DNA from: Muscardinus avellanarius
Taxonomy: Eukaryota > Chordata > Mammalia > Rodentia > Gliridae
Length of the DNA: 64,000 nucleotides
Assembly: GCA_963383645.1 (NCBI GenBank)
Contig: OY726565.1
Span: 42,264,944-42,328,943, forward strand
Direction of reading: 5' to 3'
This document shows positions 1 to 64,000 of this stretch, piece after piece (positions within the stretch are counted from its first letter, which is position 1; every line of letters begins with the position of its first letter). The position numbers were made by a program, and so were the translations under genes. The notes under the pieces are model-generated. The model did not search any database, was not told where the DNA came from, and was given only the letters and a program-made list of their open reading frames with translations.

Positions 1-149
1 TGCCTGCTAAGAAGGGCACTTTAAAAATAAACTGAAGTTTAACAATGTTTGAAGTTTTTTTTTTTTTTTTCCTTTGAGGAAATGGGAAACTCGGGAAGAT
101 CATTTCTCGGAGGAGATGAGCTCAGCTTCACCATGTGGTCACACAGAAA

Positions 150-330
150 GTAGAAGCATGTGGGGTCCAATCTCAGTTCCTCCATTGGCTTCCAAGTGGC
201 TGTAGGCGAGTCATTTCACTCCCGTATGTTGGGTCTGCCCCGTCTGCCCCACCACGGAGCGAATGACATTCCTCATCCTCTCATCCCATGGGGATGTTGC
301 TAGGGCTGACTCACGAGCAGGGCGGTCAAA
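150..330 (+). mobile_element. MIR-like ancient SINE remnant (weak)
   Basis: The stretch resembles the MIR core: a 'tctcagttcctcca' segment, then 'gtggctgtaggcgagtcatt' in place of the usual 'gctgtgtgaccttgggcaag' motif. It is heavily diverged and recognised by pattern memory only. Confidence 0.35.
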
Positions 331-785
331 CATTGCGTATGTGTGATGAGCTAAGAAAAGGCAGCCCAGAGACCTCTTCAAATTAGAGGTTATCTTTTCC
401 TTTAGGAATGAGCGATGCCGTGGTGCTGGCAGTTTTTGGCTGTTTCTCTGTTTGTCTTATTCATTCGACTCATGCCATTATTAATTACATCCATAATAAT
501 ATGCTTGGTTCAACACCGATGAAGTCATTCACTTCAGTATTTTAGGCGTACTTCCTTTGTGCCTGACGCGCTCTGTATTTGAATGGAAAAACCTAACTAA
601 TAAACAGATCATGTGAAGGTGAGACAATGTGAAACGCTTAAGAGCAAACTCATACGTCTGTTGCTGCTGTGCATTCTGATGATTTATTTTTTGAAACAGA
701 CGCTTCTCTTTTCATCATAAAAATTAGCAGAGGGAAGCTCTACTTTAGTTTCCTGAGTATATGTGAAGGATATGTCTTGGTTTTT
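331..785. other. No gene seen
   Basis: AT-rich single-copy-looking DNA. Around 510-580 a line resembles the tail of an ancient MIR/L2-type repeat ('ttcctttgtgcctgacgcg'), too diverged to assign. Confidence 0.4.
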
Positions 786-792
786 TGGTGGA

Positions 793-1003
793 GGATTTGG
801 TACTGGGGACTGAACCCAGGAATATTCTACCTCTGAGCTACATTCAACAACTCCAGCCCCATCTTATACATAAAAATAAAATAAAATAAAATACAACTTG
901 TTGAAGGCCTTGCTAAGTTGCTGAGGCTTGTCTTGAACTTGTGATCCTCTTGTCTTAGCCTCCCAAGTACTGGGACTACAGGCATGCACCACGATGCCCT
1001 GCT
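793..1003 (-). mobile_element. B1-dID-type SINE, antisense
   Basis: On the plus strand it reads as the reverse complement: 'ggtactggggactgaaccc' (ID half), a T/A-rich linker, 'ttgctgaggcttgtcttgaa', and 'gggactacaggcatgcacca' (B1 half start). It carries a short (TAAAA)n expansion in the linker. Confidence 0.85.
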
Positions 1004-1938
1004 AAATAAATCTTGTCTTTTTTTTTTTTTTTTTTTAAAGGAAGGGCTTTCCATTAGCCAAATTTTTATATAACTACAGTCTTTCCAAGGCATGCTATTT
1101 CACTTAATAGATTTTCACATAGTTGTTCTTTGCTAAAAAAAAAAAAAGATTAACTAAAATGAGGCCTGCCCATTTGCAGAGCCAAGAACATAGAATAATG
1201 ACTATCAGTATATGCTCAATATAGGGCTGCTGAGCTAAAAACCGAGCTGACAATGATTATTTCATACTCCTGAAAAATCATATCTGTGCATACATGGGAA
1301 GAACTGCTTTCTCTGTAGCCCAGCCCCTGCGGATGGTCACTGCCTTCAACGGCATTATGTCTGAACTCACAACAGCAGGAAACCTTCATGCTTTCCTATC
1401 AACCAGAGCTGACACCTAAGTTCAAAATGCCAAGGGAAAAATGAAAAGACACGGAATAATATAACAGAGTGGGAAATAAGGGTTTGGCTACTTTGTTTGC
1501 AGTTGTTGGCTTTGGCTCTGAGAAGGGCTTCTGGTTGGCTGCTGTAGGAAAACTTCTGGACTATTTTTTGACAGATTTAACAGGCCACATGAAATTTCTA
1601 TTATTACTTCAATCTTGGCTGTGGCTAGAGCACAGACCAGCTGCCTACATCCCTTATCCTGCAGCGTGTCATTTTTGAATATAGCTCTGGTACATAGAGG
1701 CTCTCCTGGAGCCTGTTTTGAGACCACCCAGTAAGATCTTTGCAATTCTGAAGTTGCTGATGTTTCTGAAGGGCAATCAAGGCAGCTTGGTTTTCTGTTT
1801 TTAAAACTGTGTTGTGATTAACTGTGTCAACATTTAAGGTATCAGGAGCCCTTAAATCAGAAACTAGATAAAACTCTATACAATTGCCACATACAGAAGA
1901 AATGCATACGGTGGTTGTGTGTGATTTTGTGTGTGATT
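1004..1938. other. No gene seen
   Basis: Short open frames lie here on both strands but none has a family motif, splice context or codon pattern that I recognise. A T-run at about 1019-1036 follows the SINE. Confidence 0.5.
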
Positions 1939-1952
1939 GTGTGTGTGCGTGC

Positions 1953-1983
<31 letters not shown>

Positions 1984-1990
1984 CGCGCGC
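1939..1990. repeat. (TG)n(CG)n alternating purine-pyrimidine tract
   Basis: 52 bp of uninterrupted alternating purine-pyrimidine: mostly GT, with GC steps at 1947-1952 and a terminal (GC)8 at 1975-1990. It abuts the antisense SINE at 1998, whose tail probably seeded it. Such tracts are classic Z-DNA formers. Confidence 0.95.
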
Positions 1991-1997
1991 TCATGCG

Positions 1998-2188
1998 CTG
2001 CTGGGGATGGAACCCAGGGGCATTCTACTTCCAAGCTACGCCCCTAGCCCCTTTTATTTTTATTTGGAAACAGGGTCTTGCTAAGTTACTGACAGCCTCA
2101 TTATGTTGCTGAGGCTGGCTTCAGTTCTGTGATTATCCTGTCTCAGCCTCCCAAGCACTGGGATAACCAGTGTGTGTCATCATGGCTA
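1998..2188 (-). mobile_element. B1-dID-type SINE, antisense
   Basis: ID half 'ctggggatggaacccagggg' at 2000, linker 'atttggaaacagggtcttgc', B1 half through 'gtgtgtcatcatggct'. Many CpGs have decayed, so it is not among the youngest copies. Confidence 0.85.
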
Positions 2189-2717
2189 GAAGTTCGTAAG
2201 TATGTCTAACATGTATTAGAGAATCAGTGGGGCTCTTAACTTTCTAGGCAGCTCCTATATGGAGAGCTTGATTTTTCCCTCCAAACTCTATTTTCTCCTC
2301 TGTTTAAGAAGAGAGAATGAAGCAGGGTAAAGGACCTCTTTGGAATTTAAAGAGAGCCCATGAAACTTCAAGTATTTAAAGTGATAGTTTCAAAAATCTT
2401 TGTATGTTGCAATCTTAGGCACTGAAGAAACCCAAGAGGCCTGTGGTTTCACCCACTGAGGTTAGTGCTCTCTGACCTCCTAAGCAAGAGGATGGACTGG
2501 CCTGTTTCTCTGCACTTGGACCCTGTGTAGTTCACTCTATGGTGTACCAGAAGGTTGATGTTGGCTGATTTCTATTTTCCTTAGGAATCCTGAGCTTTAG
2601 GAAAATGGAATTATATCCAGAGGCAGCTTTTAAAATTAATTTTTGTTTCTTCTTGCCCAAGTCCCATTGGCCTGAGAACCATTAAAAATGGAATAGTGAT
2701 GGTAAGAGAGAGATTTT

Positions 2718-2907
2718 ATTTTTGGTACTAGAGATTGAACTCAGGAGCATTCTACCTCCAAGCTACATCCTCCAGCCCATTTTATTTTATTTTATTTTTT
2801 GAAACAGGATCTCACTAAATTGCGGAGGGTAGACTCTAACCTTCAAGCCTGTCGTCTCAGCCCTCCCAAGTATTGGGACTACAGGCTTGGTTCACTGTGC
2901 CTGGCCA
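2718..2907 (-). mobile_element. B1-dID-type SINE, antisense
   Basis: Starts 'ggtactagagattgaactca', with a (TTTTA)n linker and ends 'cactgtgcctggcc'. Diverged full-length copy. Confidence 0.85.
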
Positions 2908-2964
2908 AGGGAATGTCTTTATAGAGATTAGTTGATGAAAAATTGAGCCAAGAAAGACCCATGA

Positions 2965-3330
2965 CTCAAGAATATTCTGACTTTGCCACTGATTCACTTG
3001 TTCAGTGACCTGAGACACTTCTCTGCATAGTTTCAGAACTCAATGTCTCCATATGTAAAGTAAGAATCCTAACATTTCTTATATAGATACTTTGGCAAGT
3101 GGGTTAGAGCCTGGGCTTTAGAGGTAGATTCTGTAGTTTAATTCTAACTTCCATTTTTAGCTGTGTGACTTTGGGCAAGTTTCTTATCTCTGTGCCTTTG
3201 TTACCCCATCTATCAAATGAGGATAATAATAGTACTTACTTCATAGGACTGTTGTGAGGAATATATGTGAGAATATAGGTAAAACACCTGCTACACAGCA
3301 GCCATTCTGCACTATTATTAGTGTTATATT
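2965..3330 (+). mobile_element. MIR SINE (clear core 3100-3330, weaker first copy 2965-3095)
   Basis: The second part carries the diagnostic MIR core, 'agctgtgtgactttgggcaa' followed by 'gaggataataatagtactta' and 'catcaaatgagg'-like text in order. The first part repeats the same logic more weakly ('gccactgattcacttgttca...tgtctccatatgtaaa'), suggesting two adjacent MIR copies. Confidence 0.75.
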
Positions 3331-3334
3331 ACTT

Positions 3335-3908
3335 ATCTGAAGTTGGCATTGCTATTATAACCTAGCCAGAGATGCTAAAGTCCAAAGGAGAGAAATAAGC
3401 ACAAATAGAAGTTTATCTCAAGATTAGTTTTTTCTTTTAAAAACCAACTCTGCCACTTTATGTAAGAGCTGAGGTTTCAAGAACTTTTGCAGATTCACTG
3501 GAAACATTTCACAACTATCTCTGAGTGATGTCAGTGAACGTTTAAGGAAAGAGCGAGGTGATGCCTCCCAGGATGAGGACTGGGAGTTCTCTGCCTCTGT
3601 TGCCATGTCTAGGACTAAGGCAAGGTGCGTGTGGGATCTCCGGCAACATCCTCCTAGAAATTATTTTAGGTGGCATTTGGAATTTTACAAACGCTGATTA
3701 GTTACTTGGATAAGGTCTGGGCTATGTCACTCCCTCGGCTGGGCTCTTAGGGTTACAAGCAAACCAGTGCTAAGAGATGATGCACCCTGAGGTATTCACT
3801 TACAGAGAGGGGGCAACCTGAAGCAGCTAGGAAGACCAGGTTCCACTTCGCTCTTGTCTTCCCTAAGATGACTCTTTTTCATCTTTTCAGGCTTCTTTTC
3901 TGCTCATT
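3335..3908. other. No gene seen
   Basis: Unique-looking sequence. A short minus-strand open frame at 3424-3606 has no recognisable domain. Confidence 0.45.
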
Positions 3909-3910
3909 CG

Positions 3911-3969
3911 CCCTTTCCTTCCTCCCTTTCTCTCTTCCTTCCTTCCTTCCTTCCTCCCTCCCTCTCTCC

Positions 3970-4027
<58 letters not shown>

Positions 4028-4064
4028 TTCCTTCCTTCCTTCCTTCCTCCCTCCCTCCCTTTCT

Positions 4065-4132
<68 letters not shown>

Positions 4133-4134
4133 TC
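3911..4134. repeat. Homopyrimidine (TTCC/TTTC)n microsatellite, 224 bp
   Basis: Every base from 3911 to 4134 is C or T: (TTCC)n, CCCTCC blocks, then two long (CTTT)n runs separated by TTCC/CCCT. It ends flush against the 5'-shortened antisense SINE at 4135, consistent with growth from that SINE's poly(T) side. Open frames across it are artefacts of the repeat. Confidence 0.95.
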
Positions 4135-4236
4135 AGAGGGCCTCACTAAGTATCTGAGGCTGTCCACAAACCTGCGATCCTCCTGTCTCAGCCTCCCAAG
4201 TACTGGGATTTCAAGTGTGTGCCACCATGCCCAGCT
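4135..4236 (-). mobile_element. B1-half SINE fragment, antisense
   Basis: Only the B1 half remains, from 'gagggcctcactaagtatct' to 'ccaccatgcccagct'. The ID half has been replaced by the adjoining microsatellite. Confidence 0.8.
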
Positions 4237-4554
4237 CTTGTCTGCTTTTTCTTGTCATGGTCCCTTCATGCTCTTCAGCTCTGGCCATCCTGTGTAAAGG
4301 TTTTTTGCTCATGTTGGCTCTCTTGGGAAGCCTCCTTGTCTCATCTTGTTGTTATATTTTACTCATTCTTTAAGGCTGTAAGTATAAGCTTTTCTCACCA
4401 TACATCTCTCTGTACTCTGCTGCTCTTGGTGTTTCTCTAAGCATCTATAAGAATTGTAGATACAAGGATACAACTTTCATTTCTTTGTTATGGTCAAAGC
4501 ACCATGTCCCTGCAAGTGATGAACATATTCTTTCTTTATGCCCTTTGTTGCACA

Positions 4555-4715
4555 TGTTTTGAAAGCCTACATTGTGGGACATCTTTGCTAACAGCTAAAT
4601 ATAATGGGAGATTATCTCCATTTAATAGATTTAAAAACAATGAGATTTTAAGATATTAAGTTGCTTGTTCAAAGACCCACAGCCTCAGAGCAGGATTTAA
4701 GTCTGGGTCTGTCTT
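4555..4715 (-). mobile_element. MIR SINE, antisense
   Basis: Reads as the MIR reverse complement: 'atctccatttaatagattta' for the 'cccattttacagatgagga' box, then 'aagttgcttgttcaaagacc' and 'caggatttaagtctgggtct'. Confidence 0.6.
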
Positions 4716-4719
4716 TTTC

Positions 4720-5415
4720 TGACTTTCTAGAGACTCTCTTTGTTGAATGTGGACGAGTCAAGGTGGGCAGGTAACAGGGTGGGAAGGCCTTTGGAGATCT
4801 GGGAGATGAGTGTAACAGAGAAGTTAGAATGGGTTGCCAGACTTAGTGGGTGGTTGGATGAGGGTGGGGTGGGCAAGGTGTTCAGAACTAAAGACGCAAA
4901 AGGAGGAGAGGGCAAATGGAATCCTCATGATGACCTGAGGGGAACGGGGCTTTGGAGGTGGCAAAGGCCAGACCTCTCTGACTTCTTTTCCTGTAGGGAG
5001 TCTTGACTAAACTTGGACTGAGTGCTGGCCAGAGGCCTGGTGTCAGAATGGGAGTCCCCAAAGGGTCAAGTGGGAAGATATACAGGATGACTGTGAACTC
5101 TGCCCTTAGAGGGAAGGAGGCCACACTTGTTACTAAACCTGAGCACTGGGAGCCAGGCAAGAACCAGAAGGTGAAGCTGAGTGTCAGGAGCTAGACAGAC
5201 ACCAGGACAGAGTGCAGAGTCAAGAGTGAGTGTGAGAACAGGTACACTTGGTAAACAGCATGGCAGCAGGAGCCGGGTTGAAATGGTTTCAAGGGGCAAG
5301 GGTGAACCTGTGTGGCTTATAGGCATGAAGCTTGGAAAGAGAACAAACACACAAACAGAAAAACAAAGGGCCTTAGATCATCAAGTTAAGGGGATGTTTT
5401 CTTTTTTATTCTTTT
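4720..5415. other. No gene seen
   Basis: GA-rich single-copy-looking DNA with overlapping short open frames on both strands. None shows a domain or conserved motif I recognise. Confidence 0.4.
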
Positions 5416-5417
5416 TA

Positions 5418-5600
5418 TTATGGGGGGTGCTAGGAATTGAACCAGGGGCACTCTACCTCTGAGCTTCGTGTCTTTTTATTTTTTTCTTTTGAAACAGGGT
5501 CTCACTAGATTGCTAAGAGCTTTGTCATGTTACATGTGATCCTTCTGTCTCAGTCTCCCAAATACTAAGATTACAGATGTGTGGCACCATACCTGGCCAA
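5418..5600 (-). mobile_element. B1-dID-type SINE, antisense
   Basis: ID half from 'ggtgctaggaattgaaccag', linker 'ttttgaaacagggtctcact', ends 'gtggcaccatacctggcc'. Confidence 0.8.
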
Positions 5601-6035
5601 AGGAATGGTTAGACGAAGATCTCTCATTCTTCTGATGAGAGAGTATGTTGGTCATGTGGGGAGAGGAAGCGAGAAAAAAAGGGCTTTTGTAAAGTTGATT
5701 TATTGGGAGCAGTAGAAATATGAATAAAATGCTCTCTCCTCAAAAAAAAAGTCTCATTATGAGTAAAATTTGTCTAGGAGGAGGTATATGAAATTCCCCA
5801 TAAGTTTCATGGTTGCCCATGAGAGGGCTTCTGCAGATAGGCTGAGGGGTATATGGGGGGTTGTGTTCTCTTTTCCCACAAATATTCATCTATTCGTTCA
5901 TCAACTGACCATCTGTTGTGAACAAATTGTTGGGTTGAATATTGCTCAGGTTCCTGGAAACAGTGGGAAACAAGGAATCAATGTCCCTGCATGTGTGGAG
6001 ATTTATTGTAGTGGAGGAGACCAGTAAGTATACTA

Positions 6036-6260
6036 ATGATAGCTGGCTGTGGGAGGCTGAGACAGGACAATTGCAGGTTCGCAGCCAGCTTCAGCTACTT
6101 AGTAAGGCCCTCTGCAACTTAGTGAGACCCTGTATCAAAATTTACAAAAGCAAACTAGGGCCAAGGATGTAGCTCAGAAGTCGAATGCCCCTGGATTCCA
6201 TCCCAAGTACCTCAAAATAACAATAACAAAGCAACAACAACAACAACAACAATAAATACA
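6036..6260 (+). mobile_element. B1-dID-type SINE with (CAA)n tail
   Basis: Lacks the first ~25 bp of the B1 half ('gctggctgtgggaggctgag'), retains 'tagggccaaggatgtagctc' and ends in (AACA)n/(CAA)n. Interrupts the ancient repeat at 5870-7015. Confidence 0.8.
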
Positions 6261-6646
6261 GCAATGAACATTTGGAAAGTGAACACTTTTAGAGAGCTAA
6301 CAGAAGGATGTAATTTAGATTGGGGTGAGTGAAGAGGCCTCTCTGAAGAACTGATATCTAAGCAGAGAACTGATGAAGGAGTAGGGGTTAACCAGGTGAA
6401 GCATAGGGGAAGACTGTTCCAGGATGAGAGTGTGGCATGTACAAAATCTTTGCATTAAAAAAGCCCTGTAGTTTCAAGAGCAATAAGGGACAGTGTGTTG
6501 GAATTCGGTTAGTAAAGGAGATGAGGGCTGGGAAAACAGGCAGGGGCCTGCCTCTGGAGTGCCTCATAGATTTCACATTTTATCTTGTATTCAAAGGAAA
6601 GTCAGGAGAGTATCGACCAGAGGAACAACACAAAGAATGAATGGTT

Positions 6647-6862
6647 TAGCTAGGCATGGTGAAACATGCCTGTAATCCTATTACTTGGGAGGCTGAAAAA
6701 GGAGAATTGCAATTTCAAGGACATTCTCAGCAATTTAGTGAGATTCTCAGAAACTTAGAGAAATTCTGCTTCAAAATAAAAAATAAAAATTGGTCTGAGA
6801 GTGTAACTCAGAGTGAATGCCTCTGGGTTCAATCCCTAGTACCAGAAAACATTTTTTTTTGG
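6647..6862 (+). mobile_element. B1-dID-type SINE
   Basis: 'gctaggcatggtgaaacatg' through 'tcaatccctagtaccag'. An old copy, with most CpGs lost. Second insertion in the ancient repeat. Confidence 0.8.
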
Positions 6863-7019
6863 ATATTTTATCTGGCTGCTGCGTGAAGAATGGATTGGAG
6901 AGGTTGAAAAGAGAAATCCAATTAAGTGGCCACTATAGAAGTTCAGGCAAGACGAACGACATCCAGAAAGACTCGTGGCAGTGAAGAAGACATGACAGGA
7001 GAGGTGGGTTACACTATAC

Positions 7020-7904
7020 TTTCAAAGTCAAGGTAGGATCTAGCGGACTTCCTCATATAGTATAACCTCTGAAAGTAAAACAACTCTTCAAAATTGCATG
7101 GTATGTAAAGCTATAATTATAAAATTTGTTTTGACGCCAAAGTTTCAATAAGATGCTAAATTCTTTCCAACATCTGCCAAGAAAGCAAATTTCATGTTCT
7201 CTCCCGATGATCCCAGCAAGTCAGCACATTAGGTTATGAGCAGTCAAATCTGAAGCTGTGTGCTTTACAGTTTGGCGGCTAATGTTCTCTTAGTTGCAAC
7301 CATTTCTCTCTTGTTTGCTCCAGTGGTATTTGTGTCTATAAGGCAGAGGCTGTGCCCCACCAGGATTGCTGGATGCTGCATGAATCCGCTCAGGCTTTGA
7401 GAAGCACATCTCCTTAGAAAAATATTATTTCTTTCTGGCAGAGTAGCTTACTGCAAATTTCTCAAATAACAATAGAACTGAGGCAGGAGCCTAAGATGGT
7501 GCCACCCTGCACCCACCATGTGGAGCCTATGCTGCACACCTACCAGGTGGGAGAAGTTAGAAGGAATCAGGCTCAGGAAAAGAAACTGGAATCTACCCCA
7601 AGCTTTCACACCTGTTGAGTCAATCAAGACCTGCCCTGTTGTCCTTAGGGCTATGTAATTTGTATGCTGAGACATTCGGGGCTCAGACTTCAGACTTTAG
7701 TCCTCTGGACCCTGCTGGCAGAAATAAAGGAATTCTCCTTCCCAACCTGGTCTCCAGGTTGTCATCTCTCCACACTTATCCTCCTGCAACAGAACAATAT
7801 AAATATATAGATGGCCTTAGACTTCAAGGAATTTATAAAAGCAAGGATAAAGAAACCTATAAAGAATTCCAACTTGTTAACTGTGGACAGAGTAAGTGCA
7901 TGAA
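7020..7904. other. No gene seen
   Basis: Mixed-composition single-copy-looking DNA. The 107-codon frame at 7615-7938 runs into the following SINE and its poly(T), so it is not credible as a gene. Confidence 0.45.
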
Positions 7905-7917
7905 TGAAATCTGTTTT

Positions 7918-8115
7918 TTTTTTTTTTCTTTTTTGTAGTACTGGGGATGGAACCCAGGGACCTTATAACTCCGGATTACACTCCCAGACCTATTTTATAC
8001 TTTATTTGGAAACAGGGTCTCTTAAGGCAGCTGAGGCTGGCTTCGAACCCGCGCAATCCTCCTGTCTCCGCCTCCCAAGTGTGGGGATTATAAGCGTGTG
8101 CCACCATGCCCGGCT
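7918..8115 (-). mobile_element. B1-dID-type SINE (GC-rich derived subfamily), antisense, with TSD
   Basis: Flanked by a perfect 13 bp target-site duplication, 'tgaaatctgtttt', at 7905-7917 and 8116-8128. Shares the shortened centre 'gtctcttaaggcagctgagg' and 'ctccgcctcccaagtgtggg' with the other copies of the derived subfamily. Confidence 0.9.
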
Positions 8116-8171
8116 TGAAATCTGTTTTAAATGTGTTATGTTGAAGTTTTGTTTGTGTGTGGGTATGGAAT

Positions 8172-8350
8172 GTGGTACTAGAGATTGAACCCAGGGGCCT
8201 TCTACCTCTGAGCTATACCCCTAGTCCTTTTTATTTTTAATTTCAAAACAGAGTCTCACTTAACTTACCATGTACTGGCCTCAAACCTACAGTCCTACCA
8301 GCTCAACCTTTCAAGTCCTGGGTTCACATGTGGGCACCACTACTCTATCT
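8172..8350 (-). mobile_element. B1-dID-type SINE, antisense, old
   Basis: 'tggtactagagattgaaccc' to 'gggcaccactactctatc'. Strongly diverged in the B1 half. Confidence 0.75.
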
Positions 8351-9160
8351 CAGATGTGTTTTTGAGAATATAGAAATAATACAAAGCGACATAACAAAAA
8401 ATACCTTATTTCCCCCTCTCAATCCCTTCTTCATTTTAGCTACGTCCTAGAAAACATTTAAAAAGTTAGAGCTTCAGGGGAACCCCATGTCTTCTCCCTT
8501 CTCTCTCTCAAAGAATCAGTGCCTCCAAAATGAAGACTTAGAGGAGCAGATCTGTGGGAGTTTTTGATGTGATCCTTTTTGGATGTGTGATGATGATATA
8601 TGATAACATTTTACACTTCCCTGATTCACAGTGTTGGGACAGCAGCAGACAGCAAGTAAACCAGAAAGACTGTCAGAATAAACTTAAAAAAAAAAATAAC
8701 CCCAAAGCTTGCAGCAGTCCAGGTAGCCTTTATTCAAGACCCAACCTCAGTAAGTTCAGTGAATTTTGCGGCATTTTCACTTCTCTATTCCCTACCTGCC
8801 CGCTTCATGAGAGCCTTAAAACCATTAGGCCCAAACTACAGTGAACAGAAGCACTGTGTTAACCATGGAGTGGAAGAGCAGGGTTGTTCCTTCAAAGCCT
8901 CAGTCCCAGAGAACTGTCATTATCTGACCTGTCTGGCAGTCCTTTGGAAGACCTACTTACAAGATTGTCTTATTTAACCTCACTTGAAGACCTACTTACA
9001 AGATTGTCTTATTTAACCTCACTTGAAGTTCTCCCAGTGCCACAGCAAAAGGCCTTCCCCCAGACATAGGGTGTTTGTTTAAAATGTTTAGAGATAATTG
9101 TCTAACTCTGTCTAAGGTAGTGGATAGTAGTTGGAGTAAACAGTAGTCTAACAAAAATAC
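8351..9160. other. Non-coding stretch holding a 39 bp tandem duplication
   Basis: No gene recognised. Open frames at 8554-8844 and 8884-9069 have no known domain. The second only gains length because a 39 bp unit (13 codons) is duplicated in frame. Confidence 0.45.
8948..9025. repeat. Perfect 39 bp tandem duplication
   Basis: Two identical units, 8948-8986 and 8987-9025, each starting 'aagacctacttacaagattg' and ending 'cctcacttg', with no mismatch between them. The lack of divergence indicates a recent event and a possible copy-number polymorphism. Confidence 0.97.
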
Positions 9161-9164
9161 TTTT

Positions 9165-9588
9165 TTTGTGTGGTACTGGGGATGGAACCCAGGGGCATTC
9201 TACCTCTGAGCTACATTCCCAGCCCTGATTTTTTATTCTTTATTTAGAAACATGGTCTCGGCGCCAGGCGTGGTGGTGCATGTTTGTAATCCCCACGCTT
9301 GGGAGGCGGAGACAGGAGGATTGCACAGGTTCGAAGCCAGCCGCGCTGGCTTAAGAGACCCTGTTTCTAAAAATAAAAAAGTATAAAATAGGTCTGGGAG
9401 TGTAGCCCGGAGGTAGAAGGGCTTCCAGGAACCCCAGTACCACACACATACACACACACACACACACAAAATGGTCTCACTGAGTTGCAAAGGGCCTTAC
9501 TAAGTAGCTGAGGCTGTCAACAAACCATGATCCTTCTGTCTCAGCCTCCCAAATGCTAGGATTACAAGTGTGTACCACCACACTCAGC
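9165..9588 (-). mobile_element. B1-dID-type SINE, antisense, split by a nested SINE
   Basis: First part 9165-9257 (ID half and linker), second part 9469-9588 (B1 half to 'caccacactcagc'). The halves join seamlessly once the plus-strand SINE at 9260-9468 is removed. Confidence 0.88.
9260..9468 (+). mobile_element. B1-dID-type SINE (GC-rich derived subfamily), nested
   Basis: 'gccaggcgtggtggtgcatg' to 'ggaaccccagtaccacacac', with an 'accccagtacc' end typical of the derived subfamily and a (CA)n tail. The target duplication is 'atggtctc', at 9250-9257 and again at about 9470. It sits in the linker of an opposing SINE. Confidence 0.9.
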
Positions 9589-9634
9589 ACCGAGCTACAT
9601 TTTAAAAAATTAAAAAAAAAATTCTTAGGCAGGG

Positions 9635-9730
9635 GCTAAGTTGCCCAGGCTGGCCTTGAACTTGCAATCCTCTTGCCTCAGCTTCCCAAATTGTTGGGAT
9701 TATAGGCATGCATCACTACAACCTACTAGA
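9635..9730 (-). mobile_element. B1-half SINE fragment, antisense
   Basis: 'gctaagttgcccaggctggc' through 'aggcatgcatcactacaacc'. No ID half is present. Confidence 0.7.
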
Positions 9731-10445
9731 TAAAGACTTTAAGTCAACTAATTTCAAATATGTTCAAAGAACAAAGAAAAAGTAGGAGAGTGATGTCTCA
9801 CCAAGTAGATAATATCAACAGAGAGATTATAAAAAAGAACCAAATATAAATTCTAGATTTTAAAATTATTATAATTGATCTTGGCATGGTGGTATCTGCC
9901 TATAATCATAATCCTGGGGAGGATAAGACAAGAAGTTTGTAGGTTTGCCATCAACCGTAGCAATTTATGTTGGCCCTCAGCAACTTAGTAAGACCTGTTT
10001 CAAAAACTTGAAAAATAAAATAAGACAATTAGGGCTGAGGGTGTACCTTGGAGGTAGAATGCCCTTGAGTTTAATCCCGAGTACCATGAAAATAAAAAAT
10101 AAGTAAGTGAAATTTCTATAATTGGAATGAAAAAAAACACCCACTTCCCTAGAGGAGTTCAACAGCAGATCTGAGTAGGCAGAAGATAGAATCAGCATAT
10201 TTGATAACAGGTCAATTGAGGTTATCCTATTTTATGATCAGAATGAAAAAAAAAAGAATGAAGAAAATGAATAGAGCCTTAGAGACCCATGGAGCAGGAT
10301 CAAGCATACCAATATATGCATAATGGTAATTCCAGAAGGAGAGGAGAAAGAGAAAAGAGCAGAAAAAATACTTGATGAAATAGTATTTGAAAATCATTCA
10401 AATTTGATGAAAATTCTATAACAGATACAATAGCCTGAGAGCCAA
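9731..10445 (+). pseudogene. Ancient L1 (L1M-type) ORF1 remnant
   Basis: The order of phrases follows ORF1 of old mammalian L1s: 'aaaaagaaccaaatataaat' at ~9832, then after a SINE 'tagaggagttcaacagcaga', 'ggcagaagatagaatcagca', 'aacaggtcaattgaggttat', 'accaatatatgcataatggt' and 'ccagaaggagaggagaaaga'. This covers the coiled-coil to RRM part. It is riddled with stops and has no coding potential. The SINE at 9877-10095 interrupts it, giving a relative age. Confidence 0.75.
9877..10095 (+). mobile_element. B1-dID-type SINE
   Basis: 'cttggcatggtggtatctgc' to 'ttaatcccgagtaccatg'. Inserted in the L1M ORF1 remnant. Confidence 0.8.
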
Positions 10446-11860
10446 AGAGCATTCAGTTTGCAAGAGTCAAGGCTAGGGAGGAGGACAGTCCTTCTTCTGC
10501 ATTATGATTTGAGTCATACCATTCATACGTGATGTAAAAAAACACACAAAATGATGTCTGATTCTTCTGGCCAGACTCAGAGGATACAAAATCTCTTCTT
10601 GGGCTAGCTGGAGAAGCTCAGAGCATTTGAAGAAGAAATTTAGAGTTGAGATACTAGTATGGTCGTTTGCATTCTCTATCTGGTCCCCTGAAGATCAAAA
10701 TTCTTCTTGGGTATGGCTAGAAAACTCAGAGAAGTATGGAAGCTCCCCAATCTATCTGGGACTCTTGGAATTAAGCAATAAGGCATTACAGTAGAGAACA
10801 AAAGAAAGTACAGCATGTTTAAGTGGAGAGGGTATGTCAGAGTTGATGTGTTCACCCTTTCCTGTCCCAAAGTGTTCCTCAGTCCACGGGGCTATGAGAG
10901 ATTTGAAAATTATGTTTAGGGAGAACAGTCCAGAAAGGATGGGGTAAGAGATGTGGCTGAGTAATGGAGGATCATCAGTGCTTTTGCGACCACCATGCCT
11001 CCAGGCAGTCCTCGAACTAACATGGCAAGGGAGACAGATGCCTAAGCCTGACTTCATCCACTTACACAGTGGACACAGAGGCTGCCACTTGAAACTTGGT
11101 TAAACCAGACCAACAAAGGCAGTGAGGGCAGAGATGACAGAGACCAGTGTCCTTCCCTTGATGCTAGAATGGCATGCAATCCCCCCCGCCCCCGGAATCT
11201 AGGTTATTTGTGGATGGGGAGAAAAAAGAAAGAAACCTTACGAGATTAGATTTTTGAGATGAAACTGACTTGAGTCCTTAGAATTGGCACAACTAAACTT
11301 TCTCTTAGAGGAAATGGGATCCTGAGAGCTAAATTTAATTTTAGTCATAGACAAAGCAAATTATATCTTTGCACATCTGGACGATTGAACTGTGAAAATG
11401 TATTCCCACTGTATCTATTTAGATTATTCCTCATTTAATTTGAAATGCCATGTATTCTGCATCACATATGCATTTAATTGGGTAAATTAACTACTCTTCA
11501 AAAAGAAAGAGAAATATTCTTTGAACAGTGTGGGAGAGTCCACCCACTGTACCAACTCAATGAGCATATGTCCCTGAGTCAATGTGAGCTGAGGCATGTG
11601 GATAAGCCATTCCCTAGCTCTGCTAAGGGCTTTCCATAGTGTGGAAATCTCATCAAACTGAGCATAGTTCAACTGCTGGAGAAACTTAATTTTTACAACC
11701 TCAAATGCATGTCAGTTATTCCACTTGGTGCATTTGGTGCTCAACTCAGGAGACAGCAGTTCGTTCAACAATGGAGCAAAAACTCTCTGCAGAACTTACT
11801 GAGAGAGGACAATGGTTTCTCATGTAGTGTCTCTCTAAGGGATCATCAAATGTGATTTTC
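10446..11860. other. No gene seen
   Basis: About 1.4 kb without a recognisable gene or repeat. A C-rich run lies at about 11180-11194. The 101-codon minus frame at 10752-11057 shows no motif I know. Confidence 0.45.
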
Positions 11861-11861
11861 T

Positions 11862-12060
11862 AGATGGGCTTCATGGCACATGCTTATAATCCCAGTACTT
11901 GGAAGGGTGAGACAGGAGGTTTGAAGGTTCATGGCTAGCCTAGCTACTTAGTGAGGCCCTCTGCAACTTAGTGAGACCCTGTTTCAAAATAAAGAATAAA
12001 TAAAAAATAAGGCTGGGAGTATAGCTTGGAGGTAGAATGCTCTGGGTTCAATTCCCATTC
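11862..12060 (+). mobile_element. B1-dID-type SINE
   Basis: 'gatgggcttcatggcacatg' to 'gggttcaattcccattctac'. Its A-rich tail has been replaced by the (CA)n tract that follows. Confidence 0.85.
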
Positions 12061-12070
12061 TACACACACA

Positions 12071-12111
<41 letters not shown>

Positions 12112-12160
12112 AGACACACACACACACACACACAAAACAACAACAACAACAACAACAAAA
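12061..12160. repeat. (CA)n then (CAA)n microsatellite at a SINE tail
   Basis: Interrupted (CA)n from about 12061 to 12135, with a few CAGACA steps, followed by (CAA)6 and an A-run. It continues directly from the SINE 3' end. Confidence 0.95.
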
Positions 12161-12867
12161 AAAAAACCCACAAGATTTTCATATGTACTTTTCTCTACTT
12201 ATTCTACATTTGAGTTTAACCCCAAAGTAACATAAGACTTCACTATATATTCTACGTGGCTGAATATCCTAAGAACAGCTATAGTCACACTGTCTTTAAA
12301 GACCTGATAGTGGCTTTATGTTTATGGGTTAATTTTTCTCTAATAACCTCACAGGCCAAATTAACTTAATGTTTACTTTTCTCAAAATGTTGAGATGATC
12401 GCCCTAAATTAAATTCAAATGTGGTAGTTTAATACATTCTTTTAACAAAGAACTAATATTTGAGGAAAAAGATTGCCTTGTGGATTTAGTTTCATATATA
12501 CTGGGGTCTCTCAAAGATGAACAAACATTTGAAGCTAAATGGAATTTGATGCTGAGTTAAAGCATTCAGCCAGCTAAGAACAGTTGCCAGGGCCTGGGCT
12601 GTGACCCTGAAATGGGAGCCATGCAGATGAGGCTCGTTTCTAAGTCTCTCCTGACTCTAGAGTATCTGGGCATTTGCCCTTCTTCCATTGGTCAAAAATT
12701 CACCAAAAGGAATTTAGTATTGGCATGCCTTATTTATTTATTTAGTTATTTGGGAACTTCCTTTGTTTAAAACTGAACTTTTTCCCTCCCAAGAAGTAAA
12801 TATATAGACATAGTTTTAAAAGTATAATATTTCTGCACTCAATTTCTCCTTATCTTCTAAGTCTCTT
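12161..12867. other. No gene seen
   Basis: AT-rich, no repeat family or gene recognised. Confidence 0.45.
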
Positions 12868-13110
12868 TTCCCTTTTATTTGGCACACTGTAATTATACGT
12901 CATAATGAGGTATGGATTGATAGGAATGTTCATGCACACAACACTTGTCTCCCTCTGGATCCCACCCTACCTTCCCCCTTTTCCATCTGTGTTATTGAGA
13001 TTAACATTCATAATTTCTTTATTACATAGCATTATCTGAACTGTTTCCTTCATCACATTTCCTTCACCCCCTCTCCTCCCTCTCCAAACCCTCTCCATTG
13101 CTCCTCTGGA

Positions 13111-13111
<1 letters not shown>

Positions 13112-13156
<45 letters not shown>
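13112..13156. repeat. (TC)n microsatellite
   Basis: 45 bp of pure CT repeat within the L1 3' UTR. It replaces the normally purine-rich 3' UTR tract of the element. Confidence 0.95.
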
Positions 13157-13157
<1 letters not shown>

Positions 13158-13295
13158 GTCCCTTGTTACCCAGTTTCTCTATAGCTTTCACATTATGACC
13201 CTTCACTTTCTGAGGCTGGCTAATCTCACTTAGAATAATATTCTTTAGTGCCATCCATTTTCCTGCAAATGACAAAATTGGGTTCTTCTTTTGTG

Positions 13296-13495
13296 TGTGT
13301 GGCACTGGGGATTGAAGCCTGGGCCATTCTACCTCCAAGTCACACTTCCATCCCTATTTTATTTTGATTTGGAAACAGGGTCTCGCTAGGTTGATGAGAG
13401 TCTTACTACTTGCTGAAGCTTTCCTCGAATCTGTGATCTTCCTGTCTCAGTCCCCCAAGCACTGGGATTACAAGTGTGCACCATTATGCCCAGCT
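13296..13495 (-). mobile_element. B1-dID-type SINE, antisense, inside L1
   Basis: 'ggcactggggattgaagcct' to 'accattatgcccagct'. The L1 text resumes at 13497 ('ttcttttttgatagctgagt'). Confidence 0.85.
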
Positions 13496-13605
13496 GATTC
13501 TTTTTTGATAGCTGAGTAAAATTCCATTGTGTGTATATACCACAGTTTCTAATTCTCTTTTGTATGAAGTAAGCACTTTCAACTTTTTGAAACACTTTCC
13601 AAAAT

Positions 13606-15392
13606 ATCTAATAGCAACTCATGATTTTCTGGTGTTTATTTTGAAGTTTCTGAATAATATACTGCTATTACTTTTTTTTTTTTAGTTTTAGATATTATCT
13701 ATAGGGAAGGGAATGGTTTAGTTTCTTACCACTCACTCCATCCCAGTGTGCTATGATGTGGGTAAGAGGTCACCAGACAGAAGCTCTGGCCATAGGTCAC
13801 AGAATGTAGCTGCTGTCAAAATGCCACAGCCTGGTGGCAGAGGTGACAGCTTTGGAGGATCAGACTTCTCGTTTGCCCTGCATGAGCTTTCAGAGGTTGT
13901 ATAGATGTCACTCTTTAGTATTAGAGAATTTCTCAGGCAGGATCCAGAGGTGCACATAAGTCACTATCAGAAGATTGTACAGCCGGTCCAAACATGCAGG
14001 AGCTAATTACCAAAGCAGCAGCCAGAGTAAGAGATGGGGCCAATAGGACGTAAAGTGTACTTAAGATGTGTTCAAAATCTTGCAACTGTTAATCCAATCT
14101 GATTCAAACCAGAAATACTTGAGTGTAGAAAAAGCCTGCATCCTACAAGTCAGCCTTTTTGCACCTCAGAGAAGCAGATCAGATGAAACATAGCTAATTG
14201 AATCCACGTATGTTACTCTTCTCCCTGCTTGAATCCCACTAAACAAAAGAAGAAGAAGGAAAAAAGGCCCTCAGAAACGGACAATAAGAGAGAAAATGAA
14301 AGCAGGCCAAAGAGATCAACACAAAATTTGGAAGCTAGAATGCAGATGGGTAAGTGGTAACCAATTTTTCGAAAGTTCGGAAAAACCCCAACTTTCAAGA
14401 GGCATCAAGGGAGTCAGTAATAAGCATCCCCAGTAAAGTTAGAAATGAGAGGCCCGGGGAAAGGCTGCAGGTAAGCCGAGAGGTGGGGCGGAGAACAGGA
14501 TTGCCGCACCAGTGTGTACATTCATAGCACAGTCGTCCCTCTCTCTAGTGGCTTTTCTTCTCTCTGTACAGCCCCACACCATCTCTATCCTACCCAGGTA
14601 AGAGGCTACCATTTACTTTCTGTAGAAGTTGGACCAGAAAGATTTTGAATAAAATCAATTTGAATAAGCTATGTGCTGAAGATTGGAGAGAAATTTCCAT
14701 TTCTGACAGCAGCTTCAGGGATGAATTACTGATAGGTACTGTCATAGGAAGGAAAAGAAAAGCATTTAGAGAAGGAAAGAAAACCTTCACCTGCAGAGAG
14801 GATGAGGAAGTCAGTCCTGGAAAGACCAAATTAACAAAAGTTTTTAAAGAAAACTCACAAGAGTATTGAGCTATCAAGTCAACATCACTTACATTGCAAA
14901 CATGTGAGGGAAGTGGACGAAAGGAGCAGAATCTACATCTGGCTGGGGGAGTACACTGGGAACTTAAACATGTGGGGGCTCAGTGTGAGCTGAAGGATGT
15001 ATAAAGACATCTAAATGGTCTGTTGGGTACCATGATGAGCTGAGTAAGTGACGTGAAGATAGCTGTGGTTTTTTTTTTTTTTATTAACCTCAGGAGGCTG
15101 TCATGGTAGGAAGGGCTTCAGGGAACTCTGAGAATGGAGTGTTCTGACTGTAGACCCCAACAAGCCCAATGTGTCCATCAAGACGCAGGAGGTGACCAAA
15201 ACATCTTGAATCGTCTTATGGCTACTTAACTGATGTCATCCTCATGTACCTCCTCCTGCCCATCCTTCATGAACATCTCCTATGAAACCCCACATGTGTT
15301 TCTATCACTCTGGAGATGGTCTGCCTCTCTTGAACACTTATTTCTTGCTTTAATAAACTTGTCTGTAACTCTACCCTTTATCTTGGAAATTA
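13606..15392. other. No gene seen; possible LTR near the right end
   Basis: Mostly single-copy-looking DNA. From about 15110 to 15385 the text is LTR-like, ending with a polyadenylation motif in 'gctttaataaacttgtctgt'. I see no TATA box or boundary repeats, so this is only a suspicion. Confidence 0.35.
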
Positions 15393-15602
15393 TTTTTTTT
15401 TTTTTGTGGTACAACTGGGAATGGAACTCAGGGGAATTCTACCCTCAAGCTACACCCCCAATCCTATTTTTTATTTTGAAACAGAGTCTCACTGAATTGC
15501 AAAGGGCCTTGCTATGTAGCTTAGGCTGTCCGTGAACTGCGATCCTCTGGTCTCAGCCTCCTGAATGCTTAGATTACAAGTGTGCACCATCACGCCCAGC
15601 TA
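15393..15602 (-). mobile_element. B1-dID-type SINE, antisense
   Basis: Poly(T), then 'gtggtacaactgggaatgga' to 'gcaccatcacgcccagct'. Confidence 0.87.
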
Positions 15603-16936
15603 ATTTTCCAATTAGCATCCTCCCCACAACAGTAATGAACAACCTTGGCATAACACCAAGGACTGGATGATCAGGTCAGGGATGCCCTGAACATCTGCCC
15701 TCTGATTATGTTCCTCAGAGGGTCTGAAGATGATTCCTTTCATTAAGACAAAAAGGAATCCATCAATTAAAGGATACTCATTTTTTAGAAACTCAGTGGT
15801 GGCCATCTTGCCATGGAATTGTTTCTTATGCTATTAATGGGGACGATGGTATTCTAGAAAGGTAGCAGTCAGATGCTGATATTTACCTGCCACTGGAAAA
15901 AGGGCACTTACCCATCAAGGGAAGCAAGAACAGGGTGACAATCAGGGCATCTTAACCTGCAGATTGCTGTAATAATAGCCCAATAGATCATAGTATCCTT
16001 AGGGATGAGATATCTAATTAAAATGTCACTTGACTTGATAATACCAAAAAAGAATTGAGTGCTGATACATAGAAGGCTAGTTTTAGACACTGCAAAATAA
16101 AAGTATGTTTCCTCATCCAGTTTCTGGATTTAAGGCAACTCAGAAATCTAGCTTCCTTTGAAGAAGACAGGTCTTTTGAGGAATGACCTTATAATGTATC
16201 TCCATTGTATAGGCTAACATTTCCCCCTCCATTTGAGGAACATGCAGGCATTTATCAGGACAAATACACTGAGAAACATGGAATATCTAGATTCAAAATT
16301 TTTAGATATGGGATTCAATTTGACACTGATACCAGGAAACTCGAAACTGTCATGAAACTCCAGAGAGGGTGGGCGGGTGCTTTGGGAAGCCAGGTGTTAA
16401 ATGGAGTTCTGGCCTAAATTTATCTCACTGTGGGTACCAGGCAGTCTGTGAACCAATATTCCTGGTATTTCTCAGTCCTTGAGCATCTACCTAGCTCTGG
16501 AAGTACCCTGACGTTGATGGCCTAACCAGTAGGACAAGGGCCATTCAGCAAGAACGACCAAGAGAAAGCTCTTGAAATTTCTTACTCCTCTCGACTGTTT
16601 GGCCCTGTCAGTCACGATAATAAAGCAGAAATATGTTGCATTCCAGGAGGAAAAGCAGAGACTGACCCAGGTTAAAGACAGGGTTGTGGTCACCGCTATT
16701 TTCCTGTTCACTTTGTCTGAAAAATCTGAAGGGATCCTGGCACATAGTAGACTCCTATAGCCCTAATTATGTCTTCTGTCCTGGATGCAGTAGCTTTACT
16801 GGTTCACATGGACACAGCCTCTAACACTTGATAAGCATCTATAGATATGAGAGATCTGTATTTCTCAATCCCTATTCAAAGAGAAGATCAAAAGTGATTC
16901 ATTCACCTTCACATACAAAGGACAGCCAGGGAGCAG
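15603..16936. other. No gene seen
   Basis: About 1.3 kb with short open frames on both strands, the largest 70-74 codons (16205-16417 plus, 16487-16711 minus). None has a recognisable domain. It may include an old retroviral interior, but I could not identify any motif. Confidence 0.4.
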
Positions 16937-17090
16937 CCAGGAATGGCGGCACATGCTTGTAATTCCAGTACCTGAGATGCTGAGATAGGAGAATCACAGG
17001 TTCAAGAATAGTCTTAGCAATGTAGCAAGACTCTAGAAACCTAGCTAGACTCTGTTTCAAAACAAAACAAAACAAAACAAAAAAAGAAGA
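16937..17090 (+). mobile_element. B1-half SINE with (AAAAC)n tail
   Basis: 'agccaggaatggcggcacat' to 'agactctgtttcaaaacaaa'. There is no ID half, and the next SINE follows immediately. Confidence 0.8.
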
Positions 17091-17263
17091 AGCCAGGTGT
17101 GATGGCACATGCTTGTAATCCCCACACTTGGAAGGCAGAGACAGGAGGATCACGTAGTTTTGAAGCCAGCCTTACTGGCTTAAGAGACCCTGTTTCCAAA
17201 TAAAATATAAAATGGGTCTGGGAGTATAGCCCGGAGGTAGAAGGGTTCTATCCCCAGTACCAC

Positions 17264-17295
<32 letters not shown>
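17091..17295 (+). mobile_element. B1-dID-type SINE (derived subfamily) with ~33 nt poly(A)
   Basis: 'gccaggtgtgatggcacatg', shortened centre 'gccttactggcttaagagac', then 'ccggaggtagaagggttcta'. The long pure A tail (about 17264-17295) indicates a young insertion. Confidence 0.9.
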
Positions 17296-17297
<2 letters not shown>

Positions 17298-17924
17298 AGA
17301 GCCAGCCAGGGACATCCATGCTTTTTCCCCGATACTTTTTTTTTTTTTTTGAGCATGGGAACTTCTATCCTGTCAAAAGTCATTCGATAACCACATGACA
17401 TTTTGCTAAATGGAGTTTTTTAGGGATCCAATGGTTTGTAGCATGGCAGGACATCCCTTCTAAATAAAAAACAAGAAGTTCTTTTTATACCTCCTACCAC
17501 TAAGAATGGGGCCCAGTACTCATCATTGTACGGCAGAGTATATTTAAGAGTTATTGAGTTATTGAGTGGCCCTCTGGCTTGCACACAAGCTTTGTACTGG
17601 AAGTTGGTTGCCCTGAGCCTATCATTTTCTTTTTTCATGGCTTCCAATTCTGTTTATAGCAATTAGGCTGTTCCAAAACTTCTAGTCACACTTTCTCCCA
17701 TACTTTTCAAGCACCACAGCCATTGCATATTCCATTGCCTTAGTTCCTAATACCAATTCCTGATACCAATCCAATTAAGACAAAAGTCTTAGTACTTGTG
17801 ATGTTATTGCATTTAAGAAATTTCCACCCCACTGACCACCAAAATGGAACCTTACTGCTTTCAGATCAGTGAGCAATCAGCACCAGAATCTCATCCCAAG
17901 GGTTGGCTCTCTAGGGCCACTCTT
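17296..17924. other. No gene seen
   Basis: T-run at 17338-17350, otherwise mixed unique-looking sequence. The 75-codon minus frame at 17420-17647 has no family signature I recognise. Confidence 0.4.
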
Positions 17925-17971
17925 GGTACCAAGAAGTGTGTAACAGGCAGAGATCTAAAATGACCCCTGAT
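17925..17971 (+). mobile_element. Left part of an ancient repeat interrupted by the 18-21 kb composite
   Basis: 'taacaggcagagatctaaaa' reads straight on to 'tgaccctgatgactcttgcc' at 21021 when the composite is removed. Bases 17957-17971 are the left copy of the target-site duplication. Confidence 0.6.
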
Positions 17972-19905
17972 ATTACGGAGAGAGAGATTAGAAGATGGTG
18001 GCGGCTGTGGTTGCAGTGGTGACTGCGGCCGCAGCAACAATAGCTGGCAGCAGCCAAATAGGAAAGGTATTCCTCCGAGAAATCCCGGACATCAGATTTT
18101 GGTTTAATATCTGATTGGGACGACATATACATTTATAGTCATGCCTTCCTACCTAAAATATAAGAGAGAAGAGATGGACTAAGATGGTGGAGATGGCGGT
18201 GGCAGCGGCCAGTATTCGGGAGAGCTAGATAAATCCAATCCAACCCGCCTTGAACTGTTGGATAAATCTCCCCCCAAAAAGACTGTTCCAGCCCCACATG
18301 CTCAGGAAATCTGGGCAACATACTATGTGAGAAAAATGCTTGGGAGGAGGGCCAAGATGGAGGTGATGGCAACGGCCAGTATTGGGGAGAGGCAGGCAGA
18401 TTCATTCTAATCTACCCTGAACTTTTGAAGAAATCTCCCTGAAAGTGGACTGCACCTGCTCCATATACTCAGGAACTCTGGACAACATACTATGTAAGAA
18501 AAATGTTTGGGGCGAGTCAGATGGAGCCCTGCATAATCAGGTCAGCCGGTGACAATTGTCCTGGGAGCCAAGAGAAATCCTGGCCGCCAGGCTCCTCTGC
18601 GCAGTGCTGGGGCCGGGTGCGCTCAGAACAGCAGAACCCGCTCTCTTTGGTGAAGCTGTGAGGCTCTGCTCTTGGCGAGGAGATAAAACACATTTCTACT
18701 AAGTACTTGGGCCCCCAACTCCTGCAAAAGACACATACTGTTTTATTAAAAAGTATTGAAGAGGGAGGAAGATGGCGGCGGCTGCAGCGGTGATGGTTAG
18801 CAGCAGCTGAATAGGATATGCATCCCCCTGAGAAACCTTGAACAACAGATTTTGATTTAATTGCTGGTTGGGACATCACACAGAAACATTTCCAGTCATG
18901 ACTTCCTATCTGAAATATAGGAGAGAGAGTGGAAAATGGCGGGATTAGAGGCCAGACTGCACTGCAGCACCCCACTGAAAGAAAAGTGATTTTTGGAGGG
19001 ATATCCCAGGAGAGATCAGAAAGCAGACTGCTCCTGCCACACAGGCACAGGAATACTTAACAACCACATACTCCAGGAGGGATTAAGAAGGCAGCGGCAG
19101 CAGCCAGTATTCAGGAGAGGTAGACGGATCCAACCAAATCCACCTTGAATTTCTTAAGAAATCTCTCCAAAAGTAGACTGTTCCTGCCCCACATGCTCAG
19201 AAACTCTGAACAACATACTATGTAAGAAAAAGTTTTGTGGAAGCCGGGCGTGGTGGCGCACGCTTGTAATCTCCATGCTTGGGAGGCAGAGACAGGAGGA
19301 TCGCGCAGGTTCGAAGCCAGCCACGTGTGCTGGCTTAGGAGACCCTGTTTCCAAATAGAAATGTAAAAATAGGTCTGGGAGTGTAGCCCGGAGATAGAAG
19401 GGCTTCCAGTACCACCAAAAAAAAAAAAAAAAAAAAAAAAGAAAAAGAAAAAGAAAAAGTTTTGTGGAGACAGACCAAAATGGCGGTAGCAGCGGCGGCC
19501 AGTATTCGGGCGAGGCAGATAGATCCAATCCAATCCACCTTGAATTTTTAAAAATATCTCTCCAAAAAGTAGACTGCTCTTGCCGTACATATACAGGAAT
19601 TCTAGACAACACACTATGTAAGAAATATGTCCAGGGCAAGTCAAAGGGAGCCCCTCCCATATTGCTGGGCTGATTTGCTGCACCAGATGTCCTGGGAGAC
19701 CTCAGCTCATGGCTGCTGTGCTCCTCTGCACTGTGCTGAGTTGAGGGTCAGGGTGTGCTTGGAGCAGCGGATTTTGCTCTCCATGATGAGGCTGTGAGCC
19801 TCCACTTTTAGTGGGGAGATAAAATTCCATTGCTGCTAGAGAACTGGGCTCTCAGCTTCTGAAAATGACATGTGCTGTTTTCTCCTACTAAAATATATGT
19901 GGAGG
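17972..19905 (+). repeat. Tandem module array B-A-A-C / B-A'-A-A-C
   Basis: Three module types alternate. B (17972-18170, 18761-18928): starts at GATGGTGG/GATGGCGG, ends in a 'taagagaga'/'taggagaga' box. A (18171-18344, 18345-18511, 19075-19236, 19460-19634, and a diverged 18929-19074): contains 'ccagtattcgg', a 'tagactgttcctgccccaca' type box and 'aacatactatgtaagaaa'. C (18512-18760, 19635-19905): contains 'tgtcctgggag', 'ctcctctgc' and 'gctgtgag'. The order gives two higher-order blocks. Each A or B module starts with a YY1-like GATGGCGG motif, recalling the monomeric promoters of rodent L1s. Confidence 0.8.
19243..19453 (+). mobile_element. B1-dID-type SINE (derived subfamily) with TSD
   Basis: 'agccgggcgtggtggcgcac' to 'gcttccagtaccaccaaaaa', poly(A) then (GAAAAA)n. 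Target duplication 'aaaaagttttgtgga' at about 19228-19242 and 19454-19468. It splits the fourth A module from the fifth. Confidence 0.92.
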
Positions 19906-20280
19906 GGAAAATGGGAACCTCTGTAAATTTCATGCCCACAGTGAAATTTTTTCAGAACCTCCCAGGTTCTGAAAAACCTGCAGGTGGTGAGGCTGGGTCA
20001 GGAGCCAGCGGGCTGGGCCCGGAGCCTGCTGTGGGGCTAGGCCAGGTCTGGAGCCAGCGAGGCCAGGTCTGGAGCCTGTTGTGTGGCAGGCCTGGAACTG
20101 GGGCCTGCTTCACAGCAAAGGGCCAGCGGGTTTCTTCAACTCTGTGGCCAGAAAGCAATAGAAGCTGCCGCTGCCTCACCTAATCTCTTAGCAAATTTCC
20201 AGATCCAAGTGACTTCTGTTTAAAAAAAAATTGATTGTGAGTGGGTCTCAGTTAAAGTTACTCACCTTCTGGCTTTCAGG
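19906..20280 (+). repeat. GC-rich VNTR-like block in the composite
   Basis: Imperfect repetition of a 'ggagccagcgg' / 'ggcc[ac]ggtctggagcctg' theme four or so times between about 19990 and 20125. High GC unlike the flanks. It links the module array to the L1 3' end. Confidence 0.6.
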
Positions 20281-20284
20281 TTTT

Positions 20285-21016
20285 CAGTAAATGGGAATAA
20301 GTGTGGAGAAACAGAAGCTCTAATACATTGTTGGTGGGATTGTAAGTTGGTGAAACCACTTTGGAGGACAGTATAGAAGATCCTTAGAAGAAGGAAAACG
20401 AAATTACCATATGATCCAGCAATACCACTTCTGGGTATCTACCAAAAAGAATGAAAACCAAAATACCAAACTAATGCATGAACAACCATGTTCATAGCTG
20501 CACAGTTCACCATTGCCAAACTGCAGAACCAGCCAAGATGTTCTTTAACAGATGAGTGGATTTCAAAACCATGGGATAGGTACACAATGGAATTTTTCCC
20601 AGCCATAATGGAGAAAAATATTATGGCATTCAGTGAAATGTCACAAAAAATAAGAAATCAGATGCTTTTCTTAATGTGCAAATTATTAGGGAGAAATGGG
20701 TAACAGGAGGAACTCTAGATGAAGAAGGGACCCTATAGAGGAACAATGAAGATGACATATCTGAGGGGATAAGAGGGAGGATAAGGGAAACTGTTTAAAG
20801 CACATGATGTACTTAAACATATCAAAGTCAATCAGGAAGCCAAACATGGGTAGGGGGAGGGGGAAGGAAGGGGTTAGATATTGGGTAGGGGATGATTGGG
20901 TGATGTGTGCATGTATAGCTCCACAAGTTTTTTTTTTTAAATCCCATTGAGATGTATGACTACAATTTGCCAATAAAAATTTATTAAAAAATAAAAAAAT
21001 TAAAAAAATTAAAAAT
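20285..21016 (+). pseudogene. L1 ORF2 C-terminus and 3' UTR within the composite
   Basis: 'cattgttggtgggattgtaa', 'ccatatgatccagcaatacc' and 'tgggatag...tacacaatggaattt' give the ORF2 C-terminal region. Translation of 20488-20703 aligns with the ORF2 tail (FIAAQFTIAK, then RCSLTDEWISK). After the frame ends there is the L1 3' UTR with a G-rich tract (about 20846-20890) and 'gccaataaaaattta'. Only the last few hundred bases of ORF2 are present. Confidence 0.85.
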
Positions 21017-21610
21017 AAAATGACCCTGATGACTCTTGCCTCTGTACAATCCACTTCCCTTTGAGTGTAGGTGGAACTTAGGAATGAGTTACTTTATACT
21101 GCCAAAGGGATTTGCACATGTGATCAAAGTTCCACATCAATTGACCTTAAGGAAAGGGGATTATCGAGGTAGGCCTGTGCTAATCACACGTGTCATTTAA
21201 AGCTTGGTCTAGAAGTCAGAGGGATTGAAGCATAGGAATGATTGTCTGCGCCATTGCTGGAGATGGAACGACCCATGTCAAAAAGAGAACAGGAGGCCCT
21301 CTAGGCGCCGAGAATAGGCCCCAGTGGGCAGCTGGCAAGGAGATGAGAACCTTGCTTGTATAATAGTGAGGAGCTGAACCTGACAACCATGCGAGCTTGG
21401 AAGGGGATTCTGTGCTCCTGATGAGGACATGACTTTGGCCTGTACCTCGATTTTAGTCTTGTGAGAGCCTGAGCTATAAATCAAGCCACACTTGGATGGA
21501 CTTCTGACCTACAAAACTGTGACCTGAAAAATAGGTACTGCTTCCACCCAGAAGATTTGGGGTAGTTATGTTGCACATCAATAGAAAATAAACACATTTT
21601 GAACCTGTGT
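21017..21610 (+). mobile_element. Ancient LTR-like repeat, right part (starts with TSD copy)
   Basis: The phrase order 'gatgactcttgcctctgtac', 'gattatcgaggtaggcctgt', 'gccattgctggagatgga', 'gacttctgacctacaaaact', then 'aataaaca' near the end matches a common ancient mammalian repeat with a terminal polyadenylation signal, likely MaLR/ERVL-type. Its left part lies at 17925-17956. Confidence 0.55.
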
Positions 21611-21762
21611 TGCTTAGACAGCAGAGCCTGAGGCTAAGGTTTATGCATTACTACTTTATTAGGAGAGTAATTCTCTAATAAGGAGCAGGGAAAAGGGGAA
21701 AAGGGAATGAGACAGACCAGGAAGGGAATTCAATGTGAGGATGTTTATTTAGAGTAACTGTT

Positions 21763-21985
21763 AGCCAGACGTGGTGGCGCACACTTGTAATCCCAGTATT
21801 CCGGAGGCTGAGACCAGAGGATTGTGGTTTGCTGATAGCCTCAGCTACTTAGTGAGACCCACCACAACTTAGTGAAACCCTGTTTCAAAATAAAGAATAA
21901 AAAAAAAAATAGGGCAGGGGGTGTAGCTCGGAGATCAAATACCCTTGGGTTCCATCCCCAGACCCGCAAAAAAAAAAAAAAAAAA
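21763..21985 (+). mobile_element. B1-dID-type SINE (second subfamily, 'cccagacccgc' end)
   Basis: 'gccagacgtggtggcgcaca' to 'ccatccccagacccgcaaaa' with a pure A tail. Shares 'gagaccagaggattgtggtt', 'agggcaggggg' and the 'cagac(c/t)cgc' terminus with the copy at 27772. Confidence 0.9.
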
Positions 21986-21992
21986 AGTTACT

Positions 21993-22200
21993 GAAACCAG
22001 GTATGGGGGTATATCCCTGTAATCCCAGGGAGGAAGATACAGGAGGATTATAGGTTCAAGGCCAGCCTCAACAATTTAGCTAAACCCTGTTTTAAAGTAA
22101 ATGCTCCTGGGTTCAATCTCCAGTGCCACAATCAATCAAATATAAAGGGCTGTGAATGTAGCTTTGAGGTAGAATGCCTCTGGGCTCAATCCTCAGCACC

Positions 22201-22229
<29 letters not shown>
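21993..22229 (+). mobile_element. B1-dID-type SINE with a repeated ID half
   Basis: 'accaggtatgggggtatatc' onward. Two ID-half ends occur in tandem ('ggttcaatctccagtgccac' at ~22114 and 'gctcaatcctcagcaccaaa' at ~22185), then a ~29 nt A tail. Confidence 0.8.
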
Positions 22230-22231
<2 letters not shown>

Positions 22232-22586
22232 TGATTTGTACATCTTAAGAAACTATTTATTGAGAAACATATAAATTATTGCTTCTTAGGACAGTTCTCC
22301 CAGGTAAGAAGGGGAAAATTCTCTGTTGGCTCCTGTGTCTCTTTGGTCAGAGGTTCTCTCCACAGAGTGCTAATTCCCTCAAATTTCCTGAATGTGCAGT
22401 GAACATGTCCTGGGGTTCTCACACCTCACCATCAACAGGAAAGCCACAGGCCAAGAGGGGAGGGAAATTCATGTAGTGAGGTGCCATTGGTATACCCAAG
22501 CACAGTTAGTTGGAACGAATACAGAATTGCCTGCCAGTGTTGGCTGAGCTGGAACAAGAGGTCAAAGGCCACAGAGAAAAGGAAGA
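22230..22586. other. No gene seen
   Basis: Unique-looking flank of the HAL1-like insertion. Confidence 0.45.
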
Positions 22587-22600
22587 CAGGGAGGATTTTA

Positions 22601-22785
22601 TTTTATTTTATTTTTTTGGGTAATTTATATATATATATATTTCTAAATAATAAAGATTTTTTTAAAATAATTTCAACAGGTTTCTGGGGCTAGATGCAAA
22701 CCTGCAATTCTCCTGTTTCAGCCACCCAAATACTGGGATTACAGGGGTTCACCACAACATCTGACTATTCTGTTAGTCTTTTTTT
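22601..22785 (-). mobile_element. Probable 3'-transduced flank of copy A
   Basis: Between the element's own A-rich end (poly(T) at 22779-22787) and the second A-rich tail next to the TSD (about 22600-22617) lie ~160 bp that other copies lack. They include a partial antisense B1 half ('cccaaatactgggattacag') and a (TA)n. This is the pattern of read-through transcription followed by polyadenylation downstream. Confidence 0.6.
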
Positions 22786-23119
22786 TAAATTTTTAATTGG
22801 TGCACTGTATTCATACATCATAGTGGGATACATACTTTTGTAGACATACATGCACACATTGCCCAATCAGCCCCCACCCGATCCCCACCCCATTCTCTCC
22901 CTATCCCTCCCTCCCATGCTTGGCTTACTGATTGACATCTAGTATTATAGCAATTTATCAAAAATTAAAAATGGTAATCTCACATAACAGTTTCATTTGT
23001 CTGATACCAAGCTTTTGATGACTTAAAGATAACATTTCAATATTTCTTTTTGCTTTCTTTCTTACCAGAGAATCTATTTTTTCTATTTTTTTAGGTGAAA
23101 CTATCATATATTTATATAT

Positions 23120-23650
23120 TTATTTTTCAGAAAAAAAATCTATCCTAATATGGAATATGGACTCTAGGTACCCACAACGATCTTGAAAAGGAACAAAGCT
23201 AGAAGATGTATATTTTCTGATTTCAAACCATATAAAGCTACAATAATTGAAACAGTGTAGTACTATTCTAAAGGCAGATATATAAACCATTGGAGTTAAA
23301 TAAAAGCCTAGAGCTAAATTCTTCCTTATATTATCAAGTTATTTTGACAAGGATTCCACGAACATTTGGTGGTGGGAATAATAATCTTTTAACTAAATAT
23401 TGTTGAAAAATAATAATTACATGGAAAAGAATAAAATTGGACCCTTACCTAATCCTATATACAAATATTAACTCAAAATAGATAAAAGACCTAAATATAA
23501 ATCTTAAGACTATAAACTTTTAGGAGAAAATCTGGGTCATAAAACCTCACAACATTGAAATTGGCAGTGATTTCTTGGTTATGATTTCAATGGCACAGGC
23601 GACAGAAGAGTATACAAACTCCCTAAAAAATAAAAAAACATATTGTATAT
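23120..23650 (+). pseudogene. Inverted fragment of an old L1 ORF2 inside copy A
   Basis: On the plus strand it reads in ORF2 sense orientation, opposite to the host element. 'aggaacaaagctagaagatg' followed by 'gatttcaaaccatataaagc' matches the conserved NKA...PDFK.YYKA block, and 'aaatctgggtcataaaacct' plus 'atgatttcaatggcacaggc' match the downstream ORF2 segment. Stops occur throughout. It is more diverged from the window's young L1 than the ORF1 part is, so it came from an older L1. Confidence 0.8.
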
Positions 23651-23840
23651 CCAAAGACAATGTAAACAGAGTTAACAGTTACTAATAGAATGGGATAAAA
23701 TATTTCCAAATGCTATATCTGAAGGTATATTAATATTCCAACTAGAAATCCTAAAAATTAACAACAATAAAGGCAAACAATACCCTTTAGAGATAGGTAA
23801 AAGACTAACATAAATAATGAATCTCCACAGATAACCAATC

Positions 23841-24753
23841 TTAGTTGTCTGTTGGATGGAAAATCTTGTTTCTCTAGTTCTGGTGTGTGTTACCTATTTC
23901 TTCTTTGTAGTTAATCTCTTTGAGTATTTTCTCTAGTGCTGGTTTTGAAGACATAAATTCCTTCAGTTTCTGTTTGTCATGGAAGCTTCTTATTTCTCCA
24001 TCTAATTTGATAGAAAGTTTTGCTGGGTAGGAAATTTTTGGCTGAAGTTGTTTTCTTTCAGAGTTTGGAATATGTTACTCCAAGCCCTTCTGGCTCTCAT
24101 GACTTGGTTTGGGAAGTCTGGAGTGATTCTAATTGGTTTGCCTCTGAATGTCACTTGGCCCTTTGCTTTTGTTGCCTTTAAGATTCTCTGCTTGGCTTCC
24201 ACATTGGTCATTTTGACAATTATGTGGCGTGGGGATCCTCTTCTCCGATCCTGTCTAAAGGGAGTTCTATAAGTTTCCTGGACCTGCGTATCGACCTCTT
24301 GCTCTATGTCAGGAAAATTTTCTGCTATTACTTCCTTGAAGAGATTGTTGATCTCTTTGGTATCACTTTCTTTTCCTTCCTCTATTCCAATTATTCTTAG
24401 GTTAGCTCTCTTAAAATGGGCCCATATTTCTTCAATATCAGATTCCTGCTGTCGGGTATTTTTTTCTAGATTAGAAACTATGCGTTCATTTTTGGATCAT
24501 CTTCTAAGAGCGAGATTCTGTTCTCCATGTGGTCTAATCAGTTGTTTGTGCTTTGAATTGAGGCCTTTACTTCATTAATTGCATCCTTTATCTCTTTTTG
24601 GCTCTCTCTGAGTTCTTTTCAAAGCACCTCTATTATTTCTACAGTTATTTTCCTAATTTGATCTTCTAGAAATCTCTGAATTTCTGTTTTATCGGGTTCT
24701 GATGTTGTGGGGTTGTGAGCATTCATTGCTCCAGTATTATTCCTCTTTCCCAT
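23841..24753 (-). pseudogene. L1-type ORF1 of copy A, frame-broken
   Basis: Start at the MGKRN motif (ATG 24753); the stop TAA at 23841-23843 follows an altered C-terminus shared with copies B and D. The 913-nt span is not a multiple of three. The RRM to C-terminal segment is readable (MTNVEAKQRILKATK ... ITPDFPNQVM) before a frameshift near 24040. Family role: trimeric RNA-binding ORF1p that coats L1 RNA. Confidence 0.85.
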
Positions 24754-25559
24754 GATTTCGGAAGTTTGTGCCTTCTCTGGGTTCTTCCCTTGGGTCACTA
24801 TGACTTCACTTAAGGTGCTCTGGATCTCGAGTCAGTAGTATCTCAGACCCCACTACTCCTTTACTGGGTTGTATCACAGAGTCTCCAACCCAGAGAGTCG
24901 ATAGAGGCTGCTTTAGACTGTGGGGGGTGCCAGGTTGCACGTTCTCCTATGGTGTGATATCACTGCCACCGCCCCTCTCCCACTGTGTCAAGTCCCAGTG
25001 AGTACAGTACTGGGATTTCTCCGCTGTGCCCCACAATTTGACTCACTGTTCTTGAGTACGCAGATGTAGCTCTACTGAATTTGGTGAATTCGGTGCTGTT
25101 GCTGCCGGTGGCAATATGGCGCTGCTGCTACGCCCTCGGCTATAGGGCTGGTGTTTTTTTTTTCTTGGTTTTGATTTCCACTCTGAATCCCTGCATCGTG
25201 TGCTGAGATCAGCCACTGGAAACTTTAGATGCCCTCTGCGCCGAGAAATCCCGCCTGGCTGTTCCGCAGCGGCTCCCCTCGGCTTGCTGTGGCCGTCCAG
25301 TGAATTCGCCGGTGCCTCCGGCAGTATGGTGCTGCTGCCGCGTCCTCGGGCGTGAAGCCGCGTCCTCGGGCGTGAGGATCTCCTCTGTGGCTCTGTTCTC
25401 AGTCCGCTTTCTCTCTGGAGCCTGGTGATTTTTTTTGTTTCTCTGGTGATGTTGTTTTCTGGCTTTGAAAGGCGCTGATTTTGTGGTAATGGAGATTTGT
25501 TGTTAGCGGGGCTCTTAAGCCCCGCTTTTCTCGGTCGCCATCTTCCCGGAAGTCCAATC
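24754..25559 (-). promoter_or_regulatory. L1 5' UTR of copy A
   Basis: GC-rich leader whose 5' end carries 'ccgggaagatggcgaccg', a YY1-like start-site motif shared with the L1 at 50.3 kb and copy B at 41.15 kb. It contains a perfect ~20 bp local duplication (25338-25357 and 25358-25376, 'gccgcgtcctcgggcgtga'). Presumed internal RNA polymerase II promoter. Confidence 0.75.
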
Positions 25560-25573
25560 CAGGGAGGATTTTA

Positions 25574-26135
25574 AATAGCTCATAAGAGGTGCTCGATACA
25601 GTCAGAATGGCCTTCATTGTTCCTTCTTATGTGGAAAAAGCCGAAGTAGTGGTTAAAATGTTATTACATTTATTTTATTTGAACTACTACCTTTATTTTC
25701 TTTGGCAGAAATAACTAATTGCAGTTGTGAAATCTTTCATAATATTTGTTGTAAACAGGATATCTAACCCTGCTGGAACATCTCTATAAAGATTGTTCTG
25801 GACATCTCTGGGGAAATTCAATGTCCCAGAGCAAACTCTTCACTGTCAACTCTTTCCAGAATGAACATGACAGTTTCTTTCAGATTTTTTAATTTTTCCA
25901 AACCTGGTTTTATGATTTTGTATTTTCTATAGTGTTTGACTCAGAGAGTGTTAGCAGAGTCAGATATAAGTCTCTGATTTAGAAGGTGTTCTCTAAGAGT
26001 ACACATAGATTTCTTATACTAACCCTTCTAAAGTTCAGATTATGCTGGTTTTGCCTGCACTTGCTTTGGAGAGTCTGTTTCCTTCCTTAATCTATGCCTG
26101 GGGAAATGGATAAGCTTTCTTCTTGTGATTATTAC

Positions 26136-26172
<37 letters not shown>

Positions 26173-26894
26173 GTTATTATCATCACAGAGGAAAGTTTTT
26201 CTAGAAGTTTCCCATCAGATTTCCCCTTATGTCCTCTTGGCCAGAGCAGTTTCACCTTTAACCCCTAGCTGCAAGAGAGGCTGGGAAAGCCAGTATCTAG
26301 CACTTTCATAGGTGGGTTCTGACAATGATGAAGAATGGGAAAGAAATAACTATTGGTATACCAACCCAGAACTTATTCTTCCTGTTGTCTTCATATCAAT
26401 CAGTCCTTTCTCCTGAGAATTTACCCTAGATAATTTGATGAAAAATGAGGATATGTGAGTTTTTTTCCGCTGTACATTTACAGATCAATTACAGGATAAG
26501 TGATTTCTATGCACAGCTTCTCTCATTTGTTATTCTCACTAGGGTTACACTCAGAAGATGACCTTACTGTAAAGTTCTGGGAGAACTTTTCTTTTCCTTA
26601 AACATTGATTAAGTTAGGGGTCAAAACTTCTGACCTACACAATTTTCAAACAGTTTTTCATTTGGGGTTTTTATTGTGTTTTGAGTTTGAATTCCTACAG
26701 CTACTTTACATATTTATTACTGTTTGACCCCTGAACCATTGGAGCTTGCAATTGCTGGAAAAGAAATCAATTGCAAATTCACAGAGTAAAATTATATAAG
26801 AGAATACAGATCAGCTTTTCAGAATAGAAAAATTTATTCTTTAAGGCATCACATATTTCTAATTTTAATTATTTTGAATAGAAATCAAAAGAAA

Positions 26895-26900
<6 letters not shown>
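25574..26900. other. No gene seen
   Basis: AT-rich unique-looking DNA apart from the (TTA)n at 26131-26174 and (CA)n at 26900-26925. Confidence 0.45.
26131..26174. repeat. (TTA)n microsatellite
   Basis: About 14 near-perfect ATT units. The isoleucine-rich frame across it on the minus strand is an artefact. Confidence 0.95.
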
Positions 26901-26925
<25 letters not shown>

Positions 26926-26950
26926 TGCATTCAATTCAAAATACTTTAAA

Positions 26951-27378
26951 AGCTGAGTCTAGTAGCTCACTCCTGTAAACTCAGTACTTGGGAGGCTGAG
27001 ACAGAGGATTGCAGGTTAAAGGACAGCCTCAACAACTTAGCAAGACCCTCAGCAACTTAGTAAGACCCTGTTTCAAAATAAAGATAAGCCTGGCGTGGTG
27101 GTGCAGGCTTGTAATTCCAGGATTCTGGAGGCTGAGACTGGAGGATCATGGTTAGTGGCCAGCCTCAGCTACTTAGTGAGGCCCTTTGCAACTCAGTGAG
27201 ATGCTGTTTCAAGATAAAGAATAATAATAATAATTAAAAGGATAGGGCTGGGAGTGTAGCTTGGAGGTAGAATGCCCCTGGGTTCCATCCCCAATATGGC
27301 AAAAAAAAAAAAAGATAAAATGGAGTTGGAGTGTAGCTGCCATCAGAGGTAGAATGCCCCCGAGCTCAATTTCCAATA

Positions 27379-27380
<2 letters not shown>
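26951..27380 (+). mobile_element. B1-dID-type SINE split by a nested SINE
   Basis: B1 half 26951-27085 ('gctgagtctagtagctcact' to 'ctgtttcaaaataaag'). The ID half resumes at 27314-27380 ('ggagttggagtgtagctgcc' to 'caatttccaatacc'). Confidence 0.8.
27089..27313 (+). mobile_element. B1-dID-type SINE nested in another SINE
   Basis: 'gcctggcgtggtggtgcagg' to 'ccatccccaatatggcaaaa'. Flanked by 'aaagataa' copies (27080-27087 and ~27310-27317), i.e. inserted in the A-rich linker of the older SINE. Confidence 0.85.
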
Positions 27381-27417
<37 letters not shown>

Positions 27418-27500
27418 TAATTAAAAAAATGTTGTATTATATATATACCTGCATATTATATGTATGCATGTACACACACACACACACACACACACACATA
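27379..27500. repeat. Two (CA)n tracts at the SINE tail
   Basis: (CA)18 at 27379-27414 and a second tract at 27472-27499 separated by AT-rich sequence. Confidence 0.95.
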
Positions 27501-27661
27501 TGTTTGTGTATGTATCTCACAGAGCCTATAGAACATCCTTTAAACATCTCTGCAAATGCACTGTGGAACATCAGCAAAGGCACTTTTTGTTCCCCCTCTA
27601 TAGAGGACGTTTTCAGGGATGTTGAAGTAAGAAGCATCCACTAAAATTTTTCACTTCAATT

Positions 27662-28115
27662 TTTTTTTTTTTTGATGTACTAGGGACGGAACTCAGGGAT
27701 ATTCTACCTCTGAGCTACACCTCTAGCCCTATTTTTTAAAATTCTTTTTATTTTGAAAAAGGGTCTCACTAGCCAGGCGTGGTAGCACACGCTTGTAATC
27801 CAAGCATTTGGGGGCTGAGACCGGAGGATCGTGGTTCGTGGACAGCCTCAGCTACTTTGTGAGGCCCTCTGCAACTCAGTGAGACCCTGTTTCAACATAA
27901 AAGAATAAAAAAAATAGGGCAGGGGCTGTAGCTTGGAGGTCAAATGCCCCTGGGTTCCATCCCCAGACTCGCAAAAAAAAAAAAAAAAAAAAAAGTGGTC
28001 TCACTAAGTTGCAGAAGGCCATCACTAATTAGCTGAGGCTGGCCATGAACCTGCGATCCTCCTGTCTCAGCCTCCCAAGTACTGGGATTACAAACGTGCA
28101 CCACCACACTCAGTT
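27662..28115 (-). mobile_element. B1-dID-type SINE, antisense, split by a nested SINE
   Basis: 27662-27770 and 27996-28115. 'gggtctcacta' ends the left part and 'ggtctcactaagttgcagaa' restarts the right part. Confidence 0.9.
27772..27995 (+). mobile_element. B1-dID-type SINE (second subfamily), nested
   Basis: 'gccaggcgtggtagcacacg' to 'ccagactcgcaaaaaa' with a ~21 nt A tail. Target duplication 'ggtctcacta' on both sides, the same linker position used by the nested SINE at 9260. Confidence 0.92.
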
Positions 28116-28116
28116 C

Positions 28117-28260
28117 TATTTTATTTTTTAAATTTTGAAACAGGGACTCACTTAGTTGCTGAGGGCCTTGCTATGTTGCAGAGGCTGGCCTTGAACTAGC
28201 AATCCTCCTATCTCAGCCTCCCAAGTACTGGGAGTACAGTCCTGTACCACTGTGCCCAAC
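28117..28260 (-). mobile_element. B1-half SINE fragment, antisense
   Basis: 'tttgaaacagggactcactt' to 'gtaccactgtgcccaac'. No ID half. Confidence 0.8.
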
Positions 28261-28264
28261 GGAA

Positions 28265-28699
28265 GCCTCTTTTTTCTTTTAAAGACTCCCTGGCCTCTTG
28301 TGGTTTCTGCCATGCTCCAAAGGGCTGGCCCTTGAGGGGGATGCCTATGGAGTACCAGTTTTTCTTATGTAAGCCAGAGGTAAAGTCACACAATCCTACC
28401 ATGGCCACACACTGAAGGCGCATTCTCCTGACTCATTCATGGGAAAGCAGGTCAATGTTTTGATCTCCATCGGTCCGATCTCTGCATCTGTATCTCAGTT
28501 GTTTTGCAAGTTTACAACCAACTTAAAATCTTAAAATCCTTTAAAATCCCTCCATAGTCCGTTCTGGCCGCTCTCATTGATTTTTTTCTTTTCTTTTCTT
28601 TCTTTGTGATCAGCTCTGGTGAAGGCATTGTGGCGGATATCCTCACGATGCAGCATTGCAGGAGTGTGTACAGAGACTCAGGGGTCGGGCTCCCGCTGT
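28265..28699. other. No gene seen
   Basis: Unique-looking. Short minus-strand frames have no recognisable domain. Confidence 0.4.
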
Positions 28700-28905
28700 A
28701 AAACAACCCACTCTCCAGGGAACTACCTGAAGTCCCAGGAAAATTACCTTAATCTGTTCCAAAAGCAGCACCTCGGGTAACCTAATTACCTTGCACCCAA
28801 GCCTCTTACAGGTCCCACCGCCTCTCAGCATGACCACACGGGGGACCAAACTCCCAACCCATGAGACTTTGGAGGACACTCTTAAACCATATCCAGATCA
28901 TAGCA
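28700..28905 (+). mobile_element. MaLR-type LTR remnant (3' part)
   Basis: 'cctaattaccttgcaccc', 'aggtcccaccgcctct', 'acgggggaccaaactcccaa' and 'atgagactttggaggacact' match, in order, the same family seen at 59186-59550. Confidence 0.5.
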
Positions 28906-28929
28906 CTGGAATTTTCTGCTTTAACATAG

Positions 28930-29150
28930 AATGACGGTAATTGTTACCTTTTATCGACAACCTTCATATCAGGAAGCATGATAAAAACTTTAGGGACATT
29001 GTGTTATCGACTCCTGTCAGCAATCCTGAGAGGGAGGTGCTGTTGCCATCCCGATTTGCAGATAAAGAAACAGTTTTCGAAGGTTAAGAATTCTCTTGTG
29101 CTTAAGATGGCCTGAGAGCACTGGAAGCAGGTTTTGAATTCCCTCTTTTC
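28930..29150 (-). mobile_element. MIR SINE, antisense
   Basis: 'gttgccatcccgatttgcag' corresponds to the 'cccattttacagatgagga' box; 'gaagcaggttttgaattccc' is the end of the reversed element. Confidence 0.6.
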
Positions 29151-29436
29151 CTGACCCTTAGTCCTGTTCTTATCATGTTTCTCATGGCTGTTCAAATAAA
29201 AGGCCATGAGGAGAAGGAGAACACATTTTGGTAGAAGTGGGAAAGAAAGCCCTGGGAAAGGTAGTATGCATAGTCTTTGTAGGCAACAAAGGTTGTCTTC
29301 CAGAAAACACTGACCCAAGTGACTCCATTTGTGTGAAGACATTAGCCACAGTTTATTCAAGGGTGAATATTACATGAAAGAGACTTTGGGCTTATAGTCA
29401 CGTTCAGAGTTTCAGAATGATTTCTTTATTCATTTT

Positions 29437-29636
29437 TTATGGTACTGGGATAGTTGAATCTGAGGCCATTCCACCTCTGAGCCACACCTGCAGCCCTATT
29501 TTGTTTTTATTTTGCAAACAGTGTCCAAGTCTCAAAGAGCCTGGTTAAGTTGTTGAGGCTGGCCTCAAACCTGCCATCCTCCTGTTTCAGTCTCTCAAGT
29601 ACCGGGATTATAAGCATGTGCCACCACACCCAGCTT
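29437..29636 (-). mobile_element. B1-dID-type SINE, antisense
   Basis: 'tggtactgggatagttgaat' to 'gtgccaccacacccagct'. Older copy. Confidence 0.85.
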
Positions 29637-29678
29637 CATAATTATTTCTCTTTGGTCTCACATATATCTCCTTCCCTG

Positions 29679-29691
29679 CCTCCCTCTTTTC

Positions 29692-29742
<51 letters not shown>

Positions 29743-29806
29743 TCCTTCTTTCTTTCTTTTTTTTTTTTAGTACTGGGGTTCCTGGAAACCCTTCTACCTC
29801 CATTCG
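29679..29806. repeat. (TTTC)n tract joined to an antisense ID-half SINE fragment
   Basis: 29679-29768 is pure pyrimidine, mostly (CTTT)n, and runs into 'tactggggttcctggaaacc', the ID end of a derived-subfamily SINE cut off at about 29806. Confidence 0.85.
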
Positions 29807-30002
29807 TATCTTTCTATTTGAAAGTGTCGGAGGATTGCAAATACTGACTTCCTTATCTAGCTGTGGGTTAAATCGATTATATACATTTCACTGCGTACTT
29901 TGGAGGTGCATAATTAGGTGCTAAGCTTGCATGTTTACAGAGTGCAGTATTTCTATAGCAAATGATCATTTCAATTGAAGAAGTTTCGTGTGTGTGTGCG
30001 CG

Positions 30003-30205
30003 GGCGCTACTGGGGATTGAAAACAGGGGTATTCTACCTCTGAGCTACACTCCCAGCTCTCTATTTTATTTTTTACTTTGAAATAGGGTCTCACTAAGTT
30101 GCTGGGGGTCTTGCCAAGTTGCTGAGGCTGTCATCAACCTGCGATCCTCCTGTCTCAGCCTCCTGAGTACTGGGATTACAGGTGTGTACCACCACACCAG
30201 GGTGG
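30003..30205 (-). mobile_element. B1-dID-type SINE, antisense
   Basis: 'gctactggggattgaaaaca' to 'tgtgtaccaccacacca'. A short GTGTGCGC run precedes it. Confidence 0.87.
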
Positions 30206-30206
30206 A

Positions 30207-31188
30207 ACTAATTTTTTTTTTTATTAATAGCTTCAGAATATCTTAGAACCATTGCATAACACTGACAAGTGGAATCTTCAGACTAATCTCAACTCAAAGT
30301 TTCCTTTCCCACGATTGTAAAATGTGGGACATTTGTAACAATCTTTGCTGAGTCAGTCTTCTTGGGGGAGGGGTCAGTTTCATCATTTCAAAACATCCCA
30401 GCAAAACTCCAGCTCATTCACATGTGGCAACTTGCAAAGCAGGGTTGTTCCCAGGCTGCAGGGAGGGCGGCACTGGCTCCTGGAGAGGGAGGGTTGTAGC
30501 ACTGGGAAAATGCCGAATGGAGGCTGCCAGAGACAAAGTGGGAAAACCTCACAGCAGTTCACATACCTTGAGCACTTGCAGCAGTCCAGAGGGAGGATAA
30601 AGAGGAAGGCTCCCCGCCCAATGTGGGAGAAAAGATGAATAGAACCAGGGTGGGAAGAAGCAAGGCTGGGGGGATTCCTTTATAAAGATTTGTATTCCTG
30701 CCTGGATTCTTGCTTTCCTACGTACCGCTCTGTTCAATACTGTATTTCAATAGTTGAACTAGGCCCGGAGGATCATCAGGGGAGTGTGAATCAATAGGAA
30801 GGGAGGAGGAGGCAGGAGAAGTCACCCCTTGCTGCTGGGTTTGATGGGCTACACGCAGGCCTTGGTATGACTTGTTTAACAAGCCTCTGATTAGTGCAAA
30901 GAAGGGAATGACTCACTCCTGGGAGCTGCACTGCAGTTCATCTTTGCCGCTGCGGGGAACCCGGGAAATGCAATATCCTGATCCTTTAGAGAATTGCAAG
31001 TGTGTCTTTCCCCACCCTCAAGTCTGTGCTGTTTTCGGGTACTGCTCTTGTGTTCCAGCTAATGCCACAAAACTGTGAGCCTGCTCCTTCGTTACCATTA
31101 TCCTGACCTGCAAGTTTGTTTTGGATTCTGCTGAAGTTTCCTCTAGACTTCCCAAATATCCTTTAGCTTTTCTAAAAATTTTGAACAT
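30207..31188. other. Longest low-repeat stretch in this part; no gene identified
   Basis: About 1 kb, GC richer than the flanks, with no recognised SINE or L1. It contains a 'tgctgagtcagtc' (AP-1/Maf-like) site near 30347. The open frame at 30345-30638 (97 codons) has no recognisable domain. It could be regulatory; that is only inference. Confidence 0.4.
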
Positions 31189-31191
31189 AGC

Positions 31192-31402
31192 CAGGCATGG
31201 TGGTGCATTTCTATAATCCTGGTACTTGAGAGGCTGAGACAGGAGGATTATAGGTTTGAGGTCATTTGAAAGGCCCTCAGCAACATAATGAGACCCTGTT
31301 TCAAAATAAAAAATAAAATAGCAATGTGGGTATATGTAGCTCAGAGCCAGAAAGCCTTTGGGTTCGATCCTTAGTGCAAAAAAAAAAAAAAAAAAAAAAA
31401 TA
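31192..31402 (+). mobile_element. B1-dID-type SINE
   Basis: 'agccaggcatggtggtgcat' to 'ggttcgatccttagtgcaaa' with a ~24 nt A tail then (TAAAAA)n. Confidence 0.87.
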
Positions 31403-31756
31403 AAAATAAAAATAAAAAAGATTGTGACCAAGAAGTTGCCCAGTAACTTTTTAACTAAAAACTCTCCACTGTAATCCATTTATTCTATACTTTCACCCTT
31501 TCCCTAAATGTTAGTTTAACTTTCTGGGTCAGAACACACTCAGATTTATTTTCTTAAGGTAATAGCATTTAACTGGTAATAGTTCAAGCTTTTTGAGCAT
31601 CTGCTAATATGTGATAAGAGACCTCAAATTCAGCTTACTCCTTTTTAGTGAATGTTAAAGAGAAATTAGTTCGCCATTATTACATTGTTCTCTCTTTTCT
31701 AGGGGGACATCAATTTGTTATATAAGTAAATTTCTCCCTTTTAAGAAAGAGAAATC
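31403..31756. other. No gene seen
   Basis: AT-rich unique-looking sequence. Confidence 0.45.
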
Positions 31757-31757
31757 A

Positions 31758-31935
31758 GCTGGGTGTGGTGGAGTACACCTGTAATCTATCTTGGGAGGCT
31801 AAGAGGATCGCAGGTTCAAGGCTAACCTCAGCAAGTTAGTGGGACTGTTTCAAAATAAAAATGAAAAATGTTTGAGGATACAAGTCAGAATTAGAATGCC
31901 CCTGGGGTCAATCCCCAATACAAAAAAAAAAAAAA
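31758..31935 (+). mobile_element. B1-dID-type SINE
   Basis: 'agctgggtgtggtggagtac' to 'gtcaatccccaatacaaaaa'. An internal deletion in the B1 half shortens it. Confidence 0.85.
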
Positions 31936-31959
31936 GGTAGGGAAGAGAACCCCATAATT

Positions 31960-32027
31960 TTTTTTTGTTTTTTTACATCCCATTATGATGTATGAATACA
32001 ATGCACCAATAAAAATTAGAACAAAAT

Positions 32028-32030
<3 letters not shown>
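31960..32030 (+). mobile_element. L1 3' terminal scrap (~70 bp)
   Basis: 'catcccattatgatgtatga' then 'caatgcaccaataaaaatta' equals the last bases of the L1/HAL1 3' end seen at 43.9 and 45.0 kb. It is an extreme 5' truncation. Confidence 0.7.

Positions 32031-32081
<51 letters not shown>
32031..32081. repeat. (CA)n microsatellite
   Basis: About 24 CA units, following the L1 3' scrap. Confidence 0.97.
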
Positions 32082-32084
<3 letters not shown>

Positions 32085-32202
32085 AAGATGTCACTGGGAT
32101 GGAAGTCCTGAGGAGGCTACCCAAAAGAGACACAGATCTCAACTCAGGCTTCGAGGGTCCTAGATGCCATCGCAGAAAGAAATGTTTCTTTCCTTCTCCC
32201 CG

Positions 32203-32321
32203 TTTCCCCTTCCTTCCTTCCTTCCTTCCTTCCTTCCTTCCTTCCTTCCTTCCTTCCTTCCTCCCTCCCTCCCTCCCTCCCTCCCTCCCTCCCTTCCTTC
32301 CTCCCTTCCTTCCTTTTCCTT
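32203..32321. repeat. Homopyrimidine (TTCC)n/(CTCC)n tract
   Basis: 119 bp with only C and T: (CTTC)n, then (CCCT)n, then mixed. Adjoins the truncated antisense SINE at 32329. Confidence 0.95.
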
Positions 32322-32328
32322 ATTTTTT

Positions 32329-32385
32329 TCAGTACTGGGGAGTGACGCCAGGGGTGTTCTACCTCTGAGCTCCACCCCCAGCCCT
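32329..32385 (-). mobile_element. ID-half SINE fragment, antisense
   Basis: 'tactggggagtgacgccagg' to 'ctccacccccagccctat'; the B1 half is missing. Confidence 0.75.
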
Positions 32386-32452
32386 ATAGTTTCTCAAGGT
32401 TGCTTAGCATCTTACTACCTCTTTTCCCTTTACTCATTTTTTGTTTGTTTTT

Positions 32453-32848
32453 TTTGTGGTACAGGGTATTGAACCCAGTGACAGTGTACCTCCAAGCCAC
32501 ACCCCGTTGTTTATTTATTTATTTGGTGGTACTGGGGTTCCTGGAAGCCCTTCCACCTCCAGGCTACACTCCCAGATCTATTTTATTTTTGGAAACAGGG
32601 TCTCTTAAGCCAGCGCGGCTGGCCTCGAACCTCCGCCATCCTCCTGTCTCCGCCTCCCAAGTGCGGGGATTACGTGCACCACCACGCCTGCCCCCCTTGT
32701 TTATTTTTAACTCTTTATTTTGAAATGGGGTTTTACTAAGTTTCAGAGGGCCTCACCTAGTAGCTGAGGCTGTTTGAGAAGCTGAGATCCTCCTGTCTCA
32801 GCCTTCCAAGTACTGGGATTACAAGCGTGCGCCACCACGCCCCGCCTC
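32453..32848 (-). mobile_element. B1-dID-type SINE, antisense, split by a nested SINE
   Basis: Outer parts 32453-32508 ('gtggtacagggtattgaacc') and 32695-32848 ('tttattttgaaatggggttt' to 'gccaccacgccccgcc'). Confidence 0.87.
32525..32694 (-). mobile_element. B1-dID-type SINE (derived subfamily), nested
   Basis: 'ggtactggggttcctggaag' to 'gtgcaccaccacgcctg'. Flanked by 'ttgtttattt' on both sides (32507-32516 and 32697-32706). CpGs well preserved. Confidence 0.9.
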
Positions 32849-33079
32849 ATTTTTTATCATCAGAAGTTGCTCACTAAATCTGAACAAGCTGCCCTTCAAA
32901 ATTATATTTTGACCTTTAGAAAAGGAGAAGGAAACAAATAATCAGATAGAACAAACTTATATGGTTCTGAATAGGAACGAGGAAGAGCTGAATGTGGTGG
33001 GGTCCACAGTGCTGCGGGGCTGAGGTGAGGCCAAGCGCTTCCTACAGAAGTACAACACGAGCCACGTGTGCCTGTGAAT

Positions 33080-33325
33080 TACCTAGAGGCCATTTTACAT
33101 GTGTAAAAAGAGAAAAATTTGGTTCAAATAATACATTTAATTCAATTTATCTAAAACACTAATTTCAACGTGCAATCAACTGAAAAATTATGAGTGAGAT
33201 ATTTCCATTGCTTTTGTGCTGTCTCCAACATCTGATATATATGACCCATGCACAACACAACGTCAGTTCAGAATAGCAACATCCACAAGTTGCTAGTGAC
33301 TCCCCATATTGATGCCCCTGGCTCT
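33080..33325 (+). mobile_element. Ancient DNA-transposon (MER-type) remnant
   Basis: 'taattcaatttatctaaaac', 'atttcaacgtgcaatcaact', 'gagatatttccattgctttt' and 'cacaagttgctagtgactcc' match in order a common mammalian MER-type element. Subfamily not determined. Confidence 0.5.
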
Positions 33326-33329
33326 AAAC

Positions 33330-33756
33330 TCAGTGCTGCTGTCTTCCCTGGGGTTTCTTTTAACTGAGAGGCTAGATCTTTTTGTGAAAAGCCAGGCTTT
33401 GCTTTGCCTGTTTTAAAAGTATGCTGAAGATTTCTGTTTTAAGCTTTAATCTTCACTTCCTCTTTGCTCAGCCTTCTTGGAACTGATACTGGGTGAAGGG
33501 GGTCAGGGGAATGTAGACTGTGTTGAAAGGTCAAAGCCAGCTCCCGAAGTGGGGCCTCGCAATTTAAACCCGAAGTGGCTTTCTCATGTGGAAAGTCTTC
33601 CAGCTAGATGACTACAGAAAAAAAAATGTTTATAATGGAACAAAGTCTATACTTTTATTTCTAGCCTGAGCAGAAGAATTCACTTAGTTAATAAATAATA
33701 TACTTTCATACTTTATTCTTCAAAACCAGCATTCTTTCTCATGCATGAGCTGTACT

Positions 33757-33791
<35 letters not shown>

Positions 33792-34105
33792 CAGCAACCA
33801 TAGGGCAGAAAGTAGGCTTGATCTGTGAGACAGTGGCCGTCATCATGGAACGAGGAGTTAGACCACAGGGTCTTTGTAGCACCCATTGTCCAGCGTTCGA
33901 GAAAGTTATGAGTCCCCAATTCTCTACTCCATTCTCTTTTCTTAACTTGAAAGTGTAGGCAGGGGCTGTAAGCCTTTTCTTCCCTTTCCCACCCTCCTGA
34001 CAGGTGAGGGACACCTGTCCCAAAGCCTTGGTTGCTCATGGGCTCTTTTTGCTCTTCACTTTAGAGTATAACCATGGTGACCGACAGTGGTGCTGCAGGT
34101 GAATG
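33330..34105. other. No gene seen
   Basis: Contains a 29 nt T-run (33760-33788). The lysine-rich minus frame across it is an artefact. Overlapping minus frames (33713-34039, 33787-34023) lack any motif I know. Confidence 0.4.
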
Positions 34106-34109
34106 AGGC

Positions 34110-34310
34110 CTTGGCTTCAAGCCCGAAGATCTGGGTTCTGTCATTTTTTCACTACGTGACTCTGTGCAAGTTACTTGGCCTCTCTAGTTCTTGTTTCTTG
34201 TTTGTAGATTGGCAGTAAGGATGTTTTATCTTGCAGGATTTGGAAGGATTAAACGAGGTAATGTGTATGAAAGCACTTGGGAATCTGTAAAACTTTGTAC
34301 ACACTTCAGT
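34110..34310 (+). mobile_element. MIR SINE
   Basis: 'acgtgactctgtgcaagtta', 'cttggcctctctagttcttg' and the tail 'gattaaacgaggtaatgtgt' are the MIR core and 3' end. Confidence 0.7.
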
Positions 34311-35267
34311 TTTGAATAGTGTTCTGGTGAAGTTCCAAGAAATGTTTCTGCTGGATTCCCTAGCTGTTCCAACTCTTTGAAGTCTGAGGAGCTCTTAACC
34401 CCGTCCTCTCCTGATACTCGGCTCTTCTGGACTTGCCCATTCCCTTTCCAACTGTCTGGCCCTACAATCCTGGCTAAAAGGACAGTGGGCCATGTGGTCA
34501 AATGGCTGGCCACACTAAGCGTTAGGGGTAGACCCCTAATCCAAGCTGGGGGCATAGGTTTTCTCTGCCTGGAAATGGAAATTGGGAAGAGGGAGCTAAT
34601 TAATTGCTTGAACTGGAATAGTTCAAAATACAAGTGTTCAAAGTGTGATCCATGGGCTCTGGGATACCTGACTGTCATGGGATCATTAAAGTCAAAACCA
34701 TTTTTAAGATAATGCTAGCACGATATTTGCCGTTTTTGTTGTCGTTTCTGCTGTGTTTTTAAGCTGATAAGATTGCAGCGATGATGGGTAACATAGTGGG
34801 CATGTTAGCATGGATCAACACAGGAGCACTCACTATAGTCTTCATGGTCTCCATTACCACGCATTAAGAATAAAAGAACAAAAGCAAAAGCCAGTTTCAC
34901 TTAATAATGTCTTCAATGAAGCAGAGAATCATATACTTTATTAAATCTTGACCCTTGAGACGTATCTTTCTAATATTTTAGGTGACAAAATGTGAAGAAT
35001 ATGTATAGCAGTTCTACTGGATCCTACAGCAGGTGACCTGAGGAAAGCCACTTATATGATCATCTGAGTTGTGAACTAAGCAAGTGGCTTTTTTCAAGGA
35101 GGACCATTACTACTTGAAAGAATAAGTTATGGTTTCTCAAATCCAGCTACTTGGCAGGTATTTTCTAAAAAATGGAGAAGTTATTCTGTTGCTTCCAGAA
35201 AATTAATCAAGACCATTTTTGCCAGTGATAAAAAATTTGAGTTTCCACGTGAAAACAAAAAATAATT

Positions 35268-35336
35268 TTTGGCAGTGCTAGGAAGAAAACCCTGGATGCT
35301 GTGCATGCTAGCATGGTTCTAACACATCCCCAGCCT
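35268..35336 (-). mobile_element. ID-type SINE, antisense, old
   Basis: 'ggcagtgctaggaagaaaac' ... 'cacatccccagcctt' with 'gctgtgcatgctagcatggt', the anticodon-region signature of ID. Confidence 0.65.
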
Positions 35337-35377
35337 TAAAGGAAGAGTGTTTGTTTGTTTAGTTGGTTTTGTTCATT

Positions 35378-35579
35378 TTGTGGTACTGGGGATTGAATCC
35401 AGGGACATTCTGCCTCTGAACTACATTCTCAAACCATTTTTTAAAATAAATTTTGAAACAGGATCTTACTAGGTTGCTGAAGGTCTTACTAAATTGCTGA
35501 GGCTGACCTCAAACCTGAAATGCTCTTATCTCAGCCTCCCTAATACTGAGATTATAGGCATGAGCCACCATATCCGGCT
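35378..35579 (-). mobile_element. B1-dID-type SINE, antisense
   Basis: 'gtggtactggggattgaatc' to 'gagccaccatatccggct'. Confidence 0.87.
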
Positions 35580-35836
35580 AAAACAAGAATTCCAATTTTG
35601 TATCTGCTATTGTGAATTTAATAGCTTGGCAATACTTAAAGACATTTCTAATGGAATCAGTGGTGCTATTAACAAGTGTGATTTAAAATATATTTTATAA
35701 AACATATTAACCCTAGTAAGATGTGATATGTAACTCAGTGAACTGGTGTGTCTCAAATGACAAAGCATGGCTAAAAGATCTATTCCAAGTGTGAGATAAA
35801 CTAAAGGATTTCAATGTAGCAGTGAGAAAATTTTAC

Positions 35837-36318
35837 TTTTTTTTTCCCCCTGAGACATGGACAGAAGTTTATTTGGGGGAAAGGAAGGAAACACACATTC
35901 AAGAGAGAATGCTGGCCACCTCAAGATAAGGAAGGCATATTGGGGAATTCAGGGTTCTTTTCTTTTAGGTGACTTTCATGAGGGGTGGGCTAGAGGAGGT
36001 ATGTGAGGATGATCCTAGCCCGGTAGTCCCCAAGGCAGGTTATGGTGGTCTGGTGATCTGGTCAACATTAGAGTCCTCAGGCTGAATGGGGTCCTCATTA
36101 GCTCATTGACAGATAAACTAGAATGTCTTAAATTATGTTTATCAAAATATCATATATGTCTTGTTATTAATGCACAGGGCAATTACAGTTTCTTTTAGTT
36201 AACTCTAGGATCTACAGGTTACCCAGGAATTTGGGAGCATAGGCCTGGGAAAGAGAACTTGTTTGTGGACTAGAGGCTGAAGCATCTCAGCTCCAGGTTT
36301 TTATATTAAAGTTATTAC

Positions 36319-36361
<43 letters not shown>

Positions 36362-37024
36362 GGTACTGGGGTTCCTGGAAACCCATCTACCTCCGGGCTA
36401 CACTCCCAGACCTATTTTATATTTTTTATTTGGAAACAGGATCTCTTAAGCCAGTGAGGCTGGCTTCGAACCTGCATGATCCTCCTGTCTCCGCCTCCCA
36501 AGAACAGGGATTACAAGCATTCGCCACCATGCCTGGCTTAAAGTTATATTTTACTTTTCCTTCCTGTCTGTCTTCTTTCTACCTACTTATTTCGTCTATC
36601 CTGCATAATCCCCTCCCCAGACTTCGATCTCTTAATCTTCGAGTGCCAAAGGTCGAAAGTCTGGCAGGTATAGAAATAACTGCTTCAAGCTTATGAGGGG
36701 CCACTTTCCCTGCTTAGCCAGGCCTCAGAAGTCTCTTCCTAACTGATCTAAAGGAGACACAGGAAGGTCAGGGTCTACTGGTTATAGAACCATTGCTCTT
36801 TGATATCCAAAATTCATGTCTCTGACGGGTTGTCCTATCTGGGTCACCAGATGTCAGGACGAGTCCTCAGCTCAGGAACTCAGGATCTGCAGGGTCCTTG
36901 GCTAACGTGATGGAAAGAATTTCAGCATGTGCCAGTCAGAGACATGGACAGAGGTTTATTTGGGGGAAAGGAAGGAAATACACATTAAAGAGAGAATGTG
37001 GGCCACTTGAAGATGAGGAAGGCC
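35837..37024 (-). mobile_element. Retroposed endogenous-retrovirus RNA (R-U5-PBS ... U3-R-polyA)
   Basis: Two near-identical ~85 bp direct repeats, 36939-37023 and 35852-35936, are the terminal R regions. Read on the minus strand, the right one is followed by U5 ending in CA at 36852, then a TGGTGACCC primer-binding-like site. The left one contains AATAAA and stops 'ctgtccatgtctc', then a short spacer and a 9 nt poly(A) (poly(T) at 35837-35845). The whole unit is flanked by 'agaaaatttta' (35825-35835) and 'agaaaagttta' (37025-37035), 11 bp with one mismatch. LTR ends are absent outside R, so this is not a provirus but an RNA copied by L1. Internal genes are missing; no retroviral frame is visible. 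A SINE (36361-36538) is inside it. Confidence 0.78.
36316..36537 (-). mobile_element. B1-dID-type SINE (derived subfamily) with (ATT)n tail
   Basis: (TTA)n at about 36316-36360, then 'ggtactggggttcctggaaa' to 'cgccaccatgcctggc'. Target duplication 'ttaaagttat' at 36306-36315 and 36538-36547. Confidence 0.92.
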
Positions 37025-37302
37025 AGAAAAGTTTATTTTTATGATTTCAGATTCCAGATTGAAACTAAACTTTTAAAAACTACCATTTGTTGAGTTTTTC
37101 CACAATTATCTTAAAAACTTATTAAAGTAACACTTTATTTTAAAGTCACGTGTCCCCATGAAACTGAAATTTCTTTATATACTTGAACTAAAACAACAAA
37201 TCACAACAGATTGAATGCAGAAGCAGGTATAGAGATTCAACTGCGTTTTATTAAACAAGCCATTAAAGGAATTTGCAAAAATGTCAAAAATACTATTGTT
37301 GG

Positions 37303-38325
37303 CTGGGCATAGCAGTGCACACCTGTCATCTTAGAATTTGGGAGGCTGAGACAAGATGAGTGCAGGGTTGAAGCCAGCATTAGTAACTTAGTAAGACCCT
37401 CAGTGACTCAGCAAGAATCTGTTTTAAAATAAATAATTAAAATTGAAAATGTTCATCATTATTAGCCATCAGGTAGATGCAAATCAAAACTACGCTGAGA
37501 TTCTATCTAACCCCAATCAGAGTATAAAGTATAAAGAAATCAAATAACAACAAATGTTGGTGAGGATGTGGGGAAAGAGGAATTCTTTTACACTGTTGGG
37601 AGTGCAAACTAGTTCAGCTGCTATGGAGCTCAGTGTGGAGATTCCTTAGAAAACTGGGAATAGATCCACCATATGATCCAGCTCTACCACTCCTGGATAT
37701 TTGTCCAAAGGGATTGAAATCAGAGAACTACAGTAACATATGCATATCCATGTTCATAGCAGCATAGTTCATAATAGCCAAAATATGGAACCAACTAGGT
37801 CTCCATCAACAGATGAATGGATTGCAAAATTATGGGAAATGCACACAATGGAATTCTATTCAGCTATAAAGAAGAACAAAATCATGTCATTTGCAAGAAG
37901 ATGGAAAGATCTGGAGAACATTATGTTGAGATCAGCCAAGTACAGAAAGAGAAGGGACATATGTTTTCTCTAATATGCCCAAAATAGGGAGCATTGGGGA
38001 TACTGGAGGGACTCCAGATAATGAAGGGGAAATCTCAGCAAAGCTAGAATGGAAGGATAGGAGAGGAAGAAGGCTGAGGTTGATTAATGGAGGAGCTATA
38101 TTTGAATATGTGTAAAAGTATGAATATAGCATGGTTAACCTGGACACTCATTGTTGGGAGGGGGAAGGGAAGAAGGGGATTAGAGGGGGCCAAGCACAGT
38201 CTAAATGTATACTATTTTCAATATGTTCCACATATAAATAAAATTTAAAAATAAATAAAAAATTGAAAGAGATGTGATATAGCTTGGAGGTGGAATACTT
38301 CTGGGTTTACTCTCTAGTACAAAAA
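37303..38325 (+). mobile_element. B1-dID-type SINE split by an L1 3' end
   Basis: B1 half 37303-37440 ('ggctgggcatagcagtgcac' to 'gttttaaaataaataa'); ID half 38265-38325 ('gatgtgatatagcttggagg' to 'actctctagtacaaaaaa'). Confidence 0.82.
37446..38262 (+). mobile_element. L1 3' end (ORF2 C-terminus + 3' UTR) inserted in a SINE
   Basis: 'gttggtgaggatgtggggaa', 'ccatatgatccagctctacc', 'cacacaatggaattctattc' are the ORF2 C-terminal end; translation of 37740-37973 gives PSTDEWIAKLWEMHTMEFYS, the L1 tail signature. The 3' UTR ends near 'aataaaatttaaa'. 'aaaattgaaa' flanks the insert on both sides (about 37439 and 38264), in the A-rich linker of the host SINE. Confidence 0.85.
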
Positions 38326-38330
38326 AAGAA

Positions 38331-38358
38331 AAGAAAAACAAAAGAGAGAAAGAAAAAC

Positions 38359-38397
<39 letters not shown>
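38331..38397. repeat. (GAAA)n microsatellite at a SINE tail
   Basis: Mostly pure purine tract growing from the A tail of the split SINE. A second GA-rich patch lies at 38570-38620. Confidence 0.93.
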
Positions 38398-38399
38398 GG

Positions 38400-39395
38400 A
38401 TGAAAGAAAAATCACTGGTGTATGTGTGTATATGTATTTTTTAAAAAACAAAAGAGATAAGATTTGGGCTCCTATGTTTGGCTCATGTATGTGCAAGTGA
38501 ATAGAGGAAGCTAATATTTAGGGAGTGAAAGAGAAAAGACAGAAGAGAGAAGCAGAGATGAGAGACTATGTGGGAGGAGAGAGAGAAAAGAAAAAGAGGA
38601 GAAAGAGAAAGAAAGAAAGAGGTCCTTATTCCTGATGGCTTCTGCACTTGATTCTAGTGTTTCTTGAGGCCTAACCATGTTGCCCAATTTAGAATTCTAG
38701 GAGATTCTATGTATTTTTCTAAATAAATCCCTTTTCTATTTAAGTTTGCTTTAAAGGGGCCCATGCATTATGTGCTGTCCCCAGATCTCAGCCTGTAGAC
38801 TCAGGTGCACGAGTGATAATACCCTTTAATATTTTCTTCTCAACACAGTTTTGCCTTTGGACCTATATCATATTGGTTGGTAAGAGTTTATCTTGGTGTT
38901 TTCCTGGCCATTTCCATGTTGGGAGGCTTCATCTTGGAAAGTGATGTCCAGGAAGCCTCTGATGAGTGAGAGATGCTTTGTGAAGAGCAGCCTGGAGCGG
39001 CCTTTCCCAGCCTTCCCTAGAAAGGGCAGATTCGTGACCTCTTCTTAGTCTTCATGAGGCTTGTTTTGATCATGTCGGGAAAACCAAAGGCATATTCAGA
39101 TAGAGGGGATGGGACTTTTCATAAACTCTGATTCCATGGCAGGTACAGTTGGGACAAAGAGGGCACTAGTCTGGGGGCAACGTGACACTTGTGCCCCTCT
39201 CCCTGCTTCCCACCCCACCTGGCATTTGCAAAGATGGATGTCCTTTGTGCAGGGCTTCCTTTTGCCCGTGAGTGCATGTATTCTTCTCAGACTTTCCTTC
39301 ATTACGCAGTGGCAATGGGAAGACCCATGTGGTCACTGGTGGCTCAGAGAAGAGGCGTCATTGCTTGAGGTCACATGGTTTTGATCTGCACTCTT
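38400..39395. other. No gene seen
   Basis: Overlapping open frames at 39096-39302 (minus) and 39109-39384 (plus) are mutually exclusive and have no known domain. Confidence 0.4.
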
Positions 39396-39399
39396 CCTA

Positions 39400-39725
39400 T
39401 AGTTTGATCAGTCCTTCCACATCCAGCCGTCCTTCTCTATAATTCCTCAGTTGTCCTCACCTCCATGGCCCTTGTCCCTGCAGGTTTGGATCCACTGGTC
39501 TCCATCCTTCCCGAGCCATTCTGCACAGGTGCTCAGGAGAATCCTCCAGAGATGTGTTCCGGATGGCTTCCCATTCAATTAGCACTTAACATATTGAGCA
39601 CCTCATCAAAAAATATTTCTTTATGTGACTGGTTTCTCTTCCCTTGAAAGTGGAGGCTATTTTCTATTTCTGTGTATCTCCCATGTCCGGAAGGACACAC
39701 AGTGTTTGCTGCCTCTGATATTTTA
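39400..39725 (+). mobile_element. L2-like ancient LINE 3' end
   Basis: 'gaaagtggaggctattttct' and 'gtgtatctcccatgtccgga' recall the L2 3' end ('ctccttgagggcagggact...tgtatccccagcacct'). Diverged, so moderate support only. Confidence 0.45.
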
Positions 39726-39784
39726 ATGGGAGCAGCCACGGGGTTTTGGGGTGGTTATAGATGATTGGTTTAATAACTTCCCTT

Positions 39785-40056
39785 AACTGGGTATGATGGT
39801 GAAATCTCAGTACTTGAAATGGTGAGACTTGAGGATCACAGGTTGAAGGCCAGCCTCAGCAACTTTTTGAGGCCCTTTGCAATTTAATGAGATTCTGTTT
39901 CAAAATAAAAAATAAAATAGGGCTTGAAATGTGGCACTCAGAGGTAGAATGGCCCTGGGTTCAGGTTCAATCCCCAGCACCACAAAAACAACAAATAAGG
40001 AAACAACAACAACAACCCCAGTAAAGCATACACACACACACACACACACACACACC
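39785..40056 (+). mobile_element. B1-dID-type SINE with (CAA)n/(CA)n tail
   Basis: 'aactgggtatgatggtgaaa' to 'ttcaatccccagcaccacaa' (39985), followed by (AAC)n and (CA)13 at 40029-40056. Confidence 0.87.
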
Positions 40057-40340
40057 CCAAACAACAACAGCAACAATAAAACTTTCTCTTAATACCTGTT
40101 TGCCATATTCTGTGGTGTACTGGGGTCTATCCCTGTGTATTAATGGTAACATTGCACAATAAGTGTTGGAATAGCTCAGTGGCCGAGGGCCTTCCTTTTT
40201 GTTCAGCTGTCCTGACTTTTAAACTTTGTCCTGACTTTTAAGCTAGCTTAAAACTCTTCCTCTTTGCTCTCCAAGTCTTCTTTGTATTCACTCATTAGCA
40301 CGCTTAGCATGTAATTTGTATTATTATTATTTTTTTTGCA

Positions 40341-40392
40341 GTACTGGGGATGGAACCCAGGAACATTCTACCTCTGAGAGACACCCCAGCCC

Positions 40393-40438
<46 letters not shown>

Positions 40439-40790
40439 TTGCAGGTCTGGGACTGGAACCCAGGGGCATTTGACCTCTGAGCTACACCCCTTGTCATTTT
40501 TTAAATTCTTTATTTTGAAACCAGGTCTCACTGAGTTGCAGAGGGCCTCACTAAGTAGCTGAGGCTGTCTGTGAACCGTGATCCTCCAGTTTCAGCCTCC
40601 CAAATGCTGGAATTACAAGCGTGCACCACCATATCCAGCTCCCTATTTTTTATTCTTTATTTTGAAACAGGGTCTCACTGAGTTGCAAAGGGCCTCACTA
40701 AATAGCTGAGGCTGGCTTCAAACCTGTGCAGTCCTCCTGTTTCAGCTTCCCAAATGCTGGGGTTACAAGCATGAGCCACCACACCCAGCT
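40341..40790 (-). mobile_element. B1-dID-type SINE, antisense, split by a nested SINE
   Basis: Outer pieces 40341-40394 and 40640-40790; 'cccagccctatt' stops and 'ccctattttttattctttat' resumes. Confidence 0.88.
40396..40639 (-). mobile_element. B1-dID-type SINE, antisense, nested, with (TTA)n tail
   Basis: (TTA)14 at 40396-40437, then 'gcaggtctgggactggaacc' to 'gcaccaccatatccagct'. Target duplication 'ccctatt'. Confidence 0.88.
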
Positions 40791-40796
40791 GTATTT

Positions 40797-41032
40797 TCAA
40801 ATTTAATACTTTATCATGGGAAATTCCAAACATGTAAAAATAAAGGGGGATATCACTGTCATCCTCCCATCATTTCAATAATTGTCAATATTTTGCCATT
40901 TTGTTTTTTTCTATTACCCACATAATTTTACTGGTAGAAGAAGCTCAGGCACATTCTAGATATTATACCATCTTATCCACTAATCCCTTAGAATATATGT
41001 CTAACTGGTAAGGACTTTAAAAAAAAATGTAA
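40797..41032 (-). mobile_element. L1M 3' end, antisense
   Basis: 'aataattgtcaatattttgc', 'tctattacccacataatttt' and 'gtctaactggtaaggacttt' follow the reversed 3' UTR of old L1M elements. Confidence 0.6.
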
Positions 41033-41034
41033 CT

Positions 41035-41100
41035 GCAGCTGGACATGATGGCACACGATTGTAATCCCAGCATTTGAAGGCTGAGACAGGAGGATCACGG
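41035..41100 (+). mobile_element. B1 5' fragment of a SINE
   Basis: 'gcagctggacatgatggcac' to 'acaggaggatcacgg'. Cut off about 46 bp before the HAL1-like copy B begins. Confidence 0.75.
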
Positions 41101-41146
41101 TTTATAGAAAGCTCCAGGAATTTAGTGTGTTTTAGAAATTTTCCAA

Positions 41147-41942
41147 GGGACATCCGGGAAGATGGCAACCGAGAAAAGCGGGGCATAAGAGCCCTGCTAA
41201 CAACCAATCTCCATTACCACAAAATCAGCGCCTTTCATAGCCAGAAAACACCATCACCAGAGAAACAAAAAAATCACCAGGCTCCAGAGAGAAAGCAGAC
41301 TGAGAACAGAGCTCAGAGCCACAGAGGAGATACACCGGCCTCACGCTTGAGACTGCGGCAGCAGCGCCATACTGCCGGCGGCAGCGGCGAATTCACCGGA
41401 CGGCTACAGCAAGCTGAGGTGAGCCGCTGCGGAACAGCCAGGCGGGATCTTTCGGCGCAGGGAGCATCTAAAGCTCCCAGTGGCTGAGCTCAGCACACGC
41501 TGCAGGGATTCAGAGTGGAAATCAAAACCAGAGAAGAAAAAATACGCCAGTCTCACGGCCAATGGCGTGGCAGCGGCACCATATTGTCACCGGCGGCAGC
41601 AGCAGAGAATTCACCGAGTCCAGTACAGCTACATCTGCGTACAAAAACAGTGAGTCAAATTGCGGGCCACAGAGGAGAAATCCCAGTACTGTACTCCCTG
41701 GGACTTGACCCAGTGGGGGAGTGGTGGTGGCAGAGATATCACACCATAGGAGAACGTGCAACCTGGCACCCCCCATAGTCCAAAGCAGCCTCTATCGACT
41801 CCCTGGGTCGGAGACTATGTGATACAACCCAGTAAAGGAGTAGTGGGGTCAGAGATACTACAGACTCGAGATCCAGAGCACGTTAAGCGAAGTCATAGTG
41901 ACCCAAGGGAAGAACCCAGAGAAGGCACAAACTTCCAAAATC
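41147..41942 (+). promoter_or_regulatory. L1 5' UTR of copy B
   Basis: Starts with the YY1-like 'gggaagatggcaaccgag' box, GC-rich for the first ~450 bp. Similar in order to the 5' UTRs at 24754-25559 and 49454-50324. Confidence 0.75.
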
Positions 41943-42861
41943 ATGGGAAAGAGGAATAATACTGGAGCAATGAATGCCCACAACCCCACAACATCAGAAC
42001 CCGATAAAACAGAAAATCAGAGATTTCTAGAAGATCAAATCAGGAAAATAACTGTAGAAATAATAGAGGTGCTTCGAAAAGAACTCAGAGAGAGCCAAAA
42101 AGAGATAAAGGATGCAATTAATGAAGTAAAGGTCTCAATTCAAAGCACGAACAACCGATTAGACCACACGGAGAACAGAATCTCGCTCTTAGAAGATGAT
42201 CATTCCAAAAATGAATGCATAGTTTCTAATCTAGAAAAAAATATCCAACAGCAGGAATTTGATATTGAAGAAATATGGGCCCATTTTAAGAGAGCTAACC
42301 TAAGAATAATTGGAATAGAGGAGGGAAAAGAAAGTGAAACCAAAGGGATCAACAATCTCTTCAAGGAAGTAATAGCAGAAAATTTTCCAAACATAGAGCA
42401 AGAGGTTGATACACAGGTCCAGGAAACTTATAGAACTCCCTTTAGACAGGATCGGAGAAGAGGATCCCCACGCCACATAATTGTCAAAATGACCAATGTG
42501 GAAGCCAAGCAGAGAATCTTAAAGGCAACAAAAACAAAGGACCAAGTGACATTCAGATGCAAACCAATTAGAATCACTCCAGACTTCCCAAACCAAGTCA
42601 TGAAAGCCAAGAGGGGCTTGGAGTAACATATTCCAAACTCTGAAAGAAAACAACTTCCAGCCAAAAATTTCCTACCCAGCAAAACTTTCTATCAAATTAG
42701 ATGGAGAAATAAGAAGCTTCCATGACAAACAGAAACTGAAGGAATTTATGTCTTCAAAGCCAGCGCTAGAGAAAATACTCAAAGAGATTAACTACAAAGA
42801 AGAAATAGGTAACACACACCAGAACCAGAGAAACAAGAGTTTCCATCCAGCAGACAACTAA
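41943..42861 (+). pseudogene. L1-type ORF1 of copy B, one frameshift
   Basis: ATG at 41943 opens MGKRN. The frame holds the coiled-coil region (about residues 26-112), the RRM (from RANLRIIGIEEG to RHIIVKM) and the start of the C-terminal domain (ITPDFPNQVM), then shifts near 42615 (ends ...KAKRGLE) and resumes in another frame to TAA at 42859-42861. Length 919 nt is consistent with a single net +1. The frame is also open upstream to 41898. Protein role by family: RNA-binding chaperone of the L1 particle. Confidence 0.88.
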
Positions 42862-43034
42862 GATTGGTTATCTGTGGAGATTCATTATTTATGTTAGTCT
42901 TTTACCTATCTCTAAATTGTATTGTTTGCCTTTATTGTTGTTAATTTTTAGGATTTCTAGTTGGAATATTAATATACCTTCAGATATAGCATTTGGAAAT
43001 ATTTTATCCCATTCTATTAGTAACTTTTAACTCT

Positions 43035-43610
43035 GTTTACATTGTCTTTGGATATACAATATTTTTTTATTCTTTAGGGAGTTTTTATACTCTTCTGTTG
43101 CCTGTGCCATTGAAATCATATCCAAGAAATCACTGCCAATTTCAATGTTGTGAGGTTTTATGACCCAGATTTTCTTCTAAAAGTTTATAGTATTAAGATT
43201 TATATTTAGGTCTTTTATCTATTTTGAGTTAATATTTGTATATGGGATTAGGTAAGGGTCCAACTTCATTCTTTTCCATGTAATTATTATGTTTCAACAA
43301 TATTTAGTTAAAAGATTATTATTTCCACCACCAAATGTTCGTGGAAACCTTGTCAAAAATAACTTGACAATATAGGGAAGAATTTAGCTCTAGGCTTTTA
43401 TTTAACTCCAATGGTTTATATATCTGCCTTTAGAAAAGTACTACACTGTTTCAATTATTGTAGCTTTATATGGTTTGAAATCAGAAAATATATATCTTCT
43501 AGCTTTGTTCTTTTTCAAGATCCTTTTGGGTATCTAGAGTCCATTTTCCATATTAGGATAGATTTTTTTTCTGAAAAATAAATATATAAATATAGGATAG
43601 TTTCACCTAA
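43035..43610 (-). pseudogene. Inverted fragment of an old L1 ORF2 inside copy B
   Basis: Antisense to the element. 'gcctgtgccattgaaatcat', 'cccagattttcttctaaaag', 'gggtccaacttcattctttt' and 'gctttatatggtttgaaatc' are reverse complements of consecutive ORF2 segments. Boundaries estimated by comparison with copies A and D. Confidence 0.8.
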
Positions 43611-43786
43611 AAAAAATAGAAAAAAAATATTCTCTGGCAAGAAAGAAAGTAAAAAGAAATATTGAAATGTTATGTTTAAGTCATCAAAAGCTTGGTATCA
43701 GACAAATGAAACAGTTATGTGAGATTATCATTTTTAATTTTGGATAAATTGCTATAATACTAGATGTCAACCACTAAGCCAAGCAT

Positions 43787-43840
43787 GGGAGGGAGGGATG
43801 GGGAGAGAATGGGGTGGGGTTTGGGTGGGGGCTGACTGGG
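43787..43840 (+). promoter_or_regulatory. G-rich 3' UTR tract (G-quadruplex candidate)
   Basis: Runs of three or more G repeated at least six times ('gggagggagggatgggga' onward). The tract is conserved at 44870-44925 (plus), 22862-22920 and 54300-54358 (C-rich on plus), and 20846-20890. G-rich 3' UTRs are a known trait of mammalian L1s. Confidence 0.75.
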
Positions 43841-43977
43841 CGATGTGTGCATGTATGTCTACAAAAGTTTTCTTTGTATCCCACTATGATGTATGAATAC
43901 AGTGCACCAATAAAAAAAAAAAAAGAAGTGTTTCGCAAAACTGTAGGAATAAGTAAATACAATATTATTTTTATTTC

Positions 43978-44152
43978 TTTTTTTTGTGGTTCTGGGGTTC
44001 CTGGGGGCCCTTCTGCCTACGGGCTACACTCCCAGACCTTTTTTTATTTATTTGGAGACAGGGTCTCTTAAGCCAGCGATACGAACCTGCGTGATCCTCC
44101 TGTCTCCGCATCCCAAGTGCGGGGGTTGCAGGAGTGCGCCACCACGCCTGGC
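43978..44152 (-). mobile_element. B1-dID-type SINE (derived subfamily), antisense, with TSD
   Basis: 'ggttctggggttcctggggg' to 'gccaccacgcctggc'. Perfect 15 bp duplication 'tattatttttatttc' at 43963-43977 and 44153-44167. Confidence 0.93.
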
Positions 44153-44184
44153 TATTATTTTTATTTCAAATGCTATAGACAGAA

Positions 44185-44361
44185 GCCGGGCGTGGTGGCG
44201 CACGCTTGTGATGTCCGCGCTTGGGAGGCGGAGACGGGAGGATCACGCAGGCTGGCTTGGGAGACCCTGTTTCCAAATAAAAATGTAAAAGTGGGTCTGG
44301 GAGTGTAGCCTGGAGGTAGAGGGGCTTCCAGGAACCCCAGTACCACAAAAAAAAATTAATA

Positions 44362-44398
<37 letters not shown>

Positions 44399-44423
44399 TA
44401 AATAAATAAAGTTCACTTTTAAA
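44185..44423 (+). mobile_element. B1-dID-type SINE (derived subfamily) with TSD
   Basis: 'gccgggcgtggtggcgcacg' to 'ggaaccccagtaccacaaaa', then (AAT)n/(AAAT)n. Perfect 17 bp duplication 'aaatgctatagacagaa' at 44168-44184 and 44424-44440. Many intact CpGs. Confidence 0.95.
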
Positions 44424-44440
44424 AAATGCTATAGACAGAA

Positions 44441-45012
44441 AAAAAATAACTTGACAACATAGGGAAGAATTTAGCTCTAGGCTTTTATTTAACTCCAATA
44501 GTTTATATATCTGCCTTTAGAATAGTACTACACTGTTTTAATTATTGTAGCTTTATATGGTTTGAAATCAGAAAATATATATCTTCTAGCTTTGTTCTTT
44601 TTCAAGATCGTTTTGGGTATCTAGAGTTCATATTTCATATTAGGATAGATTTTTTTCCTGAAAAATAAATATATAAATATATGATAGTTTCACCTAAAAA
44701 AAATAGAAAAAAATATTCTCTGGTAAGAAAGAAGCAAAAAGAAATATTGAAATGTTATCTTTATGTTATCAAAAGCTTGGTATCAGACAAATGAAACTGT
44801 TATGTGAGATTATCATTTTTAATTTTGGATAAATTGCTATAATACTAGATGTCAACCACTAAGCCAAGCATGGGAGGGAGGGATGGGGAGGGAATGGGGT
44901 GGGGATCGGGTGGGGGCTGACTGGGTGATGTGTGCATGTATGTCTACAAAAGTTTTCTTTGTATCCCACTATGATGTATGAATACACTGCACCAATAAAA
45001 AATTTAAAAAAA
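44441..45012 (+). mobile_element. HAL1-like copy C, 5'-truncated
   Basis: Starts inside the inverted ORF2 fragment ('aaaaaaataacttgacaaca', cf. 43353 in copy B) and runs to 'gcaccaataaaaaatttaaa'. It retains the G-rich 3' UTR. Its A-rich end abuts the poly(T) of the minus-strand L1, giving a tail-to-tail junction at about 45010. Confidence 0.85.
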
Positions 45013-45115
45013 TTTTTCCTCTTCCCCCCTCCTTTCTCCTCCTTTAGATTGTCTTGTTTGCTCCTCTATATGATTTCCTTTTTCATCTAGAGTTCCTCCT
45101 ATGACCCATTTCTCC

Positions 45116-48100
45116 CTAACTCTCACATATTAGGGAAAGCATCTGCTGTCTTATTTTCTGTGACTGACTAATCTCACTTAGCATAATGTCCTCCAGTTCC
45201 ATCCATTTCCCTGAAAATGATGTAATTGAGTTTCTTTTGATGGCTGAGTAAAATTCCATTGTGTACATATCCCACAGTTTTGTGATCCATTCATCTGTTG
45301 ATGGACATCTTGGCTGGTTCCATCATTTGGCTATGGTGAATTGTGCAGCTATGAACATAGATACACATGCATTAGTCTGGTAGTTTGGTTTCCTATCTTT
45401 TGGGTAGATACCCAGAAGTGGCATTGCTGGATCAATGGTAGATTTGTTCCCATTCTTCTGAGGATTCTCCATACTGTTTTCCAAAGTGATTGCACTAATT
45501 TGCAATCCCACTAACAATGTCTTAGAGTTCCCACTTCTCCACATCCTCGCCAGCATCTGTTGTTGTTTGTGTTTGAATGATTGCCATTCTAGTTGGAGTT
45601 AGGTGAAATCTCAGGGTAGTTTTGATTTGCATCTCTCTGATTGCCAATGATGTTGAGCATTTTTTCATGCATTTATTGGCCATTTGAATTTCTTCTTTTC
45701 TGAAGTTTCACTTGCCCATTTTGTTATTGGATGCTTTGTTTTCTTAGTGTTGAGTTTCTTGAGTTCTCTGTATATTCTAGATATTAGTCCTCTATCGGAG
45801 GTGTAGGTGGCAAAAATCTTCTTCCATTCTGTTGGCTCTTGGTTGAGGTTCTTGACAGTTTCCTTTTAGTTTGTTGTTCCTTTGGAATCTTGTTGAGAAA
45901 GTGTTTATCTGTGCCTATGTGTTGCAGTGTTGGACCTATGCCATCTTTAAGAAGCTTCAAGGTCTCTGGTTTGATTTCCAAGTCTTTGATCCATCCTGAG
46001 TTGACTTTTGTACAGGGTGAGAAAGTGGGATTAATTTCCAATTTTCTGCATATGGTTAACCAGTTTTGCCAACACCATTTGTTGAACAGGCTATCTTTTC
46101 TCCAGTGTATGTTTTTGGCCCCTTTGTCAAAAATCAATTGGCTGAAAGTGTGTAGATTTGTTTCTGGGTCTTCTATTCTGCTCCATTGGTCTATGTATCT
46201 GTTTTTGTGCCAGTACCATGCTGTTTTTATTACAATGGCTTTGTAGTATAGTTTAAAGTCAGGTATTGTGATTCCTCCTGCATGTTTTTTGTTGTTGAGA
46301 ACTACCTTGGCTATTCTGGGCTTTTTGTTATTCCAGATAAATTTAAGGACTGATATTTCTATGTCTGTGAGCAATGATCTTGGTAATTTAATGGGCATTG
46401 CATATAATCTGTAGATCACTTTTGGGCCATTTAATGATATTTATTCTGCCAATCCATGAACATGGAAGATCCTTCCATCTTCTAAGATCTTTGATTTCTT
46501 TTTTCATTGTTTTATAATTTTCTTTGTAGAGATCTTTTACCTCCTTGGTCAAGTTTATTCCTAAGTATTTTTTTTTTATTTTTGTGGGAAATCCTGAGTG
46601 GAAGTGTTTTCTGAATTTCTTTTTCAGTGGATTTATGGTTGGTGTACAGGAAAGCTTCTAATTTTTTAAGATTCATTTTGTATCCAGATACTTTGCTGAA
46701 TTTGTGATCAGTTCTATAAGGCTTTTGGTTGAGTTTGTTGGGTTTTCTAAATATAGTATCATGTCATCTGCAAATAGAGAAAGTTTGAGTTCTTTTCCTA
46801 TTTGTACTCCTTTGATTTCCTTTTTTTGCCTTATTGCTCTGGCTAGAGTTTCTAGTACTATATTGAAGAGAAGTGGTGATAGTGGACATCCTTGTCTCGT
46901 TCCAGTTTTTAGGGGGAATTCTTGAAGTTTTTCCCCATTTAAAATGATGTTGGCAGTGGGCTTATTGTAGATTGCCTTAATAATGTTGAGATATGTTCCT
47001 TCTATTCCAATTCTCTGCAGTGTCTTTATCATAAATGGATGATGAATTTTATCAAATGCTTTTTCGCATCTATTGAAATGAGCATTTGATTTTTGTCTTT
47101 GATTCTGTTTATATGATGAATTACATGGATTGATTTTAATATATTGAACCAGCCTTGCATCCCTGGGATCAACCCTACCTGGTCATGGTGTATGATTTTC
47201 TTTATTTAGTTTTGAATGCGTGTTGCTAGTGTTTTGTTTAATAGTTTGCATCCAAGTTCATCAGAGATATAGGCCTGTAGTTTTCCTTCCTTGAACTCTC
47301 TTTATTCAGTTTGGGTATTAGTGTGATATTGGCTTCATAGAATGTATTTGGGAGAGTCCAGGTTTTTTCCATTTCATGATATAGTTTGAGTAGTATTGGG
47401 GTTAGCTCTTCTATAAAGGTTTTATAGAATTCACTTGGGAAACCATCTGGTCCTGGGCTTTTTTTTGATGGTAAGCTCTTTATTGTTGTTTGAATCTCTT
47501 TGATTGTTATTGGTTGGTTTAAGTGTTTTATATCTTCTTGACTCAGTTTAGGAAGGTTGTATTTATCTAGGAAGTTGTCGATTTCCTCCAGATTTTCCAT
47601 TTTGTTGGAGTAGTAGTTTCTGATAATCCTCTGGATTCCTACACTGTCAGTAGTAATGTCTCCTTTTTCATCCCTTATCTTCATAATTTGGGTTGGTTCT
47701 CTCTCTTTTTTAATTAGTTTGGCTTGTTTTAATTTTTTTAAATTAGTTTGGCTTGTTTAAAAGAAACCAGCTTTTGGTTTTGTTGATTTTCTGCACTTTT
47801 AAAAATTTATTTGTTAATTTCTGCTCTAATTTTAATAATTTCCTGTCTTCTTCTGGCTTTGGGGTTCAATTGTTCCTGCTTTTCAAGGGTTTGAGGTGTG
47901 TCATTAAGTTATTTATTTGAAGATTTTCTGTAGTTGGGTGAAATATTCTATATGTGTCCAACAGGTCCATTTGGTTAATGGTGTTCTTTAGTTCTGAGGC
48001 ATCTTTACTGACCCTTTGTCTGGAAGATCGGTCTAGTGTTGTGAGAGGTGTGTTGAAGTCTCCCAGTATTATTGTGTTGGAATTTATGTGTGACTTCATG

Positions 48101-48492
48101 TCACAAAGAGTTTGATTTATGAAAGTAGTTGCACCTATGTTTGGGGCATAGATATTGATTATTGTTATTTCCTCTTCCTGGATTATTTCTTTTACCAGTA
48201 ATATATGACCTTCTTTGTCTCTTCTAATAAGTTTGGGTTTGAAGTCTAACTTGTCTGATATCATAGTTGCTACTCCTGCTTGTCTTCAAGTTCCATTAGC
48301 ATGGATTACCTTGTTCCAGCCCTTTACCTTGAGTTTGTTCCTATCTTTAGTTGTAAGGTGTGTTTCTTGTAAGCAGCAAATGGATGGATTCTGGTTTTTA
48401 ATTCATTTTGCCACTTTATGTCTTTTTATTGGGGAGTTGAGGCTGTTTACATTCAGTGTGATTATAGATAGATAATTTTTAATGCCTAACAT
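45116..48492 (-). pseudogene. L1 ORF2 (endonuclease/reverse transcriptase), frame-broken
   Basis: ATG at 48492 (MLGIKNY...), stop TAG at 45116-45118. Pieces in several frames: endonuclease with the GDFN motif (48264-47866), the region before RT (47684-47238, with [11 protein letters not shown]), RT core with [12 protein letters not shown] and the catalytic FADD (47032-46673), the post-RT region with [16 protein letters not shown] and PDFKLYYKA (46419-45784), and the C-terminus (45556-45323). At least three frameshifts or stops separate them. At ~3.4 kb it is shorter than a typical 3.8 kb ORF2, so there are also deletions. Not functional. Confidence 0.9.
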
Positions 48493-48541
48493 GTTAAGAT
48501 TTTATTTCTGTTTGAGATACTGTTTATTCTTCTTTGCTGAT

Positions 48542-49453
48542 TTATCTGCTGGATGGGAAATCTTGTCTTTGGTTCTGGCGTGTATTACCCATTTCTTCTT
48601 TGTAGTTTCTCTCCTTGAGTATTTTCTCTAGCGCTGGTTTTGAAGACATAAATTCCTTCAGTTTCTGTTTGTCATGTAAGCTTCTTATTTCCCCATCTAA
48701 TTTGATAGATAGTTTTGCTGTGTAGGAAATTCTTGGCTGGAAGTTGTTTTCTTTCAGAGTTTGGAATATGTTACTCCTTGTCCTTCTGGCTTTCATGACT
48801 TGGTTTGGGAAGTCTGGAGTGATTCTAATTGGTTTGCCTCTGAATGTCACTTGTCTGTTTGTTTTTGTTGTCTTTAAGATTCTCTGCTTGGCTTCCACAT
48901 TAGTCATTTTGACAATTATGTGGCGTGGGGATCCTCTTCTCTGATCCTGTCTAAAGGGAGTTCTATAAGTTTCCTGGACATGTGTATGGACCTCTTGCTC
49001 TATGTTTGAAAAATTTTCTGCTATTACTTCCTTGAAGAGATTATTGATCCCTTTGGTTTCACCTTCATTTCCCTTCTCTATTCCAGTTATTCTTATGTTA
49101 GCTCTCTTAAAATGGGCCCATATTTCTTCAATGTCAGATTCCTGCTGCTGGATTTTTTTTTCTAAATTAGAAACTATGTGTTCATTTTTGGAGTGCTCAT
49201 CTTCTAAGAGCGAGATTCTATTCTCCATGTGGTCTAATCGGTTGTTTATACTTTGAATTGAGGCCTTTACTTCATTGATTGCATACTTTATCTCTTTTTG
49301 ACTCTCTCTGAATTCTTTTTGAAAGTCCTCTATTATTTCTACAGTTATTTTCCTTATTTGATCTTCTAGAGATCTCTGAATTTCTGTTTTATCAGGTTCT
49401 GATGTTGTGGGGTTGTGGGTATTCATTGCTCCATTGTCATTCCTCTTTCCCAT
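48542..49453 (-). CDS. L1 ORF1 protein (ORF1p), open reading frame
   Basis: An uninterrupted 303-residue frame from the canonical MGKRN start; the frame is also open eight codons upstream (to 49477), but MGKRN is the conserved start in the other copies. Domains: coiled coil about 26-112 (heptads between LEDQIRK and QQQESDIEEI), RRM about 115-212 with RANIRITGI and RHIIVKM, C-terminal domain about 213-285 (ITPDFPNQVM to EKILKERNYKEE). Length is usual for the family (about 300-370). Role: trimeric single-strand nucleic-acid chaperone in the cytoplasmic L1 ribonucleoprotein. It lies just upstream of a dead ORF2, so the element cannot move itself, but the protein could be made and act in trans if transcribed. 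Confidence 0.9.
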   Translation of the reverse strand: MGKRNDNGAMNTHNPTTSEPDKTEIQRSLEDQIRKITVEIIEDFQKEFRESQKEIKYAINEVKASIQSINNRLDHMENRISLLEDEHSKNEHIVSNLEKKIQQQESDIEEIWAHFKRANIRITGIEKGNEGETKGINNLFKEVIAENFSNIEQEVHTHVQETYRTPFRQDQRRGSPRHIIVKMTNVEAKQRILKTTKTNRQVTFRGKPIRITPDFPNQVMKARRTRSNIFQTLKENNFQPRISYTAKLSIKLDGEIRSLHDKQKLKEFMSSKPALEKILKERNYKEEMGNTRQNQRQDFPSSR

Positions 49454-50324
49454 GATTTCAGGTGCTCTGGATCTCAAGTCTATGGTATGTCAGTCACCAC
49501 TAACTACTCCTTTATTGGATTGTATCACAAATTCTCAGACCCAGGGAGTCAATCGAGGCTGCTTTAGAACATGGGGGTGCCAGGCTGGGCATTTTCCCAT
49601 GGGGAGTTGTGACTATGGTGTAATATCTCTGCCACCACCACTTCCCCACTGGGTTGGACTGCAAAAATCTCCGACCCCAGGGAGAGTATCTGTGCAAGTC
49701 CCTGGGAGTGCAGTACTGGGATTTCTCCTCTAGGGGCCACAATTTGACTCATGTTTGTTGAGTGCGCTGATGGAGCTGTAGTGGACTCGATGAATTCGCT
49801 GCTGCCGCTGCTGTCAATATAGTACCGCTGCCACATCCTCGGCCGTGACGCTGGAGTATTTCTTTTCTAGTTTTGAGCTCTGCTCTGAGTCCCTGCAGGG
49901 TGTGCTCAGCTTGCTGTCCGCCCCTCCTCTCTGGAGCCTGGTGGGTTAAGTGCGTTGGCCTGGAGCTGTCCAGTGTACTTGCCATTGCCGCCAGTAGTAA
50001 GGCGCTACTGTCATGTCATCGGCCGTGAGGCCAGCGTATCTCCTCTTTGGTTCTGAGCTCCGCTCTGAGTCCCCCTCCTCTCTGGAGCCTGGTGCTGCAA
50101 GGGAACATGACTTCCACACGCCTCCGGCCGCAGTACTGTGGGCTGGTTTCTTTCTGGTGTCTCGTTTTTTCCAGCCCTCTTTTTCTCTGTCCCTTGTATT
50201 TACAGTTTTTATTTCTTTACTGATGGTGTTTTCTGGCTATGAAAGGTGCCGATTTTTTGGTAATAGAGATCAATTGCTAGCGGGACTTGTAAGCCCAGCT
50301 TTTCTCCGTTGCCATCTTCCCGAA
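49454..50324 (-). promoter_or_regulatory. L1 5' UTR, presumed internal promoter
   Basis: GC-rich leader with the YY1-like 'gggaagatggcaacgg' at its 5' tip. Shares order and local identity with the 5' UTRs of copies A and B. Confidence 0.75.
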
Positions 50325-50344
50325 ACCAAACACTTATTATTATT

Positions 50345-51160
50345 TTTTTTTTGCATTTTTTTTTTAACTTTACCTAGGGCCTTGTGAATGGGGATCGAAC
50401 CCAGGGGCAGTCTACCTCTGAGCTATAATCCTAGCCCTTTTTCTATTTTTTTGTTTGTTTGTTTTGAAACAGAGTCTTGCTAGGTTGCTGAGAATCTCCT
50501 TACATTGCTAATGCTGTCCTTGAACCTGCAATCCTCTTGTCTCAATTTCTCGAGTACTGAGATAGTTAGGTAGCTAGCTAGTGAGATAGGGTTGAAATTC
50601 TGGGAAAGTGACATCCCCTGCCTTGACAGCAAAAGCAGGAGGCCCTGACATGTCTACATCCCTATCCAGCTGAAGAAACTACAGAAGATGGACTTGGTTC
50701 TGTTCCCTAAATGGTTTCAGGGCCTCTATCTCTCAAGGGGGAATGTAGGTAGCTAATTAGTTGGGACAGCAATTGCCCGGCTGTGGTTAGAAACTTCCAG
50801 CCTATGATATTGCAGCTTTAGATTTCCCACATGATGCAATCCTGCACAGTCACACTAAATCGTGGCACAAAATCCAAATTAGTATACATAAAAATTTCTA
50901 GGTGTTATATAAAGCCCACCATGTGGCAGGCTAGGCCTTCTTTTTCTTTGGCTTTCTCTGTTTTACTCTGCTCCTGGATTAATTAACCAGCTCTGTGGCC
51001 CTCCGGTGGAATCTACCCCAAACAGCTTTTATATGCTTACCCTGTCTGTGTCCTCTGGATTAAATCTTTCTTTGGGAGATACAGAACGGAGGGAAATAGA
51101 ACAGAGGGAAACTCAGCCTTATAACAGGAATTACAAGTGTAAGCCATTATGCCTGGTCCC
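50345..51160 (-). mobile_element. B1-dID-type SINE, antisense, split by an LTR
   Basis: Left piece to about 50564 ('...ctcgagtactgagat'), right piece from about 51127 ('ggaattacaagtgtaagcc'). These two join to a normal B1 half. Confidence 0.82.
50565..51126 (+). mobile_element. Probable solo LTR of an endogenous retrovirus
   Basis: A ~560 bp insert cleanly interrupting a SINE. It has a TATA box ('ttatataaagccc' at about 50907) and a polyadenylation-like 'ggattaaatctttc' at about 51058, the spacing of U3-R. It ends '..ttataaca'. Terminal TG and the short target duplication (gagat/ggaat) are not clean. No coding sequence. Confidence 0.55.
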
Positions 51161-51164
51161 TCTA

Positions 51165-52264
51165 TAAACCTTTAGAGGAACCAATGACTACTGAGTTTTG
51201 TGCTAGACAGGGAGGAAAATGAATCCAGCATACACAGATTGCATCCTGTGGGAGTCCACAGCTTAGTAATGGGGGCAACAAGGTAAGAAGCAAGTGTGCA
51301 CATATTTACAAATCAAGATAGAGTGTTCTGTGCCAGGAGAAAGGGATGGCTGAGGTGCAAGGGGCTGGCCCTGTATCTGCGTGCGTGTACTGACCTTGCC
51401 CATGGTTGGGGGTGCCTTTCTCCAATTAAATCATGTTGTATGTCTCCTGTTACCACATTTTGGAATCTCTAGTTTGTATATTAAAAGGAAAAGAACGAAC
51501 AGAAGAGACTGTTACTTCTATGTGGAAGAGAGCAGTCTATCAAAGTCACCCAGCACCCCCCCTGGTGGGGCTAGGACGGACATACCTGGCTTTCCCATCT
51601 TTGCTGGCAAAGGCCTCTGAGGCTGATTTTGTCCAGTGCAGTGGAACCTGACTTTTTGAATCAGAGACACTAATCTGATTTGTTTCATGTCTGGTGCCAC
51701 AGAGCTCAGCTTCAAGCTTGAGGAGGAAGTAGAAACCACAGCCTGAGCCTGAGAGTAATGGGGAAGAATCCCCATGGTTAGCTGAACACTTCACAGAGCT
51801 ACACATCTGTAATGCCTTGCAAGAGATCCAGACTCTCACATCAGCACGCCTTCTTTCTGAAGCAAAATTTCTGCAGGGATTTGCCTCCAGGCAGACCTCC
51901 AGCCTCCTCTTCTGGTACCAAGGACACTGGTGCTTCCATAGATGACAGAGGCTAGCCCACACATTCCCTGCATAGGGCTGGCCTTCCCAGAAGCCCCCTG
52001 TGAGAAGACACACCTGGGAGGCCCTGAAGCGTGCTGGACCGGGGAGGGAGGGCTCCACGCTCCATCCCTACTGTTTACAGCATGCCTATGGCATGCTCAC
52101 CCTTTGTTGATCTGTCTGTGGGTTTGCACTGGGTCTGCAGCTTTATTATTGAAGCAGATGTACATTATTTATTATTATTTATCATTGAAGCGACTGAACG
52201 GATTTTTCCTTTTCCTTTTGGAGATTCCAGTTTTCCCTAGTTAGTGTTGACATTCTCAGGCTTT
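51165..52264. other. No gene identified
   Basis: About 1.1 kb of repeat-poor sequence. The largest frame, minus 51546-52058 (170 codons), has no recognised domain and overlaps plus-strand frames of similar size, so I do not call it. Confidence 0.4.
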
Positions 52265-53095
52265 TAAAGTTATAAATTATGTTACAGAGACTGCAAAGAC
52301 TAGAGAATTGATGCATAATGCAATGAAGGAAAGACCCTTGTACCCATCACAAAAGTCAAGAATAGATCATTTCTTGCTCCCAGTACAAATCCCTCACATA
52401 TTCCTCTTCCAGGTCATACCCCAGCCCACCTCCTCCCTGACTTTAATGTGATTATTTCCTGGCTTCTTGGCATGCTTTTGCTGGCTATCTATTATTCTAG
52501 AAACACTATAATTTAGTCTTCCATATTTTGAAATTTATATAGAATCATACAGAAAATATTACTTACCTGAAGAATTTTTCTGATCAGTGTTAGGTTGAAA
52601 ACAGAGTTAGGGGGTTTAGGAGGGAGGCAAAAACACCAACTGGGTTATCAGAGACTGCTGTTTTATTCGGACTCAGCACCCTCCGGAGATTCAGCCGGCC
52701 GGGGAGGGGGGGGGTGACCAACGGGCCACGCGTCTGGAGAGTGGCGCATAGTCCTGATTGGCCTGCTGAATCACGTGGCGGATTGGAGGCACCGCTGTTT
52801 TATAGGCATGCCGATTCTCTCGAGACATCTGTGGCATGATGATGTTTGGAATCTAGCATTATCTCCTCTCTGGCTTCTGGGGTTCCGCTTCCTGTTCCGC
52901 TGTGAGATCACATGGGAGAGGGACCCAACTTATCAATTAGTCTGCCCATCAGATACATCATGTGGTTATATGGAGTTGTAGCTTGTCTATTTTCACAAAT
53001 ATATAGTATACCATGGTTAGATGTATTTATTCTATTGTTGCAGGGCATTTGACTCATTTTTAATTCTGGGATCCTATCAATAATACCATGGAGAA
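52265..53095 (-). mobile_element. L1M 3' end, antisense, split by an LTR
   Basis: 'cttgtacccatcacaaaagt', 'tataccccagcccacctcct' type text and 'tttatatagaatcatacaga' are antisense old L1. After the LTR the text continues 'tatatagtataccatggtta'. Two parts: 52265-52590 and 52976-53095. Confidence 0.55.
52592..52975 (-). mobile_element. Probable solo LTR (ERVK-like), antisense
   Basis: On the minus strand a TATA box ('gcctataaaacagc', about 52797-52806) is followed ~135 bp later by an AATAAAA signal ('gaataaaacagc', about 52660), with a CpG-rich R region between them ('acgcgtggcccgttgg', 'ccggccggctgaat'). It interrupts an L1M. Exact ends not resolved. Confidence 0.55.
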
Positions 53096-54080
53096 TCTTC
53101 CAGTTCAGATTTCTGGATACAGAAGCTCTTCTGAAAAGAAAAGCTATAGTTCAACTCTATGTAGTTGGGATGTGAGCCTTTGGGTAGTGCTGAGAGGCAG
53201 GGGGCTATCTGTATATTCACGATGGGGCTTCAGTCAGTTTTCTGCTCACCACTGGGTGGATGGATGTGGTTGGAGGTCAGTCTTATTAGAATTCTCCGTA
53301 CAAATCAAAGCAGAAAGAAACAAGAACTTTCTGGGCAGGATAAAGGGAATAACTTGAAAGGGTGCTCATCTGGAGATCAAAGAGCCCTTCATGCTGGTGG
53401 CTTTTGATGTTAGTAACTGCAAGCCCTGCAGTAATTAATTAACTTATCTTTAGAGCTGCATGTCCGTACCTACCACCTCCTAATCAGCTGTGCTCAAGGA
53501 CAAAACCACCATCATTAGCAAGTTCTGGGGCTGGGACTGGAGGGTGTCTGCGGCTGCTGCTGCAGGCACTCAGCACTGCTGGAATAGCCCCAGGGAGGAG
53601 CTTTGAAGCCCTCTTGAGAGGATGCAAAGCCAGACAAAGCTGGAATTGAAAGTCCTCTTAGAGATTGTGGTGGGCAGAGCCTGGCTGTTGATAGGTTGTT
53701 GGGGAAAGTGGAGTTTCAGTGGAAAGGAAGAGGTGCTGTGCTCATCCTGTGAAGTCAGTGGCTGGGGCACAACCCGTATTCTGCCACCCACACTTCCTTT
53801 TAACTTCCTAGGCCCCATGCCTTTTGTTTCAGAAATTAAAAAGTCTACTCTTCTAGCTTTGGGGAGCAAATGTACGTATCCCTCCAATGAGCTTTTGACA
53901 GAGATGTTGATTCGGCACTTGAGATGTTAAGAGGAAAACAGGGTACAGAGGTAGGAAACAGGAACCATGGAAAAATGGGTTTCAGGTCAGGTAAAAGTGA
54001 TCTGTAGTGACAGAGGTGAGAAGAGTGGTTTCACATGGGGAGGGACATGAAGGAATATTTGAGGGGAGCCAGAAAGTTTA
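53096..54080. other. No gene identified
   Basis: Repeat-poor; opposing frames at 53570-53887 (minus) and 53622-53930 (plus) have no known domain. Confidence 0.4.
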
Positions 54081-54082
54081 AA

Positions 54083-54200
54083 GTGTGTGTGTGGTGTTAC
54101 TAGGGGTTGAACTCTGGGGTATTCTACCTCTGCGACCCCCCCATTTTTTAATTTTTTAAATTTATTTTTATTTTATTTTATTTTATTTTATTTTTTTCCT
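54083..54200 (-). mobile_element. ID-half SINE fragment and (TTTTA)n
   Basis: 'gtggtgttactaggggttga' to 'ctacctctgcgacccccc', then A/T-rich linker and (TTTTA)n to about 54196. Confidence 0.7.
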
Positions 54201-54225
54201 GGTTTATGTATTTACTGTACTACAC

Positions 54226-55471
54226 TTTTTTTTTAAATTGGTGCACTGTATTCAGACATCATAGTGGGATACAAACTTTTGTAGACATACATGCACACAT
54301 TGCCCAGTCAGCCCCCACCCGATCCCCACCCCATTCCCTCCTCATCCCTCCCTCCCATGCTTGGCTTAGTGGTTGACATCTAGTACTATAGCAATTTTTC
54401 CAAAATTAAAAATGATAATCTCACATAACAGTTTCATTTGTCTGATACCAAGCTGTTGATGACTTAAAGATAACATTTCAATATTTCTTTTTACTTTCTT
54501 TCTTACCAGAGAATTTTTTTCTATTTTTTTTTGGTGAAACTATCATATATTTATATATTTATTTTTCAGAAAAAAAATCTATCCTAATATGGAATATGAA
54601 CTCTAGATACCCAAAACGATCTTGAAAAAGAACAAAGCTAGAAGATATATATTTTCTGATTTCAAACCATATAAAGCTACAATAATTGAAACAGTGTAGT
54701 ACTTTTCTAAAGGCAGATGTATAAACCACTGGAGTTAAATAAAAGCCTAGAGCTAAATTCTTCCCTATACTGTCAAGTTATTTTTGACAAGGTTTCCACG
54801 AACATTTGGTGGTGGAAATAATAGTTTTTAAACTAAATATTGTTGAAAAATAATAATTACATGGAGAAGAATAAAATTGGACCCTTACCTAATCCCATAT
54901 ACAAAAATTAACTCAAAATAGATAAAAGACCTAAATATAAATCTTAAGACTATAAACTTTTAGGAGAAAATCTGGGTCATAAAACCTCACAATATTGAAA
55001 TTGGCAGTGATTTCTTGGATATGATTTCAATGGCACAGGCAACAGAAGAGTATACAAACTCCCTAGAAAATAAAAAAAATAATGTATATCCAAAGACAAT
55101 GTAAACAGAGTTAAAAGTTACTAATAGAATGGGATAAAATATTTCCAAATGCTATATCTGAAGGTATATTAATATTCCAACTAGACATCCTAAAAATTAA
55201 CAACAATAAAGGCAAACAATACCACTTAGAGATAGGTAAAAGACTAACATAAATAATGAATCTCCACAGATAACCAATCTTAATTGTCTGTTGGATGGAA
55301 AATCTTGTTTCTCTGGTTCTGGTGTGTGTTACCTATTTCTTCTTTGTAGTTAATCTCTTTGAGTATTTTCTCTAGCGCTGGCTTTGAAGACATAAATTCT
55401 TTCAGTTTCTGTTTGTCATGGAAGCTTCTTATTTCTCCATCTAATTTGATAGAAAGTTTTGCTGGGTAGGA
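54226..55471 (-). mobile_element. HAL1-like composite, copy D (5'-truncated in ORF1)
   Basis: Minus strand. 3' end with poly(T) 54226-54236, G-rich 3' UTR, inverted old ORF2 fragment (about 54560-55080), linker, then the ORF1 C-terminus (55471-55280, KLSIKLDGEIRSFHDKQKLK...). Identity with copy A is high over the whole stretch, including the altered ORF1 terminus HP[AT]DN. About 30 bp and a second (TTTTA)n follow the first tail, perhaps a short 3' transduction. Confidence 0.88.
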
Positions 55472-55511
55472 CATTTTATATATTTTTTTTTCTTTTTCTT
55501 TTTTTTTTTTT

Positions 55512-55700
55512 TGGTGGTACTGGGGTTCCTGGAAGTCCTTCTACCTCCGGGCTACACTCCCAGACCTATTTTTACATTTTTTTCTTTGGAAACAGGGTCT
55601 CCTAAGCCAGCGTGCGCGGCTGGCTTCGAACCTGCGCGATCATCCTGTCTCTGCCTCCCAAGTGCGGGGATTACAAGCGTGCACCACCACGCCCGGCTTA
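55512..55700 (-). mobile_element. B1-dID-type SINE (derived subfamily), antisense
   Basis: 'ggtactggggttcctggaag' to 'gcaccaccacgcccggct'; CpG-rich, includes the longer 'cagcgtgcgcggctggcttc' centre. Confidence 0.92.
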
Positions 55701-55725
55701 TATTTTTATTTATTTATTTATTTTT

Positions 55726-55910
55726 TGTGGTACTGGGGTTCCTGGAAGCCCTTCTACCTCCGGGCTACACTCCCAGACCTATTTTATACTTTTTTATTTT
55801 TGGAAACAGGGTCTCTTAAGCCAGCGCGGCTGGCTTTGAACCTGCGCGATCCTCCTGTCTCCGCTTCCCAAGTGTGGGGATTACAAACGTGCGCCACCAC
55901 GCCTGGCTAT
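55726..55910 (-). mobile_element. B1-dID-type SINE (derived subfamily), antisense
   Basis: Same subfamily as its left neighbour, 'cagcgcggctggctttgaac' centre, ends 'gcgccaccacgcctggc'. Inserted head-to-tail beside it. Confidence 0.92.
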
Positions 55911-56052
55911 TTTTTTTTTTTTTTTGAAACAGGGTCTCCTTAGGTTGCTGAGAGTCTTGCTAAATTGCCGAGGCTGGTTTCAAGCCTGTGATCCTCCTGT
56001 CTTAGCCTCCCAAGTGCTGGGATTTCAGGCGTGTGCCACAACACCCGGCTGA
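55911..56052 (-). mobile_element. B1-half SINE, antisense
   Basis: Poly(T), 'gaaacagggtctccttaggt' to 'gtgccacaacacccggct'. No ID half. Confidence 0.82.
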
Positions 56053-56140
56053 ATATTTTAAATCTTGATCTCAGTGGTAGGTACATGCATAACTTCATCA
56101 AGCCCTGCGCTTGCATTTGTGCACTTTACTAAGTGTAAGC

Positions 56141-56143
<3 letters not shown>

Positions 56144-56235
<92 letters not shown>
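56144..56235. repeat. Compound (AT)n(TG)n microsatellite
   Basis: About 24 TA units (56144-56191) followed by about 22 TG units (to 56235), uninterrupted. Confidence 0.97.
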
Positions 56236-56237
<2 letters not shown>

Positions 56238-56479
56238 TTTTACATACATTGTTTTTACTGGCCCATCTGTGCTTTCACCCTTAACTTCTTCCTTCTATTG
56301 CAAGTATCATGTATTGCATATACATGTGTGATAGAAACCCCACAATATGATGCTATGATTTTTATTTCAAAGAAAATAAAAGAAGAAATATTGATACCTT
56401 TATTTACCCACAGACTTATCATTTGTGAAATCCCTCTTGGAATAGCCAAGTTTCCATCTGTTGTCATTTCCTTTTAGCC

Positions 56480-57425
56480 TGAAAAACTTTCTTAAGAATC
56501 TTTCGTAGTGTTGACAACAAACATTCTTAGTTTTTATTTATAAGAAAATGTCTTTATTCTGCCTTCAATCTCAAAGGAGATTTTCACTAGATGTATAGTT
56601 CTGGTCCTGGGTTAAATTTTTTTTTTCTTTTCAGTTCTCTTCTGACCTTTTTTTTTTTTTTTCTTGCACTTTATGTGTTGCTTGGCTCTGATCTTTTCAA
56701 AATTTTCTTTTTGTCTTCGAATTCTAGCACTTTGGTTAAGTTGTACATAGATATGGCTTTCTTATTAATCTTGCTTAGGGTTCACTAAGATTATTATATC
56801 TGTAAATATATGTCCTTTACTAAATATTTTGGTTATTATTAAAAGATATTTAATGCCCCACTCTTTCTCTTTACTCTCACCTGGACTATAATTATGTGCA
56901 TCTTATAACTCTTATTCCATGTTTTCTCATAAATTCCTAAGGATTTTTTTTACATTTTTATTTTTTCTCTGGTTTTAAATTGGATAATTTTGTTGACCTA
57001 TGTTGATATTAACTGACTCCTTTGTCATTTCCAATCTTTTACCACATATCTTTTAATTCTAGTGTTTCCATTTGTTTTATACTTCCTATTCTTTTGATTT
57101 TCCATCTGCTCCATTATGTTTCCTTTACATATTTGATAATAATTAAAATGGCTGCTTTAAAACACATCTCTGTTAATTCCAACATCTGATTCATTTTAGG
57201 GTTGGTCTTCACTCATTGTAATTCTCCTGTTTCTTATGTCTAATAATTTTGGACTGTGTCATGCATATTATGAATAATACATTGTATAGACTCTGGATTC
57301 TGTTGTGTTACTCTAAAGAGTGTTGCTTTCTTTTGTTCCTTTTAGTAGGATGATCTCAAATTCTAAACTACATTTCTCCTGTGATGAGCAGCATCTAAAA
57401 TCTCTTAGTTCTTTTAGTCTTAATT
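56480..57425 (-). mobile_element. Ancient L1 (L1M-type), antisense
   Basis: 'ttttcactagatgtatagtt', 'aaatggctgctttaaaacac', 'taattccaacatctgattca', 'ggactgtgtcatgcatatta' and 'agactctggattctgttgtg' follow, in order, the antisense text of old L1M elements. Confidence 0.7.
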
Positions 57426-58795
57426 TGTTCTTGTGGTATCTGCTTCACATATGCTTAGTTTAGAGGTTAGCCAGAGATTTGGGTGGAGTTAATATAAAAA
57501 CTTTTAGACTCCCCTCTGTGGAGCTTTCCTTCCCAATATTCATCCATTCTCTTTTCTGTTTCTATTGCCCTGAATTTTGTTTTCTGATTTAATAGCCAGT
57601 AAGATTTCTATTCAAATCTTAGCCACTACCTTATGGTATTGATTGTAACTGCTCTCAGACAAAGGACATAAAGATGGGTAATTATCCAGGATAGCATCCT
57701 TCCTCTAAATATTGACTATCTCTGGTTTTTGCCTGTTTTTCACCACTTTCAAATGGTTTCAGTTTTTTTTTTAATGTGCTTTGTTATATTTTATAATTTT
57801 TACTTTGGAAGGACTGGTCTAATATGAGCTCTGCTCATATGGCTAGAAGTAGAAATTTGTCAACTAATTTTGCCTAATGATCTTGTGTTTTGACTTCTTA
57901 TTTGTTTTGCTAAAATAATATGGTAGAGTGGCTAAGCAATGATTAGTTTAACATAAAAAATTCTTCTAGTGTACAATAGTGTTAATAGCACAATAATTTT
58001 AAAGTCCTGATTTTAATAGGACTCTAATTTAAAAAATCTGGGAATATTTCTTTGAAAATTGCATAGTTTCTACAGACAAGCTTAGAATCACTGAGAAACT
58101 TCAAAACTCTTTCAAATTATTTTTTTCTATTTCCACAGACAAAATGGAAATTCTTTTTTCTCCAGTTCTAAGCTTCATCCTCTTTATATTAATTTGTTCA
58201 AAGTGTGGTGTTAAAATAGATTTTAAAGTTTGTAGAAAACTGTGGTAAAAGAGTAGAGTTGGGTGGAAAAAATAGAGAATTTTCATTACTTCATGACACG
58301 ATCTTGGAAGGATGCTCCTTGTCTTTATTTTTGGAACAGACTAGAAATAAATGTTTATAGATTTTTAAAAAATCCATAGCTTTTTCCACATTATATTACA
58401 TCATCCTGTGAAAACTGTAATCTTTCCCTTGACCAATTTATCATTCCATTTGATAGATGAACATTTGGGTCCTCGTGGACGCCAGGGTTAGTGCCATTAT
58501 TGGGGAAAGAAGATGCTGAGATTCTTCATGGCTCCACTCAGTGATGAATCCTGAGGTGTTAGTCTAACTTTTTCTGTATTTTAAAAAGATATAAAATGGG
58601 TGAGCCCTTGTATCTAACTGTGGTTGGACTTGCCTGGGTGATTAAGATTCATGACCCACATGAGACACCCCTGGGTCTTAGGGATTGCAATTCCTGATAA
58701 TTCTCCCTTCCAAGATACTCTCTATTAATATGATACTTATATCTTAGTAAAGCTTGATTTTAATTCCAAAATACTTTTGGGTTATTAAAATATTA
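57426..58795. other. No gene seen
   Basis: AT-rich; no repeat family or gene recognised. Confidence 0.45.
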
Positions 58796-58799
58796 AAGT

Positions 58800-59040
58800 A
58801 GCTGGGGATGATGGCTCATGCTTGTAATCCCCACACTTGGGAGGCTGAGACAGGACGATTGCACAGGTTCAAAGCCAGCCTTAGCTACTTAGTGAGGATC
58901 CCAGCAACTTAGTAAGACCCTGTTTCCAAATAAAACATCAAAGAAAACATAAAATAGGTCTGGGAGTATAGACCGGAGGTAGAAAGCCTCTGAGTTCCAT
59001 CCCCAGTACCACCAAAAAAAAAAAAAAAAAAAAAAAAAAA
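58800..59040 (+). mobile_element. B1-dID-type SINE with ~28 nt poly(A) and TSD
   Basis: 'agctggggatgatggctcat' to 'ccatccccagtaccaccaaa'. 'attaaagtag' occurs at 58791-58800 and again at about 59040-59049. Confidence 0.9.
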
Positions 59041-59049
59041 TTAAAGTAG

Positions 59050-59093
59050 TATGTAGGTCATAGGTAGAATGCCCCTAGGTTTAGTCCCCAGCA

Positions 59094-59138
<45 letters not shown>
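59050..59138 (+). mobile_element. ID-half scrap with (CA)n
   Basis: 'gtcataggtagaatgcccct' to 'tagtccccagcaccac', then (CA)n 59095-59138. Confidence 0.8.
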
Positions 59139-59141
<3 letters not shown>

Positions 59142-59185
59142 GCATGCAAACTCACTATTGTTGGGGACTCAGATACATGTGTGTT

Positions 59186-59550
59186 AGTCAGGCTTCCATT
59201 ACTGTGATAAATTACCCAAGATAAATATCTTATAAGGAGTAAGGATTTATTTTGGTTCCTCATTTTAGTATATGGTAGCTTGGCCCAATTTCTTTTGGTC
59301 TATGGCAAGGCAGAACACCGTGGTGGGGAGTGAGTGGCGGAGCAAAGTTTCTCACCTCAGGTTGCCCAGGGAGGAGAGCAGAGAGAGGAGAGACTAGAAT
59401 CTCAGTATCCCCGTCATCTCCCCACCTCAGCTTTCTTTACTAGGCCCCACCTGCTAAAGTTTCTACCACCTACCAACAGCACCATTAGCTGGGGACCAAG
59501 CCTTCAACAAATGAGACTTCAGGGGACATTTAAGATTCAAATCTAACAAT
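59186..59550 (+). mobile_element. LTR-like ancient repeat (MaLR-type)
   Basis: 'ttccattactgtgataaatt', 'aaggatttattttggttcct', 'aggcagaacaccgtggtggg', 'gcggagcaaagtttctcacc', 'ggggaccaagccttcaacaa', 'gagacttcaggggacattta'. Begins TGTTAG and ends CTAACA, consistent with LTR termini. The 28700-28905 fragment belongs to the same family. Confidence 0.6.
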
Positions 59551-59609
59551 ATGTTATTTAATTATCTGTACCCAATGCCAATATTTTTATTACAATTAAA
59601 ACGAAGCAG

Positions 59610-59800
59610 CAGCTAGATATAATGGCTCACACCTGTAATCAATTCAGCTACACAGGATGCTAAGGCAGGAAGATTGCAAGTTTGAATTCAGCCTGAGCAA
59701 TTTAGCAAGATCCTGTTTCAAAGTAAAGAATAAAAAGGTCTGGGGATGTAGTTAAGTGGTAGATCATACCTGAGTTCAATTTCCAGTACCAGAAGAAAAA
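59610..59800 (+). mobile_element. B1-dID-type SINE
   Basis: 'agctagatataatggctcac' to 'gttcaatttccagtaccaga'. Old and diverged, with a duplicated ATG-like 'cagctacacaggatgctaag' centre. Confidence 0.82.
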
Positions 59801-59804
59801 AAAA

Positions 59805-60884
59805 TAAAGAAGAAACAGCTATGTATTTCACTAGAGTACATGCTGGGTGGTCTCAGACAACGAATGTCTTTTATAAGAGACATTTTACATTTGCATAAAT
59901 AAGAAAGGCACTACCTTATGTGGCCACTAATAGGCTTTACCCAGTTTCTAGTCCCACTATATCCTGCCAAACCATGGACCCAGGAACAGCTGGAAGAAGT
60001 TATGTATTTCAAATTATGAAAATCTAATAAAATATCAATCTTTTGACTTTATAGAAGATATACAAATTTTACACAAACATTTTATTATTTGAGTTAAACA
60101 TGATCATTTTAATTGGTTTACCATTGAGTCTTTGATAGGCTGCTGATTAAATTTTTCAAAGTGCTACTCTGGTTTATGTAATTCTGCATTGATGTTTTGT
60201 TACATTCCTTCATAAAGTTAAACCAGGGGCATTGAATTTTAGTTGTTTGTTTTGGAGATTGTAGAAGAAAGATGAATCTAAACATTTCCTGATGAAGCTT
60301 ATGGGAAAGAGTTTTAGAGCAGAAAACAACAGAAGAAAGAATATTTTTTTAATTAACTCATCATAACTTGCCAGATCACTGAATTATTCCCTGGTTCTTT
60401 ATCCTGGCACATTATGTCCTAGACCTGGGTCAAGGATTGGCTAGATATAGTAGGAGTGGGAATTGGGTAAGCTTATTAGTGATCACATAAGGTAATGTCT
60501 TATCCTTTCTTCTTTGTACAAATGGTAAAATAAATTTGTTGCCTGTGGCCACCCAGCATGTGCTTCAAGAAAATAGTTTTTATAAGAAAATAGTGGCATT
60601 GGGTAGAAAAAAATAACTGAGGTATTTTATATCTACAACTGAAGATATAAAATGAAGGCCAGAAAATATGTAGGAAAGCCAGAGAGGAAGTGGTCATTTT
60701 CCAAACTTCTTATTTTATGTGGGATTTGATGGTGCCCCGAGGGCTATGCAAGAAATTTCAACTTCCCTCTTGTACCATTTCTGTTGATTTGGAACAGAAT
60801 GAAAGAATGATGAATGAAATTTAGATAGCATAGAATTGGTTTTGTTAGTAACCAATGAGGAAGGTTTTATTTTTATTTTATTTT
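59805..60884. other. No gene seen
   Basis: AT-rich single-copy-looking DNA with only short frames. Confidence 0.45.
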
Positions 60885-60885
60885 A

Positions 60886-61095
60886 TTTTTGTGGTACTGG
60901 GGATGGAACCCAGAGGCATTCTACCTCCAAACTACAGCTCCAGTCCTATTTTTTTAATTCTTTATTTTGAAACAGAGTCTCACTGAGTTGCAAAGGGCCT
61001 CACTAAGTAGCTGAGACTGTCCGTCAACCGTGGTCCTCCAGTCTCAGCCTCCCAAATGCTGGGATTACAAACTTGCGCCATGACGCCCGGCTTCC
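60886..61095 (-). mobile_element. B1-dID-type SINE, antisense
   Basis: 'gtggtactggggatggaacc' to 'gcgccatgacgcccggc'. Confidence 0.9.
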
Positions 61096-61232
61096 TGATT
61101 TTTGTTCTTAATAAGAAGGGAAACTTCACTTGAGGCTCCAAGAAACAAATTTTGATCAAGGTACAAATTAAAAGACTGGGAATAGATCCAGCATTACTAT
61201 AACCAGGTCCAAATATGTTTTAATTTCCCCAG

Positions 61233-61348
61233 CTGGCCCATTGAAGGCATTGTACAGAACATCTCGGTGAGATCAAATGATCACTTTCTGAGCAGCCTTG
61301 TGCTGAAGGTGACCTCAGAGTTCCTCCTCAAGCTGCCCCCAGAGCACT
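61233..61348 (+). other. Exon-like open segment, unidentified
   Basis: A pyrimidine-rich 'ttttaatttccccag' acceptor precedes 61233 and a 'cactgtaagc' donor (GT at 61349) ends the segment. One frame (phase 1) is open throughout and stays open past the donor to a stop at 61374; it reads WPIEGIVQNISV then RSNDHFLSSLVLKVTS. The other two frames contain stops. I do not recognise the protein. A 116 bp open segment can arise by chance, so this is only a candidate for a host exon. Confidence 0.25.
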
Positions 61349-61502
61349 GTAAGCCCATACCCATCTTAGAGGTCTAGATACTTGGCATGCTTTCTTGTGG
61401 GGTAGGGGAACCGAAGATACAAGACACAAATCATCAGCTATAGGAATAATTCTCTAAGCATGAAGAGATTCATCTCTTTTTTGTTTGTTTGTTTTTTGTT
61501 TT

Positions 61503-61686
61503 TGGTGGTACTGGGGTTCCTGGAAGCCCTTCTACCTCCGGGCTACACTCCCAGACATATTTTTACATTTTTATTTGGAAACAGGGTCTCCTAAGCCAGC
61601 GCGGCAGCTGGCTTTGAACCTGCGCGATCCTCCTGTCTCTGCCTCCCAAGCGCGGGGATTACAAACGTGCGCCACCACGCCCGGCG
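61503..61686 (-). mobile_element. B1-dID-type SINE (derived subfamily), antisense
   Basis: 'ggtggtactggggttcctgg' to 'gcgccaccacgcccggc'; 'cagcgcggcagctggctttg' centre with an extra 'cag'. 'gaagagatt' occurs just before (61460) and just after (61685), a likely target duplication. Confidence 0.93.
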
Positions 61687-61744
61687 AAGAGATTTATCTT
61701 TAATGGCTGTGACCACAGATACATGAATCCATGAATCCATGAAA

Positions 61745-61955
61745 ACTAATGAAAACAGCTAACACTGAACAATCACTGCTTGTCAGGCATTACACTACAC
61801 ACTTCTTTATACTGTCTCATCCTTACATCCTTATATCCCTCTTTTAAAAGCAGGGACACCAGGGCTCAAAGGACTTGCCTGAAGTCACACAGCTAATTTG
61901 TAGAGGAGCTACGTTTTAACTCCTGTTCTGCCCTTCTGCAGAGCCTGGGAAGTGG
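61745..61955 (-). mobile_element. MIR SINE, antisense
   Basis: 'actgcttgtcaggcattaca', 'tgtctcatccttacatcctt', 'ccagggctcaaaggacttgc', 'aagtcacacagctaatttgt'. Clear MIR reverse complement. Confidence 0.8.
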
Positions 61956-62244
61956 ATTTCCTAAATACAATTGATTTTAGCTTAACCAAATTAATCAAAA
62001 TAAGATGATTAATGTAGTGAGCCAAACTGGTTGAGTTAATGTGGAGACACAGAGAAGATACTCCTATAAAATCAAGTTATTTTGTGTCACTTAAATGTTG
62101 ACTTGCATGCAAGTGTCAGGTAATCTCCTGTAACAGTTCTCAGACTGTGGTCTGGGGATTCTTGGAGGAAGATTCTTTCAGGGGTCTGTGTGGTCATAAT
62201 AAGGCTGAAACATTATTTGTTTCTTTAATCCTCATTTTTTTATT

Positions 62245-62445
62245 TTTTGGTATGGAGGATTGAACTTATGAGCATTCTACCTCCTAGTTACACCCCCAGC
62301 CCTTTTTATTTCTTATTTTTGAAACAGGTCTTACTGGGTTGCTGAGGGTCTGGCTACGTTGCTGAGGCTGACCTCGAACCTGTTATCCTTCCTGTCTCAG
62401 CCTCCCAAGTACTGAGTTACAGGTGTGTGCTACCGTGCCTGGCTT
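62245..62445 (-). mobile_element. B1-dID-type SINE, antisense
   Basis: 'ttggtatggaggattgaact' to 'tgctaccgtgcctggct'. Older copy. Confidence 0.87.
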
Positions 62446-62704
62446 TCCCCCTCATTTCTTGAACATGACAGTAGAGTTTAATCCATAATACCAAATAGAT
62501 TGAAAGCAGAATGATCTTCGAGAATATCCTTGCAGTCTATAAAGCTAGACATGAAAAGAGATTTGTAAAAATATTAAAAAATCATTCTTCTGATCATATA
62601 ATTTTTATTTAGGAAAATGTAATGGACTATTTTTGCAAAATATACATTATTAAATGAGTTATAATTTTTACTTTTGAATGAATCAAACATGCTTTATTTA
62701 TTTA

Positions 62705-62910
62705 TTTATTGGTACTGGGGTGAAACCCAGAGGTTTTCTACCTCTGGGCTATACTCCCAGACCTACTTTATATTTTATTTGGAAACAGGGTCTCACCAAG
62801 TTGCTGAGAGCCTCAGTAAGTACCTGAGGCTGGCTTCGAACCTGTGCGATCCTCCTGTCTCAGCCTCCCAAGTGCGGGGATTACAAGCATGCGCCACCAC
62901 GCCTGGCAAA
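62705..62910 (-). mobile_element. B1-dID-type SINE, antisense
   Basis: (TTTA)n then 'ggtactggggtgaaacccag' to 'gcgccaccacgcctggc'. 'aaacatgc' on both sides (62686 and 62908) is the likely target duplication. Confidence 0.9.
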
Positions 62911-63005
62911 CATGCATATTTTAAATATTTCGGTTTTAATCTTTACTGTTCTAAATATCAGTTGATCTAATCCATATAAACAAAAGCTTTAAAGAGTTGA
63001 AGGGG

Positions 63006-63103
63006 ACTGGGGGTGTAGCTCAGTGGTAGAGCACCTCTCCAGCATGCATGAGGACCTGGGTTTGATCTTCAGCACTACATAAATGAACAAACAAACAAAA
63101 AAA
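63006..63103 (+). mobile_element. ID SINE (monomeric) with TSD
   Basis: A free-standing tRNA-derived ID element: 'gggggtgtagctcagtggta' (A box), 'gcatgcatgaggacctgggt', 'gatcttcagcactaca' and an (AAAC)n tail. Perfect 13 bp duplication 'agagttgaagggg' at 62993-63005 and 63104-63116. It is the only clean ID monomer in the window. Confidence 0.95.
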
Positions 63104-63149
63104 AGAGTTGAAGGGGCCTTTAGGACTAAAACATCTGAGAACTACTGCT

Positions 63150-64000
63150 CTAATGTTACACAGAGCTTGGGTTTAACCTAAGTAATGGTTGACAGAGGGG
63201 CAGGAGCCTGGTGGCCATGTTTGTGTTGTAGACACCAACTCCCTATGACTGCTGCTTGGAGCAGAGTAAATCCCAGGTGAGCCAATTCAATTCTAACTCT
63301 CAGAAAGCTGGAATTCAGTGATAGCCAGTAACACTTTCTTTACAACTGGTAATGAGGAGGTGAAAACTCAGAGGTCGGGAAGGTGATCTGAAGAGAGTGA
63401 GGACAAACAGGTGTGCTGAGAGAACCAAGGAGAAGTGGAGAGGGAATAACGCTTTCCCAATGGCTTTCCAGATCTCTCCATATCCCTCTGGAGCTTGTCT
63501 GCCTTCATGCCCCTGGTTTTTGTTAATTACCCCTGGAACCTTAGAATCCATTTCCTCTTTCCATTAAGTTAGCTGAAGTTGATTTATGATGTTAATGTCA
63601 ACCCAACAGTCACTCTAAATCTGAAATTTTTGTGAATCCAGGACATGTTCCTATTTGAAATTACAACTGAAAGTATCTCCAAAAAATATAAAAATAATGT
63701 CATAAGAGAAGGAGCAGGGACATTAATATGGGGACATATCAAGTCATCCCACTTTGAAATTTTAGCAATGTTTATAGACATCACTGGCTTTAGAAGAACA
63801 AGTGAAACCAGAAGATGGCCATTCTGCCAACAAAATCTAAGCGAGTCTGTTTTTACTGCTTCACCTATTTGCCTGGAGTCCACTCTGTCAAATTGGGGTA
63901 TAGGTGAGTGAATGTGAATTACAGATAGATCTTCTGGCCTAACCACTTGATTTTAGTACTACCATTTTAATTTTTACTAAACTCCATTATAAGAGTTCCC
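63150..64000. other. No gene identified; weak exon-like feature at the end
   Basis: Unique-looking. At 63814 an ATG in a good initiation context (A at -3, G at +4) opens 30 codons that run into a strong donor-like 'ataggtgagtg' at 63901-63911. The opposite strand carries a longer frame (63584-63946, 120 codons), so neither is convincing. Confidence 0.3.

Follow-up and report, generated by a model that had tools for sequence, protein, structure and literature searches.

A dormouse HAL1-like retrotransposon family carrying an inverted segment of old L1 ORF2

Results

Four copies of one element in the window

The window analysed here is a 64,000-nucleotide stretch of Muscardinus avellanarius DNA. 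Four copies of one element lie in it, at the positions that an initial annotation had given, with ends slightly adjusted by BLAST and multiple alignment. When blasted against the 64-kb window, the copies (A-D) show a mutual identity of 93-96%. An ordinary L1 in the same window serves as a yardstick.

22601..25559, minus strand: copy A, full length, with ~180 extra 3' bases (BLAST and multiple alignment)
25573-25560 and 22600-22587: target-site duplication of copy A, TAAAATCCTCCCTG
41147..43924, plus strand: copy B, full-length chimeric HAL1 (BLAST and multiple alignment)
44441..45012, plus strand: copy C, 5'-truncated within the antisense piece (BLAST and multiple alignment)
54226..~55477, minus strand: copy D, 5'-truncated within ORF1, with junctions as in the other copies (BLAST and alignment)
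45013..50325, minus strand: ordinary L1 (yardstick) with a 5' UTR, an open ORF1 of 303 aa and a sense ORF2 broken by frameshifts

The copies share one order of parts: the L1 5' UTR and ORF1 come first, followed by old L1 ORF2 sequence in antisense, a short spacer, the end of an L1 3' UTR and an A-rich tail. The distance from the ORF1 stop to the A-rich end is ~1,060 bases. In copy B, the parts are as follows.

41147..41942, plus strand: L1-type 5' UTR, within stretches that match the window L1
41943..42861, plus strand: ORF1, ending at the junction TAA, with the frame broken by a 1-base insertion
42862..42924: 63 bases 3' of the ORF1 stop, common to A, B and D, outside the ORF2 alignment
42925..43533, minus strand: antisense L1 ORF2 fragment, decayed by stops and frameshifts
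43534..43765: ~230-base spacer linking the antisense ORF2 fragment to the 3' UTR
43766..43915, plus strand: G-rich end of an L1 3' UTR with AATAAA, matching an L1 copy (20301-20985) at 116/149 bases

From the 5' UTR through ORF1, the copies match the window L1 at 79-81%; for copy B the identity is 84% over 41155-41271 and 79% over 41275-42857, a stretch that runs through ORF1. The region 41943-42611 of copy B matches Pfam Transposase_22 (PF02994; E 1.9e-25), and the ORF1 products of A and B share 247/284 and 249/286 residues with the window L1. For the spacer, the rest of the window beyond the four copies yielded only short A/T-rich hits (E 0.004), none of them convincing.

The terminal ~180 bases of copy A (22777-22601) are absent from B-D and lie inside the target-site duplication of A. 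They contain a second A-rich tail as well as a SINE-like stretch, and stem either from 3' transduction or from a SINE that inserted into the tail. At 44441-45122, copy C and the minus-strand L1 abut tail to tail. Here, the 3' UTR of the window L1 breaks off after ~105 bases at the A-rich end of copy C, and since the distal part of this 3' UTR is missing where the two meet, a target deletion accompanying the insertion of copy C is suggested. Between copies B and C (43950-44440) are two SINE-like insertions on opposite strands, with apparent target-site duplications, assigned by eye, of ttatttttatttc and aaatgctatagacaga. A 5-base indel at 43868-43872 splits B and C from A and D, hinting at two subfamilies. 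The remaining 2:2 splits conflict with one another (three AB, two AC and one AD besides the indel).

An antisense piece of an older ORF2

Downstream of the ORF1 stop of copy B, similarity to ORF2 is found in antisense only. In a translated comparison with the window L1, ORF2 was likewise recovered solely on the antisense strand of the copies. In a frameshift-tolerant alignment of 43533-43093 (antisense), 62/145 residues are identical to the window L1 ORF2. This alignment scores 161; six shuffled proteins reach no more than 42, and the sense strand reaches 31. The same segment corresponds to residues ~859-1004 of human ORF2p (E 9e-29). The next C-terminal part of ORF2 follows at 43014-42925, also in antisense (13/30 residues, score 49; shuffles 24-34, sense strand 23).

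The initial annotation had described a separate linker of ~170 bp at this place. The second alignment assigns part of this linker to the antisense ORF2 and rules out a linker wholly separate from the ORF2 piece, while the 63 bases next to the stop stay outside the alignment and are possibly more antisense ORF2. A 45-residue linker piece, searched with phmmer against the PDB, gave 0 matches up to E 10.

In a DNA alignment of 422 columns, the antisense piece and the window L1 agree at 61%. Over C-terminal ORF2, two further L1 copies of the window, both decayed, reach 83% (310/375) and 75% (398/529) identity to this L1, and the 3' UTR of the chimera is 78% identical to that of another L1 copy. 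Judged by these identities and by the ORF1 residues that A and B share with the window L1, the parts of the chimera differ in age. As the piece stands at 61% beside a younger ORF1 and a 3' UTR at 78%, it was already old and decayed at the time of its capture. The initial annotation of the fragment as part of an older L1 ORF2 is confirmed.

The longest exact word shared between the antisense piece and the window L1 has 13 bases, which rules out extended base pairing between its RNA and that of present-day L1s. The ORF2 of the window L1 contains 11 AATAAA signals; the antisense piece of copy B contains 0 and its spacer 1. Since the piece shows neither special conservation nor long complementarity to the window L1, we take the antisense module as a passenger. 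A more active role, in which a U-rich, AATAAA-poor module keeps the RNA short and well transcribed and so gives it the advantage over L1 in the competition for ORF2p, in a family still moving in dormice today, seems to us improbable.

The junctions and the end of ORF1

L1-derived sequence stops at the ORF1 stop codon, which in copy B is the TAA at 42859-42861. The junction between ORF1 and the antisense piece is common to A, B and D, as the alignment and a word count both confirm: with up to 3 mismatches allowed, a 27-base junction word has 3 occurrences in the window, where 100 shuffles predict 0. The 3' junction is common to all four copies; in copy B, the 3' UTR part starts near 43766. The junction word occurred 0 times in viral contigs, and no ORF1 relatives were confirmed in viral contigs or in bacterial and archaeal genome contigs.

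The copies had been annotated as having an altered ORF1 end. The closest L1 ORF1 relatives that we found, two ENA proteins with 74% and 69% identity to ORF1 of the window L1, suggest the reverse. These outside L1 proteins end in ...HQTAN and ...HQTNN and copy B in ...HPADN, and the ORF1 end of the window L1 aligns to the copies with one 2-base and one 4-base gap. Because the end of the copies resembles the outside proteins and the window L1 is gapped, the copies probably retain the ancestral-looking end, and the window L1 copy appears to carry the change. With these two proteins plus a third as outgroups, 17 amino-acid differences fall on the L1 copy branch and 5 on the HAL1 branch, with 6 unresolved.

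A dispersed family with one structure

The assembly searched has 104 contigs with a total of 2,497,143,478 bases. Copy B as the query returned 10,771 first-look candidates, and 40 of these were scored. These 40 places, B among them, are 94-100% identical to the query, and one short 69-base match lies beside one of them. Of the 25 places that were read, B included, the other 24 are 94-97% identical to copy B over 2.2-2.8 kb, and 23/25 begin within its first 22 bases. An apparent common start at B position 1013 proved to be an artefact of first-look scoring, with 15/17 loci starting within the first 22 bases of B. These loci are the top-scoring hits of the copy B search, which biases the sample towards young and long copies. 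Twenty-three full-length loci align end to end with B, with identical junctions, and the full-length copies read lack a sense ORF2. Together with A and D, both junctions are present in 27/27 places, within a few substitutions.

A second search, with the antisense module and spacer, returned 1,820 first-look candidates (40 scored, 1,780 unscored). All 40 scored matches have at least 97% identity, with B at 100% and the 39 others at 97-98% over practically all 899 bases. Twenty further places, taken from the 31 not yet read and followed on the ORF1 side only, join ORF1 at the identical base in 20/20 cases. This supports a family with one ORF1 junction, which is the same, within a few substitutions, in all 47 places read (27 + 20). 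The places are spread over many chromosomes.

These data also bear on whether the antisense piece and spacer are simply the normal 3' UTR of an autonomous L1 subfamily, the copies being internal deletions of it. We regard this as unlikely, given that the 3' UTRs of L1 copies in the window (20690-20985 and 37990-38250), as well as the partial 3' UTR of the window L1 at 45013-50325, lack such a segment. Moreover, ORF1 and not ORF2 lies directly upstream of the module in 20/20 loci selected by the module itself.

The crowding of four copies into 64 kb had been read as a sign of the family's success. It seems unrepresentative, as the module search returned 1,820 first-look candidates in 2.5 Gb. 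The local density is far above the ~1 copy per 1.4 Mb that this count predicts; either older and shorter copies escaped the count, or the family is clustered in this region.

Marks of retrotransposition

Direct repeats that enclose the whole chimera (score of at least 12 at the 5' border) were found at 18/23 full-length insertions, compared to 3/506 mismatched flank pairs. In this test, locus L008 was dropped and the truncated L010, L019, C and D were left out; for copy A, the 3' flank was lengthened from 120 to 260 bases to allow for the extra tail. The repeats mostly come after A-rich tails. Five of the 23 insertions (B, L012, L014, L024 with a score of 9 and L025 with a score of 11) fall below the threshold, and L016 passes it solely with an A-rich, low-complexity repeat. 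The copy at L024 appears to be inserted in another element containing ORF1, and is flanked by ORF1 pieces at 1272-1571 and 4328-4858; these pieces overlap by ~16 bases, as a target-site duplication would.

When 400 bp on each side of 25 loci were compared, only L007 and L008 proved alike in register (99.75% and 100%), and among the other flanks the only similarity is that of scattered repeats at differing offsets. L007 and L008 lie ~209 kb apart, near 119.52 and 119.31 Mb (G000:C3), in a recent segmental duplication. As they share their flanks, we counted them as one insertion in a duplicated segment.

This pair shows that segmental or tandem duplication of a rearranged locus can add copies without retrotransposition, and the crowding of copies in the window might be read in the same way. 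As an account of the whole family, it is nonetheless exceedingly improbable: the remaining flanks are unrelated, 18 of the 23 full-length insertions have direct repeats of their own, and A-rich tails occur at places on many chromosomes. Among the 25 loci compared, duplication with shared flanks is confined to L007/L008.

Independent twin priming, that is, 5' inversion in several separate L1 insertions, starts from a common process, with ~10% of human L1 copies being 5'-inverted according to a passage in PMC2912911. Under twin priming, the inverted segment would be 5'-terminal. In the dormouse copies, it instead lies between ORF1 and the 3' UTR, with a sense 5' UTR and ORF1 upstream. The inverted piece is also far older than ORF1 and the 3' UTR, and one junction recurs in 47/47 places read. 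Given these identical junctions and the enclosing repeats, independent twin-priming events cannot account for the family, and we give this explanation next to no weight.

The same junction at 47 places, combined with direct repeats around the whole chimera, points instead to one chimera that was transcribed and retrotransposed repeatedly. This was the reading of the initial annotation, and it is supported by the fixed junction, the 18/23 enclosing repeats and the differing flanks.

Coding state and age of ORF1

ORF1 is open over 305 codons in 10/27 places examined, and by position its stop is the junction stop. This count includes both L007 and L008, copy D is truncated, and the start was not found in L024. 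The mean difference from the majority sequence, averaged without L008 and with copy C outside the alignment, is 1.3% for ORF1, 1.5% for the antisense piece, 1.2% for the spacer, 1.7% for the 3' UTR and 3.0% for the 5' UTR. Differences among the copies are mostly private (539 singletons vs 196 shared), as repeated copying from few sources gives. At rodent substitution rates, this divergence means an age of a few million years, which is a lower bound for the family because the loci are best matches to B.

With all changes weighted equally, amino-acid changes in ORF1 are fewer than expected (A vs B, p 0.033; HAL1 vs L1, p 0.003), with dN/dS of 0.40-0.48. With transitions weighted, this signal is gone (p 0.25 for A vs B and 0.14 for HAL1 vs L1). 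Across 25 copies, L008 and L024 excluded, substitution classes in ORF1 did not differ between singletons and shared changes (Fisher p 0.70). A weak excess of synonymous ORF1 singletons (p 0.049) was lost when CpG changes were removed (p 0.13), and stops are as frequent in ORF1 as expected (9/183 changes). Overall, these tests give no robust sign of selection on ORF1 in this young, star-like family. That ORF1 was kept while the family expanded agrees with a need for it in cis, but also with the youth of the family. In guinea pig, HAL1 coding capacity was retained for ~29-44 million years, as stated in a passage of PMC3627910.

Discussion

Taken together, we consider it highly probable that the copies represent a lineage-specific HAL1 family that descends from a single founding fusion, the fused RNA having been copied via ordinary L1 ORF2p. 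The observed basis consists of fixed junctions, duplications around the whole chimera, A-rich tails, dispersal, a partly open ORF1 and the lack of a sense ORF2.

The founder would have combined the 5' UTR and ORF1 of a young L1, up to the stop codon, with ~610 (perhaps 670) bases of ancient, decayed antisense ORF2, a ~230-base spacer and the terminal 150 bases of an L1 3' UTR. Its RNA would be transcribed from the promoter in the L1 5' UTR, and ORF1p would be made from the first frame. Judging from the insertion marks and from what is known of L1 and HAL1, new insertions would then arise by target-primed reverse transcription, with ordinary L1 ORF2p acting in trans.

The founder itself may have been born in one of two ways. 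In the first, reverse transcription would have switched templates, onto L1 RNA, at the ORF1 stop. In the second, a single L1 locus would have had its ORF2 replaced by ectopic filler DNA. The founder is not explained by simple twin priming, as its parts differ in age and the inversion is internal. Twin priming could be the source of the founder's 3' half; the age difference and the ~230-base spacer speak against it.

HAL1s allow the requirements of a mobile LINE-1 RNA to be tested in nature: a promoter, ORF1, a tail and borrowed ORF2p. The dormouse element indicates that ancient, unrelated sequence can enter a successful L1 parasite if ORF1 and the ends are kept. As a young family with many open ORF1s, it is also a place to ask whether movement in trans needs ORF1p in cis. 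For genome annotation it is a trap, since the antisense part is likely to be labelled as an inverted old L1 and the copies split into pieces.

The element has an L1 ORF1, an L1 5' UTR, an A-rich L1-type 3' end and target-site duplications, lacks a sense ORF2, and forms a multi-copy family with a single structure. By these structural features, it is a HAL1. According to passages of the papers cited, HAL1s derive from L1, possess ORF1 only and originated on several occasions in mammals (PMC5753468; PMC5322556), and named examples include human HAL1, HAL1B and HAL1M8, rat RNHAL1, guinea pig HAL1-1H_Cpo and HAL1-3D_Cpo, marmoset HAL1-1C_Cja and pig HAL1_Ssc (PMC5753468, PMC6069787, PMC3183009, PMC6501411). 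Human HAL1 is given there with nearly 2,100 copies, poly(A) and target-site duplications (PMC5322556).

Among the papers and passages that our literature search listed, with Repbase and Dfam outside its coverage, we found no description of a HAL1 with an inverted ORF2 segment or of a dormouse HAL1. The architecture is at least unusual, though this does not establish a first description.

Like the HAL1s described in those passages, the dormouse element is derived from L1, has ORF1 only and no ORF2p, carries a poly(A) tail and target-site duplications, and would need the enzymes of full-length LINEs. Unlike them, it holds ~610 bases of older ORF2 in inverted orientation between ORF1 and the 3' UTR, a difference that we draw from literature passages. 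With 5'-inverted (twin-primed) L1s (PMC2912911), it shares an antisense L1 segment beside a sense L1 3' end. In those L1s the inversion lies at the 5' end of a single insertion, whereas the dormouse element has a sense 5' UTR and ORF1 upstream of it and is copied as a whole.

Chimeric retrocopies of the U6-L1 type arise by template switching of the L1 reverse transcriptase, mostly as single events. They resemble the dormouse element in fusing unrelated RNA parts with L1 hallmarks, and they illustrate a possible route for its birth. In contrast to these mostly one-off chimeras, the dormouse fusion became the source of many copies.
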